NCBI GenBank assembly: GCA_016177845.1
Contig: JACOUO010000001.1
Span: forward strand, 62,001 to 126,000
Source: Deltaproteobacteria bacterium
GTDB lineage: Bacteria > Desulfobacterota > GWC2-55-46
Direction of reading: 5' to 3'
DNA length: 64,000 nt
The notes under the pieces: generated by a model
Database searches by the model: none
What the model was told of the DNA's origin: nothing
What the model saw: only the letters and a program-made list of their open reading frames with translations
Part shown: piece after piece, positions 1-64,000 of the stretch
How the letters are laid out: each line of letters begins with the position of its first letter
Numbering within the stretch: position 1 is the first letter of the stretch
Translations under genes and position numbers: made by a program

Positions 1-861
1 CTCCTTAAGATAAACGAGGAGCAGGACCCCACGCTCGCTTTCAGAAAATCGTGCAGGTCCGCGATATGCGGCTCCTGCGCCATGAAGGTAAACGGCTTTT
101 CAAAACTGACCTGCAGCCTTCAGGTAATACCTGAATATAAGAAAAAAGGCAGGATGGTCATAGAGCCTCTTGCCAACCATAAGCAGGTCAAAGACCTTGT
201 GGTTGACCTGAACCCTTTCTGGAAAAAGATAGAGAAGGTAACGCCTTATCTTACCCCTATGGATAAGGAGCATGAGGAGAGGTCGGTATCAGAGGAAGAT
301 GAGAAGACGATTGACCAGAGCCAGAGATGCATCATGTGCGGCTGCTGCAACTCCGAATGCAATGCCCTTGAGATAGACTCTAAATTCATCGCGCCTGCGG
401 CATTGGCCAAGGCGTGGCGGTTTGTGGGCGATGTCAGAGAGGGAGATAAAAAGAAAAGGCTTGAGCGCTTAAGCGAAGAGCACGGCATGTGGGACTGTGT
501 AAGGTGCATACACTGCACGCAGTACTGCCCGAAGGATGTAGCGCCTTTGAAGCAGATAGAGATGCTCCGCTCCTCAGCAATGAAGGCAGGCATACTTGAT
601 AACCCGGGCGCCAAGCATGTGGAGGCAATGGCTGATTCAGTGAGAAGGGTAGGCAGGCTCGATGAGGCTGCAATGACATTTAAGACACTTGGTTTTTTAA
701 GGTCGATAGGCATGATACCTTTCGGGCTTAAGATGGAGCTGCACGGCAAGATGCCTCTGCCCATCCTCTTCCCGAAGATAGAAAAGATAGAGGAAGTTAA
801 AAAGATATACGAAGAGGCGGCAAAACAAGGGACTGAGCAGGAAAAGAAAAAGGAAGAATAA
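1..861 (+). CDS. Succinate dehydrogenase/fumarate reductase iron-sulfur subunit (5' end cut off)
   Basis: The frame is open from base 1, so the gene starts left of the window and the ATG at 82 is internal. The part before 82 encodes SCRSAICGSC, the plant-type [2Fe-2S] ligand set, with a fourth Cys 12 residues later as in SdhB/FrdB. A CxxCxCCxxxC block (codons from about 328) and CVRCIHCTQYCP (from 496) supply the other two clusters. The last block has a Cys (codon 505-507) where E. coli SdhB has Ile in its [3Fe-4S] site, so I infer two [4Fe-4S] clusters, as in thiol:fumarate reductase TfrB and type-E SQR. The protein should pass electrons between a flavoprotein subunit (outside the window) and the next gene product. 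The tail is Lys/Glu rich. The next gene starts 1 nt after the stop. Confidence 0.9.
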   Translation, partial: LLKINEEQDPTLAFRKSCRSAICGSCAMKVNGFSKLTCSLQVIPEYKKKGRMVIEPLANHKQVKDLVVDLNPFWKKIEKVTPYLTPMDKEHEERSVSEEDEKTIDQSQRCIMCGCCNSECNALEIDSKFIAPAALAKAWRFVGDVREGDKKKRLERLSEEHGMWDCVRCIHCTQYCPKDVAPLKQIEMLRSSAMKAGILDNPGAKHVEAMADSVRRVGRLDEAAMTFKTLGFLRSIGMIPFGLKMELHGKMPLPILFPKIEKIEEVKKIYEEAAKQGTEQEKKKEE

Positions 862-862
862 A

Positions 863-1738
863 GTGGCTGATAAATTAAGATACGCATATTATCCGGGCTG
901 CGCCTCTCAGGAAATCACAAAAGAGGCGAATGTAACTACAAGGCTTGTGGCAAGAAAGCTTGGCATAGAACTGCATGATATGCCAAAGGCGAGCTGCTGC
1001 GGGGCTGGGCTTCTCACGGACTATGACTACCAGCTGTATATTGCCATTAACGCGAGGATATTTGCCGAGGCTGAGCAGATGGGCATGGACATAATGACGA
1101 TATGTTCGACATGCCTGATGGTGATGAGGACGGCGAACTATAATCTTAAGACCTCGCCGGAGCTCCTTGCAAAGACGAATGAGATACTTGCAACCGTCGG
1201 CCTCCATTACAGGGGCACTGTTGAGGTGAAGCAGCTCCTGTGGGTGCTGGCAGGCGAATACGGGCTCAATAATCTTAAAAAAAAGGTGGTCAAGCCGCTT
1301 GACTGGATGAAGATAGCCCCGTTCTACGGCTGCCACAGCCTTAGGCCCTCAAACGCATTGGGCTTTGACGACCCCGAGATGCCCCAATCACTTGATAAGG
1401 TAATAGAGGCTCTTGGGGCTCAGCCTGTTGATTACAGCGGAAAGACAAAATGCTGCGGCTTTCAGGTGGACCTTGTGGCTGTAGAGACCGCTGAGGTAAT
1501 GACTGCTACAAGGCTTCTTGACGGAAAGAAACACGGCGCGAACTGTTTTGTGACCCCGTGCCCGTTCTGCCATATAAACCTCGATAATTACCAGAACCTG
1601 GCCGAGAAGCAGGTGGAGAAAAAGATAGAGATGCCGGTATTCCATCTCTCACAGCTTGTCGGTCTTGCCTTGGGTCTTACGCCTCAGGACATCGGGTTAT
1701 CAAGGCACCTTGTCTCCCCTTCACGCATACTCAGGTAA
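863..1738 (+). CDS. CCG-domain protein of type-E succinate:quinone/fumarate reductase (SdhE/HdrB-like)
   Basis: 291 residues from a GTG start 1 nt after the preceding stop. Two cysteine-rich CCG domains are visible: Cys13, Cys45-46 and Cys81/84 in the first half, then Cys157, Cys197-198 and Cys233/236 in the second. This is the HdrB-type fold that binds a non-cubane [4Fe-4S] cluster in heterodisulfide reductase. In type-E SQR and in thiol:fumarate reductase it replaces the usual haem-b membrane anchor. No membrane-spanning segment is obvious, so membrane contact would be peripheral. Together with the upstream Fe-S subunit it implies fumarate reductase or succinate dehydrogenase activity coupled to quinone or thiol donors; direction cannot be read from sequence. 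A strong terminator follows. Confidence 0.87.
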   Translation: MADKLRYAYYPGCASQEITKEANVTTRLVARKLGIELHDMPKASCCGAGLLTDYDYQLYIAINARIFAEAEQMGMDIMTICSTCLMVMRTANYNLKTSPELLAKTNEILATVGLHYRGTVEVKQLLWVLAGEYGLNNLKKKVVKPLDWMKIAPFYGCHSLRPSNALGFDDPEMPQSLDKVIEALGAQPVDYSGKTKCCGFQVDLVAVETAEVMTATRLLDGKKHGANCFVTPCPFCHINLDNYQNLAEKQVEKKIEMPVFHLSQLVGLALGLTPQDIGLSRHLVSPSRILR

Positions 1739-1745
1739 TGAAATT

Positions 1746-1780
1746 AAAAAAGGCATGGGAAATAATCCCATGCCTTTTTT
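1746..1780. terminator. Bidirectional intrinsic terminator
   Basis: A perfect 15-bp inverted repeat (1746-1760 with 1766-1780) has a 5-nt loop. The outer six pairs are A-T, so each strand ends in a T-run. It sits between the convergent SQR operon and the PEBP gene. Confidence 0.9.
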
Positions 1781-1787
1781 GTGTTGG

Positions 1788-2255
1788 TTACTGTCTCTGG
1801 TAGATACCCGTTATCTTCGCCTCTGCCAATACATGGCCCTGCATTGCCATCTCCACTTCACTCTTCGTAGCTCCGTCAGGAAGACCAAGGCTTGGGATAT
1901 CGAGCGCCCTGATGATGAAGTTGTACCTGTGTCTGCCATGTCCTTTCGGAGGGCAGGGGCCGCCGTAGCCAGAGTAGCCGAAATCCGTTGATCCCTGCTT
2001 AAAGCCGTCCTTGAGGTCGATATCGTTCCCCATCCCCCTGTAGAGATGATGGAACTGGGCCGGCATATCATAGACCACCCAATGGGTGAACATGCCGCCC
2101 GGCGCGTCAGGGTCTTCCACTATCAATGAGTAGCTCTTTGTGCCTGCGGGTTCTCCCTCCCAGATAAGCTCCGGAGACATATCATCCCCTTCGCAGCTGA
2201 ATCTCTTTGGTATTACATCTCCATTTGTGATATCCGGACTTCTGAGGTCTAACAT
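1788..2255 (-). CDS. YbhB/YbcL family Raf-kinase-inhibitor-like protein (PEBP)
   Basis: 155 residues with the bacterial PEBP signature: SPELIWEGEP near the N-terminus, VEDPDAPGG and FTHWVVYDMP in the middle, and GYGGPCPPKGHGRHRY near the C-terminus. These build the anion/phosphate-binding pocket of the fold. I chose the ATG at 2255 because AGGGGGTGA lies about 8 nt upstream. The frame stays open to an ATG at 2348, but the extra 31 residues are unlike the family. Bacterial PEBPs have no firmly known role. It is a single gene, convergent with the SQR operon. Confidence 0.85.
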   Translation of the reverse strand: MLDLRSPDITNGDVIPKRFSCEGDDMSPELIWEGEPAGTKSYSLIVEDPDAPGGMFTHWVVYDMPAQFHHLYRGMGNDIDLKDGFKQGSTDFGYSGYGGPCPPKGHGRHRYNFIIRALDIPSLGLPDGATKSEVEMAMQGHVLAEAKITGIYQRQ

Positions 2256-2411
2256 ATAAATCACCCCCTGTTTTACTTGCTCTGGAAAATAAGTCGTAAA
2301 AGGCTGGTTTCCCTTGATGCATGCTGCCTTTTTAGCAATCCTGTTCATATTAATTATACCAGAATTAGGGGTGGCTTTTTTGGGCTGCCCGGTCTTGTGT
2401 GATGATACTCC

Positions 2412-2441
2412 TTGAAAAAACAGGCGTAATAAACTTATACT
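2412..2441 (+). promoter_or_regulatory. Sigma-70 promoter of the lipid-kinase gene
   Basis: TTGAAA (2412-2417), an 18-nt spacer and TATACT (2436-2441) lie 35 nt before the TTG start of the kinase gene. Confidence 0.6.
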
Positions 2442-2475
2442 TTAAGGGTTTCGAGGTGGTCAAGGGAGGCAGCTT

Positions 2476-3357
2476 TTGAAGATACGGTTCATAGTAAATC
2501 CGCTTGCGGGCGGGTCAAACAGGGTGGCTGAGATAACAAAGGCCGTAAGGGAAGTGTTCGCCTCAGAACAGGGCATATTTGAGATAAAAGTGGCAAATGC
2601 AGCTGGAGCTGCAGGCGAGCTTTCAAGGGAAGCCCTTAAGAAAGGTTATGAGATAATCGTAGCCTGCGGAGGGGACGGCACAATACATGAATCGGCAACC
2701 CCGCTTGTGGGCACAGGCGCAACTCTCGGCATTATACCGCTCGGTTCAGGCAATGCTTTAGCAAGGGTGCTTGGGATACCGAGGAATATAAGGTCTGCCG
2801 TGGAAATGATAAAAGACGGCAATGCCCGTTCAATAGATGTGGGCGTTATCTGCGACAGGTATTTTTTCTCAACCGCGGGCATAGGGTTTGAGGCGCATCT
2901 GAGCAAAAAATATAATGAAAGCTCTGTAATAAGGCGGATACGGGGGCTTGCGCCCTATATGCCGCTCGGTCTTGTCGAGTTCTTCAGGTATGCGCCCAAA
3001 GAGGTTGAGATAGTGACTGAGGGCTTCAGCGAAAGGATAACGCCATTTCTCCTGACTGCAGCCAATATCGAGCAGTACGGGGGCGGGGCCTTTATCTCTC
3101 CGGGCGCAAAGCCCGATGACGGGCTCCTTGACCTGTGCCTTGTGCCAAAGATAAATATCTTTAAGGCTCTTAATCTCGCCTATAGGCTGTTTACCAAAAA
3201 GGTCAATAATTTCGATGGGTTCAGGTGCATCAGGACTGATAGGGCGCAGATAAAAGGGCTTGGCAGGTCTGTAGTGCAGGCAGACGGAGAGCATTTTGAA
3301 TGGGAAGGCGATGTGAAATTAGGCATACTGCCTGGCAAACTTAAGGTACTCACTTAG
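2476..3357 (+). CDS. Diacylglycerol/sphingosine kinase-family lipid kinase (YegS/DgkB-like)
   Basis: 293 residues. It shows NPLAGG (8-13), GGDGT (65-69) and PLGSGN (88-93), the nucleotide-binding and catalytic loops of the DAGK_cat fold. The C-terminal beta-sandwich half contains STAGIGFEA and a DDGLLDLC-like segment. The enzyme should phosphorylate a lipid such as diacylglycerol or undecaprenol at the inner membrane face; the substrate cannot be assigned. The TTG start at 2476 is supported by AAGGGAGG about 8 nt upstream. The next gene begins about 40 nt later on the same strand. Confidence 0.85.
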   Translation: MKIRFIVNPLAGGSNRVAEITKAVREVFASEQGIFEIKVANAAGAAGELSREALKKGYEIIVACGGDGTIHESATPLVGTGATLGIIPLGSGNALARVLGIPRNIRSAVEMIKDGNARSIDVGVICDRYFFSTAGIGFEAHLSKKYNESSVIRRIRGLAPYMPLGLVEFFRYAPKEVEIVTEGFSERITPFLLTAANIEQYGGGAFISPGAKPDDGLLDLCLVPKINIFKALNLAYRLFTKKVNNFDGFRCIRTDRAQIKGLGRSVVQADGEHFEWEGDVKLGILPGKLKVLT

Positions 3358-3395
3358 GGATTGAACAAAAGTCCGTTTTGGAGTATGATAAGGGC

Positions 3396-4649
3396 ATGAA
3401 AATTTTGGATAACATAAAGTCAGATGAATTGTTATCCAGCCAGAGCAGCCGTAAGGACAGGTCATTCAGGGAACTTACAATTCAAGAGAAGCTTATTGTA
3501 GCCTATAGGCATCTCGAAAGATTAAGGCAGATAAACGGAGGCTATATAGCCTCTGATTATTGCGGTGATAAAGGCGGAGACAGGTATAATGTCTTCTGGC
3601 TGAGGGATATAATGTACGCCACCTACGCCAATGAGTATGTAGGGTCGTACGACAAGATGATTGAAAGCTACAGGCTGATCATCAGGATATTTCAGAAGTA
3701 CCGCCACAAGATAACAAACGGCGCCCGTAAGAGGCACTACCTCGGAAGCTGCGCTAACGAAGTCATTCACGCGAGAATCCATCCTGTTACCCTCGAAGAG
3801 CTCACAAGCGAATGGGGACATCACCAGCTCGACATATTCGGACTATTTCTCTATAAAACAGGCGACCTGATAAAAAAAGGGCATAATGTCATCTCTACCG
3901 ACCAGGTTGAGACGCAGATACTTTTAAGGGACATGGTGCTGTATCTTACTACCGTAAGATGGCACTCGGACCCGGACTTCGGGGTGTGGGAGGAAGGCCC
4001 TGAGATGCACTCCTCAAGCATCGGCTCGGTTCTGGCAGGGCTTACGATGTGGCACGACGACGGGTACTATCATTACAAGTATAAGAGCCAGATACCCATC
4101 CACCAATTCCTTCCGATACCGCAGGGATTTGTGGAGTCAGGCAGGGCAGCCCTTGACAGCCTTCTTACAAGGGAATCTGATTCAAGGCCTTATGACCTTG
4201 CCCAATTGAGCTTAATATGGCCTTATTATATAATCAGTGACAGCCAGGCCTTTCAGATAATAGGCAACATAGAAAGGAACCTGGTGAGAAAACATGGGGT
4301 AATAAGATACCCCGGAGACTTGTATTACAACTCGGACAGAGCAAAACCCATTGGGAATGAGGCTGAGTGGCCGCTCGGTTTTGCATGGCTTAGCATCGTA
4401 TATTCACAGCTCGCGGTAAAGGCAATAAGGACAGGTGAGATCTTCGGGCCCCCGATAGATTTCATTCAGAAATCAGAGATATACCTCCAGAAGCTGGAAT
4501 CGGTAATGACCGAGGACGGCATGGTGCCTGAGCTTTACACAGGGGGCAAATCCAATTACAATGTGCCGCTTGCCTGGGCACAGAGCTTCTACATAGTCGC
4601 GCGCCAGAACCTCAACAGGGTCTATGAAAAACTGGCCGCCCGCAATTAA
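3396..4649 (+). CDS. Glycoside hydrolase family 15-like protein (phosphorylase-kinase-alpha-like)
   Basis: About 417 residues. FWLRDIMYATYA, WGHHQLDIFGLFLY and FGVWEEGPEMHSSSIG are (alpha/alpha)6-barrel motifs shared by bacterial GH15 glucoamylase/glucodextranase and the catalytic-like domain of eukaryotic phosphorylase kinase alpha. NEAEWPLGFAW near the C-terminus is also typical. No signal peptide is seen, so it is probably cytoplasmic and acts on an alpha-glucan or oligosaccharide. The ATG at 3396 is preferred (GGAG at 3380). A TTG at 3378 lacks a ribosome site. GH15 catalytic Glu positions were not confirmed by alignment. Confidence 0.75.
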   Translation: MKILDNIKSDELLSSQSSRKDRSFRELTIQEKLIVAYRHLERLRQINGGYIASDYCGDKGGDRYNVFWLRDIMYATYANEYVGSYDKMIESYRLIIRIFQKYRHKITNGARKRHYLGSCANEVIHARIHPVTLEELTSEWGHHQLDIFGLFLYKTGDLIKKGHNVISTDQVETQILLRDMVLYLTTVRWHSDPDFGVWEEGPEMHSSSIGSVLAGLTMWHDDGYYHYKYKSQIPIHQFLPIPQGFVESGRAALDSLLTRESDSRPYDLAQLSLIWPYYIISDSQAFQIIGNIERNLVRKHGVIRYPGDLYYNSDRAKPIGNEAEWPLGFAWLSIVYSQLAVKAIRTGEIFGPPIDFIQKSEIYLQKLESVMTEDGMVPELYTGGKSNYNVPLAWAQSFYIVARQNLNRVYEKLAARN

Positions 4650-4698
4650 GAAATCATAAACCTCTAACGCAAGCCGCAATAAAAATCCTCAACAGGTA

Positions 4699-5583
4699 AT
4701 GGAATTGGGTACATCTTCGCGCGGACACAGGATGAATAGTATTGCCTTCAGGGCAACCCTGATAAACATTCTGGGCAATACGGGCCTGTGCATTCTCAAG
4801 CTGGTGGCGGGAATATTTTCAGGGTCGATTGCCATCATCTCGGATGCCATCAACTCATTTAATGATATAGCCGCTTCAATCGCAACGTTCATCTGCGTCA
4901 AGATATCAGACCAGGAGGCTGACGAAGGCCATCCGTTCGGGCATAAAAGGGCTGAGCCCATAGCAGGCCTCATCATAGCGGTGCTTGCGGGTATACTCGG
5001 TTTTGAGGTAATCAGGGAGGCTATCGAGAGGATAATATCTGACGGCAATCCAGAGATATCCTTTTTTACATTATCCGTACCCTTGATAACAATGGCGACC
5101 AAGGGGCTTATGTCATGGCACTTCAATCATGTAGGAAAACTGGCTAACAGCCCGGCCCTTCTTGCCACTGCAAAAGACTCGCTGATGGATGTGGCAATAT
5201 CAATTGCCGCCCTCATAGGCATTGCTGGCGTAAAGCTTGGCTACGGATTTCTTGACCCTGCCGCAGGTTTTATCATAAGCATCTGGATCATCTACACGGG
5301 ATACCGCATAGGTATGGACAATATCGCCTACCTCATGGGGCAGGCTCCTGAGCCGTATCTTCTGGAAGAGATAAAAAGGGCGGCTCTGAGCGTTGTAGGC
5401 GTTAAATCGTTAAGCAAGGTGAGGGCCCATTATGTGGGGCACTTCATCCATGTTGAGATACACATAGAAGTCGATAAAGACCTTCCAACCATTGTTTCGC
5501 ATGAGATAGGAGAGAATGTGGAGAGGAGAGTGGAAGGCATAAGCACGATAGAAAAGACATTTGTGCACATAAACCCTGTTTGA
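4699..5583 (+). CDS. Cation diffusion facilitator (CDF) family divalent-metal transporter
   Basis: 294 residues with about six membrane helices and the CDF signatures ISDAINSFNDI (helix 2 metal site), HPFGHKRAEP (loop after helix 3) and ATAKDSLMDV (helix 5 site). A C-terminal cytoplasmic domain (GVKSLSKVRAHYVGHFIHVE) matches the ferredoxin-like regulatory domain. Proton-coupled export of Zn2+, Fe2+ or Mn2+ is likely; specificity is not readable. The second helix motif has Asn where many CDFs have Asp. The start could also be the ATG at 4732. A second, different CDF gene lies at 53369. Confidence 0.85.
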   Translation: MELGTSSRGHRMNSIAFRATLINILGNTGLCILKLVAGIFSGSIAIISDAINSFNDIAASIATFICVKISDQEADEGHPFGHKRAEPIAGLIIAVLAGILGFEVIREAIERIISDGNPEISFFTLSVPLITMATKGLMSWHFNHVGKLANSPALLATAKDSLMDVAISIAALIGIAGVKLGYGFLDPAAGFIISIWIIYTGYRIGMDNIAYLMGQAPEPYLLEEIKRAALSVVGVKSLSKVRAHYVGHFIHVEIHIEVDKDLPTIVSHEIGENVERRVEGISTIEKTFVHINPV

Positions 5584-5604
5584 AAAATTTAAGCTGTTCT
5601 AAAA

Positions 5605-6153
5605 TCACATCCTTGCAAGCACGCCTGTATTTACCTCTTTGGCTTTTTCTCTTCCGTAGAGCGTTTCGACCAATTTGAACGCGAACTCCATAGCGGTGCC
5701 CGGCCCCTGGCTGGTGATAATATTCCCGTCAACCACGACCCTCTCATCAGAGACAATCTCATCCTTGAACTCCTGCCTTACCGAAGGATGGCTTGTAATG
5801 GTCTTTCCGCTTGTTACGCCTATGGCTGAGAGCACTGTTGGCGCGGCGCATATGGCTGTAACGAGCTTTCCCCTTTGGATAAGGCTTTCGATAATCTTTT
5901 TGACCCGGGTGTCTTTTTTAAGGTTTTGAGCGCCTATTGCCCCGCCCGGAAGGACGACCATGTCAAAATCAGTATCGACTACATTCTCCATCACTGTATC
6001 AGGGATGACTTTTATTCGGCTTCTGCCTTCAATCGCGCCCGCGACTGTGCCTGCGACCACTACTTCAGAGCCTGCCCTCCTTAAGATGTCAACGACCGTA
6101 AGCGCCTCGATCTCTTCAAAACCGGGAGCAAGCGGAACAAGGACCTTTTTCAT
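5605..6153 (-). CDS. DJ-1/PfpI family protein (YajL/ThiJ-like)
   Basis: 182 residues, full length for the DJ-1 clade. It has PGFEEIEA near the N-terminus, the VVLPGG strand, and Cys102 in the nucleophile elbow TAICAAPTVL. Family roles include chaperone, deglycase-like and oxidative-stress functions. It is a single gene, convergent with the CDF gene, and carries its own near-consensus promoter upstream (6190-6217). Confidence 0.87.
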   Translation of the reverse strand: MKKVLVPLAPGFEEIEALTVVDILRRAGSEVVVAGTVAGAIEGRSRIKVIPDTVMENVVDTDFDMVVLPGGAIGAQNLKKDTRVKKIIESLIQRGKLVTAICAAPTVLSAIGVTSGKTITSHPSVRQEFKDEIVSDERVVVDGNIITSQGPGTAMEFAFKLVETLYGREKAKEVNTGVLARM

Positions 6154-6189
6154 GGCTTTTCCTTTTCGCGATTAAATTTGAGCATATAA

Positions 6190-6217
6190 ATTATAGCCCT
6201 CTTTTCAGGGTTGTCAA
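6190..6217 (-). promoter_or_regulatory. Near-consensus sigma-70 promoter of the DJ-1 gene
   Basis: On the minus strand, TTGACA (6217-6212) and TATAAT (6195-6190) are both perfect, with a 16-nt spacer. The ATG follows about 36 nt downstream. Confidence 0.8.
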
Positions 6218-6297
6218 AAAAAAGTTCATCCTAAAACTTGCAGTTTCAATTTTATGAGTTAAGCTTTTAACAGAATGCAAAAGGAGGAGCAGATATC

Positions 6298-8103
6298 ATG
6301 CCAAAAGGCGAATTTTTTGCGAACCACCTCAAAAATGAAAAGAGCCCATATCTCCAGCAGCACGCGGGTAATCCGGTTGACTGGTACCCTTGGTCAGAAG
6401 AGGCGATACAGAAGGCAATAAAAGAGGATAAGCCGGTTATCATCAGTATCGGCTATGCCTCATGCCACTGGTGCCATGTGATGGAGAGGGAGTCTTTTGA
6501 AGATAGCGAAACAGCAAGGGTAATGAATGAAAATTTCATCAATATAAAAGTGGACAGGGAAGAACGCCCTGACCTTGACAGCCTTTATCTGAAGGCAGTG
6601 CAGGCAATGACAGGCCACTCAGGCTGGCCTCTGACGGTCTTTGCAACACCCGAAGGGATCCCGTTCTATGGCGGCACATATTACCCGCCGGATGACAGGT
6701 TCGGTATTCCTTCATTTAAAAAAGTGCTTTTGGCAGTAAGCCTCGCTTACAAGAAGAACAAGAAAAAGATAGCGGATATAACGAATGATGTTGAAGAGGC
6801 GTTAAAGCAAAAGGTGATCTCCCCGGTTGAGCTGAAGGCAGATATCTCAGATAACGCCTATGACGCTGCCCGCCTCTTTTTCGACCCTGTAAACGGAGGG
6901 TTCGGCAGGGGAACGAAATTCCCGCACTCGATGTTTCTGAGATTTCTTCTCATGTACAACGACAGGACAGGACATGAAGACGCGGCCAATATGATGAGGA
7001 AGACCCTGACCGCAATGGCCTCAGGCGGAATATATGACCATGTAGGCGGAGGCTTTCACAGGTACTCCGTAGATGAAAGATGGGATATGCCGCATTTTGA
7101 AAAGATGCTCTATGATAACGCGCTTATGGCCGGGCTCTATGCGCAGGCCTTTGAAAAGACTGGAATAGAGTTCTACAAAGATACATCCATAAATACCCTG
7201 AACTACATACTCAGGGACTTGCGTGATGAGAAGGGCGGATTCTACTCATCGCAGGACGCTGATGTGGAGGGGCACGAGGGCGCGTATTATCTGTGGAGCT
7301 ACGACGAGATAAAGACGATACTAAGCGATAAGGACGCCGAGAGGTTTATCGAATATTTCTCAGTCACGGAGGACGGCAATTACGAAGGCAAGAACATGCT
7401 CAGGATAAACATGAGCGCAAAAGACCCCGCCACGCCTGTTGACGCAGATATAAAGAGGATGCTCGGCTCGCTCTTTGAGGTAAGAAAGTTAAGGAGAGCG
7501 CCTGATACGGATAAGAAGATAATAACAGCCTGGAACGGGCTTGCGGTCTCAGCCCTTGCAAGGGCAGGGAAGATATTCAGGAAGAAAGAGTTCATTGACG
7601 AGGCGATAAGGTGCGCGGATTTCCTCCTTACTTCGGTAAAGGATGAAAGCGGAAGGCTCCTGCGTTATTATCTTGAAGGCAAGACAGATGTGAAAGGCAA
7701 CCTTGAGGACTATGCCCTGCTTGCGGGCGGTCTCCTTGCCTTATTTGATGTGACGGGTGATGACAAATGGCTGGATAAGGCGCACAGGCTGACCGAATCT
7801 TTCATAGACCTGTTCCACGATGATGCGACAGGGTTCTTTTTCGATACGGGTGAGGACCAGCAGAAGCTCTTTGTAAGGGAGAGAGACCTCTTTGACAACG
7901 ATGTGCCTTCAGGCAATTCGGCTGCGGCTGATGTCCTCTTAAGGATCTCAAGGCTCATGGACAATAACAGGTACAGGGAATATTCAGAGGAGATACTCAG
8001 GTCTGTAGAGGGCATAAACGACGAGCCTTTATCATACGGCAACTTCCTCTGCGTATTTGAATCTTTCCTTTCTGAAAAAGGAGAGGAGAAGAGGATACAC
8101 TAA
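6298..8103 (+). CDS. Thioredoxin-domain protein of the DUF255/YyaL (SPATA20-like) family
   Basis: 601 residues. The N-terminal DUF255 thioredoxin-like domain carries SCHWCHVME with Cys56/Cys59 in a CxxC arrangement, followed by [10 protein letters not shown] and GGTYYPP. The rest is an (alpha/alpha)6-barrel resembling N-acylglucosamine 2-epimerase ([38 protein letters not shown]). Family members are widespread, but their biochemical role is not settled. It has no signal peptide. AAGGAGGAGC precedes the ATG. It is monocistronic. Confidence 0.9.
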
Positions 8104-8141
8104 GGTAGGCAATCGTTATACAAAATACAAACACACTGTAG

Positions 8142-8158
8142 GGTGGGCTGTGCCCACC
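8142..8158. repeat. Palindromic intergenic motif GGTGGGC-TGT-GCCCACC
   Basis: A perfect 7-bp inverted repeat with a 3-nt loop lies in the 198-bp gap between two convergent genes. From memory, similar GTAGGGTGGGC...GCCCACC motifs are dispersed in many bacterial genomes. Nothing else coding is seen in this gap. Confidence 0.5.
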
Positions 8159-8272
8159 AAATCTGATTTCCTGCGAAACTGTGTTGTACGCTGCCCGGCT
8201 CCCTTGGGCTATCGGCTTACTGCGTAATACCCTTTGGTGTGGCGTTTAAAGACAAATAAAAAAAAATTATTC

Positions 8273-8298
8273 AGGCGAAGTCATCTTCGCCTTTTTTT
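8273..8298. terminator. Intrinsic terminator between convergent genes
   Basis: An 8-bp stem (8273-8280 with 8285-8292) has a TCAT loop. A T-run follows on the plus strand, and an A-rich stretch upstream supplies T's on the minus strand. Confidence 0.8.
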
Positions 8299-8301
8299 AT
8301 T

Positions 8302-9510
8302 TTATTTATTATCTTCCTCCACCGCTGATTTGAGCCTTTCAAGCACTCCGGGTATGGCTGATATCGCCCTGTTCCAGTTGGGAATGAGAGGCGCTCCCAG
8401 AGGGTCTTCCATGATGGCCCTTGAAGCAGTGGTGATGCTTTTTGTGAACGCGTCAACCGTCATTGCCTCCTCATGCCTGTCAAATGTAAGACCGTTTATT
8501 GCCGCATCGCTCTCATATCTCTTGATGGTATCCTCCGCAATCCTTAAGTAAGCTGAAACAAGTGTTTTGAAAAACCCTTCTGAAAATACAATGCCCTCCG
8601 AAGCAAGCGTCCTGAAGAGGGATTTGGCTATATCGATGCTCATTTTCATAAGCCCAGCGGAAGGGTCTTCGGCAGAGAGCTTCTGGTGCTTATGCTCGTA
8701 GTTCTCGGTAATATCGACCTGGCATATCCTTTTCAGAGAATAGTTCCTGTAAACTTCGGCAAGCATTCCGACCTCAAGCCCCCAGTCCCAGGGGACTCGA
8801 TTTATCCTTGCCACCTCCGTTGTCATGCAGAACTCTCCTGAGAGCGGATAGCGGAAGCTGTCGAGGAATTCAAGGAACGGCTGTTGACTTAAAATCCTTT
8901 TTAGCGCCCTTATCAGAGGCGTGACAAAGAGCCTTGTCACCCTGCCGTGGAGCTTGTCGGTAACCCTTGCGTAGTAGCCCTTGCAGAATGTGAATTCAAG
9001 AGTCGGGGTTATCACAGGATAGATAAGGCGGGCAAGGAGCTCAAGGTTGTAATTTATTATGTCGCAGTCATGCAGGGCAATGACATTGCTTTTACCGCTT
9101 GCCAGCACATAGCCGTAAGCTGTCCATGCAGACCTGCCCTTGCCGTCAGGCCCCGCGCTGATGCCGCGCTCCTCAAGCGACCTGTAAAGCTCCTGAAGCC
9201 TTTTCCCTTTTGTGTGGACTATCTTCACTTCGATGGGGATCTCAGACATGAATCTCTTTACATTGCTGAATTCTTCATCTGTGGCAGGCCCCAGCGTGAG
9301 GACTATCTCCTTGATGAACCGGGCGGCCTTAAGCTCCTGCCTTATGCCCTTCATGGCCTCTCCCATGACATCTGAGTACAGGGCAGGCAGGACGAGCGCC
9401 ACAGGCCTTAAGGTGCTGTAAAGCTCGACCTCGGCCATCAGTCTCTCAGGCTTCGGCTTTCCAAGCCTGTGTAGGGTCGTAAGCATTCCCGCATGGTAGA
9501 AGTCAGCCAT
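8302..9510 (-). CDS. Glucosyl-3-phosphoglycerate synthase-like glycosyltransferase (GT81/GpgS type)
   Basis: 402 residues. The N-terminus MADFYHAGMLTTLHRLG and the strand PVALVLPAL fit the bacterial GpgS/MpgS group. IALHDCDIINY is the DxD-like NDP-sugar/metal site, and the C-terminal half is helical with YRNYSLKRICQVDITENYEHKHQ. GpgS joins NDP-glucose to 3-phosphoglycerate, the first step to glucosylglycerate-type compatible solutes. It is the last gene of a minus-strand block that also holds two MscS-type channels, a second glycosyltransferase and an MpgP-type phosphatase, which supports an osmolyte role. Whether the donor is NDP-glucose or GDP-mannose cannot be told. Confidence 0.75.
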   Translation of the reverse strand: MADFYHAGMLTTLHRLGKPKPERLMAEVELYSTLRPVALVLPALYSDVMGEAMKGIRQELKAARFIKEIVLTLGPATDEEFSNVKRFMSEIPIEVKIVHTKGKRLQELYRSLEERGISAGPDGKGRSAWTAYGYVLASGKSNVIALHDCDIINYNLELLARLIYPVITPTLEFTFCKGYYARVTDKLHGRVTRLFVTPLIRALKRILSQQPFLEFLDSFRYPLSGEFCMTTEVARINRVPWDWGLEVGMLAEVYRNYSLKRICQVDITENYEHKHQKLSAEDPSAGLMKMSIDIAKSLFRTLASEGIVFSEGFFKTLVSAYLRIAEDTIKRYESDAAINGLTFDRHEEAMTVDAFTKSITTASRAIMEDPLGAPLIPNWNRAISAIPGVLERLKSAVEEDNK

Positions 9511-9639
9511 AGGTGTACCCTTTTTATAATGGTCGATTTTAAGACCGGGCAGCGTACAGGCATCATTCTGAGGTTAATAGACACAGGCTATAGTGTCAAG
9601 TTGCTGGATTTTTTACAGTCCTTGCGCGGGATTGGAAAA

Positions 9640-10695
9640 TCAGTTGCGTTCTACAAGCACTGTGGTGGTGGGATAGGGTATTTTCACGCCTTCGGCCCTG
9701 AAGCGCTTGAGTATGCGTTTTCTGAGAGCGTGCTGGGCGTCAAACTGCTCCGTATATTCGGTTACATGGCATACGAGGGTGAAATCAAGGGAGGAAGACC
9801 CAAAGCCGGGGCTGAGCCTTACCGCGGGCCTGGGTTCCGTGACAAGCCCTTTTATCGAGCCTGCTGATTTCAATGCCTCATCTATCAGTATCTCTTCAAT
9901 CCTGTCCGGGTCAGAGTCGTAGCTTACGCCGACCTTTACCTGAAAGCCGAATTTTTTGTCAGGCAGTGAGTAGTTCGTGATTATGCTCTGCGCAAGTTTG
10001 TTGTTCGGAATGATGATGATATTGTTTGCAAGCTCCCTGATGCGGGTTGTCCTCCATCCGATATCAACGATAAAGCCCTCCTCGCCGGAATTGAGCTTTA
10101 TGTAATCGCCTACATTGACTGGCCTCTCTACAAGTATGTGCACGCCTGAGAAGAGGTTTGAGAGCGTATCCTGAAGCGCGAGGGCAACAGCCAAGCCGCC
10201 GACTCCCAATGCGGTGAGTATCGGGGTGATGGAAATACCGAGGCTGTTAAGTATTATCAGTATTCCTATGGCGAATATAAACGCCTTTATGACCGTGCGT
10301 GAAAGACCGGTTACAGAGGTCTTGCCTGATTTTTCAATGAGGTTTTGGGCGAATTTAGAGCTGATGTTGGCTGCTGCAATCGTTATTGAAAGGATTATCA
10401 GCACATAGAGCGTGGATAATCCGTAATCTACATATTTTTTAGGGAAGTTGGAGGTATCCAGGGCAATATATAAGCTTAGGGCAATCGCCCAGTAGACCGA
10501 AGGGTGCTTGATGGAATCGAGGATTATGTCATCGGCATGGGACTGCGTCCTCCTTGCCCATTTGTAGAAATAGCTGAAAGCTATCTTTCTTACTATCAGC
10601 AAAACAAGGGCGACAGATATGAACACAGCGGCAAAAATGAGTATTGCCTTAAGGCTATTGCCGTCCAGATTTCCGTTTTGAAATAATGACTTCAT
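9640..10695 (-). CDS. MscS-family small-conductance mechanosensitive channel
   Basis: 351 residues. Four to five N-terminal membrane helices lead to the pore-helix/beta-domain signature LGVGGLAVALALQDTLSNLFSG, then ERPVNVGDYIKLNSGEEGFIVDIGWRTTRIR and IIIIPNNKLAQSIITNYS. The C-terminal alpha/beta domain is present. These channels release solutes on hypo-osmotic shock at the inner membrane. Its place between osmolyte-synthesis genes suggests synthesis and emergency release are encoded together. Confidence 0.92.
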   Translation of the reverse strand: MKSLFQNGNLDGNSLKAILIFAAVFISVALVLLIVRKIAFSYFYKWARRTQSHADDIILDSIKHPSVYWAIALSLYIALDTSNFPKKYVDYGLSTLYVLIILSITIAAANISSKFAQNLIEKSGKTSVTGLSRTVIKAFIFAIGILIILNSLGISITPILTALGVGGLAVALALQDTLSNLFSGVHILVERPVNVGDYIKLNSGEEGFIVDIGWRTTRIRELANNIIIIPNNKLAQSIITNYSLPDKKFGFQVKVGVSYDSDPDRIEEILIDEALKSAGSIKGLVTEPRPAVRLSPGFGSSSLDFTLVCHVTEYTEQFDAQHALRKRILKRFRAEGVKIPYPTTTVLVERN

Positions 10696-10813
10696 CAGCT
10701 TTTGCCCGACCTGAATTTTAGAACAGGATAAATTAGTCCGCGTTAAATCTCTGTAACTTTTGCAACAGGTTTAGTTGTTTATTATCCCATTTTAAAAGTT
10801 CATGTCAAGCGGC

Positions 10814-11506
10814 TTAAAGCGGCTCTGTCTCGTCCCTCTCCCGTTTTTTCTTCACGCCTTCTATGAATCTTTTCGCGGCGTCCCTCCCGCCGAGGCCAAA
10901 GGCTATCGCAAGGGCGAGAGAAATGCTGCCGAAGAATATGGAAAAGGCCGCGTAGACTATCTTTGGGGCTATTGAGAGCTGTTCAAAGGCCATGGCAAAG
11001 ACGAATATAAGGATAAGGAGCCTGATGGCATTGCTTAGTAGCCTGGAGTATTCGATGCCTGCGTTTACCCCTGCAAGGAGAGCGGCCCTTGCCAGAAAGC
11101 CTGCGATGAAATAACCAAAAAAGAATATGAATATGGCAGAGATGAACCTTGGCAGATAGAGGAAAAAGAGCGATACAAGGGTGTTTGTGACATTAAGGCC
11201 TAAAGAGGCAAACCCAAGCATAAAGAATATGGCGAATACTATCCAGAATAACAGTGCGCTGACGAAGTTAGTCGGGGTTATAGTAATCCTTGCGTTCTTA
11301 AGCGTGCCTGTTATGCCCACTTCATCGCTCCAGTTATCGAACTTGAATGTCTTCAGTAATCTTGAGACTATGAAACTCGTCACATAAGCTATAAGAAAAC
11401 CAGCGACAAGGACCATCAGGATAATAAGCAGATGGGGTATGAAGCTGGAAACTCTGTCCAGGAATGCATCAATATGTTCCGCAAATTGGATGTTGATCCT
11501 CTCCAT
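10814..11506 (-). CDS. Conserved TM-helix (CmpX/MscS-related) membrane protein
   Basis: 230 residues, with five predicted membrane helices and repeated glycine-rich segments such as FIAGFLARAALLAGV and SLALAIAFGLGGRDAAKRF. This is the TM_helix (PF05552-type) repeat found in CmpX and MscS-related small channels. There is no MscS beta-domain. The tail is strongly charged (KKKRERDETEPL). An ideal AAGGAGGTGA site overlaps the stop region of the upstream glycosyltransferase (11519), so the two are probably co-translated. A role in osmotic or envelope stress is inferred from context. Confidence 0.8.
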   Translation of the reverse strand: MERINIQFAEHIDAFLDRVSSFIPHLLIILMVLVAGFLIAYVTSFIVSRLLKTFKFDNWSDEVGITGTLKNARITITPTNFVSALLFWIVFAIFFMLGFASLGLNVTNTLVSLFFLYLPRFISAIFIFFFGYFIAGFLARAALLAGVNAGIEYSRLLSNAIRLLILIFVFAMAFEQLSIAPKIVYAAFSIFFGSISLALAIAFGLGGRDAAKRFIEGVKKKRERDETEPL

Positions 11507-11518
11507 TTGTTCACCTCC

Positions 11519-12778
11519 TTACCAATGGCTTAAAAGGTAGTTCTTCTGTTCCTCATATTCCACGCAGACCTTTTCAATTTCCTCTTCAGCCTCGTCATCT
11601 GTTTTCTCGGCAACCTCAAGACAGAAGGACGCAGTCCTGCCGTAATAAAGCGGTATCAAGGATTTAATGAGATGGTCAGGGCTGAGCTTTTTATTATGGA
11701 ACGCATGAAAATAATCGTAGATTATCCTTATCCATATCTCTTTTGGGAACCTGAAGTCAGCCTGGGGCTGCGCTGATATCTTTTTAAGCGAGCTTATTAT
11801 CTCCCTGTCAAGGAAGCCTGCCCATACATCCTGAAGGTTTTCTATTCCTACAAGGTAATGCTTTATCATACGCTCAATATTGACCTTTACGGGAACGACT
11901 CCGACAGAGTACTTGAACCCGAAGGTCGGAACATCTGAGGAATGTGTTATTCCCTTCCACTCCCTGTAGTGCTTTTCTGTAAGGGAAAATAAAGACCCTA
12001 TTACCTGTACGAACATATCCCTTAGGTCTGAGCCGGGGTCCTTGGGGTCGTGTATCTTTGCGCCAAGGTAGGACTGGCAGATGTTGTACTTGCCGGCAAT
12101 TGCCTCGGTGGTCATCCATATGTCTATGCCGAAACGGGCGATATCGGAATCCCAGACATCCTGCGTAAGGTAGAACTTGGCCATGTTGCCTGAAAAGCCG
12201 AACTCGCCTCCGATAGGCTGTCTTATCCTCTTTCCGTAAAGAGCCCTTGTGGCAGGATATATTATGGAGTTGGTGATTGTGCCGTCGTACTTGTGCCTGC
12301 TGTACAGAGGCGCCACAAAGTCAAACCCTTCTTTGTAGACCGGGGTCAGAAGAAGTTCAATCCACTCAGGGGTAATGCTCCTAAGGTCAGCGTCAACCAC
12401 ACAGCATGCCTTTGCGCCTGCGGATACAGCCAATTCAAAGATAGCCCTGAATGCGCTCCCTTTGCCGGGAATGCCGTGGTAAGGGGTTGTAACCCTGTTT
12501 ACAGGATAGAGGTGATGGGAGAGGAATATCGCTTTGTGGTCGGCCTTTGTGTTTAAGACCACATCAGGGGTCTTATCGGTAGAGCCTCCGTCCGAGTTGA
12601 TTATGACAGCTTTTTCATTTGGGAAATATTTTCCGAGCCCTGCGTCTACCGCGTTTACGACATGGCTTATGGTCCGTGCGTTATTAAAACTTGCTATCCC
12701 TACAACAATATCCGCAGAGCTTATCTCTGCCTTTCTCTGCTCTATGTTTTCGGATAAAGGTTCCGAGGTAACTCGCAT
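11519..12778 (-). CDS. Family-2-like glycosyltransferase, possibly second sugar transfer in osmolyte synthesis
   Basis: 419 residues. The N-terminal GT-A fold shows VVGIASFNNARTISHVV, the nucleotide-site strand INSDGGSTDKT and the metal motif VVDADLRS. GGEFGFSGNMAKFYL and FGIDIWMTTEAIAGKY follow. A long helical C-terminus (about residues 280-419) carries an acidic DDEAEEEIEKVCVEYEE stretch. It has no membrane anchor. It lies between the MpgP-type phosphatase and the channels. In Petrotoga a second transferase mannosylates glucosyl-phosphoglycerate to make mannosylglucosylglycerate; a similar role here is a guess from context. Confidence 0.65.
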   Translation of the reverse strand: MRVTSEPLSENIEQRKAEISSADIVVGIASFNNARTISHVVNAVDAGLGKYFPNEKAVIINSDGGSTDKTPDVVLNTKADHKAIFLSHHLYPVNRVTTPYHGIPGKGSAFRAIFELAVSAGAKACCVVDADLRSITPEWIELLLTPVYKEGFDFVAPLYSRHKYDGTITNSIIYPATRALYGKRIRQPIGGEFGFSGNMAKFYLTQDVWDSDIARFGIDIWMTTEAIAGKYNICQSYLGAKIHDPKDPGSDLRDMFVQVIGSLFSLTEKHYREWKGITHSSDVPTFGFKYSVGVVPVKVNIERMIKHYLVGIENLQDVWAGFLDREIISSLKKISAQPQADFRFPKEIWIRIIYDYFHAFHNKKLSPDHLIKSLIPLYYGRTASFCLEVAEKTDDEAEEEIEKVCVEYEEQKNYLLSHW

Positions 12779-12905
12779 TTTTTCTTCCCGTTAAGATAAA
12801 CAAAGGAAAAAGAGGTGTCGTTTCTTTTATTTCCTGCCGGGATAACGCTGTCCTTTAACCCCGGGATGATTTACTTGAGCAGGAACGGCGCGGATTATTG
12901 ATATA

Positions 12906-13730
12906 TCAGCATGTATAGCCCCTGTGTGATGCCTCAATACTGTCAAGTATGCCTGTTACTGCCTTGTTCCAGCCGGCAGGCCCTATGCCTTCAGCCTTTA
13001 TTAAGTCCGGCCAGACTACTTCTTCATATGTTCCGTCAGGTTTCTTCACGATCACAGGGTAGTCGACCTCACGCAGCAGCGGCAGGTCATTGGGGCCGTC
13101 CCCGATTCCGATGGTGATTATCCTGCCGTATATGGTGGTATAGAATTTTTTCAGTATCCTTACCGCCGCACCCTTGTCATGCGGGCCGAGTATGTGGAAT
13201 AAACTCCCGTGCACCCGGGAAAAACCTTTTTCTTCAATGCGCCTTACGAGCTCGGCTTCAGCTTCTTTGCCGCCTTCGAATATGAAAGGCTCTGAGAAGT
13301 CCCTTCTGCGGGCAAGCTCGGCCTCTTCAACGCTCAATCCTGTCAGCTTTGAGACCTCTTCATTGGTCATGTCCCCGAAGCCCCATATCCTGGCGTCTAT
13401 GCCTGAGCGCGCCTCGATGAGAGCCTGGCGCACCTCGGAATAGTTACGGCCGAGCTTTATAAGCTCGTATCCGTTAAGCCTTTGCCCGATAGTGCTGAAG
13501 TTGAAATACCTTGACGGGATGAAGATGCCTCCGCCGTTCTCGGCTATGAAGGGATGCCTGTTGGAAAGTTTTTTCCTTATCTCCTCCATCTCGGCCTTTG
13601 TCTTGCTTGATGAGAATACAAGGGGTATCTCTTCGGAATTTATGCGTTTGAGAGCTTCTTTTGCCTCATCGAATGAAAAATCCTTTGAGAGGAGCGTGCC
13701 GTCCAAGTCAGAGAATATTATTGTCTTCAT
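12906..13730 (-). CDS. Mannosyl-3-phosphoglycerate phosphatase-type HAD-IIB hydrolase
   Basis: 274 residues from the ATG at 13730. FSDLDGTLLS holds the nucleophile Asp (DxDGT), PLVFSSSKTKAEMEE and PFIAENGGGIFIP are typical of the MPGP subfamily, and GIGDGPNDLPLL is the Mg2+-binding motif IV. The enzyme removes phosphate from mannosyl- or glucosyl-3-phosphoglycerate to give the final osmolyte. An upstream GTG frame to 13802 exists, but DxDGT sits 8 residues from the ATG, as expected. The ATG overlaps the stop of the exchanger gene (ATGA, 13727-13730), so translation is coupled. Confidence 0.83.
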   Translation of the reverse strand: MKTIIFSDLDGTLLSKDFSFDEAKEALKRINSEEIPLVFSSSKTKAEMEEIRKKLSNRHPFIAENGGGIFIPSRYFNFSTIGQRLNGYELIKLGRNYSEVRQALIEARSGIDARIWGFGDMTNEEVSKLTGLSVEEAELARRRDFSEPFIFEGGKEAEAELVRRIEEKGFSRVHGSLFHILGPHDKGAAVRILKKFYTTIYGRIITIGIGDGPNDLPLLREVDYPVIVKKPDGTYEEVVWPDLIKAEGIGPAGWNKAVTGILDSIEASHRGYTC

Positions 13731-14737
13731 AGATGATTCCTTATCGTATAAACAAAGTACATGTTGACCACGCCAAGAGCGAATATGGCGAGGGAGTCCC
13801 ACCCGAACCTCAGCAGTATCCGCTTCTGGGGCCTGTATGTAAGCCCAAGGACGGCGATGGCAGTCATGATTATCGCCATAATCCCTGTTATGGCGTGCGC
13901 CTCGGATATATCCGCAAGCAGGGAGCCTTTTGTATAAAAGATATCATTGAGCCCGAGGAGCGAAATATTGAACATGTTGCTCCCAAAGAGATTGCCTATG
14001 GCAAGGTCATATGCCCCGATGCGCATCGCGGATACTGAAACTACAAGTTCAGGCAGTGTCGTTGCCATTGCCACAAAGACAGTGCCTACAAAATTGCTGC
14101 CAAGCCCGCTCTGCTCTGAAAGCCTTGCGGCAACAAACGGCAATGCCGTCGCCACCATGATTATTATAAGGGCATTAAGGCTATACATCAGGACGGCTTT
14201 TGGGGTGGAGATATGCTTGTATATCTTCTCTGCTTCCTCTGCGAATTCTTTTATGGCCCTCTTCTCATAAAAATAAACGGCCCTTATGCCGACCATATAG
14301 ACGATAAAAAGGAGCGGGGTATATATCCCGATTGTCCCTATGACAGGCATCATGTCTTTAATAAGAATGGAAAGCGATGCTATGCCGATTAAAACCACGC
14401 CAAAACCTGCGGAGAGCAGGTGTGACTGCCCGACCTTTGAAAATAACGGGCTGCTCTCATCAAGCAGGTCAAGAAGCGCAAGGATTATGAGGTTTAAGAC
14501 GCATGCCCCCATTATATCCCCGAGCGCTATATCGGGCGCATCCGCAATGGTTACAGAACTTATCCCTGTAGTAAGCTCGGGAAGGGAAGTTATCGAGGCC
14601 ATAAGGATAAGTCCTATCCATGCCCCTCCTATCTCCGTTTTTTCAGCTAATATGTCGCCGTATTTTGAGAGTTTTGTGCCGCATATTATGATTATGAGCG
14701 AAAGCAGCAGAAACTCTAACCAGATAAGCACAAGCAC
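13727..14737 (-). CDS. Ca2+/Na+ (CaCA-family) exchanger
   Basis: 336 residues with about ten membrane helices and two alpha-repeats: MASITSLPELTTGISSV...GDIMGACVLNL in the first half and VAMATTLPELVVSVSA...GNLFGSNMFNI in the second. The acidic residue of each LPEL motif is the ion ligand of CaCA exchangers. It likely exports Ca2+ in exchange for Na+ or H+. It is first in the minus-strand block and is coupled to the phosphatase by an ATGA overlap, which ties cation balance to osmolyte synthesis. The start is GTG at 14737. Confidence 0.88.
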   Translation of the reverse strand: MLVLIWLEFLLLSLIIIICGTKLSKYGDILAEKTEIGGAWIGLILMASITSLPELTTGISSVTIADAPDIALGDIMGACVLNLIILALLDLLDESSPLFSKVGQSHLLSAGFGVVLIGIASLSILIKDMMPVIGTIGIYTPLLFIVYMVGIRAVYFYEKRAIKEFAEEAEKIYKHISTPKAVLMYSLNALIIIMVATALPFVAARLSEQSGLGSNFVGTVFVAMATTLPELVVSVSAMRIGAYDLAIGNLFGSNMFNISLLGLNDIFYTKGSLLADISEAHAITGIMAIIMTAIAVLGLTYRPQKRILLRFGWDSLAIFALGVVNMYFVYTIRNHL

Positions 14738-14829
14738 CCCGTTTAAAAAGCTTATTATTATAACTATGGCATAAGAAAAAAAACTGTCAATCAGGTAAGT
14801 TATTGACTTCTTTGGGTCTTGAATTTAAA

Positions 14830-15663
14830 ATGATGGGGATGAAAGTAGCTTGCAAATATCTCTTTTTTATAGTTTTTTCCATTTTTGCTTTTCATGCGTA
14901 CTCTTTTGCCGAAGGCGTCTCCTCATATTCGCCCATTCCCGGCTCGCTTAGTGTTATAGTAATAGACCCGGGCCACGGCGGAGAAGATACTGGAGCGATA
15001 GGCCCCACCGGAATAGAGGAGAAGCATGTTACCTTAGGGGTGTCTCTTAAGCTTGCCGAAGCGCTGAAAGAGCGTCTTGGCTGCAGGGTGCTTCTCACAA
15101 GGACAAATGATATCTTTATCCCGCTTGAGGAAAGGACTGCTTTTGCCAACAGGCACGGGGCTGATATATTTATCAGTATCCATGCCAATGCTACCCCGTC
15201 AAGGGATGTAAAGGGGCTGGAGACTTTCTTTTTAAGCTTTGAGGCAACCGATGAGGACGCAAGGCGCGTAGCAGCTTTTGAGAACAATATAAATTTAACC
15301 GGCGTAAGGGCTCAGGCAGAAGAGTTCGATGACCTCAGGGACATACTCCTTGACCTGGCGAACACCGCCTCGCACCACGAAAGCTCAAGGCTTGCCGAAG
15401 CCGTGCAGCTTAGCATGCTGCAATATACCGGTAAAGAGAACAGGGGCGTTAAGCAGGCCCCTTTTACAGTGCTCGTAGGCGCAACAATGCCTGCTGTGCT
15501 TATCGAGATAGGCTTCATATCAAACCCGCATGAAGAAAAATGGCTATCCTCAAAAAAAGAGCAGGCGCGGATTGCCAATTCCATAGCTGAAGGCATCATA
15601 GGTTTTACAAAAATATCGGGAAAAGGAAAAGAATACATTGGATTCAACATTCAGGAGAATTGA
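14830..15663 (+). CDS. N-acetylmuramoyl-L-alanine amidase (Amidase_3, AmiC-like)
   Basis: About 277 residues: a signal peptide ([20 protein letters not shown]), then a zinc amidase domain. [11 protein letters not shown] (His), IEEKHV (Glu) and ISIHANAT (His) are the zinc ligands, and [11 protein letters not shown] carries the catalytic Glu. It cleaves the lactyl-amide bond in peptidoglycan in the periplasm, for example during daughter-cell separation. No AMIN domain is present. ATG candidates at 14830, 14833 and 14839 all fit; a TTG at 14803 is possible. The 3' end overlaps RNase PH by 26 bp. Confidence 0.9.
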
Positions 15664-16375
15664 CGGGAGGGCGATTGATGAGCTCCGCCCTGTTTCAATA
15701 AAAAGAGATTACCTCAAGTTTGCGGAAGGCTCGGTCTTAATCGAGATGGGAGACACTAAGGTAATATGTACGGCAACAGTTGAAGAAAGGGTCCCTCCGT
15801 TCCTTCAGGGCACCGGCAAGGGCTGGATGACTGCCGAGTACGCGATGCTGCCGAGGTCCGTCAAGAAGAGGATACAAAGAGAAGCCGCCTCAGGTAAGAT
15901 CGGCGGCAGGACTCATGAGATACAGAGGCTTATCGGGAGGAGCCTGCGGGCCGCTTACGACCTCACAAAATTAGGCGAGCGCACAATCTATGTTGACTGC
16001 GATGTCATTCAGGCTGACGGAGGCACAAGGACAGCTTCCATCACAGGCGCATTCATAGCTGTCCACGACACACTTACTTATCTTCTGGCAAAAGGGCTTT
16101 TAACGGCCATTCCGCTGATAGATTCGGTTGCGGCAATCAGCGTAGGCATTGTTGACGGCGTGCCTTGCCTTGACCTCGCGTATGAAGAGGATTCAAGGGC
16201 AGAGGTTGACATGAATGTGATAATGACAGGGGGCGGCAAATTCGTGGAAGTGCAGGGCACTGCCGAAGCCGAGGCCTTTTCAAGGGATGAGATGGCAAAG
16301 ATGCTCGACCTGGCCGAGAAAGGCATCAGAGAGCTTACCGCTGTACAGAATAAAATCCTCAGGCAGCCTGAGTAA
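15638..16375 (+). CDS. rph: Ribonuclease PH
   Basis: 245 residues, normal length. [12 protein letters not shown] opens the protein, [13 protein letters not shown] and the arginine-rich segment [18 protein letters not shown] follow, and [19 protein letters not shown] is the phosphate/active-site region. It trims tRNA 3' ends phosphorolytically as a hexamer. The TTG at 15638 has AAAGGAAAAG just upstream and lies inside the end of the amidase gene. rdgB follows after 10 nt, a common rph-rdgB pairing. Confidence 0.96.
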
Positions 16376-16385
16376 GAAATCCAAA

Positions 16386-16982
16386 ATGAAAATCGTGCTT
16401 GCTACCAAAAACCGCGGCAAGGCCGAGGAGATGAAAAAGATCCTCAAGGGCCTTGAAGTGGAACTCTTTACTCTGGAAGATTTCCCTCCGATGGAGTTGC
16501 CTCCTGAGCATGGCAGCACCTTTACTGAGAACGCGCTTGTGAAGGCGAGATTTGTCGCCTCCAGGACAAATACTATTTCTCTTGCGGATGACTCTGGGCT
16601 TGAGGTCGACGCCCTCGGAGGTAGTCCCGGCATATACTCCGCAAGGTACGCGGGGGAGAATGCCTCTGATGAAGATAACAATAAAAAGCTCCTTGGTGAG
16701 CTGAAAGGTTTGCCTCCTGAGAAGAGGACCGCGCGGTTCAAATGCGTCATATCCCTTGTCAGCCCTGAAGGCACTGAGGTGACTTTTGAAGGCAGCTTTG
16801 AAGGGGTGATAGCGGATGCGCCCAAAGGAGAGAACGGGTTCGGATATGACCCGCTTTTCTTTATCCCATCCGAAGGCAAGACATCAGCCGAGCTTCCCTC
16901 TGAAAAGAAGAATGAGATAAGCCACAGAGGGCAGGCTTTGAAAAAAATGCAAATTTGGCTTGAAAATCACAAAAATTTTTAA
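16386..16982 (+). CDS. rdgB: RdgB/HAM1 non-canonical purine NTP pyrophosphatase
   Basis: 198 residues. MKIVLATKNRGKAEEM is the substrate-binding N-terminus, TENALVKARFVA and LADDSGLEVDALGG carry the catalytic acidic residues, and NGFGYDPLFF and ISHRGQAL complete the ITPase fold. It hydrolyses ITP, dITP and XTP to monophosphates, keeping them out of DNA and RNA. The frame is open further upstream, but the conserved N-terminus begins at the ATG at 16386. Confidence 0.96.
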   Translation: MKIVLATKNRGKAEEMKKILKGLEVELFTLEDFPPMELPPEHGSTFTENALVKARFVASRTNTISLADDSGLEVDALGGSPGIYSARYAGENASDEDNNKKLLGELKGLPPEKRTARFKCVISLVSPEGTEVTFEGSFEGVIADAPKGENGFGYDPLFFIPSEGKTSAELPSEKKNEISHRGQALKKMQIWLENHKNF

Positions 16983-17002
16983 ATTTTTTTAGCCCCGCTC
17001 GC

Positions 17003-17031
17003 TTGACAAACAAAAAGTCGTCAATTACACT
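17003..17031 (+). promoter_or_regulatory. Strong sigma-70 promoter of the cold-shock gene
   Basis: TTGACA (17003-17008), a 17-nt spacer and TACACT (17026-17031). Transcription should start near 17038, leaving a leader of about 105 nt before the ATG. Long structured leaders that stabilise mRNA in the cold are known for cspA-family genes. Confidence 0.8.
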
Positions 17032-17142
17032 TACTCAATAAGTAAGTTAGAGACGGGTTTGTAAGCGCGAGGTAACAAAGTACCTGAAGTGCAACAAAAC
17101 CCCTATGACTTATTAAATTTTAAGAAAGGAGGTTTTGTCCTT

Positions 17143-17343
17143 ATGCCTTCAGGAAAAGTAAAATGGTTCAACGAGTCAAAGGGATTTGGCTTTATTGAAC
17201 AGGATTCAGGCGAAGATGTATTTGTGCATTATACTTCTATCCAGGGTACAGGCTTTAAGACCCTGAGAGAAGGGCAGAGGGTTGATTTCGAAGTAATCAA
17301 AGGTCCCAAGGGACTCAAGGCAGAGAACGTAAACCCCCTCTAA
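17143..17343 (+). CDS. CspA-family cold-shock protein
   Basis: 66 residues, the standard single OB-fold. [18 protein letters not shown] contains RNP1 (KGFGFI) and [10 protein letters not shown] contains RNP2. It binds single-stranded nucleic acid and melts mRNA structure. AAAGGAGG lies about 14 nt before the ATG at 17143; the upstream in-frame ATG at 17089 is not needed. It is a one-gene unit with a strong promoter and a strong terminator. Confidence 0.97.
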
Positions 17344-17360
17344 GCTATTTTACGTTTTGG

Positions 17361-17394
17361 GGCCCTCATCTTCGTGATGAGGGCCTTTTTTTTT
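17361..17394 (+). terminator. Intrinsic terminator of the cold-shock gene
   Basis: A perfect 10-bp GC-rich stem (17361-17370 with 17376-17385) has a TTCGT loop and nine T's (17386-17394). Confidence 0.95.
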
Positions 17395-17496
17395 GGAGCG
17401 TCGAAAACCGTAAAAAATTTTTTTAGTGCAAAAACGCGCCTTTGAATCTATAATTAATTAAACGGATTTATAAACAATTTAAAGCGCGGTAAAAGA

Positions 17497-18648
17497 ATGG
17501 AAGAAAAATTAATAATGGATGTGGTGCCGGGGCTTGAGGGCATACCGGCGGCGCAGTCCGCCATAAGTTATATAGACGGGGACCTTGGAATACTTGAGTA
17601 CAGGGGCATCCCCATAGAAGTATTAGCTGAGAAAAGCAACTTCCTTGAAACATCATACCTCCTGCTCTTCGGAAAACTGCCAAACAGGTCGGAATACGAA
17701 AAATTCAAATCAGACATAACATTCCATACGAGGCTGAAGCTTAAAATATTAAGGATGATGGAGTACCTGCCGGAGAACGGCCATCCCATGCATTATCTGC
17801 AGGCAGTCACTTCAGCCATGGGAATGTATTATCCCGCAAGGGACACATTAAGCCCTGAAGTGCGCTACTGGTCAGCGGTCAGGCTTATAGCCAAGATGCC
17901 GACCATAGTAGCCGCGTGCCACAGGCTCAGGCACGGGGACGCTCCCATACAGCCGAGGAACGACCTGTCTTTTGCGGCGAATTTTTATTATATGCTTTTT
18001 GAAAAAGAGCCGAGCGAGCTTGTTGAAAAGGTGCTCGATACGATGCTCATCCTTCACGGCGACCATACGATGAACGCCTCTACATTCAGCGCCCGTGTCG
18101 TGGGCTCTACTTTAGCCGACCCTTACACGATAGTGTCCTCTGCCATAGGCACTCTTTCAGGCCCTCTGCACGGAGGGGCGAATGAAGAAGTGGTCATGAT
18201 GCTTGAGGAGATAGGCTCAAAGGAGAATGTGCGCCCCTATATAGAGAATAAGCTTGAGAAGAAAGAAAAGATAATGGGCATAGGGCACAGGGTGTATAAG
18301 ACCATTGACCCCAGGGGAGAGGTGCTTAAAAGATTCATACGGGAGCTTGCGGACCATGACGGGGTTGACCATAAGACAATTGCGATATCAAGGGAATTGG
18401 AGAGCGTGGTCAAGGAGAAGCTCGGCCATAAGGGCCTCCACCCGAATGTGGATTTTTATTCCGGAATCGTCTTTAAGGGCATAGGCATACCAACTGAGCT
18501 TTTTACTCCGATATTTGCCATGGGCAGGGTCTCGGGCTGGCTCGCCCACTGGATGGAGCAGTTAAAGTCAAACCGCATCTACCGTCCGACACAGAAGTAT
18601 ACCGGTTTGAGAGAACAGCCCTACACACCTATTGATGAAAGGAATTAA
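17497..18648 (+). CDS. gltA: Citrate synthase
   Basis: 383 residues, the size of the small (Bacillus/archaeal-type) citrate synthases. LHGGANEEVV, GIGHRVYKTIDPRG and NVDFYSGIV carry the two catalytic His and the Asp. It condenses acetyl-CoA and oxaloacetate. 2-Methylcitrate synthase has the same fold, but no prp genes lie nearby. A TATAAT hexamer at 17449-17454 with a weak -35 is the likely promoter. No other TCA genes adjoin, so its flux direction cannot be judged. Confidence 0.92.
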   Translation: MEEKLIMDVVPGLEGIPAAQSAISYIDGDLGILEYRGIPIEVLAEKSNFLETSYLLLFGKLPNRSEYEKFKSDITFHTRLKLKILRMMEYLPENGHPMHYLQAVTSAMGMYYPARDTLSPEVRYWSAVRLIAKMPTIVAACHRLRHGDAPIQPRNDLSFAANFYYMLFEKEPSELVEKVLDTMLILHGDHTMNASTFSARVVGSTLADPYTIVSSAIGTLSGPLHGGANEEVVMMLEEIGSKENVRPYIENKLEKKEKIMGIGHRVYKTIDPRGEVLKRFIRELADHDGVDHKTIAISRELESVVKEKLGHKGLHPNVDFYSGIVFKGIGIPTELFTPIFAMGRVSGWLAHWMEQLKSNRIYRPTQKYTGLREQPYTPIDERN

Positions 18649-18692
18649 GGGAGTTCAGCAAGGCGGTCCCAAATCAAACCAAAGGACACGTA

Positions 18693-19577
18693 ATGAATAA
18701 AAAAACAGATGCCCTGTACCGCCTGCCAGCTTTTTTGAAATCGTTTTTAGGATTGAGCCTCGCACTGCTCCTTTGCGCGGGGTGTTCCAGCAGAATAGTC
18801 AAAGTCTCGGACATGTCCGAAGTGAAGATGCCTGAGCTTGTAGATAAGATGAGGCAGGCTGATATGGTCTTTGTCGGAGAACTGCACACTAACAAGTGGC
18901 ACCATCAGGTGCAGCTCAATGTAATAAAGGCGCTGAATGAGGCAGGAGTGCCTTTATCCATCGGTATGGAGATGTTTACCACGGAAAATCAGGACAAGCT
19001 CGATAAATGGGTCTCCGGAGAGATGGATATCAATGAGTTCATCAGGTTCTACTATGTAAGCTGGCGGCTTCCATGGCCTAATTACAGGGACATACTCATC
19101 TACGCCAGGGAGAATAAGATACCTGTTATCGGCCTTAATGTCTCAAGAAAGATAATCCATCAGGTCTTCACGAAAGGATACAGTTCGCTTACGCCTGAGC
19201 AGATGGCTGAACTTCCTCCGGGTATCGAGTGCAAGGTGGACGCTGAGTATGAGGAGTTTATAAAGGAAGCAATGGAAGACCACGATGCCAGTCCTGAAGG
19301 CTTTAAAAAATTCTGCGAGGCCCAGATGGTGTGGGACAACGCTATGGCCTATAACGCCATTGAATACCTGAAGGAAAATCCGGGTAAAAAGATGGTGGTG
19401 ATAGCCGGGAGCGGACATTCGTGGAGAAGAGGGATTCCCGCGCAGGTCAGCAGGCTTTCCGGTTATTCGTCTGTGGTGATCTTGCCTGAGGCGCATTACA
19501 GGCTTAACCTGGAGAGTATTACGGCAAAGGATACAGATTACCTCTGGGTTGGCTCTTTGATGGATTCGATGAATTAA
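18693..19577 (+). CDS. ChaN-family (haem-binding cofactor domain) lipoprotein
   Basis: 294 residues. The N-terminal hydrophobic stretch ends in the lipobox LLCAGC, so the protein is probably lipid-anchored. VFVGELHTNKWHHQVQL, GMEMFTTENQ and WDNAMAYNAIEYL match the ChaN/DUF399 family, whose Campylobacter member binds haem as a dimer. GSGHSWRRGIPAQV is the C-terminal family motif. Its role may be iron or haem handling. It ends directly against the convergent HD-GYP gene, with no spacer. Confidence 0.85.
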   Translation: MNKKTDALYRLPAFLKSFLGLSLALLLCAGCSSRIVKVSDMSEVKMPELVDKMRQADMVFVGELHTNKWHHQVQLNVIKALNEAGVPLSIGMEMFTTENQDKLDKWVSGEMDINEFIRFYYVSWRLPWPNYRDILIYARENKIPVIGLNVSRKIIHQVFTKGYSSLTPEQMAELPPGIECKVDAEYEEFIKEAMEDHDASPEGFKKFCEAQMVWDNAMAYNAIEYLKENPGKKMVVIAGSGHSWRRGIPAQVSRLSGYSSVVILPEAHYRLNLESITAKDTDYLWVGSLMDSMN

Positions 19578-20690
19578 TTAAAAACGCTGTTCGTCCCTGT
19601 GCTCGTCGAATAGCCTTCTGAACTCTTCCGAGCATGCAATGAATGAACGGTATATGGCCGGGTCAAAGCGGTTTTTCAGGCCCTCTATTATCAGGCAGGC
19701 TTTCTTGTGCTCGAATGATGGCTTGTAGGGCCGTTTGCTTCTCAGGGCATCATAGATATCTACAATATTTACTATCCTGCCTGAGATGGGTATCTCTTCG
19801 CCTTTCAGGCCTTTCGGATAACCTTCTCCGTTCCATGTTTCGTGATGCGTAAGCGCTATTTCCTGAGCCGTATTGAGTATCTCGGAATCTGAATTCCTCA
19901 GGATGTCAGCTCCTATTATGGTATGGGTCCTCATTATTTCGGACTCTTCTTTCGTGTGCTCTCCCTCTTTAAGGAGGATGGAGTCCGGTATGCCGATCTT
20001 TCCTACATCGTGCATCGGGCTTGCGAAGAAGATAGCTTCGACCATTTGCTCGCTAAGCCCTAAATGCCTTGCCATGAGCTGTGAATAAAGGCTGATCCTC
20101 TTTATGTGCCCGCCTGTTTCTTTATCTCTGTACTCTGCGGCAAGCGTAAGCCTGTAGACTGTCTCTATATACCCGTACCTTATCTTCTCGAACGCTTTCT
20201 CAAGCTGTGCGCTTTTGCTTATTACCTCGCCCTCGAGCATCTTGCCGTGGTCAATGAGGTAGTCTTCGTATTTCTTTACCTTCAGGATGTTTTTTACCCT
20301 TACCCTGAACTCAGCTTCATCAATGGGCTTGGATAGGAGCTCGTCTGCCCCGTGGTCAAGGCCTTTTACCTTTGAGCCTCTGTCTGATAAGGATGTGACT
20401 ATAAGGACGGGGATGTGCATGGTGGAGGGGTCTTCCTTGAGCCTTTTGGTTATCTGGAAGCCGTCCATGCCCGGCATTACAACATCGACTATCAGAAGGT
20501 CAGGGTGATAGCTCCGTACCTTCTCAAGGGCTTCAAGCCCGTTGTCTACGGCAAGGCTCTCATGCCCAAGCTCGGTGATGAGGTCTGTGATGATGCTCCT
20601 GTAGAACTTGTCATCATCGGCCACGATGATACGCGCCTTCTTGTCATGGCCGAAAGGAGGCACCAGTAATTGTATTATCTTTTCCTCCAT
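19578..20690 (-). CDS. Response regulator with HD-GYP domain (c-di-GMP phosphodiesterase, RpfG type)
   Basis: 370 residues. The receiver domain (about 20-140) has the acidic pocket VADDD and phospho-acceptor Asp69 in DLLIVDVVMPG. A linker helix precedes the HD-GYP domain (about 165-360), with MHDVGKIGIPDSIL (HD metal ligands) and the GYP loop HHETWNGEGYPKGLKG. It should hydrolyse c-di-GMP when phosphorylated. No partner kinase is adjacent. A candidate c-di-GMP effector (PilZ) is encoded at 48726. Confidence 0.95.
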   Translation of the reverse strand: MEEKIIQLLVPPFGHDKKARIIVADDDKFYRSIITDLITELGHESLAVDNGLEALEKVRSYHPDLLIVDVVMPGMDGFQITKRLKEDPSTMHIPVLIVTSLSDRGSKVKGLDHGADELLSKPIDEAEFRVRVKNILKVKKYEDYLIDHGKMLEGEVISKSAQLEKAFEKIRYGYIETVYRLTLAAEYRDKETGGHIKRISLYSQLMARHLGLSEQMVEAIFFASPMHDVGKIGIPDSILLKEGEHTKEESEIMRTHTIIGADILRNSDSEILNTAQEIALTHHETWNGEGYPKGLKGEEIPISGRIVNIVDIYDALRSKRPYKPSFEHKKACLIIEGLKNRFDPAIYRSFIACSEEFRRLFDEHRDEQRF

Positions 20691-20827
20691 AATCCTTCCG
20701 AAACAGGTTTAAAGAATATATAAAAGAGTATTACGGAATCTGACTTAAGTCAAGAAAACTGAATAGGGCCATGCCGGGCTAAGTCCCTGTATTTTCCCGA
20801 TATATATGGAAAAACCGGCAATAAAGC

Positions 20828-20856
20828 TTGACACGGAAAATGTAATTTACTATCAT
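20828..20856 (+). promoter_or_regulatory. Sigma-70 promoter of the M23 peptidase gene
   Basis: TTGACA (20828-20833), a 17-nt spacer and TATCAT (20851-20856), about 30 nt before the TTG start. Confidence 0.8.
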
Positions 20857-20885
20857 GGATAAAAATTTGAAAGGGGATATGAAAT

Positions 20886-22220
20886 TTGACCGAACTTTCA
20901 AAGAACGGCGGCACAGACGGCGGCAAACGCCGGACAATATTATTAGCGGTTCTTGTAGGTATTTCCCTTTTTCTCTCCGTCCTATTCCTTTTCAACCACG
21001 AAGCGACCTCGGATAAACTTGTAAACGCTACATCTTTCAAACCCAATGGCATCGGCGTCAACAGCGAAACATCTGATCTGAAGATGCCGGAGAAGCCCGC
21101 GGGCCCCAAGGTCAACAGGTATGATTTCAGGCTCACCGGAAATAAGACCTTCTACAGCGTGATGTCTGTCCTCAATGTGCCTGGCGCTGAAATACAGGAC
21201 ATCGTTAAAAAGGCGCGCCCGATATACGACCTTAAGCAGATGAAAAAAGATACAGTGCTCAGGGTCTATACTCTTAATGATAAGCTCGACAAAATTGAAT
21301 ACAAGTTCAATGACTATTCCATGCTCCTTGGAGAGAGACAGGAAGACGGCTCATTTAAGCTCGCCAAGGCTGAAAGGCCCCACGAGACAAAGCCTATAGT
21401 CGTCTCAGGCAGGATTGAGAATTCTCTTTATGAGGACGCAATCAAGGCAGGGGCCGACCCGCAGGCAATCATGGCGCTTTCAGACATATTCGCCTGGGAT
21501 GTTGACTTTGCCTCTGACATCCAGAAGGGCGATACTTTCAGCATCCTAACCGAGATGCTCTATGTTGAAGGCATGCCCGTAAGAACGGGAAAGGTGCTTG
21601 GGGCTGAGATGGTCAACGGAGGGAAGAAGTACTCCGCCTTCTACTTTGACGGCAAGGACGGCGGCAGCTATTATGACGCTGACGGAAAGTCGTTAAGAAG
21701 GACACTTCTTAAGTCGCCTCTGAGGTTCCGCCGTATAACAAGCTATTTTTCAAAAGGCCGTTTCCATCCTATACTTAAGAGATACAGGCCGCACCACGGA
21801 ATCGATTACGGAGCCCCCACAGGCACGCCCATTGAATCAGCAGGCAGCGGCGTAGTCAGGTTTGCCGGCTGGAAGGGCGGCTATGGCAATTATATAGAGA
21901 TAAGGCATAACAACGGTTACACAACCGCTTACGGACATCTTTCAAGGATGGGCAAGGGAATAAGGACAGGCTCAAAGATAAGCCAGGGCGATGTTATAGG
22001 GTATGTAGGGTCAACAGGCATTTCCACGGGCCCGCATCTCCATTATGAAGTAAAGCTGGGCGGAAAGCTTATCAATCCCTTGAGCATCAAGGCTGTTGCA
22101 GATGCGTCTATCTCGAAGAAGGAGAAGGGCAGGTTCGTTTCCTTAAGGGATGATATCAAGAGGAAGTTCTCAAGCGGCACGACTGTGGCTTCAGTAAAGG
22201 GGCAGGCGGCTTCAAGGTAA
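20886..22220 (+). CDS. M23-family murein endopeptidase, membrane-anchored
   Basis: 444 residues. A signal anchor (LLAVLVGISLFLSVLFLF, about 18-36) is followed by a LysM/OapA-like region (FYSVMSVLNVPGAEIQDIV) and an intermediate domain. A lysostaphin-type M23 domain (about 290-410) follows: RPHHGIDYGAP gives His and Asp, and GPHLHYEV gives HxH, so all zinc ligands are present. Likely a DD-endopeptidase or LytM activator acting on peptidoglycan in the periplasm. The TTG start has AAGGGGA 8 nt upstream. It ends 9 bp inside the convergent ackA gene. Confidence 0.92.
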   Translation: MTELSKNGGTDGGKRRTILLAVLVGISLFLSVLFLFNHEATSDKLVNATSFKPNGIGVNSETSDLKMPEKPAGPKVNRYDFRLTGNKTFYSVMSVLNVPGAEIQDIVKKARPIYDLKQMKKDTVLRVYTLNDKLDKIEYKFNDYSMLLGERQEDGSFKLAKAERPHETKPIVVSGRIENSLYEDAIKAGADPQAIMALSDIFAWDVDFASDIQKGDTFSILTEMLYVEGMPVRTGKVLGAEMVNGGKKYSAFYFDGKDGGSYYDADGKSLRRTLLKSPLRFRRITSYFSKGRFHPILKRYRPHHGIDYGAPTGTPIESAGSGVVRFAGWKGGYGNYIEIRHNNGYTTAYGHLSRMGKGIRTGSKISQGDVIGYVGSTGISTGPHLHYEVKLGGKLINPLSIKAVADASISKKEKGRFVSLRDDIKRKFSSGTTVASVKGQAASR

Positions 22221-23411
22221 TTCTTTTGTCAGCCTCGCAGTTTGTCTGGCAATCATAAGCTCTTCATTTGTTTTCATGACGCGCACTGTAACAGGGCTGT
22301 TCTCAGCTGAGATTACAGGCGCGTTTTCTTTATTGAGCTTCTCATCGATAGAAACCCCCATAAAAGACAATCCGGCGCATATGCGCTCTCTTATTACAGG
22401 GGAGTTCTCTCCGATTCCCGCAGTGAAAATGAGGGTATTAAGCCCTCCAAGTGCTGAGGCGAATGAGCCTGTGAATTTTCTTGCCTGATAGCAGAACAGG
22501 TCCAAGGCCTCTTTCGCGCGCGCGTCTTCTTTTTCCCTTTCGAGCAAATCCCTTACATCCGAGCTGATGCCTGACATTCCCAGAAGCCCTGACTTTTTAT
22601 TCAGAAGCTCATTTATCTCATCAGCGCTCATGCCCTTTTCTTTCATCAAATAGATGACTGCTCCGGGGTCGAGGTCGCCTGAACGGGTGCTCATCATCAG
22701 ACCGCCCGTAGGCGTAAAGCCCATGGTCGTGTCAAATGCCTTTCCATTCTTAACAGCTGCCATTGAAGCGCCGTTTCCAAGGTGGGCTACTATGATATTT
22801 CCCTTTGAAGCTTCAACGCCGATATTTTCTTCAAGTTCATTCATTATGAACTCGTAGGAAAGCCCGTGGAAGCCGTAGCGGATTATGCCTTCATCGAATA
22901 ATTCTCTTGTAAGAGGGAATGACTGAGCGAGCCTCGGCATTTCCCTGTGAAAGGCTGTATCAAAACAGGCGACCTGCGGGCAATCGGGGTAAACCCTGCT
23001 TACAGCGTCTATTGCCTTTATCTCATGGGGCAGGTGCTCAGGAGCGAACGGTATCAGCTTTATGAGGGCAAGCATCATCTCATGGTCAATGAGGCTGGTC
23101 TTATTGTATTTTGAGCCGCCGTGGACGACCCTGTGGCCTATGGCGCTGATTTCTGCCCCGCCCATCTGATTCTCCACAAGCCATTCAAATAGTCTTTTCA
23201 GGGCAGCTATATGGTCAGGCAGACGCAGATTCTCATCAGCAATAAGTCCTCCCTTTGAGTCGCCTGCCTGAAAAAGCCCACCCTCAAGCCCAATGCGGTC
23301 GAGCTTGCCTGAGAGTATGAGGTTTTCGGTATTGCTTATTTCGTAGAGCGAGAATTTGATGCTTGAAGAGCCGCTGTTGATGGTGAGTATGCGCTGTGCC
23401 CCGTTCTCCAT
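22212..23411 (-). CDS. ackA: Acetate kinase
   Basis: 399 residues, full length. The ASKHA signatures are visible: ILTINSGSSSIKFSL at the N-terminus, HRVVHGGSKYN, FDTAFHREMP with the catalytic Asp/Arg area, HLGNGASMAAV and TFTAGIGENSPVIRE-type segments. It converts acetyl phosphate and ADP to acetate and ATP, or the reverse. No phosphotransacetylase gene lies next to it. Confidence 0.96.
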   Translation of the reverse strand: MENGAQRILTINSGSSSIKFSLYEISNTENLILSGKLDRIGLEGGLFQAGDSKGGLIADENLRLPDHIAALKRLFEWLVENQMGGAEISAIGHRVVHGGSKYNKTSLIDHEMMLALIKLIPFAPEHLPHEIKAIDAVSRVYPDCPQVACFDTAFHREMPRLAQSFPLTRELFDEGIIRYGFHGLSYEFIMNELEENIGVEASKGNIIVAHLGNGASMAAVKNGKAFDTTMGFTPTGGLMMSTRSGDLDPGAVIYLMKEKGMSADEINELLNKKSGLLGMSGISSDVRDLLEREKEDARAKEALDLFCYQARKFTGSFASALGGLNTLIFTAGIGENSPVIRERICAGLSFMGVSIDEKLNKENAPVISAENSPVTVRVMKTNEELMIARQTARLTKELP

Positions 23412-23483
23412 TTTCTCTCCGTAAGCGCAGAGTTTTTATGCTGTTCTTATTCTGCCTTATTTTCAGGATTTTGTGAAGAGGGG

Positions 23484-23885
23484 CTACGGCCTGCCTGCGA
23501 TGTAGGCGTTTATGACAGGGGCGATGACCTCTGAGGCAAGCACCAAAGACCAGAGCCTGCCTTCCCAGATGCGGTAGTCAGCAAGGAGCTTATCCCACGG
23601 AAAACCGAATACATAGTGGCCGAAGAGGAATTCAAAGATAATGCTGCAGCAGAGCCAGAAGATACCTGTTGCAAGCGCAGGCATATACCAGACAGGGCCG
23701 CCTGCGGTGAGGTTTACATAGATGCGCGACATTATAAAAATGACTGTGATTATGAAAAAGGTTTTATAAAGGTGGGCGCCGTAGTCGCCGATTGCCTTGG
23801 CAACTACGGTCTGCCCGAAATATCCGTTGATGATGGCAATCACCACCATTATAAACCAGAAGAGGAACGCGAGCTTGAAGTTCAT
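23484..23885 (-). CDS. Small integral membrane protein, function unknown
   Basis: 133 residues with four predicted membrane helices (roughly 5-25, 40-60, 68-92, 110-130). Polar features are few: YFGQTVVAKAIGDYGAHLYK between helices 1 and 2, and WDKLLADYRIWEGRLW before the last helix. I do not recognise the family. It lies 18 nt downstream of the rhodanese gene on the same strand, so the two are probably co-transcribed. Confidence 0.7.
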   Translation of the reverse strand: MNFKLAFLFWFIMVVIAIINGYFGQTVVAKAIGDYGAHLYKTFFIITVIFIMSRIYVNLTAGGPVWYMPALATGIFWLCCSIIFEFLFGHYVFGFPWDKLLADYRIWEGRLWSLVLASEVIAPVINAYIAGRP

Positions 23886-23903
23886 CAGGGATTAATTATG
23901 CCT

Positions 23904-24293
23904 TTATTTGGTGACAGGCCCTTTCCATTTTCTCATGCCGCCGGCTACATTGTAGACCTGCGTGTAATTATTCTTCGTGAGTATCTGGCCAAGCTCATCC
24001 CCCATGGGGCCGCCGTGACAGATAAATACGATACGGTCTTTGGGTGCAAGCTCTTTAAGGATGCGGGTGTGCGCGCCGTAGTCATAAGGGATGTTGATTG
24101 CTCCCGGCACATGTCCTTTGGCGAAAAGCTCAGGCTCCCTCACATCTACTATAACAATGGGTTTGCCGTCCTTCATCATTGTCTCAAGCTCAGGGCCTGT
24201 GATGACCTTGTGCGGGTTTGCGGAAAAAGCTGACTGGTATGAGAAGAGAATGAGCGCGAAGATGATATTTACGGCTATTAACGCCTTCTTCAT
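23904..24293 (-). CDS. Periplasmic single-domain rhodanese-like protein
   Basis: 129 residues: a signal peptide (KKALIAVNIIFALILFSYQSAFSA) and one rhodanese domain with IVIVDVREPELFAKGHVPGA and the active-site loop FICHGGPMGD, whose Cys would carry the persulfide. YNVAGGMRKWKG ends the domain. A role in periplasmic sulfur transfer or redox is likely. The ATG at 24293 is preferred because GGAGGAT lies just upstream; an ATG at 24308 is in frame but lacks a site. Confidence 0.88.
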   Translation of the reverse strand: MKKALIAVNIIFALILFSYQSAFSANPHKVITGPELETMMKDGKPIVIVDVREPELFAKGHVPGAINIPYDYGAHTRILKELAPKDRIVFICHGGPMGDELGQILTKNNYTQVYNVAGGMRKWKGPVTK

Positions 24294-24414
24294 ATAATCC
24301 TCCGACACATAAATTTACTTTACTTATAATTTAAAATATCAGTGAGTATTATACAAGGGAAATCAAAAAGAGGAAGGGATTGATTAGAACTCTCATTTGT
24401 TTTATCTTATAAGT

Positions 24415-24927
24415 ATGGACAACTCAGGTATCTTCTATACGAAATATGAGTCGCCGCTTGGCACTCTCTATATCGCCTCAAGCGATAATGGGATTACTGA
24501 TCTAATGATAGCAGGGAGCGAAGCGGCTTTTGTTGAAAGAATAGCCGAGAGGTTCTCAAAATCTCCGAAGGCGGATAAAGCCCGTTTTGAGAAGGTTGAA
24601 AAGGAGCTTGACCTCTACTTCAAAGGAGAGCTTAAAACATTCAGCCTACCCCTTGATTTGAGAGGCACAGCTTTTGAACTGGCGGTCTGGATAGCCATCG
24701 ATAGGATTGAATGGGGAAAGACGCAGAGCTACGGGGCTATTGCAAGCTTCATTGATAAGCCAAAGGCCGCGCGCGCCGTTGGCGGCGCATGCGGCAGAAA
24801 TCCCATCCCTATTATTATCCCATGCCACAGGGTCTTGAGGGAAGACGGTACAATCGGCGGATATACCGGAGGGCTTGGGATTAAAAGAAAGCTCCTCGGC
24901 ATTGAAGGAATTGCATTAATAAAGTGA
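24415..24927 (+). CDS. ogt: Methylated-DNA--protein-cysteine methyltransferase
   Basis: 170 residues from the ATG at 24415. A short N-terminal domain is followed by the DNA-binding helix (TQSYGAIASFIDKPKAARAVG) and the active site PIIIPCHRVLREDG, with the methyl-accepting Cys in PCHRV. It repairs O6-alkylguanine and O4-alkylthymine once per molecule. No Shine-Dalgarno is seen, and a TATAAG lies just before the ATG, so a leaderless mRNA is possible. The 3' end overlaps the convergent membrane-protein gene by 12 bp. Confidence 0.93.
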   Translation: MDNSGIFYTKYESPLGTLYIASSDNGITDLMIAGSEAAFVERIAERFSKSPKADKARFEKVEKELDLYFKGELKTFSLPLDLRGTAFELAVWIAIDRIEWGKTQSYGAIASFIDKPKAARAVGGACGRNPIPIIIPCHRVLREDGTIGGYTGGLGIKRKLLGIEGIALIK

Positions 24928-25404
24928 TGCCGGACCGTGCGCCACAAGCGCCCCTGCAGCAGCCGCGGCAAGCGAAATCGCTACCATGAACCAGTGCAGC
25001 TTTTTAACCTTCCTGAAAATCCCGTCAATATCCATCTTGTCGCCTTCCCTTGCCATCTTCTCAAGCATCTTCCTGATGACGATAGGCTCAAGCCCTACAA
25101 GCATGATGAACCAGAACAGCCATATCCCTGTCATGAAGGTCAGCGCAATGCCTGCCTTGGTGAAGTAAAGCTTGTGCCAGCCCATGAGATAGACCATAAA
25201 AAAACCTGAGATGCCGGTTATGATATTGTACCATTTTGCGATTGGCGCGAACCTGTGCTCTACTCTTTGGAAGGTGAGCACCTTCTGAAGCGGGTCCGGG
25301 GTCTTTATAGCCATTGGCAGGACGATGCCTGTAACAAAGGCAAGCCCGCCGATCCACAGGATTACCGTAAGCAGGTGTATTATGTGCATTGAAAGGAATA
25401 ACAT
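24916..25404 (-). CDS. CopD-like small membrane protein, function unknown
   Basis: 162 residues, four predicted helices. The N-terminal HIIHLLTVILWIGGLAFVTGIV resembles the first helix of CopD/DUF2269-type membrane proteins, with a His early in helix 1; YLMGWHKLYFTKAGIALTFMTG follows. A charged loop (MLEKMAREGDKMDIDGIF) precedes the last helix. The His residues could bind haem or copper, but this is inference. It is a single gene. Confidence 0.65.
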   Translation of the reverse strand: MLFLSMHIIHLLTVILWIGGLAFVTGIVLPMAIKTPDPLQKVLTFQRVEHRFAPIAKWYNIITGISGFFMVYLMGWHKLYFTKAGIALTFMTGIWLFWFIMLVGLEPIVIRKMLEKMAREGDKMDIDGIFRKVKKLHWFMVAISLAAAAAGALVAHGPASLY

Positions 25405-25542
25405 TTTTTTAGCCCCCCTGTATTTTTAAGGTTAACTAATCTGCAATCATATTGTATATTGACTATCTCACAAAGATTTATCTGATAAAATGACTAAAAT
25501 CAAGTAATTCAGCCGCTTTTAACGGCAGCGGGAGAAAATGGG

Positions 25543-26013
25543 ATGAGGGAGCTTCTTCAGGACCTGAGAAAATCCAGCATATATGTGGCTTTCTTTGCCT
25601 CGTCTTTTGTGCTGATGTACTTTGGCGTTGTAATGCTGAGTAAATTCTCGTACAGCTACTTCGAAGGCTTCCTGCCTGAGCTAAGCGAATGGGCTCTCAG
25701 GGCAGTATTCTACGGACTATCCATTTTATCGGTAATAGGGGCAAATCTTTTTAAAAAGAGCCGCTATTCAAAAAAAGCGCTTGCAAAGGTTGTAGGCGAC
25801 CCGGCTGAGCTTATAAAGCACCTGTTCATAACAGTAATTATAGCAATATCCATTTCCGAAGTTCCCCTTTTATGCGGTTTTGCCCTGTTTTTTCTCTCTG
25901 TCATGTATCTTGATTTTTATATCCTTTCAGCCCTTACAGTACTGCTCATCTTCCTGAATGTCCCCGGTGTTGACAATATGGAGGAAAAGATAAAAGAGGC
26001 TGTAAAAGCTTGA
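25543..26013 (+). CDS. Membrane protein, function unknown
   Basis: 156 residues with four predicted helices. The segment DPAELIKHLFITVIIAISISEVPLLCGFALFFLSV has a hairpin with a central acidic residue (SEVP), recalling the proton-binding helix pairs of V/F-type ATPase subunit c, but the similarity is too slight for assignment. The C-terminus is charged (NMEEKIKEAVKA). It stands alone upstream of the perR promoter. A GGGAGA site precedes the ATG. Confidence 0.65.
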   Translation: MRELLQDLRKSSIYVAFFASSFVLMYFGVVMLSKFSYSYFEGFLPELSEWALRAVFYGLSILSVIGANLFKKSRYSKKALAKVVGDPAELIKHLFITVIIAISISEVPLLCGFALFFLSVMYLDFYILSALTVLLIFLNVPGVDNMEEKIKEAVKA

Positions 26014-26132
26014 AACCCCTCATTTTAACCTCGCAAAAATAAATCTTTTCTTAAACTAAAAAATAATCTTTAATAAAAACGAAGGCTTGCGTCTTTTTGG
26101 ATTAAAAGAGGATTAAAAAGGTCAAAAAGGTC

Positions 26133-26160
26133 TTGACAGTTTGTTTTATTGCATTATAAT
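26133..26160 (+). promoter_or_regulatory. Consensus sigma-70 promoter of the perR-peroxiredoxin operon
   Basis: TTGACA (26133-26138), a 16-nt spacer and TATAAT (26155-26160). Both hexamers are perfect. Confidence 0.88.
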
Positions 26161-26169
26161 AGAATTATT
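26155..26169. promoter_or_regulatory. Candidate PerR operator overlapping the -10
   Basis: ATAAT-AGA-ATTAT (26156-26168) is a 5-bp inverted repeat centred just after the -10. It resembles the Bacillus PerR box (TTATAATnATTATAA) but has a 3-nt spacer and shorter arms. Its position suggests autorepression by the Fur-family product of the next gene. Confidence 0.5.
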
Positions 26170-26200
26170 CCAAGATGAGAAACATTCCAAGGGCGGTCGT

Positions 26201-26611
26201 ATGGAAAAGATAATAAGCAGATATAAAGGCAAGGGCTTTAAGCTGACGCCACAGAGGCTCGCGATACTTAAGTTCCTCGAAGGCAATACGAACCACCCTA
26301 CTGCCGAGGACATATTCAGGGAAATCAAGAAAAAGTACCCGACAGTATCCTTTGCCACTGTTTATAACACCGTAGAGGCTTTAAGGGAGCGGGGGGAACT
26401 CCTTGAAATAACCATTAACCCGGACAGGAAGCATTTTGACCCGAACCCGAACCCGCATCACCACATCATCTGCAAGGTCTGCAAAAAGATAGAGGATATC
26501 TTCACTGATTATTCAGAGGCATTGAAGCTGCCAAAAGATATTACGGATGAGTTCGAGATACTTGGGAACCATGTTGATTTTTACGGCATCTGCAAGAATT
26601 GCAGGAATTAA
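26201..26611 (+). CDS. perR: Fur-family regulator, probably PerR
   Basis: 136 residues from the ATG at 26201 (AAGGGCGG upstream). The winged helix contains [15 protein letters not shown] and [13 protein letters not shown]. The dimerisation domain has the [11 protein letters not shown] metal site, with structural zinc pairs CKVC and CKNC. The next gene is a peroxiredoxin and a PerR-box-like sequence covers its own -10, so a peroxide sensor fits better than iron-Fur or Zur. Metal and inducer are inferred. Confidence 0.85.
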
Positions 26612-26634
26612 TCAAAATAACGGAGGAAAGAAAA

Positions 26635-27234
26635 ATGTCAGAGGAAAGAGCGGTAGTTCAGCTTGAAGCGCCGGATTTCAAGGCACAGGCAGTAATGGAG
26701 GACGGTTCGGTAAAAGAGTTAAAACTTTCGGATTACAAGGGCAAATATGTAGTGCTGTTCTTTTATCCGCTGGACTTCACATTCGTATGTCCCACTGAGA
26801 TAATCGCGCTCAGTGAAAGGGCTGAGGAGTTCGAGGTAAGGAACGCGCAGATACTCGGCGTTTCTGTTGACAGCCACTTCTCGCATATCGCATGGAGAAA
26901 TACACCGAGGAAAAAGGGCGGAATCGGAGAGATAAGCTATCCGCTCATCTCAGACCTTGATAAGTCCATAAGCAGGAAATACGGAGTGCTTGTAGAAAAA
27001 CCCGGCATTGCTTTAAGAGGGCTCTTTATAATAGATAAGCTTGGCAAGGTGCGCCATATCACGATAAATGACCTGCCCCTTGGCAGGAATGTGGATGAGG
27101 TCTTGAGGGTTTTGGATGCCGTGCAGTTCAATGAAAAGCACGGAGAAGTCTGTCCGGTAAATTGGCATAAGGGCGCGGAAGGCATGAAGCCTGACCAGGC
27201 AGGGCTTGAGGATTACGCGCAGTCACATTTCTAA
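26635..27234 (+). CDS. 2-Cys peroxiredoxin (AhpC/Prx1 type)
   Basis: 199 residues from the ATG at 26635 (GGAGGAAAG upstream). [14 protein letters not shown] holds the peroxidatic Cys and [11 protein letters not shown] the resolving Cys. [15 protein letters not shown] is the usual beta-strand pair. It reduces H2O2 and organic peroxides. It lies 23 nt after perR in the same operon, followed by a hairpin and then the rubredoxin-like gene. Confidence 0.95.
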
Positions 27235-27242
27235 AAGGTTTT

Positions 27243-27272
27243 AAGGCATGCGGCTATGCCGCATGCCTTTTC
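27243..27272 (+). terminator. Hairpin/partial terminator after the peroxiredoxin gene
   Basis: A perfect 12-bp stem (27243-27254 with 27258-27269) has a TAT loop and only a short T-run. The next gene begins 31 nt later with no clear promoter, so it may attenuate rather than end transcription. Confidence 0.65.
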
Positions 27273-27303
27273 ATTATCACATAAATCAGGAGGAACTAAG
27301 CAA

Positions 27304-27417
27304 ATGGCAACATGGAAATGCAAGGACTGCGGATACTCTAAGGAATCAAGATGCAAGCCCAGGAAGTGCCCGGAGTGCCAGAAAGCAGAATTTGTAAAAG
27401 AGGATGAGAGCAAATAA
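27304..27417 (+). CDS. RCKP-type rubredoxin-like protein (37 residues)
   Basis: A very small gene: WKCKDCGYS near the N-terminus and SRCKPRKCPEC in the middle give four Cys in a CxxC...CxxC pattern plus the RCKP signature of this rubredoxin-like family. A strong AGGAGGA site lies about 9 nt before the ATG. It probably binds one Fe or Zn ion. Following perR and peroxiredoxin, it is a good candidate electron donor or metal protein in peroxide defence; that role is inference. The tail is Glu/Lys rich. Confidence 0.85.
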   Translation: MATWKCKDCGYSKESRCKPRKCPECQKAEFVKEDESK

Positions 27418-27448
27418 ATCTTTTTTAAAAAAGGGAGGCATAAAGGAT

Positions 27449-28459
27449 ATGCTTCAAAATAATCTGTGTCCTATCGGGACCAAGAGCTTTGCGGAGGCGG
27501 ACTCTTTACCGGGTTTGCATGATGAAGCCGGTAAAATCCTGCCCCTCGGCAAAGGCGATAACACTGCGCATACCTATGTCAGAAGGCACAGAGATGATGA
27601 AAAGGAAGAGGGCGGCAGGAATGAAGGCTTCACAGCCGATTCGATAAACATATACTTCAACAGCATCAAGAAGATATCGCTCCTTAAGGCTGAGGAGGAA
27701 AGGTCGATCGCGAAGAGGGTCGTCAAAGGAGACCTCGCTGCCAGAAGGCAGATGATAGAAGCCAACCTCCGGCTTGTCGTGAACATCGCCAAAAAGTACG
27801 TGAACAGGGGGCTTGCGCTTCAGGACCTGATAGAGGAAGGCAATATCGGACTTATCAAATCAGTCGAGAGGTTCAAACCTTCAAAGGGCTGTAAGTTTTC
27901 AACTTACGCCACATATTGGATAAGGCAGACAATCGACAGAGCTATCGCAAACCAGGCTAATACGGTAAGGCTTCCGATACATATCACTACCGACCTTGCA
28001 AAGATTGCCAAGGCTGAAAGGGAGCTTACCTCAGTGCTTAACCGTGAGCCTGATGTAAGGGAAGTGGCAGACAGGACAGGACTTTCAGGAAGGTATGTAA
28101 AAAAACTCGGCTTAATAAATAAGAAGAGCTATTCCCTGGAAGCAACACTTTCCGATGATACTGAGCAGAGCCTGATTGACAGGATAGAAGATGAGACTTA
28201 TCCCGCCCCCATGGAACTTATTGGGGAGATAACACGGTCTGAAAAGGTGAAGGAATGGTTGGAGATCCTTGAGCCCAATGAGAGGACAATCATACAGCTC
28301 AGGTTCGGCATAGAGGGAGAAGGTCCTATGACCCTTGAAGAGGTAGGGAAGAGATTCGGTATAACGAGGGAAAGGGTACGGCAGATAGAAGCGCGTGCAA
28401 TTACAAAACTTAAGAAGATAGTTGAAGAAACCGAACTGAGCTTTTCCGATGTAGTTTAA
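27449..28459 (+). CDS. Sigma-70 family group-2 sigma factor (RpoS-like)
   Basis: 336 residues from the ATG at 27449 (GGGAGG upstream; an in-frame ATG at 27404 overlaps the rubredoxin gene). There is no region 1.1. Region 1.2 (DSINIYFNSIKKISLL), region 2 (RLVVNIAKKYVNRGL, FSTYATYWIRQTIDRAI), region 3 (VRLPIHITTDLAKIAKAE) and region 4 (LEEVGKRFGITRERVRQIE) are intact. RQTIDRAIANQ...TVRLPIHI is closer to RpoS than to RpoD. It likely directs stress or stationary-phase genes and may be induced with the peroxide operon. Confidence 0.9.
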   Translation: MLQNNLCPIGTKSFAEADSLPGLHDEAGKILPLGKGDNTAHTYVRRHRDDEKEEGGRNEGFTADSINIYFNSIKKISLLKAEEERSIAKRVVKGDLAARRQMIEANLRLVVNIAKKYVNRGLALQDLIEEGNIGLIKSVERFKPSKGCKFSTYATYWIRQTIDRAIANQANTVRLPIHITTDLAKIAKAERELTSVLNREPDVREVADRTGLSGRYVKKLGLINKKSYSLEATLSDDTEQSLIDRIEDETYPAPMELIGEITRSEKVKEWLEILEPNERTIIQLRFGIEGEGPMTLEEVGKRFGITRERVRQIEARAITKLKKIVEETELSFSDVV

Positions 28460-28571
28460 GATTTGAAATAAATCCGGTACTGTTCCGGTTTATAAAGACC
28501 TTTCCATGATTCCCGCAGGAATATCCCGCTTTGAGTTTGTGCACTCCACTTTTTGTGCTTTCCCGCTCCTT

Positions 28572-28605
28572 GCAGGCGGCCCCGATGGGCCGCCTGCTCA
28601 CGCCT
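28572..28605 (+). terminator. GC-rich hairpin downstream of the sigma-factor gene
   Basis: A perfect 11-bp stem (28572-28582 with 28587-28597) has a CGAT loop; TTTTT follows after a further 6 nt. It is an imperfect intrinsic terminator. The rest of the 254-bp gap holds only the sigma-28 promoter and the chemoreceptor leader. Confidence 0.55.
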
Positions 28606-28647
28606 TTTTCATGAAACCCTTGATGTAAGATATTTTCAAATTTCATG

Positions 28648-28674
28648 TAAAGTTTTTATGCGCCTTGCCGAAGA
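28648..28674 (+). promoter_or_regulatory. Sigma-28 (FliA) promoter of the chemoreceptor gene
   Basis: TAAAGTTT (28648-28655), an 11-nt spacer and GCCGAAGA (28667-28674). The enterobacterial FliA consensus is TAAAGTTT-N11-GCCGATAA, so the -35 is perfect and six of eight -10 bases match. The ATG is 40 nt downstream. Confidence 0.8.
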
Positions 28675-28713
28675 GTATTGTAGAAAAAATCTTCAGGGAG
28701 GAAATTCGAGTAA

Positions 28714-30354
28714 ATGTTTAAGAACATGGGTATTGGCAAGAGATTGTATCTGGGGTTTGGTCTGATTCTTTTCTTTATGCTGCTGGCCGGGATTGCCGGC
28801 CTGTGGGGCGTCAATTCCATCTCAGGAAAGATGAAAGATATGTTGAGAGTGGAAGCCAATATTGCTGAGCATTCGGCCAGGGCGCGCTCAAATGTGATAG
28901 GTTTGAGAAGATATGAAAAAGATATGTTCCTGAATATGGGTTCGCCTGACAAACAGGCTAAGTATTTCAATGATTGGAATAATGAACTGGAACACCTTGG
29001 GGCAAGGCTTGATGATATCGAAAAAGCAGTCATAGACCGCAGCGATAAGGAGGCGGTTGCCTCCATGCGCAGCAATCTGAAAGAATATGAGGTCGGCCTC
29101 ATAAAGGTTAATAAAATGATACAGGAGGGGAGCATCAAGACCCCTCAGGAAGCAAATGCCGCCATTGGCGCGTATAAGGAAACAATCCATAAGATGGAGA
29201 ATGTGGCCAAGGACCTTGCCAAGTCAGGCAATGACAGGATGGATGCCCAGGAAGGGGTGGCGGCAGGCATAAGCAAAAAGATAAATGTCCTGGTCATTAC
29301 GCTCCTGTGCCTTTCCTTTGCGCTTAGTATCGTAATCAGTTATTTTACAACCAATCGCATCACGCGCCCGCTCAACGCAGGCGTTGCCATGTCGGATAAT
29401 ATCGCCAAGGGTAATCTTGCCGTAAGCGACCTCGATGTAAAATCAGGCGATGAGATAGGCTTCCTCGCAAAGACACTGAACTTCATGAAGAAGTCTCTTA
29501 CCGGTATGATAGGAAGTATAATCTCTACATCAGGCCAGGTGGCCGCTGCTTCCGAGCAGCTCTCAGTCACGGTTCAGCAGATAACAAAGAGAGTGGATGA
29601 GCAGGCGGACAGGGCAAGCCAGGTAGCAACCTCTGCCACCGAAATGTCGCAGACAGTAATCGATATCGCGAAGAACGCTTCTAATATCGCTGTTTCAGCA
29701 AAGGATACAGTAAAGATTGCCGATCAAGGCGCTCAGGTTGTAGACCAGACTGTAAAAGAGGTGCAGGAAATAGCTCAGATGGTAACTGAATCCGCAAAGA
29801 TGATGTCATCCCTCGGTGAGCGTTCAAGGCAGATAGGCGAGATAGTCACCGTGATCAATGATATAGCTGACCAGACGAACCTCTTGGCCTTAAATGCCGC
29901 AATCGAGGCCGCGCGGGCAGGAGAGCAGGGCAGGGGTTTTGCGGTTGTAGCCGATGAAGTTAAAAAGCTTGCTGAAAGGACAACAAAGGCAACTTCTGAG
30001 ATTGGCGGCATGATAACCGCAATACAGGCTGAAACAGGCGAGTCCATCGAATCAATGAAGGCAAGCCTTAAGAAAGTCGAGGCCGGGGTAGCGCTTTCAA
30101 CAAAAGCAGGTGATTCCCTTTCAGATATTGTAAGCAGCGTAAGCAATCTCCAGACAATGGTTGATCAGATAGCCTCGGCAACAGAGGAGATGTCCGCGGT
30201 ATCAGGGCAGATAAGCGATTATATAGAGGTGATAGCGAACATTTCAAAAGAAACCAGTTCAAGTTCGTCTGAAATCGCAAATGCCTCAGAAGACTTATCA
30301 AAGCTCTCGGTAGATCTTAAGGATATGGCGCACAGGTTCAAGCTTGCGGCATAG
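28714..30354 (+). CDS. Methyl-accepting chemotaxis protein
   Basis: 546 residues. Two membrane helices (about 11-30 and 190-211) flank a helical periplasmic 4HB-type sensor. HAMP follows (about 212-265), then the cytoplasmic signalling hairpin, whose tip reads [20 protein letters not shown] and [18 protein letters not shown]. No NWETF-type C-terminal pentapeptide is present. GGGAGG precedes the ATG. The sigma-28 promoter places it in the late flagellar regulon. The ligand is unknown. Confidence 0.96.
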
Positions 30355-30376
30355 CCCTTAAAAAGGATTTCTCAAG

Positions 30377-30405
30377 CCCTGCGGGTTTCCCCTGCAGGGT
30401 TTTTT
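30377..30405 (+). terminator. Intrinsic terminator of the chemoreceptor gene
   Basis: CCCTGCGGG (30377-30385) pairs with CCC and GCAGGG (30389-30399, 2-nt bulge), followed by TTTTTT. Confidence 0.85.
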
Positions 30406-30537
30406 ACATTTCGGGCTAAAAGGATGTAAAAAGAGTTTACTCAGCCATTTGGTTTATGTATTTACTGAAATTCCCGAATGTTTCTGGCAAGTTGTGCCCC
30501 TTTGTCGAGGAGATGCCAGATGTCTTAAGTAAATTGA

Positions 30538-30581
30538 TTTTACAATTTAGAAATCAGTAGGGTGGCCCTCAGTTTTACAAT
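30538..30581. repeat. Two direct TTTTACAAT repeats upstream of the sigma-54 promoter
   Basis: Identical 9-mers at 30538-30546 and 30573-30581 are spaced 35 bp apart. They sit about 65-110 bp before the predicted start site, where enhancer-binding activators of sigma-54 usually bind. Confidence 0.35.
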
Positions 30582-30619
30582 CCCTGAAAAAACCATTACT
30601 TACCTTGAAAAATGCATTT

Positions 30620-30635
30620 AGGCATACTTCTTGCT
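30620..30635 (+). promoter_or_regulatory. Sigma-54 (RpoN) promoter of the PEP-CTERM gene
   Basis: AGGCATACTTCTTGCT matches the -24/-12 consensus TGGCAC-N5-TTGCW: GG and GC are exactly 10 nt apart, with GGCA and TTGCT conserved. Transcription should start near 30646, 32 nt before the ATG. RpoN control has been described for PEP-CTERM genes. Confidence 0.7.
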
Positions 30636-30677
30636 AACTTAGAAATATGCTTTCATCAACCGCAAAGGAGGTAGGTA

Positions 30678-31496
30678 ATGTCAATAGCGCGCCTTTTAAA
30701 ATTCGGCATCGCAGTTTCAGCTTTCGCATTTTTCGCTAATCCCGTTGAATCCCAGGCAATCACCTATAATGCCGCCTCTGAATTCTCATCGACCAAAAAC
30801 CCGAACGGACCCTGGGTTTACGGCTCTTCAACTAAGCTCGGCGGCGCTCTGAAGCCTTATGTATTGATAAGGCATGACAAGCTGGATTACTGGCATGGAG
30901 GCGGTTCGTTCACAACCCCGAATGTAGTGCATAATGGCTCTGGAAGGGTCATAAATGCCGCCGGCTACCTGAAGTTCCCGAACGGGGCTATGAGCTTTCA
31001 TCCGGGCCGTTATGGGGATTACAGCATCATACGCTGGACAGCTCCGCAGGCAGGCACTTATAAGATAGATGCCACTTTTACAGGGGCTAACCCTTACGGC
31101 AGCACGACTGATGTCCATGTGCTGAATGGAGCTACAAACCTATTTACAGCCTATGTAAACGGGTTCGGCGATACCTGGTCTTTCAGAAGCGGCAATGTTA
31201 CCCTTACAGCAAACCAGACTATAGATTTTGCCATAGGGTGGGGAAAGAACAGGAACTTCAGCCGTGATACAACATTTATAGACGCGCTTATCTCATCCGT
31301 TCAGCCGCCTGCGCCGATAGGGAAAGCTGTACGGGATTATCATCCCTCGCTCTTTGACACAGGCCCTGCGATAAGCCATATACCGGGGTCTGATAAAATA
31401 TTTTCTGCCCCTGAGCCCTCAACTCTCATGCTCTCTATGATGTCAGGGCTTGCTGGCTTTATGCTATGGACAAAGAAGAGGCTCATGGGAAGATAA
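30678..31496 (+). CDS. PEP-CTERM sorting-domain secreted protein
   Basis: 272 residues. A signal peptide (about 1-28) leads to a beta-rich body with Gly/Asn/Thr-rich strands (TAPQAGTYKIDATFTG, WSFRSGNVTLTANQTIDFAI). The C-terminus is a full PEP-CTERM tripartite signal: APEPSTLML, a hydrophobic helix and the basic end TKKRLMGR. Exosortase cleaves such signals, and the protein then goes to the surface or the exopolysaccharide matrix. No exosortase gene is in the window. AAAGGAGG lies before the ATG. Confidence 0.87.
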   Translation: MSIARLLKFGIAVSAFAFFANPVESQAITYNAASEFSSTKNPNGPWVYGSSTKLGGALKPYVLIRHDKLDYWHGGGSFTTPNVVHNGSGRVINAAGYLKFPNGAMSFHPGRYGDYSIIRWTAPQAGTYKIDATFTGANPYGSTTDVHVLNGATNLFTAYVNGFGDTWSFRSGNVTLTANQTIDFAIGWGKNRNFSRDTTFIDALISSVQPPAPIGKAVRDYHPSLFDTGPAISHIPGSDKIFSAPEPSTLMLSMMSGLAGFMLWTKKRLMGR

Positions 31497-31533
31497 AATT
31501 TTTAATATTCCAAAAGCTGAGTTTTATACTTAG

Positions 31534-31674
31534 GGAAGCTCTGATTAATTCTCGTTTCTGCTGTCATTGCGAGAAGTGAAAGGACGACGCGATCTCTAAC
31601 TGCTTGATTTGCCTGAAAACGAGATTGCTTCGCTGCGCTCGCAAAGACTACTCAATGAATTAATCAGAGGTTCC
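31534..31674. mobile_element. 141-bp MITE-like element with terminal inverted repeats and TTAG target duplication
   Basis: The ends 31534-31551 and 31657-31674 are 18-bp inverted repeats differing at one base (GGAAGCTC.../GGAACCTC..., then TGATTAATTC). TTAG occurs directly outside both ends (31530-31533 and 31675-31678), a 4-bp duplication of the YTAR type known for IS5-family elements. No coding capacity. Its interior includes a 33-nt block (31616-31648) that recurs, inverted, at 39740-39772 with one mismatch. Confidence 0.75.
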
Positions 31675-31684
31675 TTAGGGTATT

Positions 31685-31723
31685 AAGACGCCCGCATCCA
31701 GAAAGGATGCGGGCGTCTTATTT
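31685..31723 (+). terminator. Intrinsic terminator downstream of the PEP-CTERM gene and MITE
   Basis: A perfect 15-bp stem (31685-31699 with 31705-31719) has an AGAAA loop and a short T-rich tail. It probably ended the PEP-CTERM transcript before the element inserted between gene and terminator. Confidence 0.85.
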
Positions 31724-31796
31724 AGACAGGCTTTTCTGCCCGACAATATACCTGTGTCGAAAGCCCGTCCCTGTTTGATTACTGTTTATTCACCCC

Positions 31797-32351
31797 TTAG
31801 TAATCTATGCCCTTTTGCGGTTCTATTTTCTCCCTGTACGCGTGTTTTATCTCCCGCACTTCAGACACAGTATTTGCCCTTGCTGTCACTTCAGGGTGCG
31901 CGTCCCTGCCTGTCAGGACAAGGTGCATTAAGGGCGGTTTCATGTCAATAAGCTCAAGCACCTGAGTAAGGTCGATAAGCTTAAGCCGAAGCGAATTATT
32001 GATCTCATCAAGGATAACAAGGTCGTAATTGCCCGAAGAGATTTTCTGTTTTGACAACTCCATTGCCTTTTGCGCGTCTGCCCTGTGTTCAGAGAACTTA
32101 TATGGGTTCCCCATTATCCCGCAAAAACCTTTTCCCATGACATGCACCTCTACTGTGGGCAGGAGCTTTATTGAATCCAACTCCCCTGAATGAATATCGC
32201 CCTTCATGTACTGGATGATGCAGACTTTCATGTTGTGGCCCGCGGCGCGAAGCGCCATGCCAAAGGCAGAGGTGGTCTTTCCCTTGCCGTTTCCGGTAAG
32301 GACTACGATAAGCCCTCTTTTTTCTTTTGGTTCAAGATATTGCATTTCCAT
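31797..32351 (-). CDS. cobO: Corrinoid ATP:cob(I)alamin adenosyltransferase
   Basis: 184 residues. GLIVVLTGNGKGKTTSAFG is the family P-loop, CIIQYMKGD and DLVILDEINNSL follow, and HLVLTGRDAHPEV ends the CobA/BtuR/CobO fold. It moves the 5'-deoxyadenosyl group from ATP to Co(I) in cobyrinic acid a,c-diamide or cobinamide. It lies on the opposite strand from the riboswitch-controlled cbi operon and is divergent from trmJ. Confidence 0.95.
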   Translation of the reverse strand: MEMQYLEPKEKRGLIVVLTGNGKGKTTSAFGMALRAAGHNMKVCIIQYMKGDIHSGELDSIKLLPTVEVHVMGKGFCGIMGNPYKFSEHRADAQKAMELSKQKISSGNYDLVILDEINNSLRLKLIDLTQVLELIDMKPPLMHLVLTGRDAHPEVTARANTVSEVREIKHAYREKIEPQKGIDY

Positions 32352-32470
32352 AATTTCATTATATCAGTTTTAAAAGAAGGCGGCCTGTTCGCTATTTAAA
32401 CTCCCCTTTGATTCTGTTATACTTTAATCGGATATGTTTTTTAAAGCGTTTCGGAGGTTGTATTTTAAAG

Positions 32471-33232
32471 GTGCTTAAGGAAAAGGTCTTTGACCTAAAA
32501 GAGGAGAGAGATACCTCTGTAGATAATATTTCAATCGTCCTTGTAGAGCCGCAAAGCTCCGGCAATGTGGGCAGCGTGGCAAGGGCGATGAAGAACACCG
32601 GCTTTAAGAATCTTACACTCATAAACCCCTGCGATTATAAGAACAATGAGGCATTCTCATTTGCCTGCAAGGCGGATGACATGCTCTTTCGCGCAAAGGT
32701 ATATAACACCCTTGACGACTGCATAAAGGATTCTGATATCGTCATCGGCACCACGCGCAGAATGGGCAAATTAAGATATCCTCTGCTTACCTTGCAGGAA
32801 GCCGTCCCGAAGATACTGGAGCTTGGGGCGGCTAACCGCGTCTCCATACTGTTTGGCAGGGAAGACAAGGGGCTTACGAATGAAGAGATACCCTTATGCG
32901 ATATACTTCTTGAGATACCCACTCACCCGGAGTACCCTTCCATCAATCTCTCGCATGCCGTCTTTACTGTATGCTATCACCTCTTTATCGCGGCAGGAGA
33001 GAAAAGCCCCGCAGTGCGCGTAGCCCCAAGGGAAGAGCTTGAGAGGATGTATGTGCATATGGAAGAGACCCTCAGAAAGATAGGCTACGGAGAACACGGA
33101 GGGGAGTACCTCCTTCAGTCGATATTAAGGAGTTTCAGGAAACTCTTTGGCAGGACAGGGCTTATGCAGAAAGAGATAAATATGCTCAGGGGCATATTCA
33201 CCCAGATAGAGAAAAGAACCCGTAACGAGTGA
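32471..33232 (+). CDS. trmJ: TrmJ-type SPOUT RNA 2'-O-methyltransferase (TrmH family group 1)
   Basis: About 253 residues. IVLVEPQSSGNVGSVARAMKN opens the SPOUT domain, IVIGTTRRMGKLRYP lies in the middle, and SILFGREDKGLTNEE and YPSINLSHAVFTVCYHL form the trefoil-knot SAM site. TrmJ methylates the ribose of tRNA position 32. A C-terminal helical extension matches TrmJ. The GTG at 32471 follows GGAGG by 13 nt; the frame is open to 32408 without a usable site. The next gene starts 6 nt later. Confidence 0.9.
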   Translation: MLKEKVFDLKEERDTSVDNISIVLVEPQSSGNVGSVARAMKNTGFKNLTLINPCDYKNNEAFSFACKADDMLFRAKVYNTLDDCIKDSDIVIGTTRRMGKLRYPLLTLQEAVPKILELGAANRVSILFGREDKGLTNEEIPLCDILLEIPTHPEYPSINLSHAVFTVCYHLFIAAGEKSPAVRVAPREELERMYVHMEETLRKIGYGEHGGEYLLQSILRSFRKLFGRTGLMQKEINMLRGIFTQIEKRTRNE

Positions 33233-33238
33233 GGCAAT

Positions 33239-34141
33239 ATGGCTGACCTCAATAAGAAGATGCTCGATTACGCCTTCGGCATCCTTACGGATGAGAAGGC
33301 AGCGGCAATAATCCTGTTTCTCGATTCGGTTGAAGACTGGAAGTTCTGGAAGAAGTTTCAGCATAAGGAAAAACTGATACTGGCAACCCAGAAGCCGGAG
33401 ACGGAAGCCGACCTTGAGCCCTTTAGAAAAGAGCTGCTGAATATACTGAAACTGCCTCAGGTAAAGCTCACAAGGATAGGGCAGATAAAGCTCTCTATCA
33501 TCATGGGCATAACAGAGGGCATAATCAACAGCTGTGACAAGGTGGTCTGCGTTACAGGGGCGCCTTCGATAGGGATACTCGATAGCCTCATGCTCTTTGA
33601 CCTTAAGAAAGAGACTGAGGTCTTTACCTCGATGGGCATATCAAAGGACCTCCTTAAAAAGGTAAAGCCTGAGGTCATAGAGACTGTCCTTAATATCGCC
33701 CTTGAGCTTTCAAGCGAGGGCAGGGAAGGCAGGGCGATAGGCACGACTTTCGTGATAGGCGACAATGAGAAGGTAATGAAGCTCTCAAAGCCGCTTATAA
33801 TGAACCCGTTTAAGGGCTACCCGGAAGAGGCAAGGAATATTCTTGACCAGGCTGTGCATGAGACCATAAAGGAATTTTCTCTGCTTGACGGAGCGTTCAT
33901 TATAAGGGAGGACGGTGTGGTGATGGGCGCAGGCGTGCACCTTGATGCCGCGCTTGAAGAAGAGGGCATATTGCCGGGGCTTGGGTGCAGGCACATGTCG
34001 GCAGCAGGCATAACCGATGTAACGGACGCTGCCGCCATAACCATATCAGGGTCAACCGGAATAGTAAGGATATTCAGAAAAGGCAAGATACTACTTGAAA
34101 TAGAGAAACCCTCGGCTGAGGAAAAAAGAAGGGACGGATAG
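33239..34141 (+). CDS. Diadenylate cyclase (DisA_N domain) with DacZ-like architecture
   Basis: 300 residues. The C-terminal half carries the DAC motifs LLDGAFIIREDG and GLGCRHMSAAGITDVTDAAA, then SGSTGIVRIF. The N-terminal half (AAIILFLDSVEDWKFWKK, VVCVTGAPSIGILDSLM) resembles the pyruvate-kinase-C-like domain that precedes the DAC domain in archaeal DacZ. It would make c-di-AMP, which controls potassium and osmolyte transport in other bacteria. The usual RHR is RHM here and SEETG is SGSTG, as I recall for DacZ proteins. It lies 6 nt after trmJ, with no CdaR or GlmM neighbour. Confidence 0.78.
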   Translation: MADLNKKMLDYAFGILTDEKAAAIILFLDSVEDWKFWKKFQHKEKLILATQKPETEADLEPFRKELLNILKLPQVKLTRIGQIKLSIIMGITEGIINSCDKVVCVTGAPSIGILDSLMLFDLKKETEVFTSMGISKDLLKKVKPEVIETVLNIALELSSEGREGRAIGTTFVIGDNEKVMKLSKPLIMNPFKGYPEEARNILDQAVHETIKEFSLLDGAFIIREDGVVMGAGVHLDAALEEEGILPGLGCRHMSAAGITDVTDAAAITISGSTGIVRIFRKGKILLEIEKPSAEEKRRDG

Positions 34142-34204
34142 ATTATTTCCTGCTTGACATTGTAAACATAAAATGTAAAGATACGAACCACAATTGAATA
34201 ATAT

Positions 34205-34386
34205 CAGGGTATCCCCTTTCAATGGGGGATTTAAAAGGGAATCCCGTGCTCGGCAAATTTGCTGAAAATCGGGAACGGACCCGCCACTGTAAACGGGGAC
34301 GAAATCCGCTGTACATGCCACTGGCTTTTAGCCGGGAAGGCTGCGGAGAGTAGAACGAACCGTAAGTCAGGAGACCTGCCCGGGAT
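34205..34386 (+). ncRNA. Adenosylcobalamin (B12) riboswitch
   Basis: The conserved blocks appear in order: AGGGAATCCCGTG, CGGGAACGGACCCGCCACTGTAA, GCCACTGG, CCGGGAAGGC and AAGTCAGGAGACCTGCC (the B12 box region). An upstream TTGACA at 34154-34159 with a weak A-rich -10 is the probable promoter. A terminator at 34456-34493 follows, so coenzyme B12 binding should stop transcription of the 14-kb cobalamin operon. The expression platform between 34386 and 34456 has another inverted repeat (CCTCAC...GTGAGG). Confidence 0.95.
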
Positions 34387-34455
34387 ATGCCTCACGAGTT
34401 CTTCGATGGTAAAGAAGGTGAGGGATTTGGATATTTCTACTTTGCGGACTTCCAG

Positions 34456-34493
34456 CCTCCCTTCATCTGTTATTGAAGCGGAGGTTTTTTTTT
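34456..34493 (+). terminator. Riboswitch-controlled intrinsic terminator
   Basis: CCTCCCTTCA (34456-34465) pairs with TGAAG-C-GGAGG (34474-34484, one bulged C), followed by nine T's. It lies 70 nt after the B12 aptamer and 130 nt before the first operon gene. The remaining leader (34494-34622) shows no other clear element. Confidence 0.88.
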
Positions 34494-34622
34494 ACCGCGG
34501 TACGGCTTTTAAGACAGCTGCAGAATACTTTTCATTAGATAAGCACTTTGTATGCCTTTGCTTTACATTGTACCCTTTATTAAGCATGATAATATTCCAA
34601 TATAATTCCGGAGAGGTTGATT

Positions 34623-35657
34623 ATGCCGACTCAATCAAACGCAAATAAGGCAATACTGCTTCTGGGCCACGGCAGCAAGGCCCCTGAGGCGAACGAGACC
34701 CTGAGGAAGGTTGCTGCATCCGTTAAGGAGCGCGGAGGCTACGGTTATGTGCTTCCTGCATTCCTTCAGATGGTAAGCCCGAACTTTCAGGAAGGGGTTG
34801 ATATGCTCACGGAAAAAGGCTTTAGCGATATCATTGTGATGCCTTACTTCCTCTACATGGGGCTTCATGTGACGCAGGACCTGCCTGCTGAGATGGATGA
34901 GGCGCAACAAAAGCACCCCGGACTTAAGATGACGCTGACCAGAAATCTCGGCTATCATAATAAGCTGATAGATATAACAATAGAGCGGATAGAGGAGCTG
35001 AATAAAGACAAGGCTGATGTAAAATCCCCATACGACCAGCACCCGATTGAAAAAGAGAGCTTCCGCCTGATAGGCGAAGAGCTTGATGAGTCGCAGTTCT
35101 CAGCTTTAGAGCTTCCAGTCGTTAAAAGGGTCATACATTCAACCGCTGATTTTGAGTTCAAGGACCTCATGCGCTTGAGCCCCAATGCCATACAGGCGGG
35201 GATAGAGGCGATAAAGAACGGCTGCAACATCATAACCGATGTTAAGATGGTGCTCTCCGGCATTACGAAGAACAGGCTTGAGCCGTTCGGGGCTCAGGTC
35301 TATTGCTTCTCATCTGATGAGGATGTGGCAAGGCTTTCAACAGAAGAGAACATTACAAAGACTTCCGCTTCGATGCGCAAGGCTTCAAAGTTCATGCAAG
35401 GCGGGATTGTAGCTATCGGCAATGCGCCAACGGCCTTATTCGAGCTTTTAAAGATAATAAATAACGGAGGCCCGAAGCCTGCCTTGATAGTAGGCGTGCC
35501 TGTGGGTTTCGTGGGAGCGGCTGAGTCAAAAGAAGAGCTTATGAAAAGCGGCTGCGAGTATATCGCAACCGCAGGCAGAAAGGGCGGAAGCACTGTAGCG
35601 GTAGCTATCGTAAACGCCATTGCCATAAGCGCCGGTACTCTGACGCCGACGAAGTGA
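34623..35657 (+). CDS. CbiX-CbiC fusion: sirohydrochlorin cobaltochelatase / cobalt-precorrin-8 methylmutase
   Basis: 344 residues in two enzymes. The N-terminal 125 or so are short-form CbiX: ILLLGHGSKAPEANETL with the chelatase His, PAFLQMVSPNFQEGV, and MPYFLYMGLHVTQDLP. The C-terminal 200 or so are CbiC/CobH: IEKESFRLIGEEL, VVKRVIHSTADFEF with the catalytic His, NGCNIITDVKMVLSGI and VGVPVGFVGAAESKE. The fusion joins cobalt insertion, an early step, to the late methyl shift that gives cobyrinate. GGAGAGG precedes the ATG at 34623. It is the first gene behind the B12 riboswitch. Confidence 0.93.
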   Translation: MPTQSNANKAILLLGHGSKAPEANETLRKVAASVKERGGYGYVLPAFLQMVSPNFQEGVDMLTEKGFSDIIVMPYFLYMGLHVTQDLPAEMDEAQQKHPGLKMTLTRNLGYHNKLIDITIERIEELNKDKADVKSPYDQHPIEKESFRLIGEELDESQFSALELPVVKRVIHSTADFEFKDLMRLSPNAIQAGIEAIKNGCNIITDVKMVLSGITKNRLEPFGAQVYCFSSDEDVARLSTEENITKTSASMRKASKFMQGGIVAIGNAPTALFELLKIINNGGPKPALIVGVPVGFVGAAESKEELMKSGCEYIATAGRKGGSTVAVAIVNAIAISAGTLTPTK

Positions 35658-35725
35658 AACCTGATTGTCGGGGCGGCTTAAATAGCTTATAATCATTTAA
35701 TCACAAGTATCGAGGTATATTTAAA

Positions 35726-36700
35726 TTGCACATACCTGATGGCTATTTAAGCCCCAGGACCTGCGCGGTCTTTTTTACCGCAATGGCGCCTCTGTGGTAC
35801 ATAGCATCCCGAAAGGTTGAGAAGAACCTCAAACTTAAGCAGTTGCCGCTTCTTGCGCTTGGCGCGGCCTTTACATTCGTAATAATGATGTTCAATATCC
35901 CCATACCGGGCGGCTCTACAGGCCACATGGTGGGGGGAGTGATAGTTGCCATAGTATTAGGCCCTTGGGCAGGGGTAGTTTCATTAAGCCTCGCGCTTAC
36001 ATTGCAGGCATTTCTCTTCGGGGACGGCGGGGTAACGGCGCTTGGGGCCAACTGCTTCAACATGGCTTTTTTAATGAGCTTCTCCGGTTATTATATTTAT
36101 AAGGCTGTAACGATAGGAGACTGCGGGGCAGCAAGAAGATGGATAGGCTCAGCCATTGCCGCCTATGCTGCCGTAAATATCGCTGCCCTGGCTGTTGCCC
36201 TGGAGCTTGGCATACAGCCCCTTATAGCGCATGGGGTTGACGGCAGGCCGCTATACGCGCCGTATTCGCTTTCGATATCGATACCGGCGATGGTAGTGCC
36301 GCATCTGATATTTTTTGGGACAATAGAGGCGCTTGGCACCGCGCTCGTTGTTTCGTATATACATAAATACAATCAGGAGCTCCTTCATAAGGAGTCCGGT
36401 AATTTCAAGCCCCTTTGGGCAATCCTTATTATTTTAATTATACTTACTCCCATCGGGCTGATAGCGACAGGCACACCCTGGGGAGAATGGGGAAAAGAAG
36501 AGATTTTGAATCTGGTCGGCTATATGCCTGAGGGCATGGATAGGGTTGGCGAATCGTGGAAGGGTATATTGCCGGATTATGCCCTGCCCGGAATCGAGGG
36601 AAAGGCAGGCTCTTCGATTATTTATGTTATCTCAGCCCTTATCGGAAGTATCGGGGTTGTAGCAATAATATATCTGTGGGGTAAGTTATGGCGCAAGTGA
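35726..36700 (+). CDS. cbiM: CbiM cobalt ECF transporter S component with CbiN-like C-terminus
   Basis: 324 residues. MHIPDGYLSP is the invariant CbiM N-terminus, whose His2 helps bind Co2+/Ni2+. GGSTGHMVGG and FGDGGVTALGANCFNMA follow, with about seven helices. After about residue 225 an added domain with two helices and TGTPWGEWG...LPDYALPG resembles the PDGLE/CbiN module, so M and N functions are fused. The start is TTG at 35726. It overlaps cbiQ by 13 bp. Confidence 0.93.
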   Translation: MHIPDGYLSPRTCAVFFTAMAPLWYIASRKVEKNLKLKQLPLLALGAAFTFVIMMFNIPIPGGSTGHMVGGVIVAIVLGPWAGVVSLSLALTLQAFLFGDGGVTALGANCFNMAFLMSFSGYYIYKAVTIGDCGAARRWIGSAIAAYAAVNIAALAVALELGIQPLIAHGVDGRPLYAPYSLSISIPAMVVPHLIFFGTIEALGTALVVSYIHKYNQELLHKESGNFKPLWAILIILIILTPIGLIATGTPWGEWGKEEILNLVGYMPEGMDRVGESWKGILPDYALPGIEGKAGSSIIYVISALIGSIGVVAIIYLWGKLWRK

Positions 36701-37578
36701 CCCTGCCGGATTGGTTCAAGGAGGCGCGGGTAGAGCCATGCCTCACGGGAAGCAAGGTAAAGCCCCCGAACTTCATAGAGAAGAATTTGAATAACATCGC
36801 CTCGTTCATGAGAGAGGTGGTCAGTTTAGAGGAGTACGCGGCAAAATCAGGGGTTCTGCAGTCCCTTGATACAAGGGCCCGGATCACGGGCATGCTTGCC
36901 ATTGTAGCGGCATGTTCCATAACATCTCGTTTTGCGATGCTCGCAGGCGTTTTTGTAATCCTGTTTCTTATGATGCTTATCTCCGGAGTAAGTTTCATGG
37001 CTCTTGCCAGAAGGGTATTGCCGTCTTTCGTATTTACACTGGCGCTCGCGTTTCCGGTATTTTTTAATTTCATGACCCCCGGGACTGACGCGCTAAAGTT
37101 TTTTGATACGCCTGTAAAGGTCTCAATCACTTATGAAGGGCTCTCTACCGGGCTTTTCTTTATGATGCGCGTGACCTCTATGGTATCGCTTGTCGCGCTG
37201 CTGCTGCTTACGACAAGGCAGGCTGATTTTTTCAAGGGGCTCAGGACCCTGCCTGTGCCGCCCCTTTTTGTAACGGCGCTCTTTATGACATTCAGGTATA
37301 TATTCATACTTTTAAAGATAGCCGAGGATTCAACCTTGGCGCGTAAATCGAGGACGATTGCGAGAACGAAGCTTTCGGAGTCTCAGAACTGGTTCGCTTC
37401 GAGGATAACCCTTATCTTAAAGAAATCCATGAACATGGCCGAAGAAGTAAATATGGCAATGGCATCAAGGGGTTTTGCCGGAAGGATAAAGACATTCGAC
37501 AATGGGCGCATGAGGGGAAGGGATTACCTCTGGCTCGGCTTTTCAAGTTTTGTCCTGTTTTTGTCTTTCGGGTTATAG
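36688..37578 (+). CDS. cbiQ: CbiQ cobalt ECF transporter T component
   Basis: 296 residues, five or so membrane helices. A 60-residue N-terminal extension precedes SLDTRARITGMLAIV. The family coupling motif is seen in NMAMASRGFAGRIKTF (Ala-x-x-x-Arg-Gly type), which contacts the ATPase. Its start overlaps cbiM and cbiO follows after 9 nt. With CbiM and CbiO it forms a group-I ECF cobalt importer. Confidence 0.92.
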   Translation: MAQVTLPDWFKEARVEPCLTGSKVKPPNFIEKNLNNIASFMREVVSLEEYAAKSGVLQSLDTRARITGMLAIVAACSITSRFAMLAGVFVILFLMMLISGVSFMALARRVLPSFVFTLALAFPVFFNFMTPGTDALKFFDTPVKVSITYEGLSTGLFFMMRVTSMVSLVALLLLTTRQADFFKGLRTLPVPPLFVTALFMTFRYIFILLKIAEDSTLARKSRTIARTKLSESQNWFASRITLILKKSMNMAEEVNMAMASRGFAGRIKTFDNGRMRGRDYLWLGFSSFVLFLSFGL

Positions 37579-37587
37579 GCAGTTTTT

Positions 37588-38400
37588 ATGAACGAAGAGG
37601 TCTATAAAATCGAGGGCGTGAGTTTCTCCTACGGCAAGCTGTTTGCCCTTAAGGATATAAGCTTCTCGATATGCCAGGGTGAAAGCGTCGGCATACTCGG
37701 GGCAAACGGCACTGGTAAATCGACTCTTTTAAAAATGCTTAACGGCCTTGTCTTCCCTACTCACGGCTCAATAAAGTTTCTGGGTACGGAGGTCAGTGAA
37801 GATGCGTTAAGGGGGGATTTTCTAAGGTGCTTCAGGGAACGGGTCGGTTTTGTTTTTCCTGAGCCTGATGTGCAGCTTTTCTGCCCCACTGTTTTTGACG
37901 AGCTTGCCTTTGGGCCGCTCCAGCTTGAACTGCCCAGAGAAGAAGTGAAGAAAAGGGTGGAAAGCCTTCTGGAGATGCTTGGGATAGCGGCTTTAAGGGA
38001 CAGGGCCCCTTATACGCTGAGCAGCGGAGAGAAGAAAAAAGTAGCGATAGCCTCAGTGCTTTCAATAAATCCTGATGTCCTTTTGCTCGATGAGCCTACA
38101 AACGGGCTTGACCCAAGGACCCAGGTCTGGCTCTTTGAAATTCTGCAAAGACTTAAGGAACTTAAAAAGACTTTCGTGATGTCCACGCACGACTTAAGCC
38201 TTGTGGAGGATTTCGCGGAGCGTGTCATTGTAATAGATGAGGCGCATACTATCGCCGCTGATGGTCCGGCAACAAAGGTCTTAAGCGATAAGGATTTACT
38301 GCTGAGGGCCAACATCATCCACGAACATACTCACAGGCACGGCAACATCACACATATACACAGCCATGGGCCGTTCTCGACCCATGATGAACATGAATAG
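37588..38400 (+). CDS. cbiO: CbiO cobalt ECF transporter ATPase
   Basis: 270 residues. Walker A is GILGANGTGKSTLL, the Q-loop area is RVGFVFPEPDVQLFCP, the signature is LSSGEKKKVAIASVL, Walker B is VLLLDEPTNGLD, and the switch His is in MSTHDLSLV. The last 25 residues are very His-rich (HEHTHRHGN...HIHSHGPFSTHDEHE), which suggests Co2+/Ni2+ binding or sensing on the cytoplasmic side. Confidence 0.95.
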   Translation: MNEEVYKIEGVSFSYGKLFALKDISFSICQGESVGILGANGTGKSTLLKMLNGLVFPTHGSIKFLGTEVSEDALRGDFLRCFRERVGFVFPEPDVQLFCPTVFDELAFGPLQLELPREEVKKRVESLLEMLGIAALRDRAPYTLSSGEKKKVAIASVLSINPDVLLLDEPTNGLDPRTQVWLFEILQRLKELKKTFVMSTHDLSLVEDFAERVIVIDEAHTIAADGPATKVLSDKDLLLRANIIHEHTHRHGNITHIHSHGPFSTHDEHE

Positions 38401-38433
38401 AATTTAAAAATCACACCGGAGGACGCAGAACTG

Positions 38434-39717
38434 ATGAAGAGGTTTGCCGCACTGCTTTTGGCAGCATCATGTATCATGTTTGGCAGCAACAGTTATGCCG
38501 AGGAAAAGGAACTGACCGAAGTAGAGAAGCTTAAGTTAAGGATTGAGGCCCTTGAGGATAAGATGCGTGATGGCGAACAGGTAGATGAGCTTGGCCATAA
38601 GCTCCACCCCATTCACAGCTTTTATGGATTGAAGATTAGCGGAGGGGTTACCATGGTAGGCCAGGGTGTAACGCACCTTAAGGGCGCGAACCACAGGGGC
38701 GCTCTTTCGCTCTCGGCTGACCTTGCGATTGAATCCCCGGTAGGAGAGAACGGGACAGCAACCCTTGTGTTTGATTATCAGAGGGGGGCGGGACTGCAGA
38801 ATCTGCCGGCTTTTTTTCTTGCGCCAAACGCAAACCCGACAGGCCCGAATGCTGACCTTGAATCCTTCAATAATGACCAGATACATGTCACGCAGGCATA
38901 TTACGAGCACAATATAAGTGAGAAGCTTGTCATATCCATCGGCCAGCTTGATCTTTCAGGCTATATCGATGCCAATGAATACGCCAACAATGAAAGGTCT
39001 CAGTACCTTGCCAATATATTCGTGAATAATCCCACGATAGAGTTTGGCGGCTCAGCAGATTTCGTAGGCCCCGGAATAAGGGCGACATGCTCTCCTAACG
39101 ATTTTGTGGATGTAACGCTCGGAGCCTTTGAAGGCAACGGGGATTTCTCCGATTCATTTGACAGCCCGTTCCTTATGGCTGAGGTGAACATAAAACCCAA
39201 CCTTATGGGCAGGAACGGCAATTACAGGTTTTATTACTGGAACAGGCAGGGAAGAGCTGATGTTGCCTCAACAGCCAATCCCAACAACGCCTGGCTGACA
39301 AAGGCTGAGAACAAGGGTGTAGGCATCAGCTTTGACCAGTCAATCAACGATGACCTCGGTGTGTGGCTCAGGGCAGGCACGCAGAGGGAAACAGTCGGCC
39401 AGTTTGACAAGACAGCAAGCGCGGGCTTTAACTTAAGGGGCAGAGCCTTTAACAGGCCCGATGATGTGGTCGGCTTCGGGTATGGGATTACCTCAATGGG
39501 AGGCGAGTACAAGGACTACCTTAAGAGCACAAATGCCAACTTTGAAGAGGGCTCAGAGCACTACATGGAGCTTTTCTATAATTACGCAGTGGACGGGGCA
39601 ACCGATGTCACGGGCTTCCATATCACGCCTGATATCCAGTATATAATGAACCCGGGCGGAGATGAGAACGCGAGCAAGCTCACGATATACGGCGTAAGGC
39701 TTCAGGCTTTCTTCTAA
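38434..39717 (+). CDS. Outer-membrane porin, OprB-like, within the cobalamin operon
   Basis: 427 residues. The signal peptide is MKRFAALLLAASCIMFGSNS-YA, followed by a short coiled coil (EVEKLKLRIEALEDKM) and then a run of amphipathic beta-strands. The protein ends in Phe, as beta-barrels do (LTIYGVRLQAFF). HVTQAYYEHNISEKLVISIG and FYYWNRQGRAD fit the OprB/carbohydrate porin family loosely. Placed between cbiO and cbtB, it may let Co2+ or a chelate cross the outer membrane; that is inference. Confidence 0.75.
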   Translation: MKRFAALLLAASCIMFGSNSYAEEKELTEVEKLKLRIEALEDKMRDGEQVDELGHKLHPIHSFYGLKISGGVTMVGQGVTHLKGANHRGALSLSADLAIESPVGENGTATLVFDYQRGAGLQNLPAFFLAPNANPTGPNADLESFNNDQIHVTQAYYEHNISEKLVISIGQLDLSGYIDANEYANNERSQYLANIFVNNPTIEFGGSADFVGPGIRATCSPNDFVDVTLGAFEGNGDFSDSFDSPFLMAEVNIKPNLMGRNGNYRFYYWNRQGRADVASTANPNNAWLTKAENKGVGISFDQSINDDLGVWLRAGTQRETVGQFDKTASAGFNLRGRAFNRPDDVVGFGYGITSMGGEYKDYLKSTNANFEEGSEHYMELFYNYAVDGATDVTGFHITPDIQYIMNPGGDENASKLTIYGVRLQAFF

Positions 39718-39739
39718 GGGTTTGCAAAAATACAAAAAT

Positions 39740-39787
39740 GTCTTTGCGAGCGGAGCGAAGCAATCTCGTTTTTTAAAGATTGCTTCG
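39740..39787. repeat. Dispersed GCGAGCGGAGCGAAGCAATCTC repeat with hairpin
   Basis: Bases 39740-39772 match the reverse complement of 31616-31648 at 32 of 33 positions. Here the unit extends into a perfect 11-bp inverted repeat (39756-39766 with 39777-39787). The 218-bp gap between the porin and cbtB holds this element and no gene I can support. Confidence 0.75.
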
Positions 39788-39935
39788 TCGCTGAAATAGC
39801 CCCTCGCAGTGAGGTGCTTTTTTCTAAATGAAATAAAAAGCTATCCGTGGAGGAGGTGAGTAAGCTTTTAAGCTGTTACTTTCATCTTGGATCAGCAGGC
39901 GGGCGTAAACAAAAAAACACAGGAGGCAGAGCAAA

Positions 39936-40112
39936 ATGGAGAGAGTTCTTGAAAGAAGCGGCGGAATTTTTAATGCACTTTATCCCGCGGTAGTTGTCGC
40001 GGCGCTTGCGTTTACAATGATTGTAATCGCATACGGTATGGAGTCTGTTGCTCCGGGAGTCCATGACGCGTTTCATGACTTCAGGCATGTAATCGGAATG
40101 CCGTGCCACTAA
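39936..40112 (+). CDS. cbtB: CbtB cobalt-transport subunit (58 residues)
   Basis: A 58-residue protein with one membrane helix (ALYPAVVVAALAFTMIVIAY) and the His-rich C-terminal motif GVHDAFHDFRHVIGMPCH that defines CbtB. The His and final Cys-His are probable Co2+ ligands. GGAGG lies about 12 nt before the ATG. CbtAB is a predicted cobalt transporter often found under B12 riboswitches; here it sits with CbiMQO, so the operon would hold two cobalt systems. Confidence 0.9.
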   Translation: MERVLERSGGIFNALYPAVVVAALAFTMIVIAYGMESVAPGVHDAFHDFRHVIGMPCH

Positions 40113-40114
40113 AT

Positions 40115-40525
40115 ATGAGCATAAACTGGAAGAGCGGGATTACCGCGGGTGTGCTTGCGGGGGTAATATGGGGCTGGCTTTCCATGGGCCTGAACTCGAT
40201 TACCGGAGTAGTTGAGTTCGAGGGCAGTTTTGCCCATAACTTCATGTCTTTTACATTCGGCGGGGCTGTCTTCGGCATACTTGTCGGAGGTCTTATGGCA
40301 ATCGGCGGGAGTCTGATACCTTTTAGGAATGTATTGGCGAGGGCTGTTTTTACATCAACGCTGATGTGGCTTGTAATAAGATTTGGCGGTACAATCCTTT
40401 CAGTGATGAAGCCTACAAGGTATAATGTCCTTACGCCTGAGACCATGCAGGGCCTGTTCCTTGCGATAGTGCTCGGCGGAGTGCTTGCCATGCTGCTTAA
40501 GAAGAACATGAAGGAAGCTGATTGA
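40115..40525 (+). CDS. Membrane protein downstream of CbtB, function unknown
   Basis: 136 residues with four predicted helices and many Gly (GITAGVLAGVIWGWLSMGL, FTFGGAVFGILVGGLMAIGG). It starts 2 nt after the cbtB stop, so translation is likely coupled. The usual CbtB partner is CbtA, about 230 residues; this protein is shorter and I do not see CbtA motifs. It could be a replacement partner or unrelated. Few metal-binding residues are present. Confidence 0.7.
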   Translation: MSINWKSGITAGVLAGVIWGWLSMGLNSITGVVEFEGSFAHNFMSFTFGGAVFGILVGGLMAIGGSLIPFRNVLARAVFTSTLMWLVIRFGGTILSVMKPTRYNVLTPETMQGLFLAIVLGGVLAMLLKKNMKEAD

Positions 40526-40529
40526 AGCA

Positions 40530-41639
40530 ATGCCTGATCCTCAAAAAGAAAAATTAAGAAAAGGTTTTACAACGGGTACCTGTGCCGCTGCCGGCGCAAA
40601 GGCAGCGGCGCGGGCGCTTTTCAGCGCCCTTAAGGGCAAAAGGTCTAAGCCTTCGTCTGTAGAAGTATCGCTCCCAAGAGGGGGCAGCATCACGATACCC
40701 ATCCATTCAGTAAATCTAATTGAAAAAAATAAGGCAAAGGCATCTGTCATAAAAGACGCCGGGGATGACCCTGATGTCACAAACGGAGCCGAGTTCATAG
40801 CGGAGGTTGAGTTCATCCGCGAGAATGACGCGCGCCCTCATGTGAAGATAAAAGGCGGGGAAGGGGTTGGCGTTGTGACAAGGCCGGGCCTTAAGACAGG
40901 CATTGGAAGGCCTGCCATAAACCCTGTGCCTTTAATGATGATAAAAAAATCCGTGCTTGAGGCCGCAGGTGATTTCGGGCTGACTCCTTCGGTTGTGGTC
41001 ACGATTTCCGTGCCCAAGGGGGTTGAACTGGCTAAGAAGACCATGAACCCGAGGCTTGGGATTGTGGGCGGCATCTCTATCCTCGGCACTACAGGCATAG
41101 TCGAGCCGATGTCTCTGGCAGCTTACACCCATTCGATAAGCCTTGGAACGGATGTCGCGCTTGCGGGCGGGTGCGATGAAATTGTCTTTTCAACAGGCAG
41201 GTCGAGTGAAAAGGTGGTTGAGGACAGGCTTAAGTTGCCTGAGGTCGCTTATGTGCTTACGGGCGACCACATGGGCTTTGCGCTGAAAGACTCAAAGGGC
41301 AGAAAGAACCTGAAAAGAGTGACTGTGGCAGGGCAGTTCGGAAAATTTACAAAACTTGCCGCAGGCCATTTTGAGACGCACTGTTCTGACTCAAGCGTTG
41401 AGTTTGATTTCCTTGCCAAGGTATGCAGGGAAAAAGGTGCGCCGGAAAATATAATTGAGAAAGTCCTGAACGCGAATACAGCGAGGGAAGTTTTTTTTAT
41501 TCTGAAAAATGAGGGGCTTGATAATATTTTCAGGGCCGTGTGCGAGAGGGTTAAAAAGAATTCGGCTGAAATAGTAAAAGGGATTGAGGTAAGGGCTATT
41601 CTTGTGGGATATAACAATGAAATCGTGTGCATCTGCTGA
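40530..41639 (+). CDS. cbiD: CbiD, cobalt-precorrin-5B C1-methyltransferase
   Basis: 369 residues. LRKGFTTGTCAAAGAKAAA is the diagnostic N-terminus, DAGDDPDVTNGAEF and GEGVGVVTRPGL follow, and ILGTTGIVEPMS lies in the middle. It methylates C1 of cobalt-precorrin-5B in the anaerobic pathway, which marks the route as anaerobic. It starts 4 nt after the upstream gene. Confidence 0.96.
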   Translation: MPDPQKEKLRKGFTTGTCAAAGAKAAARALFSALKGKRSKPSSVEVSLPRGGSITIPIHSVNLIEKNKAKASVIKDAGDDPDVTNGAEFIAEVEFIRENDARPHVKIKGGEGVGVVTRPGLKTGIGRPAINPVPLMMIKKSVLEAAGDFGLTPSVVVTISVPKGVELAKKTMNPRLGIVGGISILGTTGIVEPMSLAAYTHSISLGTDVALAGGCDEIVFSTGRSSEKVVEDRLKLPEVAYVLTGDHMGFALKDSKGRKNLKRVTVAGQFGKFTKLAAGHFETHCSDSSVEFDFLAKVCREKGAPENIIEKVLNANTAREVFFILKNEGLDNIFRAVCERVKKNSAEIVKGIEVRAILVGYNNEIVCIC

Positions 41640-41642
41640 CAT

Positions 41643-42860
41643 ATGATACATGTAATAGGCATTGGAATAGACGGTAAAAAAAGCCTGACAGGGCGTCCGC
41701 TTGAGATTATCTCAAAGGCAGGGTTGCTCATAGGCGGTAGAAGGCACCTTGAGGAATTCTCTCACATCAAGGCTGAAAAGTTAGCCATAGGCAAAAGCCT
41801 TGAAGATGTCTCTGAAGCTATCAAGGCGCATGCAGCAATTTCAAAAAAAGGCGTGGCTGTGCTTGCCACCGGCGACCCTCTGCTCTTTGGCATTGCAAGC
41901 TACATTATAAAGAAATTCGGTAAAAAAGGCGTAGAGGTTATCCCTAATGTTAGTACGGTTCAGGAGGCCTTTGCGCTGATAAAAGAGAACTGCAATGACC
42001 TTAAGATACTCAGCGGCCATGGCAGGAAGAACATAGAAGACCTTTCAAAGGAAATAAGAAAGCACCAGAAAGTCGCTCTCTTTACCGACCCTGAGAACAC
42101 GCCCTCAAAGATAGCGAGGGCATTGATTGATCTGGGCTCGCCTGATTATAACGCTTTTGTGTGCGAGGCGCTTGGCACAAAACAGGAGAAGGTCATAAAG
42201 GGCTCCCTTGAATCCATTGCAAAAAAGAAGGCATTCAGTCCGCTCAATATTCTGATACTTATCAGGGAAGAGAAATCTCTTGTCGAAGGGAAAAAGTTCG
42301 GCATACCTGACTCTGAATTTGCCCACTCAGCGAACATGATAACGAAAGAGGAGATAAGGGTAGTATCTCTTTCAAAGCTTGATTTGAAAAACGACAGTGT
42401 CATCTGGGATATAGGCGCGTGTTCAGGCTCTGTTTCAATAGAGGCCGCAAGGCTTTCCTCGGAGGGCTTTGTCTATGCCATTGAAAAGGAAAAGAAAAGA
42501 ATAAAGGACATACTCAGGAATAAAAAGAAGTTCAATATACGGAACATGGAAGTAATCGAGGGCAATGCCCCGGCATGCCTCAAAGCCCTGCCCGACCCGT
42601 CAGCCGTATTTGTCGGAGGCGGAGGCAAAGGCATCGCTGAAATACTCAGGTTTGTCTCAGAGAGATTAATTTCAGGCGGCAGTATCGTAATAAACGCAGT
42701 GACCATCGAGACAGCTCACTCGGTATTTGAGTTCCTTAAAGAAAAAGGCTGGAAAAGGGAACTGGTATTGATGAACCTTTCCAAGGCAAAGAGCCTTGGC
42801 GATTTGAACCTGTTAAACGCGCATAATCCGGTATTTATAATCTCAGGCAGGAACCCATGA
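41643..42860 (+). CDS. cbiET: CbiE-CbiT fusion (CobL-type): C5 and C15 methylation and decarboxylation
   Basis: 405 residues. The N-terminal 200 or so are a tetrapyrrole methylase (HVIGIGIDGKKSLTGR, LATGDPLLFGIASY, VIPNVSTVQEAF), matching CbiE. The C-terminal 190 or so are a class I methyltransferase (GIPDSEFAHSANMITKEEIR, VIWDIGACSGSVSIEAA), matching CbiT. Together they methylate C5 and C15 and remove the C12 acetate carboxyl of cobalt-precorrin-6B/7. It overlaps cbiL by 4 bp. Confidence 0.95.
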   Translation: MIHVIGIGIDGKKSLTGRPLEIISKAGLLIGGRRHLEEFSHIKAEKLAIGKSLEDVSEAIKAHAAISKKGVAVLATGDPLLFGIASYIIKKFGKKGVEVIPNVSTVQEAFALIKENCNDLKILSGHGRKNIEDLSKEIRKHQKVALFTDPENTPSKIARALIDLGSPDYNAFVCEALGTKQEKVIKGSLESIAKKKAFSPLNILILIREEKSLVEGKKFGIPDSEFAHSANMITKEEIRVVSLSKLDLKNDSVIWDIGACSGSVSIEAARLSSEGFVYAIEKEKKRIKDILRNKKKFNIRNMEVIEGNAPACLKALPDPSAVFVGGGGKGIAEILRFVSERLISGGSIVINAVTIETAHSVFEFLKEKGWKRELVLMNLSKAKSLGDLNLLNAHNPVFIISGRNP

Positions 42861-43606
42861 TGATAAAGGAAAAGATAAAGACAGGCACTCTCTACGGAGT
42901 CGGAGTCGGCCCCGGAGACCCTGAGCTTATGACCATGAAGGCGTTTAAGGTCTTGAGCTCATCAGGGGCAGTAGCTGTTCCGAGGGCGTCTGATTCATCT
43001 TCGGACGGCATGAGCCAGGCCCTTCTCATAGTTAAAAAAGCCATTGATTTGAATGATAAAAAGATACTTCAGCTCCTTTTCCCCATGACAAAGGATAAGG
43101 CTGTGTTAAAGGAGTCGAGGCAGAAGGCGGTAGAAGAGATTGCGGAAGAGCTGAAGGCAGGACAGGATGTTGCCTTTATCACGCTTGGCGACCCCATGCT
43201 GTACTCCACTTTCAGCTATCTGGTGCCCCTTCTTAAAGAGATATTGCCTGAAGCAGAGGTAAAGACAATCCCGGGCGTTACATCGTTCTCAGCGGGCATG
43301 TCTTCAGCCGCACTGCCGCTTGCGGAATCCAATGAGAAGGTTATAATTATACCTGCCGCTTATGATGTCGAAGAGGTGAAAGAACACCTCAAATCCTTTG
43401 ATACGCTTGTGCTTATGAAGGTCAACAGGATATTTGACAAGCTCCTCGACCTTTTAGTTGAACTTGGGCTTGAGGAAAATTCGATTTTCATCTCAAGGGT
43501 AGGCTGGCCTGAGGAGAAGATAGTAACTGATATAAAAAGCCTCAAAGGCCAAAAGCTCGATTATTTTTCAATGGTAATAGTAAAAAGGAATATCAATGAA
43601 CGATAA
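42857..43606 (+). CDS. cbiL: CbiL, cobalt-factor II/precorrin-2 C20-methyltransferase
   Basis: 249 residues. GTLYGVGVGPGDPELMTMKA is the SAM-binding start of this methylase, followed by LGDPMLYSTFSYLV and TIPGVTSFSAGMSSAALPL. The second SAM methylation of the ring is at C20. The ATG overlaps the stop of cbiET, and its own 3' end overlaps cbiF by 11 bp. Confidence 0.94.
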   Translation: MMIKEKIKTGTLYGVGVGPGDPELMTMKAFKVLSSSGAVAVPRASDSSSDGMSQALLIVKKAIDLNDKKILQLLFPMTKDKAVLKESRQKAVEEIAEELKAGQDVAFITLGDPMLYSTFSYLVPLLKEILPEAEVKTIPGVTSFSAGMSSAALPLAESNEKVIIIPAAYDVEEVKEHLKSFDTLVLMKVNRIFDKLLDLLVELGLEENSIFISRVGWPEEKIVTDIKSLKGQKLDYFSMVIVKRNINER

Positions 43607-44366
43607 AAAATATTCTACCATCCACTTCGTAGGCACAGGGCCCGGAGACCCTGAACTTATTACCGTAAAAGGCATGAGGCTATTACAGGAAGCCGACTGC
43701 GTGGTCTATGCGGGCTCGCTCGTAAGGGAAAGGGTCTTGGAGTATTGCCGTGAAAATATAGAGGTGCATAACAGCGCGTCCATGCACCTTGAAGAGATAA
43801 TGGATGTGATGGTAAAGGCCGCAAAGGCCAACAAAAAAGTGGTGAGGCTGCACACAGGCGACCCGTCTTTATACGGTGCGCTCCGCGAGCAGACGGAAAT
43901 ACTTGATAAGGAAGAGATACCTTATGATGTGATACCGGGCGTATCATCTGCCTTTGCGTCAGCCGCAGCCCTTAAAAAAGAGCTTACAATGCCGGGCATT
44001 ACCCAAACCGTTATATTTACGAGGATGGAGGGAAGGACGCCTGTGCCTGAGGCCGAAAGGCTCTCTTCTCTTGCCGTACATAACGCGACCATCTGCATAT
44101 TTTTAAGCATCAATATGATAGAGAATGTCGCATCCGAGCTTTTAAAAGGCTATTCGCCTGAAACCCCTGTGGCGGTTGTTTATAAGGCCACATGGGATGA
44201 TGAAAAAAAGATAACGGGCACGCTTGCCGATATCGCTAAAAAGGTAGTTGAGGCAGGCATCACGAGGCATGCGCTTATCATTGTTGGAAAGGCGATTGGA
44301 GACCATGCTGATACGACATCACGACTGTACGATAAGGACTTTAAACATATCTACAGGCAAAAATGA
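43596..44366 (+). CDS. cbiF: CbiF, cobalt-precorrin-4 C11-methyltransferase
   Basis: 256 residues. FVGTGPGDPELITVKGMRLL, DCVVYAGSLV, HTGDPSLYGALREQ and VIPGVSSAFASAAALKKELT match CbiF/CobM closely. It methylates C11 after ring contraction by CbiH and opening by CbiG. It overlaps both neighbours by a few bases. Confidence 0.96.
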   Translation: MNDKKYSTIHFVGTGPGDPELITVKGMRLLQEADCVVYAGSLVRERVLEYCRENIEVHNSASMHLEEIMDVMVKAAKANKKVVRLHTGDPSLYGALREQTEILDKEEIPYDVIPGVSSAFASAAALKKELTMPGITQTVIFTRMEGRTPVPEAERLSSLAVHNATICIFLSINMIENVASELLKGYSPETPVAVVYKATWDDEKKITGTLADIAKKVVEAGITRHALIIVGKAIGDHADTTSRLYDKDFKHIYRQK

Positions 44367-44743
44367 AAAAAAAGAAATTGGTGGCTTGGGCGCCTCTGGC
44401 GCTCTATATGGCGCTTATTTTTATAGTGTCCATAAACCCGATGCCGGACGAAATACCTGATGAGAGCGGCATAGATAAAATATACCATGCCGTCGCGTAC
44501 GCCATAATGGGCTTTCTGATGGCAAAGGCAATTGAGTCAGGCGCAAGGAGCAGGTCTCCGTCTAATGTTATAATAATTACAATTTTAATAACATTCGGAT
44601 TCGGCGCTTTCATCGAGGTCTGCCAGAGCTTTACGCCTTCAAGGTATGCTGATATCTATGATGCCATTGCCAACGGATTCGGCGGTTTTTTAGGCGCCTT
44701 GATATATGAGAAGCGCCACAAAAAGATATTAAAAATGGTTTAG
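44363..44743 (+). CDS. VanZ-like family membrane protein
   Basis: 126 residues, four helices. DKIYHAVAYAIMGF and GAFIEVCQSFTPSRYADIYDAIANGFGG are the conserved VanZ-like motifs (DxxxH, ExxQxF, RxxDxxDxxxN). The function is unknown in most bacteria. It starts at an ATGA overlap with cbiF inside the cobalamin operon, which is unusual, and it precedes the creatininase-like gene. Confidence 0.88.
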   Translation: MKKKKLVAWAPLALYMALIFIVSINPMPDEIPDESGIDKIYHAVAYAIMGFLMAKAIESGARSRSPSNVIIITILITFGFGAFIEVCQSFTPSRYADIYDAIANGFGGFLGALIYEKRHKKILKMV

Positions 44744-44751
44744 GGGGTCTT

Positions 44752-45474
44752 ATGCTTATCGGCGAGAACACGATGTCAGAGTTCGGCAGGAATGTAAAAA
44801 AGACCCGTACTCTTATCATACCTTTCGGCACAGTCGAGGCGCATGGAGACCATCTCCCGATAAATACAGATACCCTCATCATCAGGGAAGTAATCAAGAA
44901 AGTCGCCGAGAAGAATAATGTCTATATGGCGCCCCCGATCCAGTACGGGGTCTGCACCTCTACAAGCGCGCACCCCGGCACGCTCGGCATCACAACTCAA
45001 TCATTAAGGCTTATAGCAACAGATATCGTAAGGAGCGCCTACGCGCATGGATTGAGGAATTTTATCCTCATTTCAGGCCACGGCGGAAGCCTCCATGTGT
45101 CAGCCTTAAGGGAGGTTGCCGAGAACCTTACGCAGGAACTCGATAAGGTGAAAATAGCCGCCCTTTCTATATATGAGCTCCTTGGCAAGGAAACACAGGA
45201 GATTATCGAGACAAAGGGAGATTCCCACGCCGGAGAGGCTGAGACCTCGCTTGTTTTGCATCTTGCCCCAAAGCTCATCAAAGGCAGGAGCAAGGAAGAG
45301 TATCCCAGGATGCCAAAGCCGATTGCCGTGAAAGATAAGGATAAGCTAAAATACTGGCCCGGCGCAGTATGGGGAAACCCTCAGAAGGCAAGCGCGGACA
45401 AGGGCGAGAAGCTCTTTAAGGTAATGGTTGAAAAAGTTGAGGAACTGATAAAAAGAATCGAGAAACTCAGATAA
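44752..45474 (+). CDS. Creatininase-family metal-dependent amidohydrolase in the cobalamin operon
   Basis: 240 residues. The family metal ligands are visible: IPFGTVEAHGDHLPINTD (Glu, His, Asp), LISGHGGSLHV (His) and SHAGEAETSLVL (Glu). YPRMPKPIA and GAVWGNPQKASADKG follow. Relatives include creatininase, FAPy deformylase (ArfB) and MftE peptidase, so an amide bond is the likely target. It is packed between VanZ and cbiG with 8-nt and 3-nt gaps, so a corrinoid-related substrate is worth testing. AGGGGG precedes the ATG. Confidence 0.85.
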   Translation: MLIGENTMSEFGRNVKKTRTLIIPFGTVEAHGDHLPINTDTLIIREVIKKVAEKNNVYMAPPIQYGVCTSTSAHPGTLGITTQSLRLIATDIVRSAYAHGLRNFILISGHGGSLHVSALREVAENLTQELDKVKIAALSIYELLGKETQEIIETKGDSHAGEAETSLVLHLAPKLIKGRSKEEYPRMPKPIAVKDKDKLKYWPGAVWGNPQKASADKGEKLFKVMVEKVEELIKRIEKLR

Positions 45475-45477
45475 TTA

Positions 45478-46533
45478 ATGAGAAACGGACCAATCAGGCT
45501 TACGATCTTCCCTGTCACTGAAAGAGGGTTCCAATTAGCCCAAAAGCTGACGGACAAATTCAACGGCGCAAAAATACATGAGCCGGTTCATTTAAAAAAT
45601 GGAGGGCTTAAAAAGCTTGTAAAGGTTGCGTTCCGGCAATCCTCCGCAATCTTTTTCATCTCCGCTTCCGGTATAGCCATAAGGGCAGTGGCCCCTTTTC
45701 TTAAGGGCAAGGCGGTTGACCCTGCGGTAATACTGATGGATGAGGGCGCAAGGTTTGTTGTAAGCCTCCTGTCTGGCCACCTTGGCGGGGCTAATAAGCT
45801 CACTAAAGAGATTGCTCAATTCTATAAGGCTGCTCCTGTAATAACTACGGCAACCGATGTGATGGGGCTGCCCTGTGCCGAAGACATCGCAGAGAGTATT
45901 GTGTCTAAAATAGAAAATATCGGAAAGATAAAGCCTGTAAACTCAGCTATCCTGAAAAATGAAAGGATTGCCGTTATCGATAAGGACTCCGGTAGGCTTG
46001 ACAGGCTTAAACGGGAGTTCGGCGAAAATACTTCATTCAGCTTCCATAAAAGCCTGCCGAAAAAGACGGATGTTTTCAGCGGTTTCATTTTAGTCTCATC
46101 ATCTCTTGACAAACTGCCTCCTGAAATTGAAAATAAGACACTTGTGCTCAGGCCCCCTGAATTTGTGGTGGGGCTCGGATGCAACAGGGGGGTGCGCGTC
46201 AAAGAGGTAGCCGAAGCGTTCTCGATTGCGCTTGACGAAGCAGGGATACCGCCACTTTGCGTAAGGAATCTCGCGAGCATTGATATAAAGAGTAATGAGC
46301 AGGGGCTTCTTAAGTTTGCCAAAAAAAAAGGGCTTGAGATAAGATTTTTCAGCAGTACGGAATTGAGGAAGATAAAAAAACTCCCTTCGGGAGTTTCAGA
46401 ACTTGTGCTTGAAAAAACAGGGGTCGGAGGCGTTTGCGAGCCTGCCGCTCTCCTTTGTTCGGGAGCTAAAAAAATATGGCTGAAGAAAAGAAGGATAGGA
46501 CGGGTAACTGTAGCGGCGGCAAAGGTTCCGTAA
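45478..46533 (+). CDS. cbiG: CbiG, cobalt-precorrin-5A hydrolase
   Basis: 351 residues with both CbiG regions: the N-terminal FFISASGIAIRAVAPFLKGK...LSGHLGGANKLTKEIA and the C-terminal VVGLGCNRGV...VRNLASIDIKSNEQGL...GVGGVCEPAALL. It opens the ring lactone, releasing acetaldehyde, a step unique to the anaerobic route. The 3' end overlaps cbiH by 58 bp in another frame, so the C-terminal lysine-rich tail is encoded by double-use DNA. Confidence 0.95.
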   Translation: MRNGPIRLTIFPVTERGFQLAQKLTDKFNGAKIHEPVHLKNGGLKKLVKVAFRQSSAIFFISASGIAIRAVAPFLKGKAVDPAVILMDEGARFVVSLLSGHLGGANKLTKEIAQFYKAAPVITTATDVMGLPCAEDIAESIVSKIENIGKIKPVNSAILKNERIAVIDKDSGRLDRLKREFGENTSFSFHKSLPKKTDVFSGFILVSSSLDKLPPEIENKTLVLRPPEFVVGLGCNRGVRVKEVAEAFSIALDEAGIPPLCVRNLASIDIKSNEQGLLKFAKKKGLEIRFFSSTELRKIKKLPSGVSELVLEKTGVGGVCEPAALLCSGAKKIWLKKRRIGRVTVAAAKVP

Positions 46534-47270
46534 GTGTAGTAGGAATCGGCCCGGGCGGGCTTGAGCACCTGACAGACAGGGCAAAGGCCGCGCTTACAGG
46601 GGCTGACTGCATAGTAGGGTATACAAGGTATGTTGACCTCATCAAGCCCATTGTGGAAGGCAAAGAGTTATTTTCAACCGGTATGACGCATGAAGTGCAG
46701 AGGTGCGGCGCCGCAATAGAGTTCGCGCGGCTCGGGAAAAAGGTTGCCGTGGTATCATCGGGCGATTCAGGCATATACGGCATGGCAGGCCTTATACTTC
46801 AGCTTGCGTATGCGGATAAGGAACTTAACGGCGGGATTCACATAGAGGTAATTCCCGGCATACCTGCTTTTGTGAGCGCGGCTTCCATTCTTGGCGCTCC
46901 TCTTATGCACGACTTCGCCTCCATTTCACTTTCAGACCTTTTGACAGACTGGGAAAAGATAGAGGAGAGGGTAGAGGCAGCGGCAAAGGCAGACTTTGTT
47001 ACAATACTCTATAATCCCAAGAGCACCAAGAGGATTGAAGGGCTTACAAAGGCAATAGGGATAATATCACGCTACAGGGAGAACACTACTCCTGTTGGGC
47101 TCGTGAGAAATGCCTCAAGGCAGGGTGAGGAGGCAATCATCACTACTCTTGGTGAAGTTGAGAAGTATTTTGATAATGTAGATATGCTGACCATACTTAT
47201 TATCGGCAACTCTGCTACATTTACAGACTGCGGCCATATGATAACCCCGAGGGGCTATAAGGTCGTATAA
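46476..47270 (+). CDS. cbiH: CbiH, cobalt-factor III C17-methyltransferase
   Basis: 264 residues. After a charged 18-residue leader, VSVVGIGPGGLEHLTDRAKA, IVGYTRYVDLIKP, VSSGDSGIYGMAG and ILYNPKSTKRIEGL match CbiH/CobJ. It methylates C17 and contracts the ring. The start at 46476 lies inside cbiG; a later start would lose only the leader. The next gene begins 19 nt downstream. Confidence 0.95.
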   Translation: MAEEKKDRTGNCSGGKGSVSVVGIGPGGLEHLTDRAKAALTGADCIVGYTRYVDLIKPIVEGKELFSTGMTHEVQRCGAAIEFARLGKKVAVVSSGDSGIYGMAGLILQLAYADKELNGGIHIEVIPGIPAFVSAASILGAPLMHDFASISLSDLLTDWEKIEERVEAAAKADFVTILYNPKSTKRIEGLTKAIGIISRYRENTTPVGLVRNASRQGEEAIITTLGEVEKYFDNVDMLTILIIGNSATFTDCGHMITPRGYKVV

Positions 47271-47289
47271 ATAGATTGGGAGTTTTTTC

Positions 47290-48465
47290 ATGCGGAAGTT
47301 CAACAGGGTAATTTTAATAGTGCTGGACAGCCTCGGGGTTGGAGAGCTTCCGGATGCGGCTGACTACGGAGATGAGGGAAGCGATACGCTTGATAACCTC
47401 ATAAAGGCTGCAGGCGGCATTGACATACCGAACCTTGCCTCTTTCGGGCTTGGGCTGATTGAGGGCGTTGACAATGTCGATAAGGGCAAAAGCCCTGTCG
47501 GGTGCTACGGGAGGATGAAGGAAGTATCTCCGGGCAAGGACACGGCCACGGGCCATTGGGAGATGTCCGGCATAATACTTGAGAAGCCATTCCCTACTTA
47601 TCTTCAGGGCTTCCCGCCTGAGATAATGGAGAAGTTTACCAGAGAAACAGGTTACGGCTGGCTTGGCGGCATGCCGGCCTCAGGCACAGAGATAATCGAC
47701 AGATACGGCGAAGAGCATCTGAGGACAAAAAAGCTCATTGTGTATACATCAGCCGACAGCGTCTTTCAGATAGCCGCGCACGAGGAGCTTATACCTATTG
47801 ACGAGCTATACCGCGTATGCGAAAAGACAAGGGAGTTCCTCTACGAATATAATATCGGAAGGGTCATAGCAAGGCCGTTCTTAGGCGTTCCGGGCTCTTT
47901 CAGGAGGACTGACAGGAGAAAGGATTACGCTATTGCCCCTTCATCAGAGACCATACTTGAGAGGCTCGCAGACCGCGGCATACCTGTAGTAGGAATAGGA
48001 AAGATCGGCGATATCTTTGTGCATAAAGGTTTGAGTGAAGAGATACACACAACGGGCGACAATGACGGGCTTGATAAGACGATAGAGGCGTTAAAGTCCG
48101 GCAAAAGCGGCCTGATATTTACAAACCTTGTTGACCTTGATACATCCTATGGGCATCGTAATGACCCTGTCGGATACGCGCAGGCTCTCTCCGGGATAGA
48201 TAAGAGATTGCCTGAGATAACGGCCCTCCTTGGCGATGACGATATTCTTTTTATAACAGGCGACCACGGCTGCGACCCCACCACACCTTCTACAGACCAC
48301 TCAAGGGAATATGTGCCGCTGCTTGCGTACGGCAAAAAGATAAAGAGCGGAGTTGACCTTGGCACAAGGCAGACATTCTCTGACCTTGGGCAGACGATTG
48401 CCGAAATCTTTGGAGTCGGAAAGATAAGCAACGGCATCTCGTTCCTTCCTGATATCCTGAAATAA
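47290..48465 (+). CDS. deoB: Phosphopentomutase
   Basis: 391 residues, full length. RVILIVLDSLGVGELPDA opens the alkaline-phosphatase-like metal site. GKDTATGHWEMSG carries the phosphorylated Thr, and ITGDHGCDPTTPSTDHSREY carries metal ligands. It interconverts ribose-1-phosphate and ribose-5-phosphate. Ribose-1-phosphate can arise from nucleoside turnover and from lower-base metabolism, a possible link to the cobalamin operon it closes. GGAG lies 8 nt upstream of the ATG. Confidence 0.95.
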   Translation: MRKFNRVILIVLDSLGVGELPDAADYGDEGSDTLDNLIKAAGGIDIPNLASFGLGLIEGVDNVDKGKSPVGCYGRMKEVSPGKDTATGHWEMSGIILEKPFPTYLQGFPPEIMEKFTRETGYGWLGGMPASGTEIIDRYGEEHLRTKKLIVYTSADSVFQIAAHEELIPIDELYRVCEKTREFLYEYNIGRVIARPFLGVPGSFRRTDRRKDYAIAPSSETILERLADRGIPVVGIGKIGDIFVHKGLSEEIHTTGDNDGLDKTIEALKSGKSGLIFTNLVDLDTSYGHRNDPVGYAQALSGIDKRLPEITALLGDDDILFITGDHGCDPTTPSTDHSREYVPLLAYGKKIKSGVDLGTRQTFSDLGQTIAEIFGVGKISNGISFLPDILK

Positions 48466-48480
48466 TCTCTTACGCATTCC

Positions 48481-48529
48481 GGGAAGGCAAAAACAAGTCG
48501 CGCAACCGAGCGTTGTCTCCCTTCCTTTT
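48481..48529 (+). terminator. Probable terminator of the cobalamin operon
   Basis: GGGAAGG (48481-48487) pairs with CCCTTCC (48519-48525), with an inner ACAA/TTGT helix, followed by TTTT. The loop region is long, so confidence is moderate. Confidence 0.5.
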
Positions 48530-48668
48530 GATAGTCAATATAACCTGTTGATTTCTGAAGTTTTTTCTGAATTTAGGTTGAAATTCCCGGATTTTGGAAT
48601 TAATATGCTTAGCACCTGCTATAGCATAGTATATAGTATTCGGCTTTTTTGAATATGCATAGCGAGCG

Positions 48669-48696
48669 CATTCCCCGCGGCTTGCCGTGGGGTGCT
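48669..48696. repeat. GC-rich palindrome CCCCGCGG-CTTG-CCGTGGGG
   Basis: An 8-bp inverted repeat (48673-48680 with 48685-48692, one G-T pair) has a CTTG loop. It lies about 30 bp before the HTH-PilZ gene, in an otherwise AT-rich 260-bp gap. It could be a dispersed palindrome or an operator. Confidence 0.45.
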
Positions 48697-48725
48697 TCAA
48701 ACTGTTTTGTTAAGAAGAGGGGGCG

Positions 48726-49214
48726 ATGGTCTCATCGGATATTAAGCGCATACGGCTTTCCCTTGGCTGGTCGCAGGAAACCCTTGCCAGAAAACTCGGC
48801 GTAAGTTTCTGCACAGTGAACAGATGGGAGAACGGCAGGACCAAACCGAGCCCTTTAGCGCAAAAGATTTTATCGGAACTTAAACAGAACGCGGGCCTCA
48901 CAGTGGACAGGAGCGCGAAGAGATATCAACTGCGCTTTCCTATTACCGTTAAAATGGCCGGAGCAAAAGGCGGCGTGAAGCCGCTTTGCGCATTTACTGA
49001 AAATGTGAGTATGGGAGGGCTTATGTTCAAGACCTCTCAGTTCATAAGCGAAGGCGATTCTCTCTTTATAGACCTAAGCCTTTCAGGCAAGCCCATCAGG
49101 GCTGAAAGCGAGGTCGTGTGGGCATTAGGTGATCAAGCTGAGAGAAGCATCGGGGTGAGCTTTAAAAAAATAAACTTAAAAGATTTGGCTGCCATGAGAG
49201 CAATGCTGAATTGA
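48726..49214 (+). CDS. HTH-PilZ fusion protein, candidate c-di-GMP-responsive regulator
   Basis: 162 residues. The N-terminal 52 are an XRE-like helix-turn-helix (IRLSLGWSQETLARKLGVSF, CTVNRWENGRTKPSPLA). The C-terminal 100 are a PilZ domain with both c-di-GMP motifs: RYQLR (RxxxR) and ENVSMGGLMF (NxSxxG). So the protein could bind DNA and c-di-GMP. It is followed 29 nt later by a PAS histidine kinase. Many HTH domains of this kind bind DNA, but protein contacts are possible. Confidence 0.85.
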   Translation: MVSSDIKRIRLSLGWSQETLARKLGVSFCTVNRWENGRTKPSPLAQKILSELKQNAGLTVDRSAKRYQLRFPITVKMAGAKGGVKPLCAFTENVSMGGLMFKTSQFISEGDSLFIDLSLSGKPIRAESEVVWALGDQAERSIGVSFKKINLKDLAAMRAMLN

Positions 49215-49243
49215 TTTGAAAAATTGAAAAAGGGAATTTTAAA

Positions 49244-50626
49244 ATGGAAAGAGAAGGAAGCCTCAGCATAACTGCGGAAGGTCTTGTAATCAGGTTAGGC
49301 GGCAGCCTTGAGGAAATACTCGGCTATTCAGCTGATGATATTGTCGGGAAAGAGATCTTGATGCTTGCCTCAGAGGACAGCCGGGCAGAGTTGCAGACGC
49401 TGATAAATTCGGTAAAAGTTGCGGAAAGCCCTGTTGTAGCCCAGAAGATAGAGCTTCTGCAGAAAAGCGGAGCCTCTTTGGAGGTCTATGCTTCGATATA
49501 TCCGTTAAGGAACCGCCTGGGCGTGCTCCACTCCATGATGGTGACATTCAACCTCAAGAAGAATACTTCCGTTCCGGCGATCCTTACTGAAGAGTTCCAG
49601 AGGATATTCAGGTTCTCCAATGACGCTGTGGCGATTACAGACAAGGTCGGCTCCATAATCGACGTAAACCAGGCGTTCCTCGATATATACGGTTATAAGC
49701 GGGAAGAGGTATTGGGCAGAAATCCAAGGGTGCTTAAGTCCGAGCACTCCACAAAAGAGCTGTATACGATGATGTGGAAGGATATACTCGACCCTGCCAA
49801 AGGCTACTGGAGGGGCGAGATAATAAACCTTAAAAAGGACAGGACCGAAGTGCCTGTTCTCCTTTCCATAAACGCGATAAAGGATTCAAAAGGCGAGATA
49901 AAGAACTTCCTTGGCATAGCATTTGACATGACACGCCAGAAAGAGCTTGATAAGCTCAATAAGATGTACATCGACTACATAATACATGACATCAGAGGGC
50001 CTCTTACGACCATTATGGTAAATTCCGAGCTCCTGCTTATGCAGCTTGAGGGGACGCTTACGGAGAAGAATAAAAGGAAGTTCGAGGCAATGATAAACTC
50101 TACCCAAAGAATCAACAAGATGACCACTGACATGATTGACTACAGCAGGGCACAGAACAACAGCCTTACGATATTTAAGCAGAAGCTAAGTGTCGGCAGC
50201 GTCTTTAAAGAGGCGGTAGCTCCTTTTGAGAATATGGAGAAGAAGCTTTTTGTGAACGGGGTCATCTACAATGAGTACGCAATGGAAAACAGGGATATCG
50301 AAGCTGATTCGGATAAGCTGACAAGGGTTTTCTATAATCTTCTGAGCAATGCCTTCAAGTATGCCGTTTCAGAGGTCAGGGCTAACCTGGTATTCAAAGA
50401 ATCCCACCTGCACTTCACGATAACCGATGATGGAAAAGGCATTACCGAGACAGAGGCACAGAGGGTATTTGACCCGTTCTACCAGACCGAGGACGGCATC
50501 AAGACAGGCGGCGCAGGGCTTGGCCTTAATATAGTAAAGAGCTTTGTGGAGGTGCACGGAGGTAAGATATGGGTAGAGGCCGGCCAAGGCGGGGCCACCT
50601 TCGGCTTTACGATTCCCTTGGTTTGA
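49244..50626 (+). CDS. PAS-PAS sensor histidine kinase, soluble
   Basis: 460 residues, no membrane helix. A weak PAS (about 5-105) and a clear PAS/PAC (about 115-230, FSNDAVAITDKVGSIIDVNQ and YGYKREEVLGRNPR) precede HisKA with His248 in DYIIHDIRGPL and a HATPase_c domain (FYNLLSNAFKYA, DDGKGI, GGAGLGLNIVKSFVEVHGG). It should autophosphorylate in response to a cytoplasmic signal. No response regulator adjoins. It is probably co-transcribed with the HTH-PilZ gene. Confidence 0.93.
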   Translation: MEREGSLSITAEGLVIRLGGSLEEILGYSADDIVGKEILMLASEDSRAELQTLINSVKVAESPVVAQKIELLQKSGASLEVYASIYPLRNRLGVLHSMMVTFNLKKNTSVPAILTEEFQRIFRFSNDAVAITDKVGSIIDVNQAFLDIYGYKREEVLGRNPRVLKSEHSTKELYTMMWKDILDPAKGYWRGEIINLKKDRTEVPVLLSINAIKDSKGEIKNFLGIAFDMTRQKELDKLNKMYIDYIIHDIRGPLTTIMVNSELLLMQLEGTLTEKNKRKFEAMINSTQRINKMTTDMIDYSRAQNNSLTIFKQKLSVGSVFKEAVAPFENMEKKLFVNGVIYNEYAMENRDIEADSDKLTRVFYNLLSNAFKYAVSEVRANLVFKESHLHFTITDDGKGITETEAQRVFDPFYQTEDGIKTGGAGLGLNIVKSFVEVHGGKIWVEAGQGGATFGFTIPLV

Positions 50627-50689
50627 TATCTTTGCCCGATATTGACTCGATATCGGGATTCGTGTTAAGCTTACTTTGAAAATTTATCA

Positions 50690-50786
50690 GGATCTCCGAG
50701 CCAATCCCCCTAAGGGAAACTATGGGTGATTGGCCGTTTAGGGCCTGGCTGGAAACGGCCAAGCCTCCCAATTGGAAAGGAGATTA
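50690..50786 (+). ncRNA. Moco-type (molybdenum/tungsten cofactor) riboswitch
   Basis: The closing helix ATCTCC (50692-50697) pairs with GGAGAT (50779-50784). Inside, GCCAATC (50700-50706) pairs with GATTGGC (50728-50734), and GGCCTGGC (50742-50749) pairs with GCCAAGCC (50758-50765) with one mismatch. CTCCGAGCC, GGAAAC and GCCTCCCAATT blocks agree with the Moco RNA motif as I recall it. It stands before modABC, a known setting. A terminator follows, and GGAAAGG (50774-50780) can instead pair with CCTTTCC (50796-50802). Confidence 0.82.
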
Positions 50787-50791
50787 AATTG

Positions 50792-50819
50792 CCAACCTTT
50801 CCGTGGTTGGTTTTTTTTT
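50792..50819 (+). terminator. Riboswitch terminator upstream of modA
   Basis: CCAACC (50792-50797) pairs with GGTTGG (50805-50810) around a 7-nt loop, followed by nine T's (50811-50819). It lies 18 nt before the modA ATG. Confidence 0.88.
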
Positions 50820-50837
50820 GCCCGGAACGATACAAAA

Positions 50838-51599
50838 ATGAATATTTTAATTAAAACATTATCCCTGTTCTTATTTCTCATAATCCCCGCTATTTCGTTT
50901 GCGCAGGCTCGAACCATAACCGTTGCCGCTGCTTCTGACCTGACATTCGCCCTGAAGGAGATAAGCTCAGGCTTTACGGCGGATACCGGCGTAAAGGTAG
51001 TCCTTTCATTTGGTTCAACAGGGATGCTTGCAAAACAGATAGAGCAGGGCGCGCCCTTTGACGCGTTTTTTGCGGCTGATGAGAAGTTCATAAGCGAGCT
51101 TGGGAAAAAAGGCAGGATTATCCCTGACTCAATTGAACAGTATGCGCAGGGCAGGATAGTGCTTGCGGTCAACAAGGCTTCAGGGATTAAGGCAGCAGAG
51201 CTCAAAGACCTCTTAAGCCCTGAAATAAAAAGGGTCGCAATAGCAAACCCTGACCATGCCCCGTACGGAAAGGCCGCTATGGAGGCATTCAAGTCAAAAG
51301 GCATATGGGACGGGATTAAGTCAAAGCTTGTATATGGTGAAAACATCAGGCAGACACTTCAGTACATACAGTCCGGCAATGCTCAGGCAGGCGTCATAGC
51401 CTTATCCGTTGCGGAGGCGGACGGGATTACCTATACCGGCATAGACGCAAGCCTTCATATGCCCATAATACAGGCAGCAGGGGTAGTAAGCTCAGCAAAT
51501 GAGACGGATGCGCGGGCGTTTATAAAATATGTGAACAGCTCTAAGGGCAGGGGAATCATGAAGAAACACGGGTTCCTGCTGCCTGAGAAAAAGAAGTGA
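50838..51599 (+). CDS. modA: ModA, molybdate ABC transporter substrate-binding protein
   Basis: 253 residues from the ATG at 50838. Signal peptide ILIKTLSLFLFLIIPAISFAQA, then TITVAAASDLTFALKEI, SFGSTGMLAKQIEQGAPFDAFFAAD and NPDHAPYGKAAMEAF, the oxyanion-binding loops of ModA. It captures molybdate (or tungstate) in the periplasm. The frame runs upstream through the terminator, but the signal peptide fixes the start. Confidence 0.94.
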   Translation: MNILIKTLSLFLFLIIPAISFAQARTITVAAASDLTFALKEISSGFTADTGVKVVLSFGSTGMLAKQIEQGAPFDAFFAADEKFISELGKKGRIIPDSIEQYAQGRIVLAVNKASGIKAAELKDLLSPEIKRVAIANPDHAPYGKAAMEAFKSKGIWDGIKSKLVYGENIRQTLQYIQSGNAQAGVIALSVAEADGITYTGIDASLHMPIIQAAGVVSSANETDARAFIKYVNSSKGRGIMKKHGFLLPEKKK

Positions 51600-51603
51600 G
51601 ATA

Positions 51604-52260
51604 ATGGATTTATTTCCGCTCTACTTAACCATAAAAGTCTCTTTCATAGCCACAATCTTTACTGCGATAAGCGGATTCGTGCTTGCGTGGGTAATGGCGA
51701 AAAAGGAATTTTTCGGAAAGAATTTTCTTGATGTCCTTGTAATGCAGCCACTCGTAATACCCCCAACAGTGCTCGGCTACTATCTCCTTTCGGTATTCGG
51801 CAAATCAAGCCCCCTCGGGGCGTTCCTTGAGAATAATCTGGGTATTGAGATTGTCTTTACATGGAAGGGAGCTGTGATGGCTTCCATCATCTCGTCGCTT
51901 CCTCTTTTCGTGAAGCCTGCAAGGGCCGCGCTCGAAGGGGTCGGGGCAGACCTTGAGAATGCCGCGCGCCTCCTTGGAAAGACGGAGTTCCAGATAATCA
52001 GGTCAATCACCCTTCCGCTTGCTTGGAGAGGGCTTGCAGCGGGCGCGGTAATGGCTTTCGCAAGGGCAACAGGCGAGTTCGGCGCAACCCTTATGATTGC
52101 GGGCAACATCCCGGGCGTAACGCAGACGCTGCCTATTGCCATATACGATGCGGTTCAGTCAGGCGATGATTATACCGCCAATATCCTCGTAGGCATCATT
52201 ACCCTATTCTCATTTGCAGTCCTTTATTTTGCCGGAAGGTTTGCAAGGGGAAGGTTTTAA
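51604..52260 (+). CDS. modB: ModB, molybdate ABC transporter permease
   Basis: 218 residues, five or so helices. PLVIPPTVLGYYLL and GVGADLENAARLLGKTEFQI...TLPLAWRGLAAGAVMAFARATGEFGATLMIAGNIPG contain the EAA coupling loop and the ModB C-terminal motif. It starts 4 nt after modA, and its stop overlaps the modC start (TAATG). Confidence 0.95.
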   Translation: MDLFPLYLTIKVSFIATIFTAISGFVLAWVMAKKEFFGKNFLDVLVMQPLVIPPTVLGYYLLSVFGKSSPLGAFLENNLGIEIVFTWKGAVMASIISSLPLFVKPARAALEGVGADLENAARLLGKTEFQIIRSITLPLAWRGLAAGAVMAFARATGEFGATLMIAGNIPGVTQTLPIAIYDAVQSGDDYTANILVGIITLFSFAVLYFAGRFARGRF

Positions 52261-53348
52261 TGCTTAACTTCAGGCTTAAGAAGAGGATAGAGGACTTTGC
52301 TCTGGATGTAGAGCTTTCAGTCAATGAAGAGCTTATGGTGCTCTTCGGCCCGTCAGGGGCAGGCAAGACCCAGATACTCAGGATGCTCTCAGGCATAATA
52401 AAGCCTGATGAGGGAAATATCGCAATCGGGGCTGAGCCGCTTTTTGACTCCAAAGCGAACATAAATGTGCCTATCCGCCAAAGGCAGATTGGTTATGTGT
52501 TCCAGGATTATGCCCTTTTCCCCCACATGACGGTATTTGAGAATATCGCTTACGGAATAAACCTCAAAGAGCCTCTGCTTACGCAAAAGGTCAATGAGCT
52601 TTTAGGGGTTATGAGGCTAAACGGCCTTGAGCAGAGATATCCTCACGAGCTTTCTGGCGGGCAGAAGCAAAGGACAGCCCTTGCCCGGACGCTTGCGGCT
52701 GAACCGAGGCTGCTTCTTTTGGACGAGCCGTTCTCAGCCCTTGATTATCAGGTGAGGGAAAAGCTCAGGGCAGACCTCTTGAACATCCACAGGATGTTCC
52801 CCATCACTACCATTCTCGTCACCCACGACCTTGAAGAAGCATTTATGCTCGGAAAGAGGATTGCCGTAATAAATAATGGCAGGATAGAGCAGGTGGGAAC
52901 AAGGGAAGATGTATTTTACAGGCCAAGGACCCGCAATGTCGCAAGGTTCATAGGGGTCAGGAATATCTTTGCAGGAACTGTCGCAGGGGTAGATACTGAA
53001 CAGGTAATAATCAATAACCCGGATATCGGCACTGTAAAGGCATTCATACCTCAAGGGGCTGCCCTCAATATCGGGCAGGAAGTCAGCTTCTGCATAAGAC
53101 CTGAAGAGATAATCGTAATAAGGCCGGATAAGGTCCTTGACAATAAGAAACAGGACAATATCCTTGAAGGAGAGATAGACTCATCCATAGGAAAAGGCTC
53201 GACGCACATAATGTTTTTAAGGGTGGGAGAGGGAGACACCCTGCTTAAGATAGAGTTGCCTAACTTTGTGCTCCGCAAGTTAGGGCTTGCCAACGGCAAG
53301 CGTATCAGGGTATCATTAAAAAAGGAGAATATATGGGTAATACCTTGA
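52260..53348 (+). CDS. modC: ModC, molybdate ABC transporter ATPase
   Basis: 362 residues. Walker A FGPSGAGKTQILRML, Q-loop IGYVFQDYALFPHMTV, signature ELSGGQKQRTALAR, Walker B LLLLDEPFSALD, and switch His in LVTHDLEEAFML. A C-terminal TOBE-like domain (about 240-362; FCIRPEEIIVIRP, EGEIDSSIGKGSTHIMFLRV) may bind molybdate for trans-inhibition, as in ModC/WtpC. Confidence 0.94.
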   Translation: MLNFRLKKRIEDFALDVELSVNEELMVLFGPSGAGKTQILRMLSGIIKPDEGNIAIGAEPLFDSKANINVPIRQRQIGYVFQDYALFPHMTVFENIAYGINLKEPLLTQKVNELLGVMRLNGLEQRYPHELSGGQKQRTALARTLAAEPRLLLLDEPFSALDYQVREKLRADLLNIHRMFPITTILVTHDLEEAFMLGKRIAVINNGRIEQVGTREDVFYRPRTRNVARFIGVRNIFAGTVAGVDTEQVIINNPDIGTVKAFIPQGAALNIGQEVSFCIRPEEIIVIRPDKVLDNKKQDNILEGEIDSSIGKGSTHIMFLRVGEGDTLLKIELPNFVLRKLGLANGKRIRVSLKKENIWVIP

Positions 53349-53368
53349 ATTTGTTATAAAATTTTTCT

Positions 53369-54328
53369 ATGTCTGCTAACCACGAACACCACCATCATCC
53401 CCATGAGCACGAACATCACGATATTGACAGGAGCCTTAAAAAAAGACTCCTTATCTCAATATTGGTGACGGGCTTCATCTTCTTCGCGGAGCTTATCGGA
53501 GGATACCTTACAAACAGCCTTGCGCTCATGTCAGACGCAGCGCATGTCTTCATGGATGTGTTTGCCCTGACTCTGAGCTGGTTTGCCATCTACATATCCC
53601 AGATGCCCCCGTCAGAGACAAGGACATACGGCCTGCACAGGGTCGAGGTATTTGTCTCTTTCATCAATAGCTTTGCGCTCGTCCTGATAACTCTTTTTAT
53701 ATTCTATAAGGCATACCTGAGGCTATTTAGCTCTGAGCCCATTGAAAGCATCGGGATGATGGTTGTGGCCGTAATAGGCCTTATAGTAAACATAGGCGTT
53801 GCCCTATGGCTCAGCCACTATGCGGCAAGCGATTTGAACATCAAGAGCGCGTTTATCCATGTATTGGGAGATGCCGCGGCATCAGTGGGCGTAATTATAG
53901 GAGCCGCAATCATTTATTTTACGAACTGGTACCCTGTTGACCCCTTGATAAGCATACTTATCGGCGGCATCATTGTTTTCGGCGCTTTCGGTATTATGAA
54001 AGAGTCATCCCATATACTCCTTGAAGGCGTGCCAAAGGATATAGATTACAGTCATATCATGGAAGATATTAAAGGCACAGAGGGGATTTTAAGCGTCCAC
54101 AGCCTACATATCTGGTCTATCTGCCATAATGTCTATGCCTTGAGTGCGCATCTGGATATCATCCCCACGCAGAGGTGGAGAATGGGAGAGATATTCACTG
54201 AGATCAACGAAAAACTCTCAGAACACCACATCTACTACACTACCCTTCAGGCTGAATGCTCAGGGTGCAATCCTGACGATATATTCGGGAAAATCGCCCA
54301 CAAAGAGCGCAACCATCACCTTCATTGA
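53369..54328 (+). CDS. CzcD-type cation diffusion facilitator with His-rich N-terminus
   Basis: 319 residues. The first 20 residues contain eleven His (NHEHHHHPHEHEHHDID). Six helices follow with ALMSDAAHVFMDVFAL (helix 2 HxxxD site), LHRVEVFVSFIN and AFIHVLGDAAASVGVI (helix 5 HxxxD site). This is the Zn2+/Co2+ CDF subgroup, unlike the protein at 4699. It exports Zn2+ or Co2+, useful beside a cobalt-importing operon. No clear ribosome site precedes the ATG. Confidence 0.93.
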   Translation: MSANHEHHHHPHEHEHHDIDRSLKKRLLISILVTGFIFFAELIGGYLTNSLALMSDAAHVFMDVFALTLSWFAIYISQMPPSETRTYGLHRVEVFVSFINSFALVLITLFIFYKAYLRLFSSEPIESIGMMVVAVIGLIVNIGVALWLSHYAASDLNIKSAFIHVLGDAAASVGVIIGAAIIYFTNWYPVDPLISILIGGIIVFGAFGIMKESSHILLEGVPKDIDYSHIMEDIKGTEGILSVHSLHIWSICHNVYALSAHLDIIPTQRWRMGEIFTEINEKLSEHHIYYTTLQAECSGCNPDDIFGKIAHKERNHHLH

Positions 54329-54377
54329 TCATATGATATAATTATAACTTAAGCATAAATTTCTCAAAGGGGGTTTT

Positions 54378-56840
54378 ATGCCGAAAGTCAATCCTTTACC
54401 TGTTGAAGAGCTTAGCTGGACATGCAATCCTGAAAGGTTCTCATTCAAGACTACAGAAGAGCTGCCGTCTCTGCAGGCAATAATTGGGCAGGACAGGGCC
54501 CTACGGTCAATAGATTTCGGGCTTGGGATACCAAATTCCAATTACAATATGTTCGTGCTCGGCGAAAGCGGAACGGGCAAGAACACCACAGTCCTTGATA
54601 TCATCACCAGAAAGGCCAAGGGCGAGCCTGTGCCTGACGACTGGTGCTATGTTTTTAATTTTTCTGACCCGGATATGCCTACTGCCATCAATCTGCCTCC
54701 GGGGACGGGTTCTGAATTCGCTTCGGATATGAATGAGCTTATTGATACGCTCAGAAGGGATATCCCAAAGGTCTTTGAATCAAAGGACTATGAAAAGCAC
54801 AGGGATGAGATACTTGAGGGGCAGCAGGAAAGGACAAGGGCGCTCTTCTTCAGGCTTGAGCAGAAGGCAATTGAAAGAGGCCTGCTGCTTAAAAAGACGG
54901 TAAGCGGCCTTGCCGTGGTGCCTGCCAAGGGAAATAAGCCCATGAGCCAGGAAGATTTCGACAACCTCCCTGCGGAAAGGAAGGTCCTGATTGAGCAGGA
55001 CCTTACCATCCTTCAGGAGAAGTTGAGTGATGCGATAAGGGAAGCAAGAAATATCGAGAAAGAAACAAAGGAGAGGATCAACGCCCTTGACAGGGAGGTT
55101 GTCCAGTATGTTGTAAACCCGCTTGTAAATGAGCTTCTGGAGAAGTTCAAGCAGTTCAAGGGAGTTGTAGAATACCTTTACAAGGTAAAAGAGAATGTAC
55201 TTGAAAACATAGATGACTTCAGGCCAAAGGAAGAGATGCCGCTTGCAATCGGAGGCATAAGGCTTCAGAAGCAGGAACCTACATTTGACCGTTTCAGGGT
55301 AAACCTCATCGTAAATAATAAGGACACCGAAGGCGCTCCCGTGATCTGCGAGACAAACCCTACATACTATAATCTTTTCGGGAGAGTTGAATACAAAGTA
55401 CAGCTTGGAGTTGCCACAACGGATTTTACCATGATAAAGGCGGGCTCCGTACATAAGGCGAACGGAGGCTACCTTATCGTAAACGCCCTTGATGTGCTGA
55501 AGAATATCTTTGTGTATGATTCTCTTAAGAGGATGATAAAGAACGGCGAGGTGAGGATAGAGGATGTCTGGGAGCAGTACAGGCTTGTATCCTCCACTAC
55601 GCTTAAGCCTTCGCCTATTCCTTCAAAGATAAAGATAGTGCTTATCGGGGAGCCTTTTATATACTATATACTCCACAACCTTGACAACGAGTACAGAAAA
55701 TTATTCAAGGTCAAGGCTGATTTTGATAATGTAATGCCCAACGACGCATCCAATGTCGAAAAGTACGCGCATTTTGTGGCCACACGGTGCAGGGAGGAAA
55801 ACCTCATCCCGTTTGACAGGACAGGGGTGGCCAGAATAGTCGAGCTTGCGTGCAGGTACGCAGGGGATAAGGAAAGGCTTACCGCCAGGTTCAATGAGAT
55901 TAAAAACCTTGTGGTTGAGGCAAGCTACTGGGCAGGGGCGGCAGGTGCCAAGTCAGTGACGATAGAGCATGTTGAAAAGGCAGAGAGCGAAAGGATATAC
56001 AGGAACTCCAAGATATCGGATAAGCTCAGGGATTATATAAAAGATGACACCATACTTGTCGATACCGAGGGCAGGGTGGTAGGTCAGGTGAACGGGCTTG
56101 CCATACTCGACCCCGGCGACTTTGCCTTTGGAAAGCCCTCAAGGATAACCGCAAAGACATACATGGGGGATGCAGGGGTAGTCAATATCGAGCGCGAGGT
56201 AAAGATGAGCGGGCGCATCCACAACAAGGCCCTTATGATACTCACAAACTACCTTGGCGAAAGGTATGCTCAGAAGTTTCCCCTGACGCTTTCAGCCTCA
56301 ATCACTTTCGAACAGCTCTATGACGAGGTAGAGGGCGACAGCGCCACCTGTACCGAGGTATATGCCCTTCTTTCAAGCCTCTCAGGGCTTCCGATAGACC
56401 AGGGCATAGCCGTAACAGGCTCAATGAACCAGAAGGGCGAAGTCCAGCCTATCGGCGGCGTCAACGAGAAGATAGAGGGCTTTTTCGAGATATGCAAGAC
56501 CAAGGGGCTTACCGGCAAGCAGGGCGTGATAATCCCCAAAAGGAATGTAAGGAACCTGATGCTCAGGAAAGAAGTGATAGAGGCGGTAAAGGAAGGCCAG
56601 TTTTCCATCTATCCGATAAGCATGGTAGATGAAGGTTTTGAGATACTTACAGGGGTTGAAATAGGCGAGAGGGACAGTCAGGGCAACTTCACCGAAGGCA
56701 CTGCAAGCTATCTTGTTGAGAAGAAGCTCTACGGCCTTGCCAAGAGCCTCAAGGAGTTTGGCCGTCCTCAGCCTGAGAAAAAGGCGCTTGCGGATGAGAA
56801 CAGGAAGGAAGCGGCACGGCCCTTTGATGAGAAGAAATAG
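54378..56840 (+). CDS. Lon-like AAA+ ATP-dependent protease (AAA_32/LonB-type)
   Basis: 820 residues. NMFVLGESGTGKNTTVLDI is Walker A in an N-terminal AAA module. A long coiled-coil insert (about 130-270: EGQQERTRALFFRLEQKA, EKLSDAIREARNIEKETKE) follows, then KANGGYLIVNALDVLKN and AAA lid motifs. The C-terminal Lon protease domain has the Ser-Lys dyad: Ser655 in EGDSATCTEVYALLS and Lys698 in GGVNEKIEGFFE, 43 apart as in Lon. It is cytosolic and degrades proteins. It lacks the LonA N-domain. AAAGGGGG precedes the ATG. Confidence 0.92.
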   Translation: MPKVNPLPVEELSWTCNPERFSFKTTEELPSLQAIIGQDRALRSIDFGLGIPNSNYNMFVLGESGTGKNTTVLDIITRKAKGEPVPDDWCYVFNFSDPDMPTAINLPPGTGSEFASDMNELIDTLRRDIPKVFESKDYEKHRDEILEGQQERTRALFFRLEQKAIERGLLLKKTVSGLAVVPAKGNKPMSQEDFDNLPAERKVLIEQDLTILQEKLSDAIREARNIEKETKERINALDREVVQYVVNPLVNELLEKFKQFKGVVEYLYKVKENVLENIDDFRPKEEMPLAIGGIRLQKQEPTFDRFRVNLIVNNKDTEGAPVICETNPTYYNLFGRVEYKVQLGVATTDFTMIKAGSVHKANGGYLIVNALDVLKNIFVYDSLKRMIKNGEVRIEDVWEQYRLVSSTTLKPSPIPSKIKIVLIGEPFIYYILHNLDNEYRKLFKVKADFDNVMPNDASNVEKYAHFVATRCREENLIPFDRTGVARIVELACRYAGDKERLTARFNEIKNLVVEASYWAGAAGAKSVTIEHVEKAESERIYRNSKISDKLRDYIKDDTILVDTEGRVVGQVNGLAILDPGDFAFGKPSRITAKTYMGDAGVVNIEREVKMSGRIHNKALMILTNYLGERYAQKFPLTLSASITFEQLYDEVEGDSATCTEVYALLSSLSGLPIDQGIAVTGSMNQKGEVQPIGGVNEKIEGFFEICKTKGLTGKQGVIIPKRNVRNLMLRKEVIEAVKEGQFSIYPISMVDEGFEILTGVEIGERDSQGNFTEGTASYLVEKKLYGLAKSLKEFGRPQPEKKALADENRKEAARPFDEKK

Positions 56841-56861
56841 AAAGGCAACAGAAAGGTTATA

Positions 56862-57500
56862 ATGCTGATAAATGAGATTTTTATGAGTATTCAGGGCGAG
56901 TCCACATACGCGGGCCTGCCCTGTATTTTTGTAAGGCTGGCAGGGTGCAATCTTAGCTGCTCATGGTGCGACACCCCTTACGCGCGCGTGCCTGATGAGG
57001 CTCAGGACCTGGCTGTTGAGCAGATTATGGCTGAGATAAAAAAATATAATTGCGGTCTGGTGGAGATTACCGGGGGGGAACCCCTCCTGCAGGATGATTC
57101 AAAAAAGCTTGCCAAAAGGCTTCTTGAGGATGGTTATGCTGTCCTGCTTGAGACTAACGGGAGCGTCTCCTTAAAAGGGCTTGATGACCGGGTGGTAAAA
57201 ATAGTAGATGTAAAGTGCCCCTCAAGCGGGCAGGGCGGAAGCTTCCTTATGGAAAATCTTGATTACATTCTGCCCCAGGATGAGGTAAAATTCGTAATCG
57301 GCAATCGTGATGATTACGAATGCGCCAAGAAGTTTATCGAGGATTGCCTTAAGGACAGGACGGCAAATATACTATTTGCTCCTGTAAAGCCGGACCTTGA
57401 GCCAAGGCAGTTGGCTGACTGGATACTCAGGGACAGCCTCAGGGTAAGGCTCCAGATACAGCTCCATACTTATATATGGTCAGGTGAAAGGGGTAGATAA
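56862..57500 (+). CDS. queE: QueE, 7-carboxy-7-deazaguanine synthase
   Basis: 212 residues. NEIFMSIQGEST is the QueE N-terminus, and CNLSCSWCDTPYA holds the radical-SAM CxxxCxxC (Cys29, 33, 36). ITGGEPLLQ is the SAM motif, and VDVKCPSSGQG and EVKFVIGNRDDY follow. It rearranges 6-carboxytetrahydropterin in queuosine synthesis. QueC, QueD and QueF genes are not nearby. ccsB follows after 8 nt. Confidence 0.95.
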   Translation: MLINEIFMSIQGESTYAGLPCIFVRLAGCNLSCSWCDTPYARVPDEAQDLAVEQIMAEIKKYNCGLVEITGGEPLLQDDSKKLAKRLLEDGYAVLLETNGSVSLKGLDDRVVKIVDVKCPSSGQGGSFLMENLDYILPQDEVKFVIGNRDDYECAKKFIEDCLKDRTANILFAPVKPDLEPRQLADWILRDSLRVRLQIQLHTYIWSGERGR

Positions 57501-57508
57501 CAGCTGTC

Positions 57509-58291
57509 ATGAAACCGTTTTTGTATGCTTCGCTCGTCCTTTACGCTTTAAGCCTAATAACCGTCTTTGCCTATAATTTCACAAAGAACCTTAAGTTGGA
57601 AGGCGTCTCAAAGGCCATCCTTTCGATAGGATTGCTCACTCATACTGCAGCCCTTATCCAAAGGATAGTTTCTACCGGACACGCCCCCATGGCCTCCATG
57701 TATGAAACGCTTGTATTTTACAGCTGGACCACGGTCCTTGTAAGCGTTATCGTGATATTCAGATATAAGGAACGGGTCACGGAGATAATCACCGTGCCTC
57801 TTTCGATGCTTGCGATATTTTTCGCCCTTGCCAATGAAAAGCCGGGCGGCCCTCTGACCCTTATTTTAAAGACCCACTGGTTTGAGACGCATGTGACCGC
57901 CTCATTTGCCGCCTATGCGTTATTCACTCTCGCTTTTTCAGCCGCGCTCCTTTTCTTAATACAGAACTTCAGGGGTATTGACAAGGATGAGCTTAAAAAG
58001 TTTCAGGATATAGCGGGCAGGTCAATACTCTGGGGTTTCGCGTTCTTCTCAGCTTCGATGTTTGCCGGGGCTGTGTGGGGCTATCTTGCGTGGGGGGCTT
58101 ATTGGATGTGGGAGCCAAAAATAATCTGGTCTTTCATAGTCTGGTTCTACTACGCGGGGGCGATGCACGCCTTTTATGTAAAGGAATGGAGGGGCACGGG
58201 GCTGTCGATAGCAACCGTCCTTGGCTTCTTTGTTGTGATATTTACATACCTTGGCGTTTCAATGCTCATGAAGAGCAGTCACAGTTTTTAA
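57509..58291 (+). CDS. ccsB: CcsA/CcsB-type cytochrome c assembly (haem-handling) protein
   Basis: 260 residues with eight predicted helices. The tryptophan-rich WWD loop is WGAYWMWEPKIIWSFIVW, flanked by His residues (GLLTHTAA, KTHWFETHV, AGAMHAFYV) that may ligate haem. This is the CcsA-like half of system II cytochrome c maturation (named CcsB in TIGRFAM). Its partner (ResB/CcsB-like) is not in the window. It implies periplasmic c-type cytochromes. Confidence 0.9.
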   Translation: MKPFLYASLVLYALSLITVFAYNFTKNLKLEGVSKAILSIGLLTHTAALIQRIVSTGHAPMASMYETLVFYSWTTVLVSVIVIFRYKERVTEIITVPLSMLAIFFALANEKPGGPLTLILKTHWFETHVTASFAAYALFTLAFSAALLFLIQNFRGIDKDELKKFQDIAGRSILWGFAFFSASMFAGAVWGYLAWGAYWMWEPKIIWSFIVWFYYAGAMHAFYVKEWRGTGLSIATVLGFFVVIFTYLGVSMLMKSSHSF

Positions 58292-58353
58292 GCTTGCGCC
58301 CGGAGCCATTAAGAGTAAACCCGTTTTTCAGGGGGCTAAAAAAAGCCCCCGAA

Positions 58354-59106
58354 TCACTTCTTTTCCACTCTCCACCATGTGATGGCTGATTTCTTGTGGA
58401 ATTTAGCAAAGAGCTTGCCTTTTTTCTTTACAAGCTTTTTGGAAAGGAAATCCTCCAGCGCTTTGTCGAACTCCTCCGTTACAATACCTATGTATTCCTT
58501 CCAGAACTCGACCGCCTCTTCCATATTTTCGAACGGCTGGTCAAAATCATAATCGATAATCTCCACATTGGCAAAGATGCCCATCCTGTGAAGGGCATTG
58601 TAAGTGGTGATGAAGTCTGCCCTCTCGCCAAAGGGCTTGTTGAAGAGCAGCGGGTATAATTCCCTGTAGTAGAATTTATCAGCATTGGGGTCGGCGTTCT
58701 CTATAAGAAAGATTGTTTTTTTAGCGAGTTTTTGAGCCTCTTTTATAAACGGCTCAGGCTCTTTCAGGAGCGCAGGCACATTGGCGCAGATAATCACATC
58801 ATGCGGCTTAAGCTCTGCTTCTCCCCATCCTGCAAGGAGCGGCTTTATGCTTTTTTCAAGCCCCTGTTTCCTGATGTCTTCCTCGAGTATCTCAATCATT
58901 GCCTTTGACGGGTCAAGGGCAGTGACTTTCTTGCCGGCTTTGGCAAGGGGTATCGAGAGCGTGCCGCAGCCTGAGCCTACATCGAGGAAGGTCTTTGCGC
59001 TTTCTGTCCTTGGCAGTATGAATGAGAGCGCTACCTTTGGCAGGGTCGAATAATCAAGCCCTTTTCTGTACCACTGTGCTTTTAATCTGTTCCAGAACCC
59101 TTGCAT
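58354..59106 (-). CDS. Class I SAM-dependent methyltransferase
   Basis: 250 residues. TFLDVGSGCGTLSIPLAKAG is motif I, VTALDPSKAMIEILEED motif II, and DVIICANVPAL the acidic loop. The C-terminus is Lys-rich. Substrate unknown. It ends 63 bp from the convergent ccsB and lies 10 bp downstream of the AsmA-family gene, so it is probably in that operon. Confidence 0.83.
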   Translation of the reverse strand: MQGFWNRLKAQWYRKGLDYSTLPKVALSFILPRTESAKTFLDVGSGCGTLSIPLAKAGKKVTALDPSKAMIEILEEDIRKQGLEKSIKPLLAGWGEAELKPHDVIICANVPALLKEPEPFIKEAQKLAKKTIFLIENADPNADKFYYRELYPLLFNKPFGERADFITTYNALHRMGIFANVEIIDYDFDQPFENMEEAVEFWKEYIGIVTEEFDKALEDFLSKKLVKKKGKLFAKFHKKSAITWWRVEKK

Positions 59107-59116
59107 ACGGGACCGC

Positions 59117-62100
59117 CTACTCGAATAATTTGAACGGCGCCTTTATAAGCCTCTCAAGCACGCCGAATACATTTTTTTCTACACTTTTTGCCGGCAGAGG
59201 ATTGACCTCAGGCTCTTTAAGCGGGCCCTCTACCTGAAAGTAGAGGCTTACCGCGCTCTCGTCCTTGCCTGCTATTATCCATCCCGCAAGAGGGATGTTT
59301 GAGATTATCTTGTCTATTGTCACAAACGGGTGGAGAACAAGGGTGGTATCTATGGTCTCCTCGGTTGTGTCTATCTCTCCGACAGCGGACATCCTCATCG
59401 AGTCGCTGTCAAAGGAGAGATTATTTGTAGAGAGTATACCATTATTCATGAAAAAATCTCCTGCCAAAGTCTTGTACTCCAGACCTTCTTCAAAGAGATT
59501 GGTAATTGAGATGATGTTGACGATGGAGAAGATGTTTGAAAGTATCGGGAACTTCCAGAGCTTGCCTTTTTCAGAGTAAAAGGTAGCCTCTCCGTTAAGC
59601 CCGCTTGCAAAGGGGATTGCGCCCCGTCTGCCTGAAAGCAATATCCTGCCCCTTGCATCCCCTGAGAGTATTTCACTTTTGGCGCCGAAGCCTGATATCA
59701 CGGATTTAAGATCGATATTTGAAAGGTCTATGCCGGTATCAAAGATAATGGGTTCGGTAGGGTCTTTGAAGTAAGTAAGGTAGCCTGAAGCCGTACCATT
59801 ATCGATGTTTAAGCTGAAGGGACTGAACTTGACCGCTGATTCTTCTATCTTTACATCCGTCGCAAAATCCGTGAACGGATGGTTCCATAACTCGCCTGAC
59901 GCTACCCTTATCTTTCCTGAGCCCGTAAGGGGAGGGGCTGCCTTCTCAGGCTCAATGGGCTTTGGTTTTTCTTCCTCTTCCTCCCTTTTCTTCGGCATGA
60001 GGTCCGCGATAAACAGGCGGGGCGAAGAGACATCAAAACTGATAGCCCTTTTGGCTATGTCGAGCAGTTCCACTTTGCCTGTTATTTCGGTCTGCCCCGC
60101 TGCAAGGTTCTCAATGACAAGCTTTCCGGTATTGCCGTCAAAATTTGCCTGCGCGTTTACCCGTTCAACAGGCGCGCTCAAAAATGGGGTGACAAAGCGT
60201 CCTTCCCTTATCAGGAATTCTCCATTGTAAGAGGCAGAGCCCTCAGCGGACTGCTTCAGTGCGTTTATGGAAAAGGAAACCATGCCGCCTGATTCGTAGT
60301 CTTTCTCCAGGAGGCCTGAGACATTATCAAGGTCAGTGAGCCTGAGCCCTTCTGACCGAAGCCTTATTTTATATACGGGCCTGTCCAGGGAAATGTTTCC
60401 TGAGGCGTTTATCAGGGATTTGCCAAAGCTCACGCTTGAGCTTTTAACGGTAAGCTCTTTGCCGTCCAGGGATATTGAGCTTTCCACGATAACCGGATAG
60501 TTGAGGGTTTTTCTGATGAGATCCTTGTATTCTATATTTGCAGGGGTGGTATTTGCCAGGGCAGTAGCGCTGAAAGAATCCTTTCTGCCCTTTACTTCAG
60601 CCTTGAAAGGTATCAGTCCGGCTATACTTAAGTCTTTCTCTATTTTTTTGCCTGCTATTGCCTTTGATATTGTATCTCCGCCTATAGTGCCTTGAGTCTT
60701 TATGTCAAATGACGGGTTAGGGGTGCGGTAGTCGCCCACTGAACCTGAGAGTTTCACGCTTGAGCTTCCTTCGCCTAAGGCCAGCTCAGATGTCGAGATT
60801 GCTTTATTATCAAAGTCCACCTTTCCTGAGATGTACTCAAGGGATATGGGAAGCTCTTTGTAGGCCAATGCGCCGTCGCTTATCTCTGCACTGCCGGAAT
60901 ATTTGAGAGGGGTCTTGCCTTTAAGCGAGCCTGACGCATTTACATCAAAGCCCACGGTGCCTGCGGCCTGCGCCTTTTGGAGCCTTTGACTTACGGGAGA
61001 GGAGCCGGAAGCTGTCAAATCCTTTGTGGTATTGAGCGTCTCAGCCGCATCGAGCGAGCCTGAAGCAGCCATGGTATAAGAGACACTTCCGCCAAGGTCA
61101 TTGAGCCTGCCTCTGAGCCTGTCGATGACTTCTTTATTATACCTGCCTGACAGCTCAGTAAAGATTGCCGCCTTGTGCATGGCAATGGAGCCTTTGATGC
61201 CCGAGAAGGTCTCTTTTAACCCCTTATATTTGAACCTGAGGTCATTAAGGAGGATGTTGAATGAGGCGGCCTCGGATTTAAAGACCTTGCCTGCCTTGAA
61301 GTCATCTACAGTGCCTGAGGCAGAAAGGCTTTTAACCGTTACATCTCCGCTGAGCGGGCTTATGTTGCTGATTTTCTCAGCAGCCCCTTTTGGTATGACC
61401 TTAAGCGGGGTAAGGGCCTTTACGGTTGTTAAGGGAACGGGTGTGGTCTCAATATTGAATGAGACATTTCTATTTTCCTGCGGCCCGCTGACCCTGAAGG
61501 CTCCTTTTATATCGAAGTCCTCAAAAGAAAGTGCGATATCTTTTAATTCCATCTCTGATTCTGCGGCTTTTTTATCAAATGCGAGGAGTGCGTGCCCTGT
61601 GCCGGATGAGACGGGGCTGGTGAGGACGGCAGGATAGGCTATATTTAAGTCATTGTAAGCCAGGTTGCCTGTCAAAGACTGATGCTCCCTGTCCGCGCTG
61701 TAAGTGATATCAATATCGGCAGTGCCTTTGATTGAAGCATCCTTTGAGCGCATCTGTATATAAGGGTTCATCCTTGCAAGTTCGATCTTGTGCACGAGGC
61801 CGTTGCCGTTTATCGATAAGGCAGACTGGTCTCCCTGACCGGAAAATGAGATGAGGGTGTCAGGAAGCAATCTTCCGTCCAATCTGTAGCTAAACCTGTT
61901 CGAAGAAGTCTCTGTAAGGCTTGCCTTTATGCCTGATATGTCAAAGGCGGCGTTTTCTTCAGGCATTTCGTCAATGAATTTTACCCTGCTCTGGGCAATG
62001 GTAAGGGATTCTATCCTGAATTTTCCTTTGCCCTCTTCCTCCGGTTTTTCCTGTTTGCCTTTTATGAACTCTAAAAGATTGATATTGCCGGCATCATCCC

Positions 62101-62464
62101 TTCTGATGAATACGGCGGCGTCCTCGATATCAAGGTCCTGCAGCTTTAGGTTTCCTGCCATTAAAGGGATAAGAGAGACCCTTACCCTGACTGAACGGGC
62201 ATTGAGTATCTGCTCCGTGCCTTGATAGGCCTTTACCCCTTTAAGCCTCAGGTCAGGCGAGGGCAGCACCTGCAGGACTATCCTGTCAAGGACGACCTTT
62301 CGCCCGGTGCGCACCTCTATCATTGATTCTATTCTGGAGTGATACCTTGTAAGTTCTATGGGGACAAGGGAAAGGTATATGGCCCCTATGATGAAGAGGG
62401 CAAGCAATACGAGCAGGACAGCCGCAATACGCCGCTTTCTTGTCTTGTTCTGTTCATTTGCCAA
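59117..62464 (-). CDS. AsmA-family inner-membrane-anchored envelope protein
   Basis: About 1115 residues. One N-terminal helix (AAVLLVLLALFIIGAIYLSL) is followed by VLDRIVLQVLPSPDLRLKGV, the AsmA N-domain, then many repeated beta-strand units. A low-complexity KKREEEEEKPKPIEPEKAA stretch precedes the C-terminal AsmA_2/DUF3971-like domain (NGEATFYSEKGKLWKFPILSNIF). Members (AsmA, YhdP, TamB) form periplasmic lipid-transfer bridges. The TTG at 62464 has GGAG 6 nt upstream and is preferred to the TTG at 62500, which has no site. Confidence 0.88.
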   Translation of the reverse strand: MANEQNKTRKRRIAAVLLVLLALFIIGAIYLSLVPIELTRYHSRIESMIEVRTGRKVVLDRIVLQVLPSPDLRLKGVKAYQGTEQILNARSVRVRVSLIPLMAGNLKLQDLDIEDAAVFIRRDDAGNINLLEFIKGKQEKPEEEGKGKFRIESLTIAQSRVKFIDEMPEENAAFDISGIKASLTETSSNRFSYRLDGRLLPDTLISFSGQGDQSALSINGNGLVHKIELARMNPYIQMRSKDASIKGTADIDITYSADREHQSLTGNLAYNDLNIAYPAVLTSPVSSGTGHALLAFDKKAAESEMELKDIALSFEDFDIKGAFRVSGPQENRNVSFNIETTPVPLTTVKALTPLKVIPKGAAEKISNISPLSGDVTVKSLSASGTVDDFKAGKVFKSEAASFNILLNDLRFKYKGLKETFSGIKGSIAMHKAAIFTELSGRYNKEVIDRLRGRLNDLGGSVSYTMAASGSLDAAETLNTTKDLTASGSSPVSQRLQKAQAAGTVGFDVNASGSLKGKTPLKYSGSAEISDGALAYKELPISLEYISGKVDFDNKAISTSELALGEGSSSVKLSGSVGDYRTPNPSFDIKTQGTIGGDTISKAIAGKKIEKDLSIAGLIPFKAEVKGRKDSFSATALANTTPANIEYKDLIRKTLNYPVIVESSISLDGKELTVKSSSVSFGKSLINASGNISLDRPVYKIRLRSEGLRLTDLDNVSGLLEKDYESGGMVSFSINALKQSAEGSASYNGEFLIREGRFVTPFLSAPVERVNAQANFDGNTGKLVIENLAAGQTEITGKVELLDIAKRAISFDVSSPRLFIADLMPKKREEEEEKPKPIEPEKAAPPLTGSGKIRVASGELWNHPFTDFATDVKIEESAVKFSPFSLNIDNGTASGYLTYFKDPTEPIIFDTGIDLSNIDLKSVISGFGAKSEILSGDARGRILLSGRRGAIPFASGLNGEATFYSEKGKLWKFPILSNIFSIVNIISITNLFEEGLEYKTLAGDFFMNNGILSTNNLSFDSDSMRMSAVGEIDTTEETIDTTLVLHPFVTIDKIISNIPLAGWIIAGKDESAVSLYFQVEGPLKEPEVNPLPAKSVEKNVFGVLERLIKAPFKLFE

Positions 62465-62562
62465 AAGGGGCTCCGATTTCAGAAGTGAACTGTAATTCAA
62501 AGCTGATTTTAATAGATTTTATCAGATTCGGAAACGGAATTGTGGTGCACAGCGGGCATTCT

Positions 62563-63255
62563 TTATTTGGATTGATTGATATCCCTTGAGAAGTGTATAT
62601 CCCCTATGAAAGACTCGGCGGAACTTTTCGTGTCATCTGAATCTATCATTACGGAGATGCTCCCTACCGCAGGGGGCTCTTCTTTGAAGAGTTTCCTGTA
62701 GTCTTCGTATACATTCCTTTGTTCGGTGAGCCATTTGCCGGTGCCGTCGTTGCCGCTCCTTAATACGATATATTTTGTATTGGAGGACTTTGTGCTGGTA
62801 AGCATTGTGCCTGCCGGCGCGGTGGTATCCCATATGTATCCTACCAACCTGCTGTTTATGGAGGCAGGAAACCTCGGGAATATGACATAGACCTGCGCTG
62901 CCTGGTCGTCGGTTGATTTTTTACGGACATCCGCGCCCTTGGGTAGAGCGGTCACCTTCCAGTTCCAGCGGATTACGGGGTATTCCTTGAGCTTGAAACT
63001 GACATCCCTGTACAGTGCGGAAGAACTTGAATTGCTCTTAAGGTTAATGGCCTTTCCGAACTCGGCATCAACCACATTGAACTCAGACTTGCCTTTCCAT
63101 TCCTTGAGCTTCCATCCGTCAGGAGCGCCTGAGGATAATCTGGAAATCTGGATTCGGATCTCTTTGTCAGCCCCGTCAGAAACTGAAAAAATAGATAAGT
63201 AGGCCGCGAGACTGATTATGAGGACTTTCGGATGAAAAAGGTATTTTAGGATCAT
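62563..63255 (-). CDS. DUF3047 family secreted protein
   Basis: 230 residues. A signal peptide (VLIISLAAYLSIFSVSDGA) is followed by a beta-sandwich-like domain with YPVIRWNWKVTALPKGADVR, DQAAQVYVIFPRF, VGYIWDTTAPAGT and VSISVMIDSDDT-type motifs that define DUF3047. The function is unknown; the fold resembles carbohydrate-binding or concanavalin-like proteins. It is upstream of, and likely in one unit with, the AsmA-family gene. Confidence 0.85.
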   Translation of the reverse strand: MILKYLFHPKVLIISLAAYLSIFSVSDGADKEIRIQISRLSSGAPDGWKLKEWKGKSEFNVVDAEFGKAINLKSNSSSSALYRDVSFKLKEYPVIRWNWKVTALPKGADVRKKSTDDQAAQVYVIFPRFPASINSRLVGYIWDTTAPAGTMLTSTKSSNTKYIVLRSGNDGTGKWLTEQRNVYEDYRKLFKEEPPAVGSISVMIDSDDTKSSAESFIGDIHFSRDINQSK

Positions 63256-63415
63256 TGCAGGCGGTCTGAAATTAAAGTTGCTCGTTGAAATTAAGTGAAT
63301 ATTCTTCGTCCAAAAGCTCAGGCCTTTTCGGGCCGGAACTATAAAAAGTATATATTATAAAGAACTTAACCGCAAGTGGTTTGAAAGGGTAAACAGGCGG
63401 TGCTGCATGAGCTTT

Positions 63416-64000
63416 TCAGAAGCCCGGGATAAGTTTCTTAAGCCAGCCTTCTCTTGGGGTTATCGCCCCTTGGGGGCACATCTCCTGACAGCAGTAGCAC
63501 CTGATGCACTTGTCATAGTTTATTATTATCTTGCCCCGTTTTTTCATGACCTCGGCAGGGCATACATTTACGCACACGCTGCAAAGCGTGCAATCCCGCG
63601 TATTTATGTGCGGCCTTGATGTGAGCGCCTTCCTGAGCCTCTTGTCAATGAAGTACGGGAATCTTGCGGCGAAGTTCGCGCTTGACAGGGGAGGGAACTT
63701 AAAACCGGCTACCCTGACATTTTCAATTGGCTCGCCTGCAACGGTTACATTTGATGCCTTTGCGGATTTGATGCCCCATTCAGCTGCGGCTTTAAGTATC
63801 GGAAGGTCATGGGGCTTTGAGCCGAGAAGCTCAGTGATCACGGCATCAAGAGCTATGGCATCGCTTGAGCCGAGTATGATGCCAAGATGCCTTGGGTCTC
63901 CGTTGCCCGGTCCGTTGCCTTCCATCCCAACAATCCCGTCCATTATGGTGAGCCTCGGATTCAGATAAAGATAGAGGTCGATGAGCATGCCCGCGAAATA
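63416..64000 (-). CDS. DUF362 domain / ferredoxin-type [4Fe-4S] protein (N-terminus cut by window edge)
   Basis: The frame is open to base 64000, so the ATG at 63988 is internal. The visible 194 residues hold the end of a DUF362 domain (RLTIMDGIVGMEGNGPGNG, SDAIALDAVITELLG). Two ferredoxin-type clusters follow, CTLCSVCVNVCP and CIRCYCCQEMCP, the second with an extra Cys. Related proteins serve as ferredoxin-like carriers in anaerobes. The C-terminus is WLKKLIPGF. Confidence 0.88.
   Translation of the reverse strand, partial: YFAGMLIDLYLYLNPRLTIMDGIVGMEGNGPGNGDPRHLGIILGSSDAIALDAVITELLGSKPHDLPILKAAAEWGIKSAKASNVTVAGEPIENVRVAGFKFPPLSSANFAARFPYFIDKRLRKALTSRPHINTRDCTLCSVCVNVCPAEVMKKRGKIIINYDKCIRCYCCQEMCPQGAITPREGWLKKLIPGF

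Follow-up and report, generated by a model that had tools for sequence, protein, structure and literature searches.

We found that a window of 64,000 nucleotides from a Deltaproteobacteria bacterium, that is the whole stretch of DNA analysed here, carries a gene (dacZ) whose product is very probably a DacZ-type diadenylate cyclase equipped with a module of the pyruvate kinase C-domain (PK_C) fold, which would act as a second source of c-di-AMP beside CdaA and is probably encoded in one unit with trmJ; this is the explanation that accounts best for the data as a whole. Next to CdaA, it would add a further cyclase, one that carries a sensor-like domain, to this lineage of uncultured Deltaproteobacteria, for which our literature search returned no title on c-di-AMP.

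Domain layout, family models and predicted fold

The gene is a complete open reading frame from an ATG to a stop codon (Table 1), and its product matched just DacZ_P (PF21755, cut-off 27.4 bits) and DAC (cut-off 27 bits) in Pfam, with no match to CdaA_N or to the DisA C-terminal domain. Against the CdaA model TIGR00159 it scored 35.8 bits (cut-off 188.8) and against the DisA model PRK13482 18.5 bits (cut-off 201), and its DAC domain is C-terminal, whereas DisA starts with the DAC domain followed by a linker and helix-hairpin-helix domains. With these domains unmatched and both scores far under the cut-offs, the proposal of an earlier note on this DNA that the protein is neither CdaA nor DisA holds. 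The model for the haloarchaeal DacZ equivalog (NF041371) gave 136.1 bits over residues 20–289, below its cut-off of 430 bits. Judged from its sequence, the protein has a DacZ-like architecture but, under the rule applied by NCBI, does not count as an equivalog of the haloarchaeal enzyme. The variety of DAC architectures has reportedly been surveyed by Galperin in 2023 ('All DACs in a row').

Table 1: Features of the window discussed in the text (positions within the window).
Feature	Position	Strand	Evidence
osmolyte/channel block: GpgS-like, MscS, MscS-type TM protein, glycosyltransferase 2, HAD phosphatase, Ca/Na antiporter	~8302-14737	-	
trmJ-family RNA 2'-O-methyltransferase, directly upstream of dacZ, 6-nt gap, start codon uncertain	32408..33232	+	TIGR00050, SpoU
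dacZ, DacZ-type diadenylate cyclase (predicted), 300 aa	33239..34141	+	ORF, Pfam, AlphaFold2 model with fold matches, 48 loci with relatives
N-terminal DacZ_P domain, pyruvate kinase C-domain fold, residues 5-130	33251..33628	+	Pfam, 51.9 bits
C-terminal DAC catalytic domain, residues 159-283	33713..34087	+	Pfam PF02457, 78.1 bits
DGA catalytic motif, D217-A219 (LDGAF = residues 216-220)	33887..33895	+	DacZ alignment
RHM motif, counterpart of RHR, R251-M253 (GCRHM = residues 249-253)	33989..33997	+	DacZ alignment
cobalamin riboswitch	34190..34397	+	Rfam RF00174, 118.7 bits

For structure prediction we used an alignment (A2) of 45 sequences, consisting of the window protein and 44 relatives from the 48 bacterial loci described below (L051, L056, L062 and L069 were left out), in which both DacZ_P and DAC were matched at E<=0.1 in all 45 members. 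In the resulting AlphaFold2 model (mean pLDDT 86.3, pTM 0.79), residues ~1–123 resemble pyruvate kinase C-terminal domains among the 50 matches listed by VIA-align (Z 13.5–14.2, rmsd ~2.5), with 6nn5_D (Z 14.2, rmsd 2.4, 117 residues aligned) and 5wrp_A (Z 14.2) as examples. Residues ~131–291, with the DAC fold assigned to 142–289, resemble DAC domains, including 2fb5_A (Z 16.3, with a range from residue 84), CdaA 8c4n_B (Z 15.2) and DisA 9y4s_A (Z 15.1). The 50 matches listed by Foldseek are all DAC chains, and the pyruvate kinases appear with VIA-align. Structure prediction, which had been suggested as a check, thus returned a pyruvate kinase C-domain fold for the N-domain (Z ~14) and not a domain unlike it. 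Together with the Pfam matches it supports the proposed layout of a PK_C-like N-terminus followed by a C-terminal DAC domain.

By sequence, the link of the N-domain to PK_C is weak but present. The Pfam model PK_C was touched at E<=0.1 by 18 of the 45 members of A2 (best 9e-5), and a search of the PDB with the N-domain profile found rabbit pyruvate kinase at E 0.3, ranked under a KdpD chain (0.02) and a Tjp2 chain (0.2), and hhalign of the same profile with the pyruvate kinase of the own genome gave no match (probability 1.6). Among 49 aligned DacZ proteins, four N-domain residues are conserved, namely R79 (46/49), K84 (45/49), G107 (46/49) and D115 (49/49). The idea that they line a site corresponding to the one for fructose-bisphosphate in pyruvate kinase was dropped, as it depended on the weak PDB alignment.

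The layout is shared with DacZ from H. volcanii (HVO_1660), a Mn2+-dependent diadenylate cyclase, which also combines an N-domain of PK_C-like fold with a C-terminal DAC domain and conserves DGA, and the same fold has been predicted for DacZ N-domains and their close bacterial homologues (Braun et al. 2019, PMC6741144). CdaZ from M. jannaschii, a member of the DacY/CdaZ class, is likewise described there with a PK_C-type N-domain and DAC, but differs in that the DacZ_P model stayed under its cut-off in one scan of M. jannaschii and found no match in another. The model also had no match in the H. volcanii and M. acetivorans control genomes and thus misses archaeal controls, so that the kinship with archaeal DacZ N-domains is based on the fold. 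Bacterial DacZ_P proteins (PF21755) have the same two domains, and the differences to them lie mainly in the neighbourhood and in the third RHx residue.

The reading frame is under purifying selection: Nei-Gojobori estimates for dacZ and three relatives gave dN 0.17–0.20 and dS 1.7–2.2 (dS being near saturation), and two closer pairs gave dN and dS values of 0.03/0.39 and 0.06/0.45.

Distribution, catalytic residues and the question of activity

A contig scan with two short peptide patterns identified 48 bacterial loci with DacZ relatives and none from archaea. According to their record titles, which are fallible as most loci come from metagenome bins (the near-identical L048, L050 and L051 stand under two phylum names), they belong to Deltaproteobacteria, Nitrospinae/Nitrospinota, Syntrophobacterales/Thermodesulfobacteriota, Smithella, Nitrospirae/Thermodesulfovibrio, Omnitrophota, Deferribacteres, Planctomycetota and Spirochaetota, and some are titled just Proteobacteria or bacterium. 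Each time counting the own genome, DacZ_P was matched in 17 of 40 close-kin genomes, showing that the feature is not due to chance, in 15 of 45 genomes of the class and, for the phylum sample, in 56 of 394 genomes from 35 of 247 genera, with 53 matches passing the cut-off. The occurrence of the DacZ family in some bacteria has also been stated by Braun et al. 2019 (PMC6741144), and Pfam already lists the N-domain as DacZ_P. The gene is thus a further example of bacterial DacZ and not a new system, and the view that a DacZ is unusual in a bacterium found no support.

As the best-studied DacZ is archaeal, one may suspect that the bacterium acquired its dacZ recently from an archaeon, which is highly improbable in view of the relatives of the gene. 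The nearest ones are bacterial with 59–75% identity, followed by further bacteria with 34–50%, whereas haloarchaeal DacZ, represented by two Haladaptatus proteins, is only 29–33% identical and carries an N-domain of another family (DACZ_N instead of DacZ_P). In the DacZ tree, a quick search with midpoint root, only two archaeal rows and a long-branch warning, the lineage of the window forms one clade of 17 rows (SH-aLRT 100) and the archaeal pair is located elsewhere on a long branch.

The motif alignment comprised the 48 loci, the window and two haloarchaeal plasmid records, from which 49 of the 51 sequences were counted (47 bacterial and two haloarchaeal); in L062, 120 N-terminal residues were cut. 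D217, G218, A219, R251, H252, S270 and S272 are invariant in all 49, although for the motifs this is partly by construction since the pattern by which loci were entered itself required DG[AS] as well as an H preceded by a basic residue. Only two loci failed this pattern, namely L043, which has DGA and RHI and is part of A2, and L069, which has DGA and a frame that stops before the second motif. DGA and R-H are present in all 45 members of A2. The third RHx residue varies (17 M, 10 R, 9 A, 3 I, 3 H, 3 Y, 2 L, 1 Q and 1 S). All 17 proteins with RHM belong to the lineage of the window and the two haloarchaeal ones have RHH, so that, as far as the sequences tell, RHM is characteristic of this lineage at a position that varies in the family. 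The earlier note had correctly read RHM in place of RHR, and a special meaning of this change is not supported, with RHR itself in only 10 of the 49. The conservation suggests that the last arginine of the textbook RHR motif is dispensable across the DacZ family.

The loss of this arginine could nevertheless be taken as a sign that the protein has the DAC fold without cyclase activity and serves as a regulator binding nucleotides or c-di-AMP, in which case CdaA alone would make c-di-AMP. This would agree with the report that replacement of RHR by AAA abolishes the activity of DacA from M. tuberculosis, but in the mutant described there all three residues were replaced at once, and it therefore says nothing on the third residue alone (PMC3328451). 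As D, G, A, R and H are invariant among the 49 proteins and the third residue alone drifts, with RHR in some members of the same family and RHH in both haloarchaeal DacZ, we did not take RHM to indicate an inactive enzyme. The distribution of DAC domains points in two directions. From the 45 genomes of the class that were searched, all 15 with DacZ also carry a second, CdaA-scoring DAC, and DacZ could there be accessory or inactive. Of the remaining 48 genomes of the phylum sample with a DacZ_P match (under the Pfam cut-off in three), however, 18 have one DAC match, and in 17 of the 48 DacZ itself is the only one, which is hard to reconcile with an inactive enzyme; 11 of these 17 come from a single family, and the assemblies, with a completeness of 90% or higher, are not closed. 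Taken together, an inactive DacZ appears improbable, and we favour the active cyclase.

Some single genomes of the phylum sample deserve mention. In G124 a second DAC match is present but under the cut-off. In G375 (C55:9786-10019) DacZ_P is under the cut-off and contains an in-frame stop without a DAC of its own, the sole DAC being CdaA-like, and its sequence makes it possible that dacZ is decaying there. A DacZ fusion considered for an open frame of 866 aa in G057 was rejected, as the upstream stretch of this locus (L085) resembles read-through and no obvious fusion was seen.

The trmJ neighbour and the osmolyte/channel block

The product of the gene upstream of dacZ scored 228.4 bits with TIGR00050 (cut-off 167.15) and also matched SpoU in Pfam. 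In 15 of the 17 loci of the lineage (the window and 14 of 16 others) trmJ is located directly upstream of dacZ, the exceptions being L037 with trmJ ~1.2 kb downstream of dacZ and L036 without trmJ within 6 kb. Based on possible start codons, an in-frame dacZ start overlaps the trmJ stop or lies at most 6 nt away in 13 of these 15 loci, and the gap is wider in L030, with 58 nt, and in L032, with at least 70 nt. For the 32 loci outside the lineage, phmmer searches of flanks of up to 6 kb found no TrmJ beside dacZ, and the ten scanned neighbours from other lineages differ, e.g. a ClpB-type AAA protein, a trypsin-PDZ protease, YchF, GatB and cyclophilin, so that the linkage looks local to the lineage of the window. 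All neighbour counts are from single-sequence phmmer searches of the flanks, since ORF clustering had taken antisense frames in some loci (the DacZ cluster covered 39/49). The conserved gene order suggests that trmJ is probably the operon partner of dacZ. In our literature search no paper joining c-di-AMP and TrmJ was found.

Downstream of dacZ the cobalamin riboswitch probably starts the next transcription unit, devoted to cobalt/cobalamin, and marks the end of trmJ-dacZ; it is followed by genes for a CbiX-CbiC fusion, CbiM and CbiQ (cobalt ECF). After these, the window carries a gene for an OprB-type porin (38434-39717) with members of the same cluster in L022, L023, L025 and L032, which by this sequence context is possibly an outer-membrane channel for cobalt/cobalamin. 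Further along, a Moco/tungsten riboswitch (50682-50798, 76.7 bits) was found at the start of a frame for a solute-binding protein, and on the other side of trmJ a protein of 272 aa with a PEP-CTERM sorting motif is encoded at 30678-31496.

The osmolyte/channel block announced in the earlier note is indeed present in the window. Its HAD protein belongs to the mannosyl-3-phosphoglycerate phosphatase (MPGP) family and its GpgS-like protein is of the glucosyl-3-phosphoglycerate synthase type (360 of 700 bits), so the block likely combines, to judge by these families, the synthesis of a glucosylglycerate-type osmolyte with a mechanosensitive channel. Osmolytes are known to be regulated by c-di-AMP in other organisms, and a functional tie between dacZ and this block was therefore considered. 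It would also be in line with haloarchaea, where dacZ and mscS2 belong to one operon (Braun et al. 2019, PMC6741144). In contrast to this mscS operon of H. volcanii, dacZ has trmJ upstream and the cobalamin riboswitch downstream, and the block lies ~18.5 kb away on the opposite strand. Moreover, single-sequence phmmer with MscS, the TM protein and the antiporter as the three queries found no relatives beside dacZ in the 48 bacterial loci, searched in flanks of up to 6 kb that were full in 27 and shorter in 21 loci, so that a divergent or more distant MscS could escape. The link suggested in the earlier note is thus not reflected in the neighbourhood and we regard a tie to the block as quite unlikely, even if a link through the diffusible product is possible.

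Proposed function and the c-di-AMP system of the genome

DacZ is presumably soluble and, as an active cyclase, would supply c-di-AMP in the cytosol as a second source next to CdaA in the membrane. The fold and the conserved residues suggest that two DAC domains pair in a head-to-head manner, with DGA and R-H of each domain binding one ATP, and that the paired ATPs are joined into c-di-AMP. The N-terminal module of pyruvate kinase C-domain fold most likely responds to a ligand or mediates oligomerisation and might in this way set the activity, and dacZ is probably expressed from a trmJ-dacZ transcription unit. It is also conceivable that the PK-like domain is a sensor that reads a metabolite of the central carbon or adenylate metabolism and drives a cytosolic c-di-AMP pool translationally coupled with TrmJ. 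We give this idea a small but appreciable chance; if true, c-di-AMP would be tied to translation or to the metabolic state, alongside and separate from the membrane and cell-wall pool of CdaA. The coupling with trmJ and the ligand of the sensor-like domain are leads worth testing, and with bacterial DacZ proteins the ligand of the PK_C-like domain would become accessible to experiments.

The own genome (3.0 Mb, 100% complete) was searched for CdaA, c-di-AMP phosphodiesterases and RCK_C receptors, as had been recommended, and candidates for all of them were found. Its separate CdaA (L001) scored 230.5 bits and passes the CdaA equivalog cut-off of 188.8; it shares the DAC domain and DGA with DacZ but differs by a CdaA_N transmembrane domain and by RHR, and its presence sets this genome apart from H. 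volcanii with a single DAC. The cdaA gene follows a frame that we take to encode a dihydropteroate-synthase-like protein and is followed by what we read as YbbR-like and GlmM-like frames. By homology, a PgpH-type 7TMR-HD protein and an NrnA-like DHH enzyme would degrade c-di-AMP. The former has a 7TM-7TMR_HD and an HD domain and gave no match to 7TMR-HDED at the threshold used, and the latter, a DHH-DHHA1 protein, is nearest to NrnA with 98 of 350 bits and thus under the NCBIfam cut-off. Neither the c-di-AMP riboswitch RF00379 nor the receptor family PF06153 was matched in the genome. TrkA_C (RCK_C) was found in one protein, a CPA2 antiporter nearest to KefC and under the NCBIfam cut-off, which is by homology a plausible receptor of c-di-AMP. 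A DHH-domain protein was also observed next to dacZ in another genome with four DAC matches (G402), where dacZ is divergent from the adjoining gene (L089, 3367-5829), and its domain suggests that it is possibly a phosphodiesterase.

Follow-up and report, generated by a model that had tools for sequence, protein, structure and literature searches.

The window (the whole 64,000-nucleotide stretch of DNA analysed here) encodes a protein which joins an XRE-type helix-turn-helix (HTH) domain to a PilZ domain. We propose that it is a one-component, c-di-GMP-responsive transcription factor which would bind a dyad in its own promoter, the simplest output being autorepression of an operon made of its gene (the HTH-PilZ gene) and a histidine kinase gene. 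We put the probability of this reading at roughly two in three. A one-component c-di-GMP transcription factor had already been proposed from the sequence alone. That proposal is strengthened by the conservation of both ligand motifs across about 40% identity, by a predicted structure with XRE helices and a PilZ barrel, and by the presence of a palindrome in the gene's own promoter, inside 48530-48725, which the sequence-only reading had put forward as a DNA target. The two genes are:

48726..49214, + strand: XRE-PilZ protein, 162 aa (open reading frame, both Pfam domains, homologues and structural model)
49244..50626, + strand: soluble histidine kinase of 460 aa (PAS-PAS-HisKA-HATPase_c), encoded second in the predicted operon

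The XRE-PilZ protein and its family

The following domains and motifs were located in the protein:

48741..48854, + strand: HTH_3 (XRE) DNA-binding domain, residues 6-43 (Pfam PF01381, E 3.5e-12)
48909..49208, + strand: PilZ domain, residues 62-161 (Pfam PF07238, E 9.4e-12)
48909..48923, + strand: RxxxR c-di-GMP motif, R62-S-A-K-R66 (among the 21 homologues, R66 never varies and R62 is kept in 90% or more)
49002..49019, + strand: NxSxxG c-di-GMP motif, N93-V-S95-M-G-G98 (among the 21 homologues, G98 never varies and S95 is kept in 90% or more)

Within only 162 aa, each domain scores about twice its Pfam cut-off (HTH_3 46.6 bits against 23; PilZ 45.6 bits against a gathering cut-off of 22.5). 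This agrees with the sequence-only reading, which had described an XRE-type domain together with a PilZ domain carrying intact RxxxR and NxSxxG. The register R62-SAK-R66, situated in the linker ahead of the PilZ barrel, is the RxxxR kept in relatives, while an overlapping second RxxxR, R66-YQL-R70, is not conserved in them.

When the 63 genomes of the class were searched, 17 of them yielded full-length homologues, 21 in all, which share 36-45% identity with the window protein. Five of them are paralogues of a single genome (G333), and a match in G220 which covers the HTH part alone was left out of the count. As both domains exceed their gathering scores in each of the 21 homologues, the fusion can be regarded, on this comparison, as real and neither a chance product nor an assembly artefact. 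Across 297 sampled genomes of the phylum, the protein was matched over its full length only within the same order; outside it, matches were to the HTH half alone or to the PilZ half alone. Plasmid and viral collections gave a match to the HTH part only and no full-length XRE-PilZ. Since such homology searches reach close relatives only, HTH-PilZ fusions of independent origin may occur elsewhere.

The five paralogues of G333 (L117, L124, L126, L127) represent a local expansion of the family. Two of them share a contig, with about 1.2 kb between them, one lacks the Ser of NxSxxG, and none adjoins the kinase gene. As for other PilZ domains, the source genome contains 15 PilZ domains in total, of which, besides that of the window protein, at least four share an open frame with a receiver (REC-PilZ; genome G000, C5:81359, C3:192595, C10:143746 and C23:218120).

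The AlphaFold2 model, for which the window protein and eight homologues served as input, has a mean pLDDT of 86. It comprises helices at residues 3-13, 17-24, 28-35 and 43-55, followed by a six-strand barrel and a C-terminal helix. The four XRE helices are predicted with high confidence (mean pLDDT of 89-96 in the residue blocks from 1 to 50), and pLDDT drops below 50 only at residues 59-63, i.e. in the linker with the first motif arginine. With a pTM of 0.57, the placement of the two domains relative to each other is unreliable in the model. Foldseek matched the PilZ part to PilZ domains, including c-di-GMP complexes (4xrn, Alg44, MapZ, MrkH), and the N-terminal part, with weaker scores, to HigA2 and the P22 C2 repressor. 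Both the PF01381 profile and the fold place the N-terminal part among XRE/Cro-CI HTH domains.

The promoter dyad and its alternatives

Two elements were predicted upstream of the HTH-PilZ gene:

48617..48626, no strand assigned: TGCTATAGCA, a candidate operator with the consensus TGYTATARCA, located in the spacer of the promoter and conserved upstream of HTH-PilZ genes
48609..48637, + strand: predicted sigma-70-type promoter of the HTH-PilZ gene, TTAGCA-17 bp-TATAGT (consensus scan)

The 10-bp dyad TGYTATARCA, common to the promoters of HTH-PilZ genes, was first spotted by eye and tested afterwards. The de novo search covered every 10-bp dyad having no more than one two-fold position and used one upstream region per genus. 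TGYTATARCA was the top pattern, present in seven of ten genera, against a maximum of four (and mostly one or two) for the best pattern in each of 2000 dinucleotide-preserving shuffle sets. All nine exact copies found in HTH-PilZ loci (287 kb) were located just upstream of the HTH-PilZ gene, and no exact dyad was found in kinase loci lacking this gene (127 kb). When the near-exact forms CGCTATAGCA, CGCTATAGCG and TGCTATAGCT were included, the site was present at 11 of 13 kinase-linked HTH-PilZ genes, the two others belonging to one genus. No site was detected upstream of the five G333 paralogues, in genus g207 (L118, L125) or in L115, little upstream sequence being available for L118 and one of the G333 paralogues. 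The source genome (3.0 Mb) contained two exact dyads against 16 copies of the reversed control pattern; one is the HTH-PilZ promoter site, the only intergenic copy, and the other is placed inside an integrase gene. Comparison of these sequences shows that the dyad marks the own promoter of the HTH-PilZ gene and is restricted to this gene. A palindromic operator in the own promoter, here predicted computationally, is also a feature of XRE/Cro-CI regulators.

The predicted promoter matches the consensus at 9 of 12 positions, and such matches alone are near chance level. The same dyad-in-spacer geometry was observed in L116 and L042, with promoters matching at 11 of 12 positions, and in L119 and L121 the dyad directly follows the predicted -10 (promoter read by eye). 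From the placement of the dyad within the -35/-10 spacer or just after the -10, autorepression would be the simplest output, and the autoregulator is probably a repressor.

It might be argued instead that the dyad forms part of the promoter or is bound by a different regulator, the XRE-PilZ protein acting elsewhere or through protein contacts. Indeed, the dyad resembles an extended -10 element (TGnTATAAT), and in G320 and G325 some of its copies are found at plausible promoters. However, it is almost unique in the source genome, its position relative to the -10 varies, and it is gone from the gap between deoB and the kinase gene wherever HTH-PilZ is missing. The latter two features make the extended -10 reading less likely, and the explanation as a whole seems improbable to us. 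Another possibility is that the PilZ domain has lost c-di-GMP sensing and serves dimerisation or protein contacts only. Some PilZ domains bind no ligand, for example PilZ itself, in which residues of the DxSxxG motif are missing (PMC12564702), and S95 is replaced by Gly in L125 and L127, though in these two only among the 21 homologues. Both motifs are nevertheless intact in the window protein and conserved in the family, R66 and G98 without exception, and a loss of sensing would be most improbable.

The conserved self-site might also be one of many sites of a wider c-di-GMP regulon, the others being too degenerate for exact matching. Exact dyads were listed in 30 family genomes and 40 such regions were read. 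The highest counts were found in G320 (eight) and G325 (seven), several of these dyads being intergenic, and genes downstream of them encode a FecR-domain repeat protein and a TPR lipoprotein (G320 and G325) and a GGDEF protein (G325). On the other hand, the source genome has a single intergenic exact dyad, and the lipoprotein and GGDEF sites are absent from other orthologues; the TPR lipoprotein gene was the sole recurrent extra gene with a dyad. Most dyad copies lie inside genes in genomes without HTH-PilZ, and about half are intergenic in genomes with it. Across the 30 family genomes, the only conserved target found by this sequence comparison is the HTH-PilZ gene's own promoter, and we consider a wider regulon unlikely.

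Several minor observations were made on the dyad and its surroundings. In G325, dyad-like copies TGCTATAGTT and TGCTATAGCA occur upstream of the GGDEF-domain gene (L149, 2018-2053 and 2286-3830) and are not kept in orthologues. The encoded GAF-GGDEF protein carries a GGEEF motif, and the dyads at this gene would mean direct feedback on c-di-GMP in G325. The two dyads of L154 and L156, situated ahead of Fic/Doc-like genes, have the appearance of an unrelated operator. Throughout the 30 family genomes, TGYTATARCA is strongly rarer genome-wide than the reversed control pattern; as this also applies to genomes without HTH-PilZ, base composition or other selection must contribute to its under-representation. 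In the window, a second short palindrome, TGCTTAGCA (48606-48614), is separated from TGCTATAGCA by two bases on its upstream side and overlaps the predicted -35, so that it could serve as an accessory half-operator. An 8-bp G+C-rich hairpin, CCCCGCGG-CTTG-CCGTGGGG (48673-48692), lies in the predicted 5' leader of the HTH-PilZ gene and has no match in Rfam. A leader riboswitch was also considered and rejected, as Rfam finds no c-di-GMP riboswitch within the window.

Proposed autoregulation model and known c-di-GMP regulators

According to the proposed model of autoregulation, the protein would contact TGYTATARCA in its own promoter through the XRE domain, in all likelihood as a dimer, and the PilZ domain would bind c-di-GMP via R62xxxR66 and N93xSxxG98. 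Because the motif arginines lie in the inter-domain linker, binding of the ligand should shift the orientation of XRE relative to PilZ and hence alter the affinity for DNA. The HTH-PilZ-kinase operon would be autorepressed, with its level set by c-di-GMP, and the kinase produced would signal to a receiver encoded elsewhere. Against this model speak the likeness of the dyad to an extended -10 element, the lack of a site at the paralogues and loci named above (G333, g207, L115), the uncertain domain arrangement (pTM 0.57, linker pLDDT below 50) and the frequent presence of the kinase without HTH-PilZ.

Among known systems, MrkH of Klebsiella pneumoniae is similar in being a one-component c-di-GMP transcription factor with a PilZ sensor, and MrkH chains 5kgo, 5ejl and 5kec were among the Foldseek matches. 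MrkH, an activator of fimbrial genes, lacks an HTH, its N-terminal part being described as LytTR-like or as a novel DNA-binding domain (PMC3161979; PMC12564702). Unlike MrkH, with its non-HTH N-terminus, the window protein carries an XRE HTH of canonical type, and its promoter a candidate self-site. CuxR of Sinorhizobium, an AraC-type HTH regulator, reads c-di-GMP with a PilZ-like, RxxxR-like motif, and differs from an XRE-PilZ protein by its AraC architecture and cupin-like ligand domain. BldD of Streptomyces belongs, like the window protein, to the XRE-type HTH class and responds to c-di-GMP, which it binds via a non-PilZ domain with the signature RxD-x8-RxxD. This pattern is absent from the window protein, in which PilZ is the putative ligand site. 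In BldD, c-di-GMP drives dimer formation (PMC4151990). YcgR, MotI and MapZ likewise have RxxxR in a linker ahead of the PilZ barrel (Foldseek matches 5vx6, 5y6f, 5y4r), but they bind proteins (flagellar motor parts, CheR1) and not DNA. Finally, XRE antitoxins and phage repressors (HigA2, HipB, 434, P22 C2) have the XRE fold and autoregulation via a palindrome in their own promoter, for which there is a candidate here; they have no PilZ domain, and no toxin or phage gene adjoins the HTH-PilZ gene of the window.

No studied HTH-PilZ or XRE-PilZ factor was found in the open-access literature searched, and other work may exist. The list of c-di-GMP transcription factors in a review of 2025 is limited, and MrkH is named there as the one which joins PilZ to a DNA-binding part, other than a canonical HTH (PMC12564702). 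It is conceivable, at a little below even odds, that the family constitutes an unstudied class of XRE-PilZ regulators, found only in one bacterial class in the collections searched, in which c-di-GMP gates the transcription of a sensor kinase via a single dedicated operator. If so, the second messenger would decide whether the cell makes that sensor kinase at all, and setting the kinase supply would be a possible route for c-di-GMP control of two-component signalling. Such a fusion with its predicted operator would be about the simplest possible c-di-GMP transcription switch, and the predicted 10-bp site offers a ready binding target.

The kinase, its neighbourhood and the HD-GYP regulator

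Two further features of the window concern the kinase:

50682..50798, + strand: Moco riboswitch between the operon and modABC, a boundary and not a member (RF01055, 76.7 bits)
19578..20690, - strand: REC-HD-GYP regulator, proposed third partner (Response_reg and HD_5; putative member)

The kinase gene starts 29 bp after the HTH-PilZ gene. Its product contains two PAS stretches, HisKA (244-305) and HATPase_c (355-459), and 26 orthologues share its H-, N- and G-box residues. No membrane segment was found (maximum 19-residue Kyte-Doolittle mean of 0.96) and no receiver domain is encoded within 5 kb of the gene pair, as expected from the sequence-only reading of a soluble PAS-PAS kinase without a response-regulator neighbour. 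Only 4 of 44 HisKA kinases in the source genome, this one included, have no receiver within 3 kb.

The conserved gene order is cbiG-cobJ-deoB-HTHPilZ-kinase-modABC-czcD. HTH-PilZ adjoins the kinase gene in 13 of 17 genomes, usually with a gap of 5-60 bp (121 and 271 bp in two of them), and where both are present they are probably co-transcribed. In 14 genomes the kinase was detected and HTH-PilZ was not. A visible deoB-kinase junction shows the HTH-PilZ gene to be missing there in 11 of these; in L129, L139 and L140 the contig end is too close to judge its absence. Conversely, four genomes had HTH-PilZ but not the kinase. On the kinase tree, the presence of HTH-PilZ requires at least four changes on well-supported branches. 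Since the kinase persists in at least 11 genomes that lack HTH-PilZ, and HTH-PilZ in four that lack the kinase, neither needs the other: judged by gene content and order, the two are a conserved gene pair, not obligate partners.

The HD-GYP regulator had been noted earlier for having no kinase of its own, and no HisKA kinase was indeed found near 19578-20690. It had been suggested that all three proteins form one circuit, in which the kinase would phosphorylate the HD-GYP receiver, c-di-GMP would change and HTH-PilZ would reset the operon in a feedback loop. That both the kinase and the HD-GYP regulator are without a nearby partner is in favour of such a circuit, as is their co-occurrence: HD-GYP orthologues (counted at 57% identity or more, fragments included) were present in 25 of 27 kinase-positive against 9 of 36 kinase-negative genomes of the class, a comparison confounded by ancestry, and within the family in 21 of 23 against 3 of 7 (p 0.016), which follows taxonomy. 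In several genomes the two genes are also 20-45 kb apart on one contig. However, they are not clustered; they are about 100 kb apart in G263 and G173 and on separate contigs in others. The source genome has 43 receivers without a HisKA kinase within 3 kb (HisKA kinases only being counted), and the presence of HTH-PilZ within the family is not associated with that of HD-GYP (p 0.36). What stood of the suggestion is the pairing of HTH-PilZ with the kinase; the three-protein circuit is unsupported as stated, given that each member of this pair is kept without the other and that the HD-GYP co-occurrence is confounded by ancestry. We treat it as a guess, and quite an improbable one.

Downstream of the kinase gene, the Moco (molybdenum/tungsten) riboswitch was also present between kinase and modABC in 9 of 11 related loci scanned. 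Its position indicates that the mod operon is controlled separately. Between the kinase and mod genes of several genomes lacking HTH-PilZ there is a small gene for a ModE-like winged-HTH protein (L132, 6355-6717; L135, L137, L138, L140), a hint that the kinase may have its place in molybdate physiology. Elsewhere in the window, a cobalamin riboswitch (RF00174, 118.7 bits, 34190-34397) lies ahead of cobalamin-synthesis genes.
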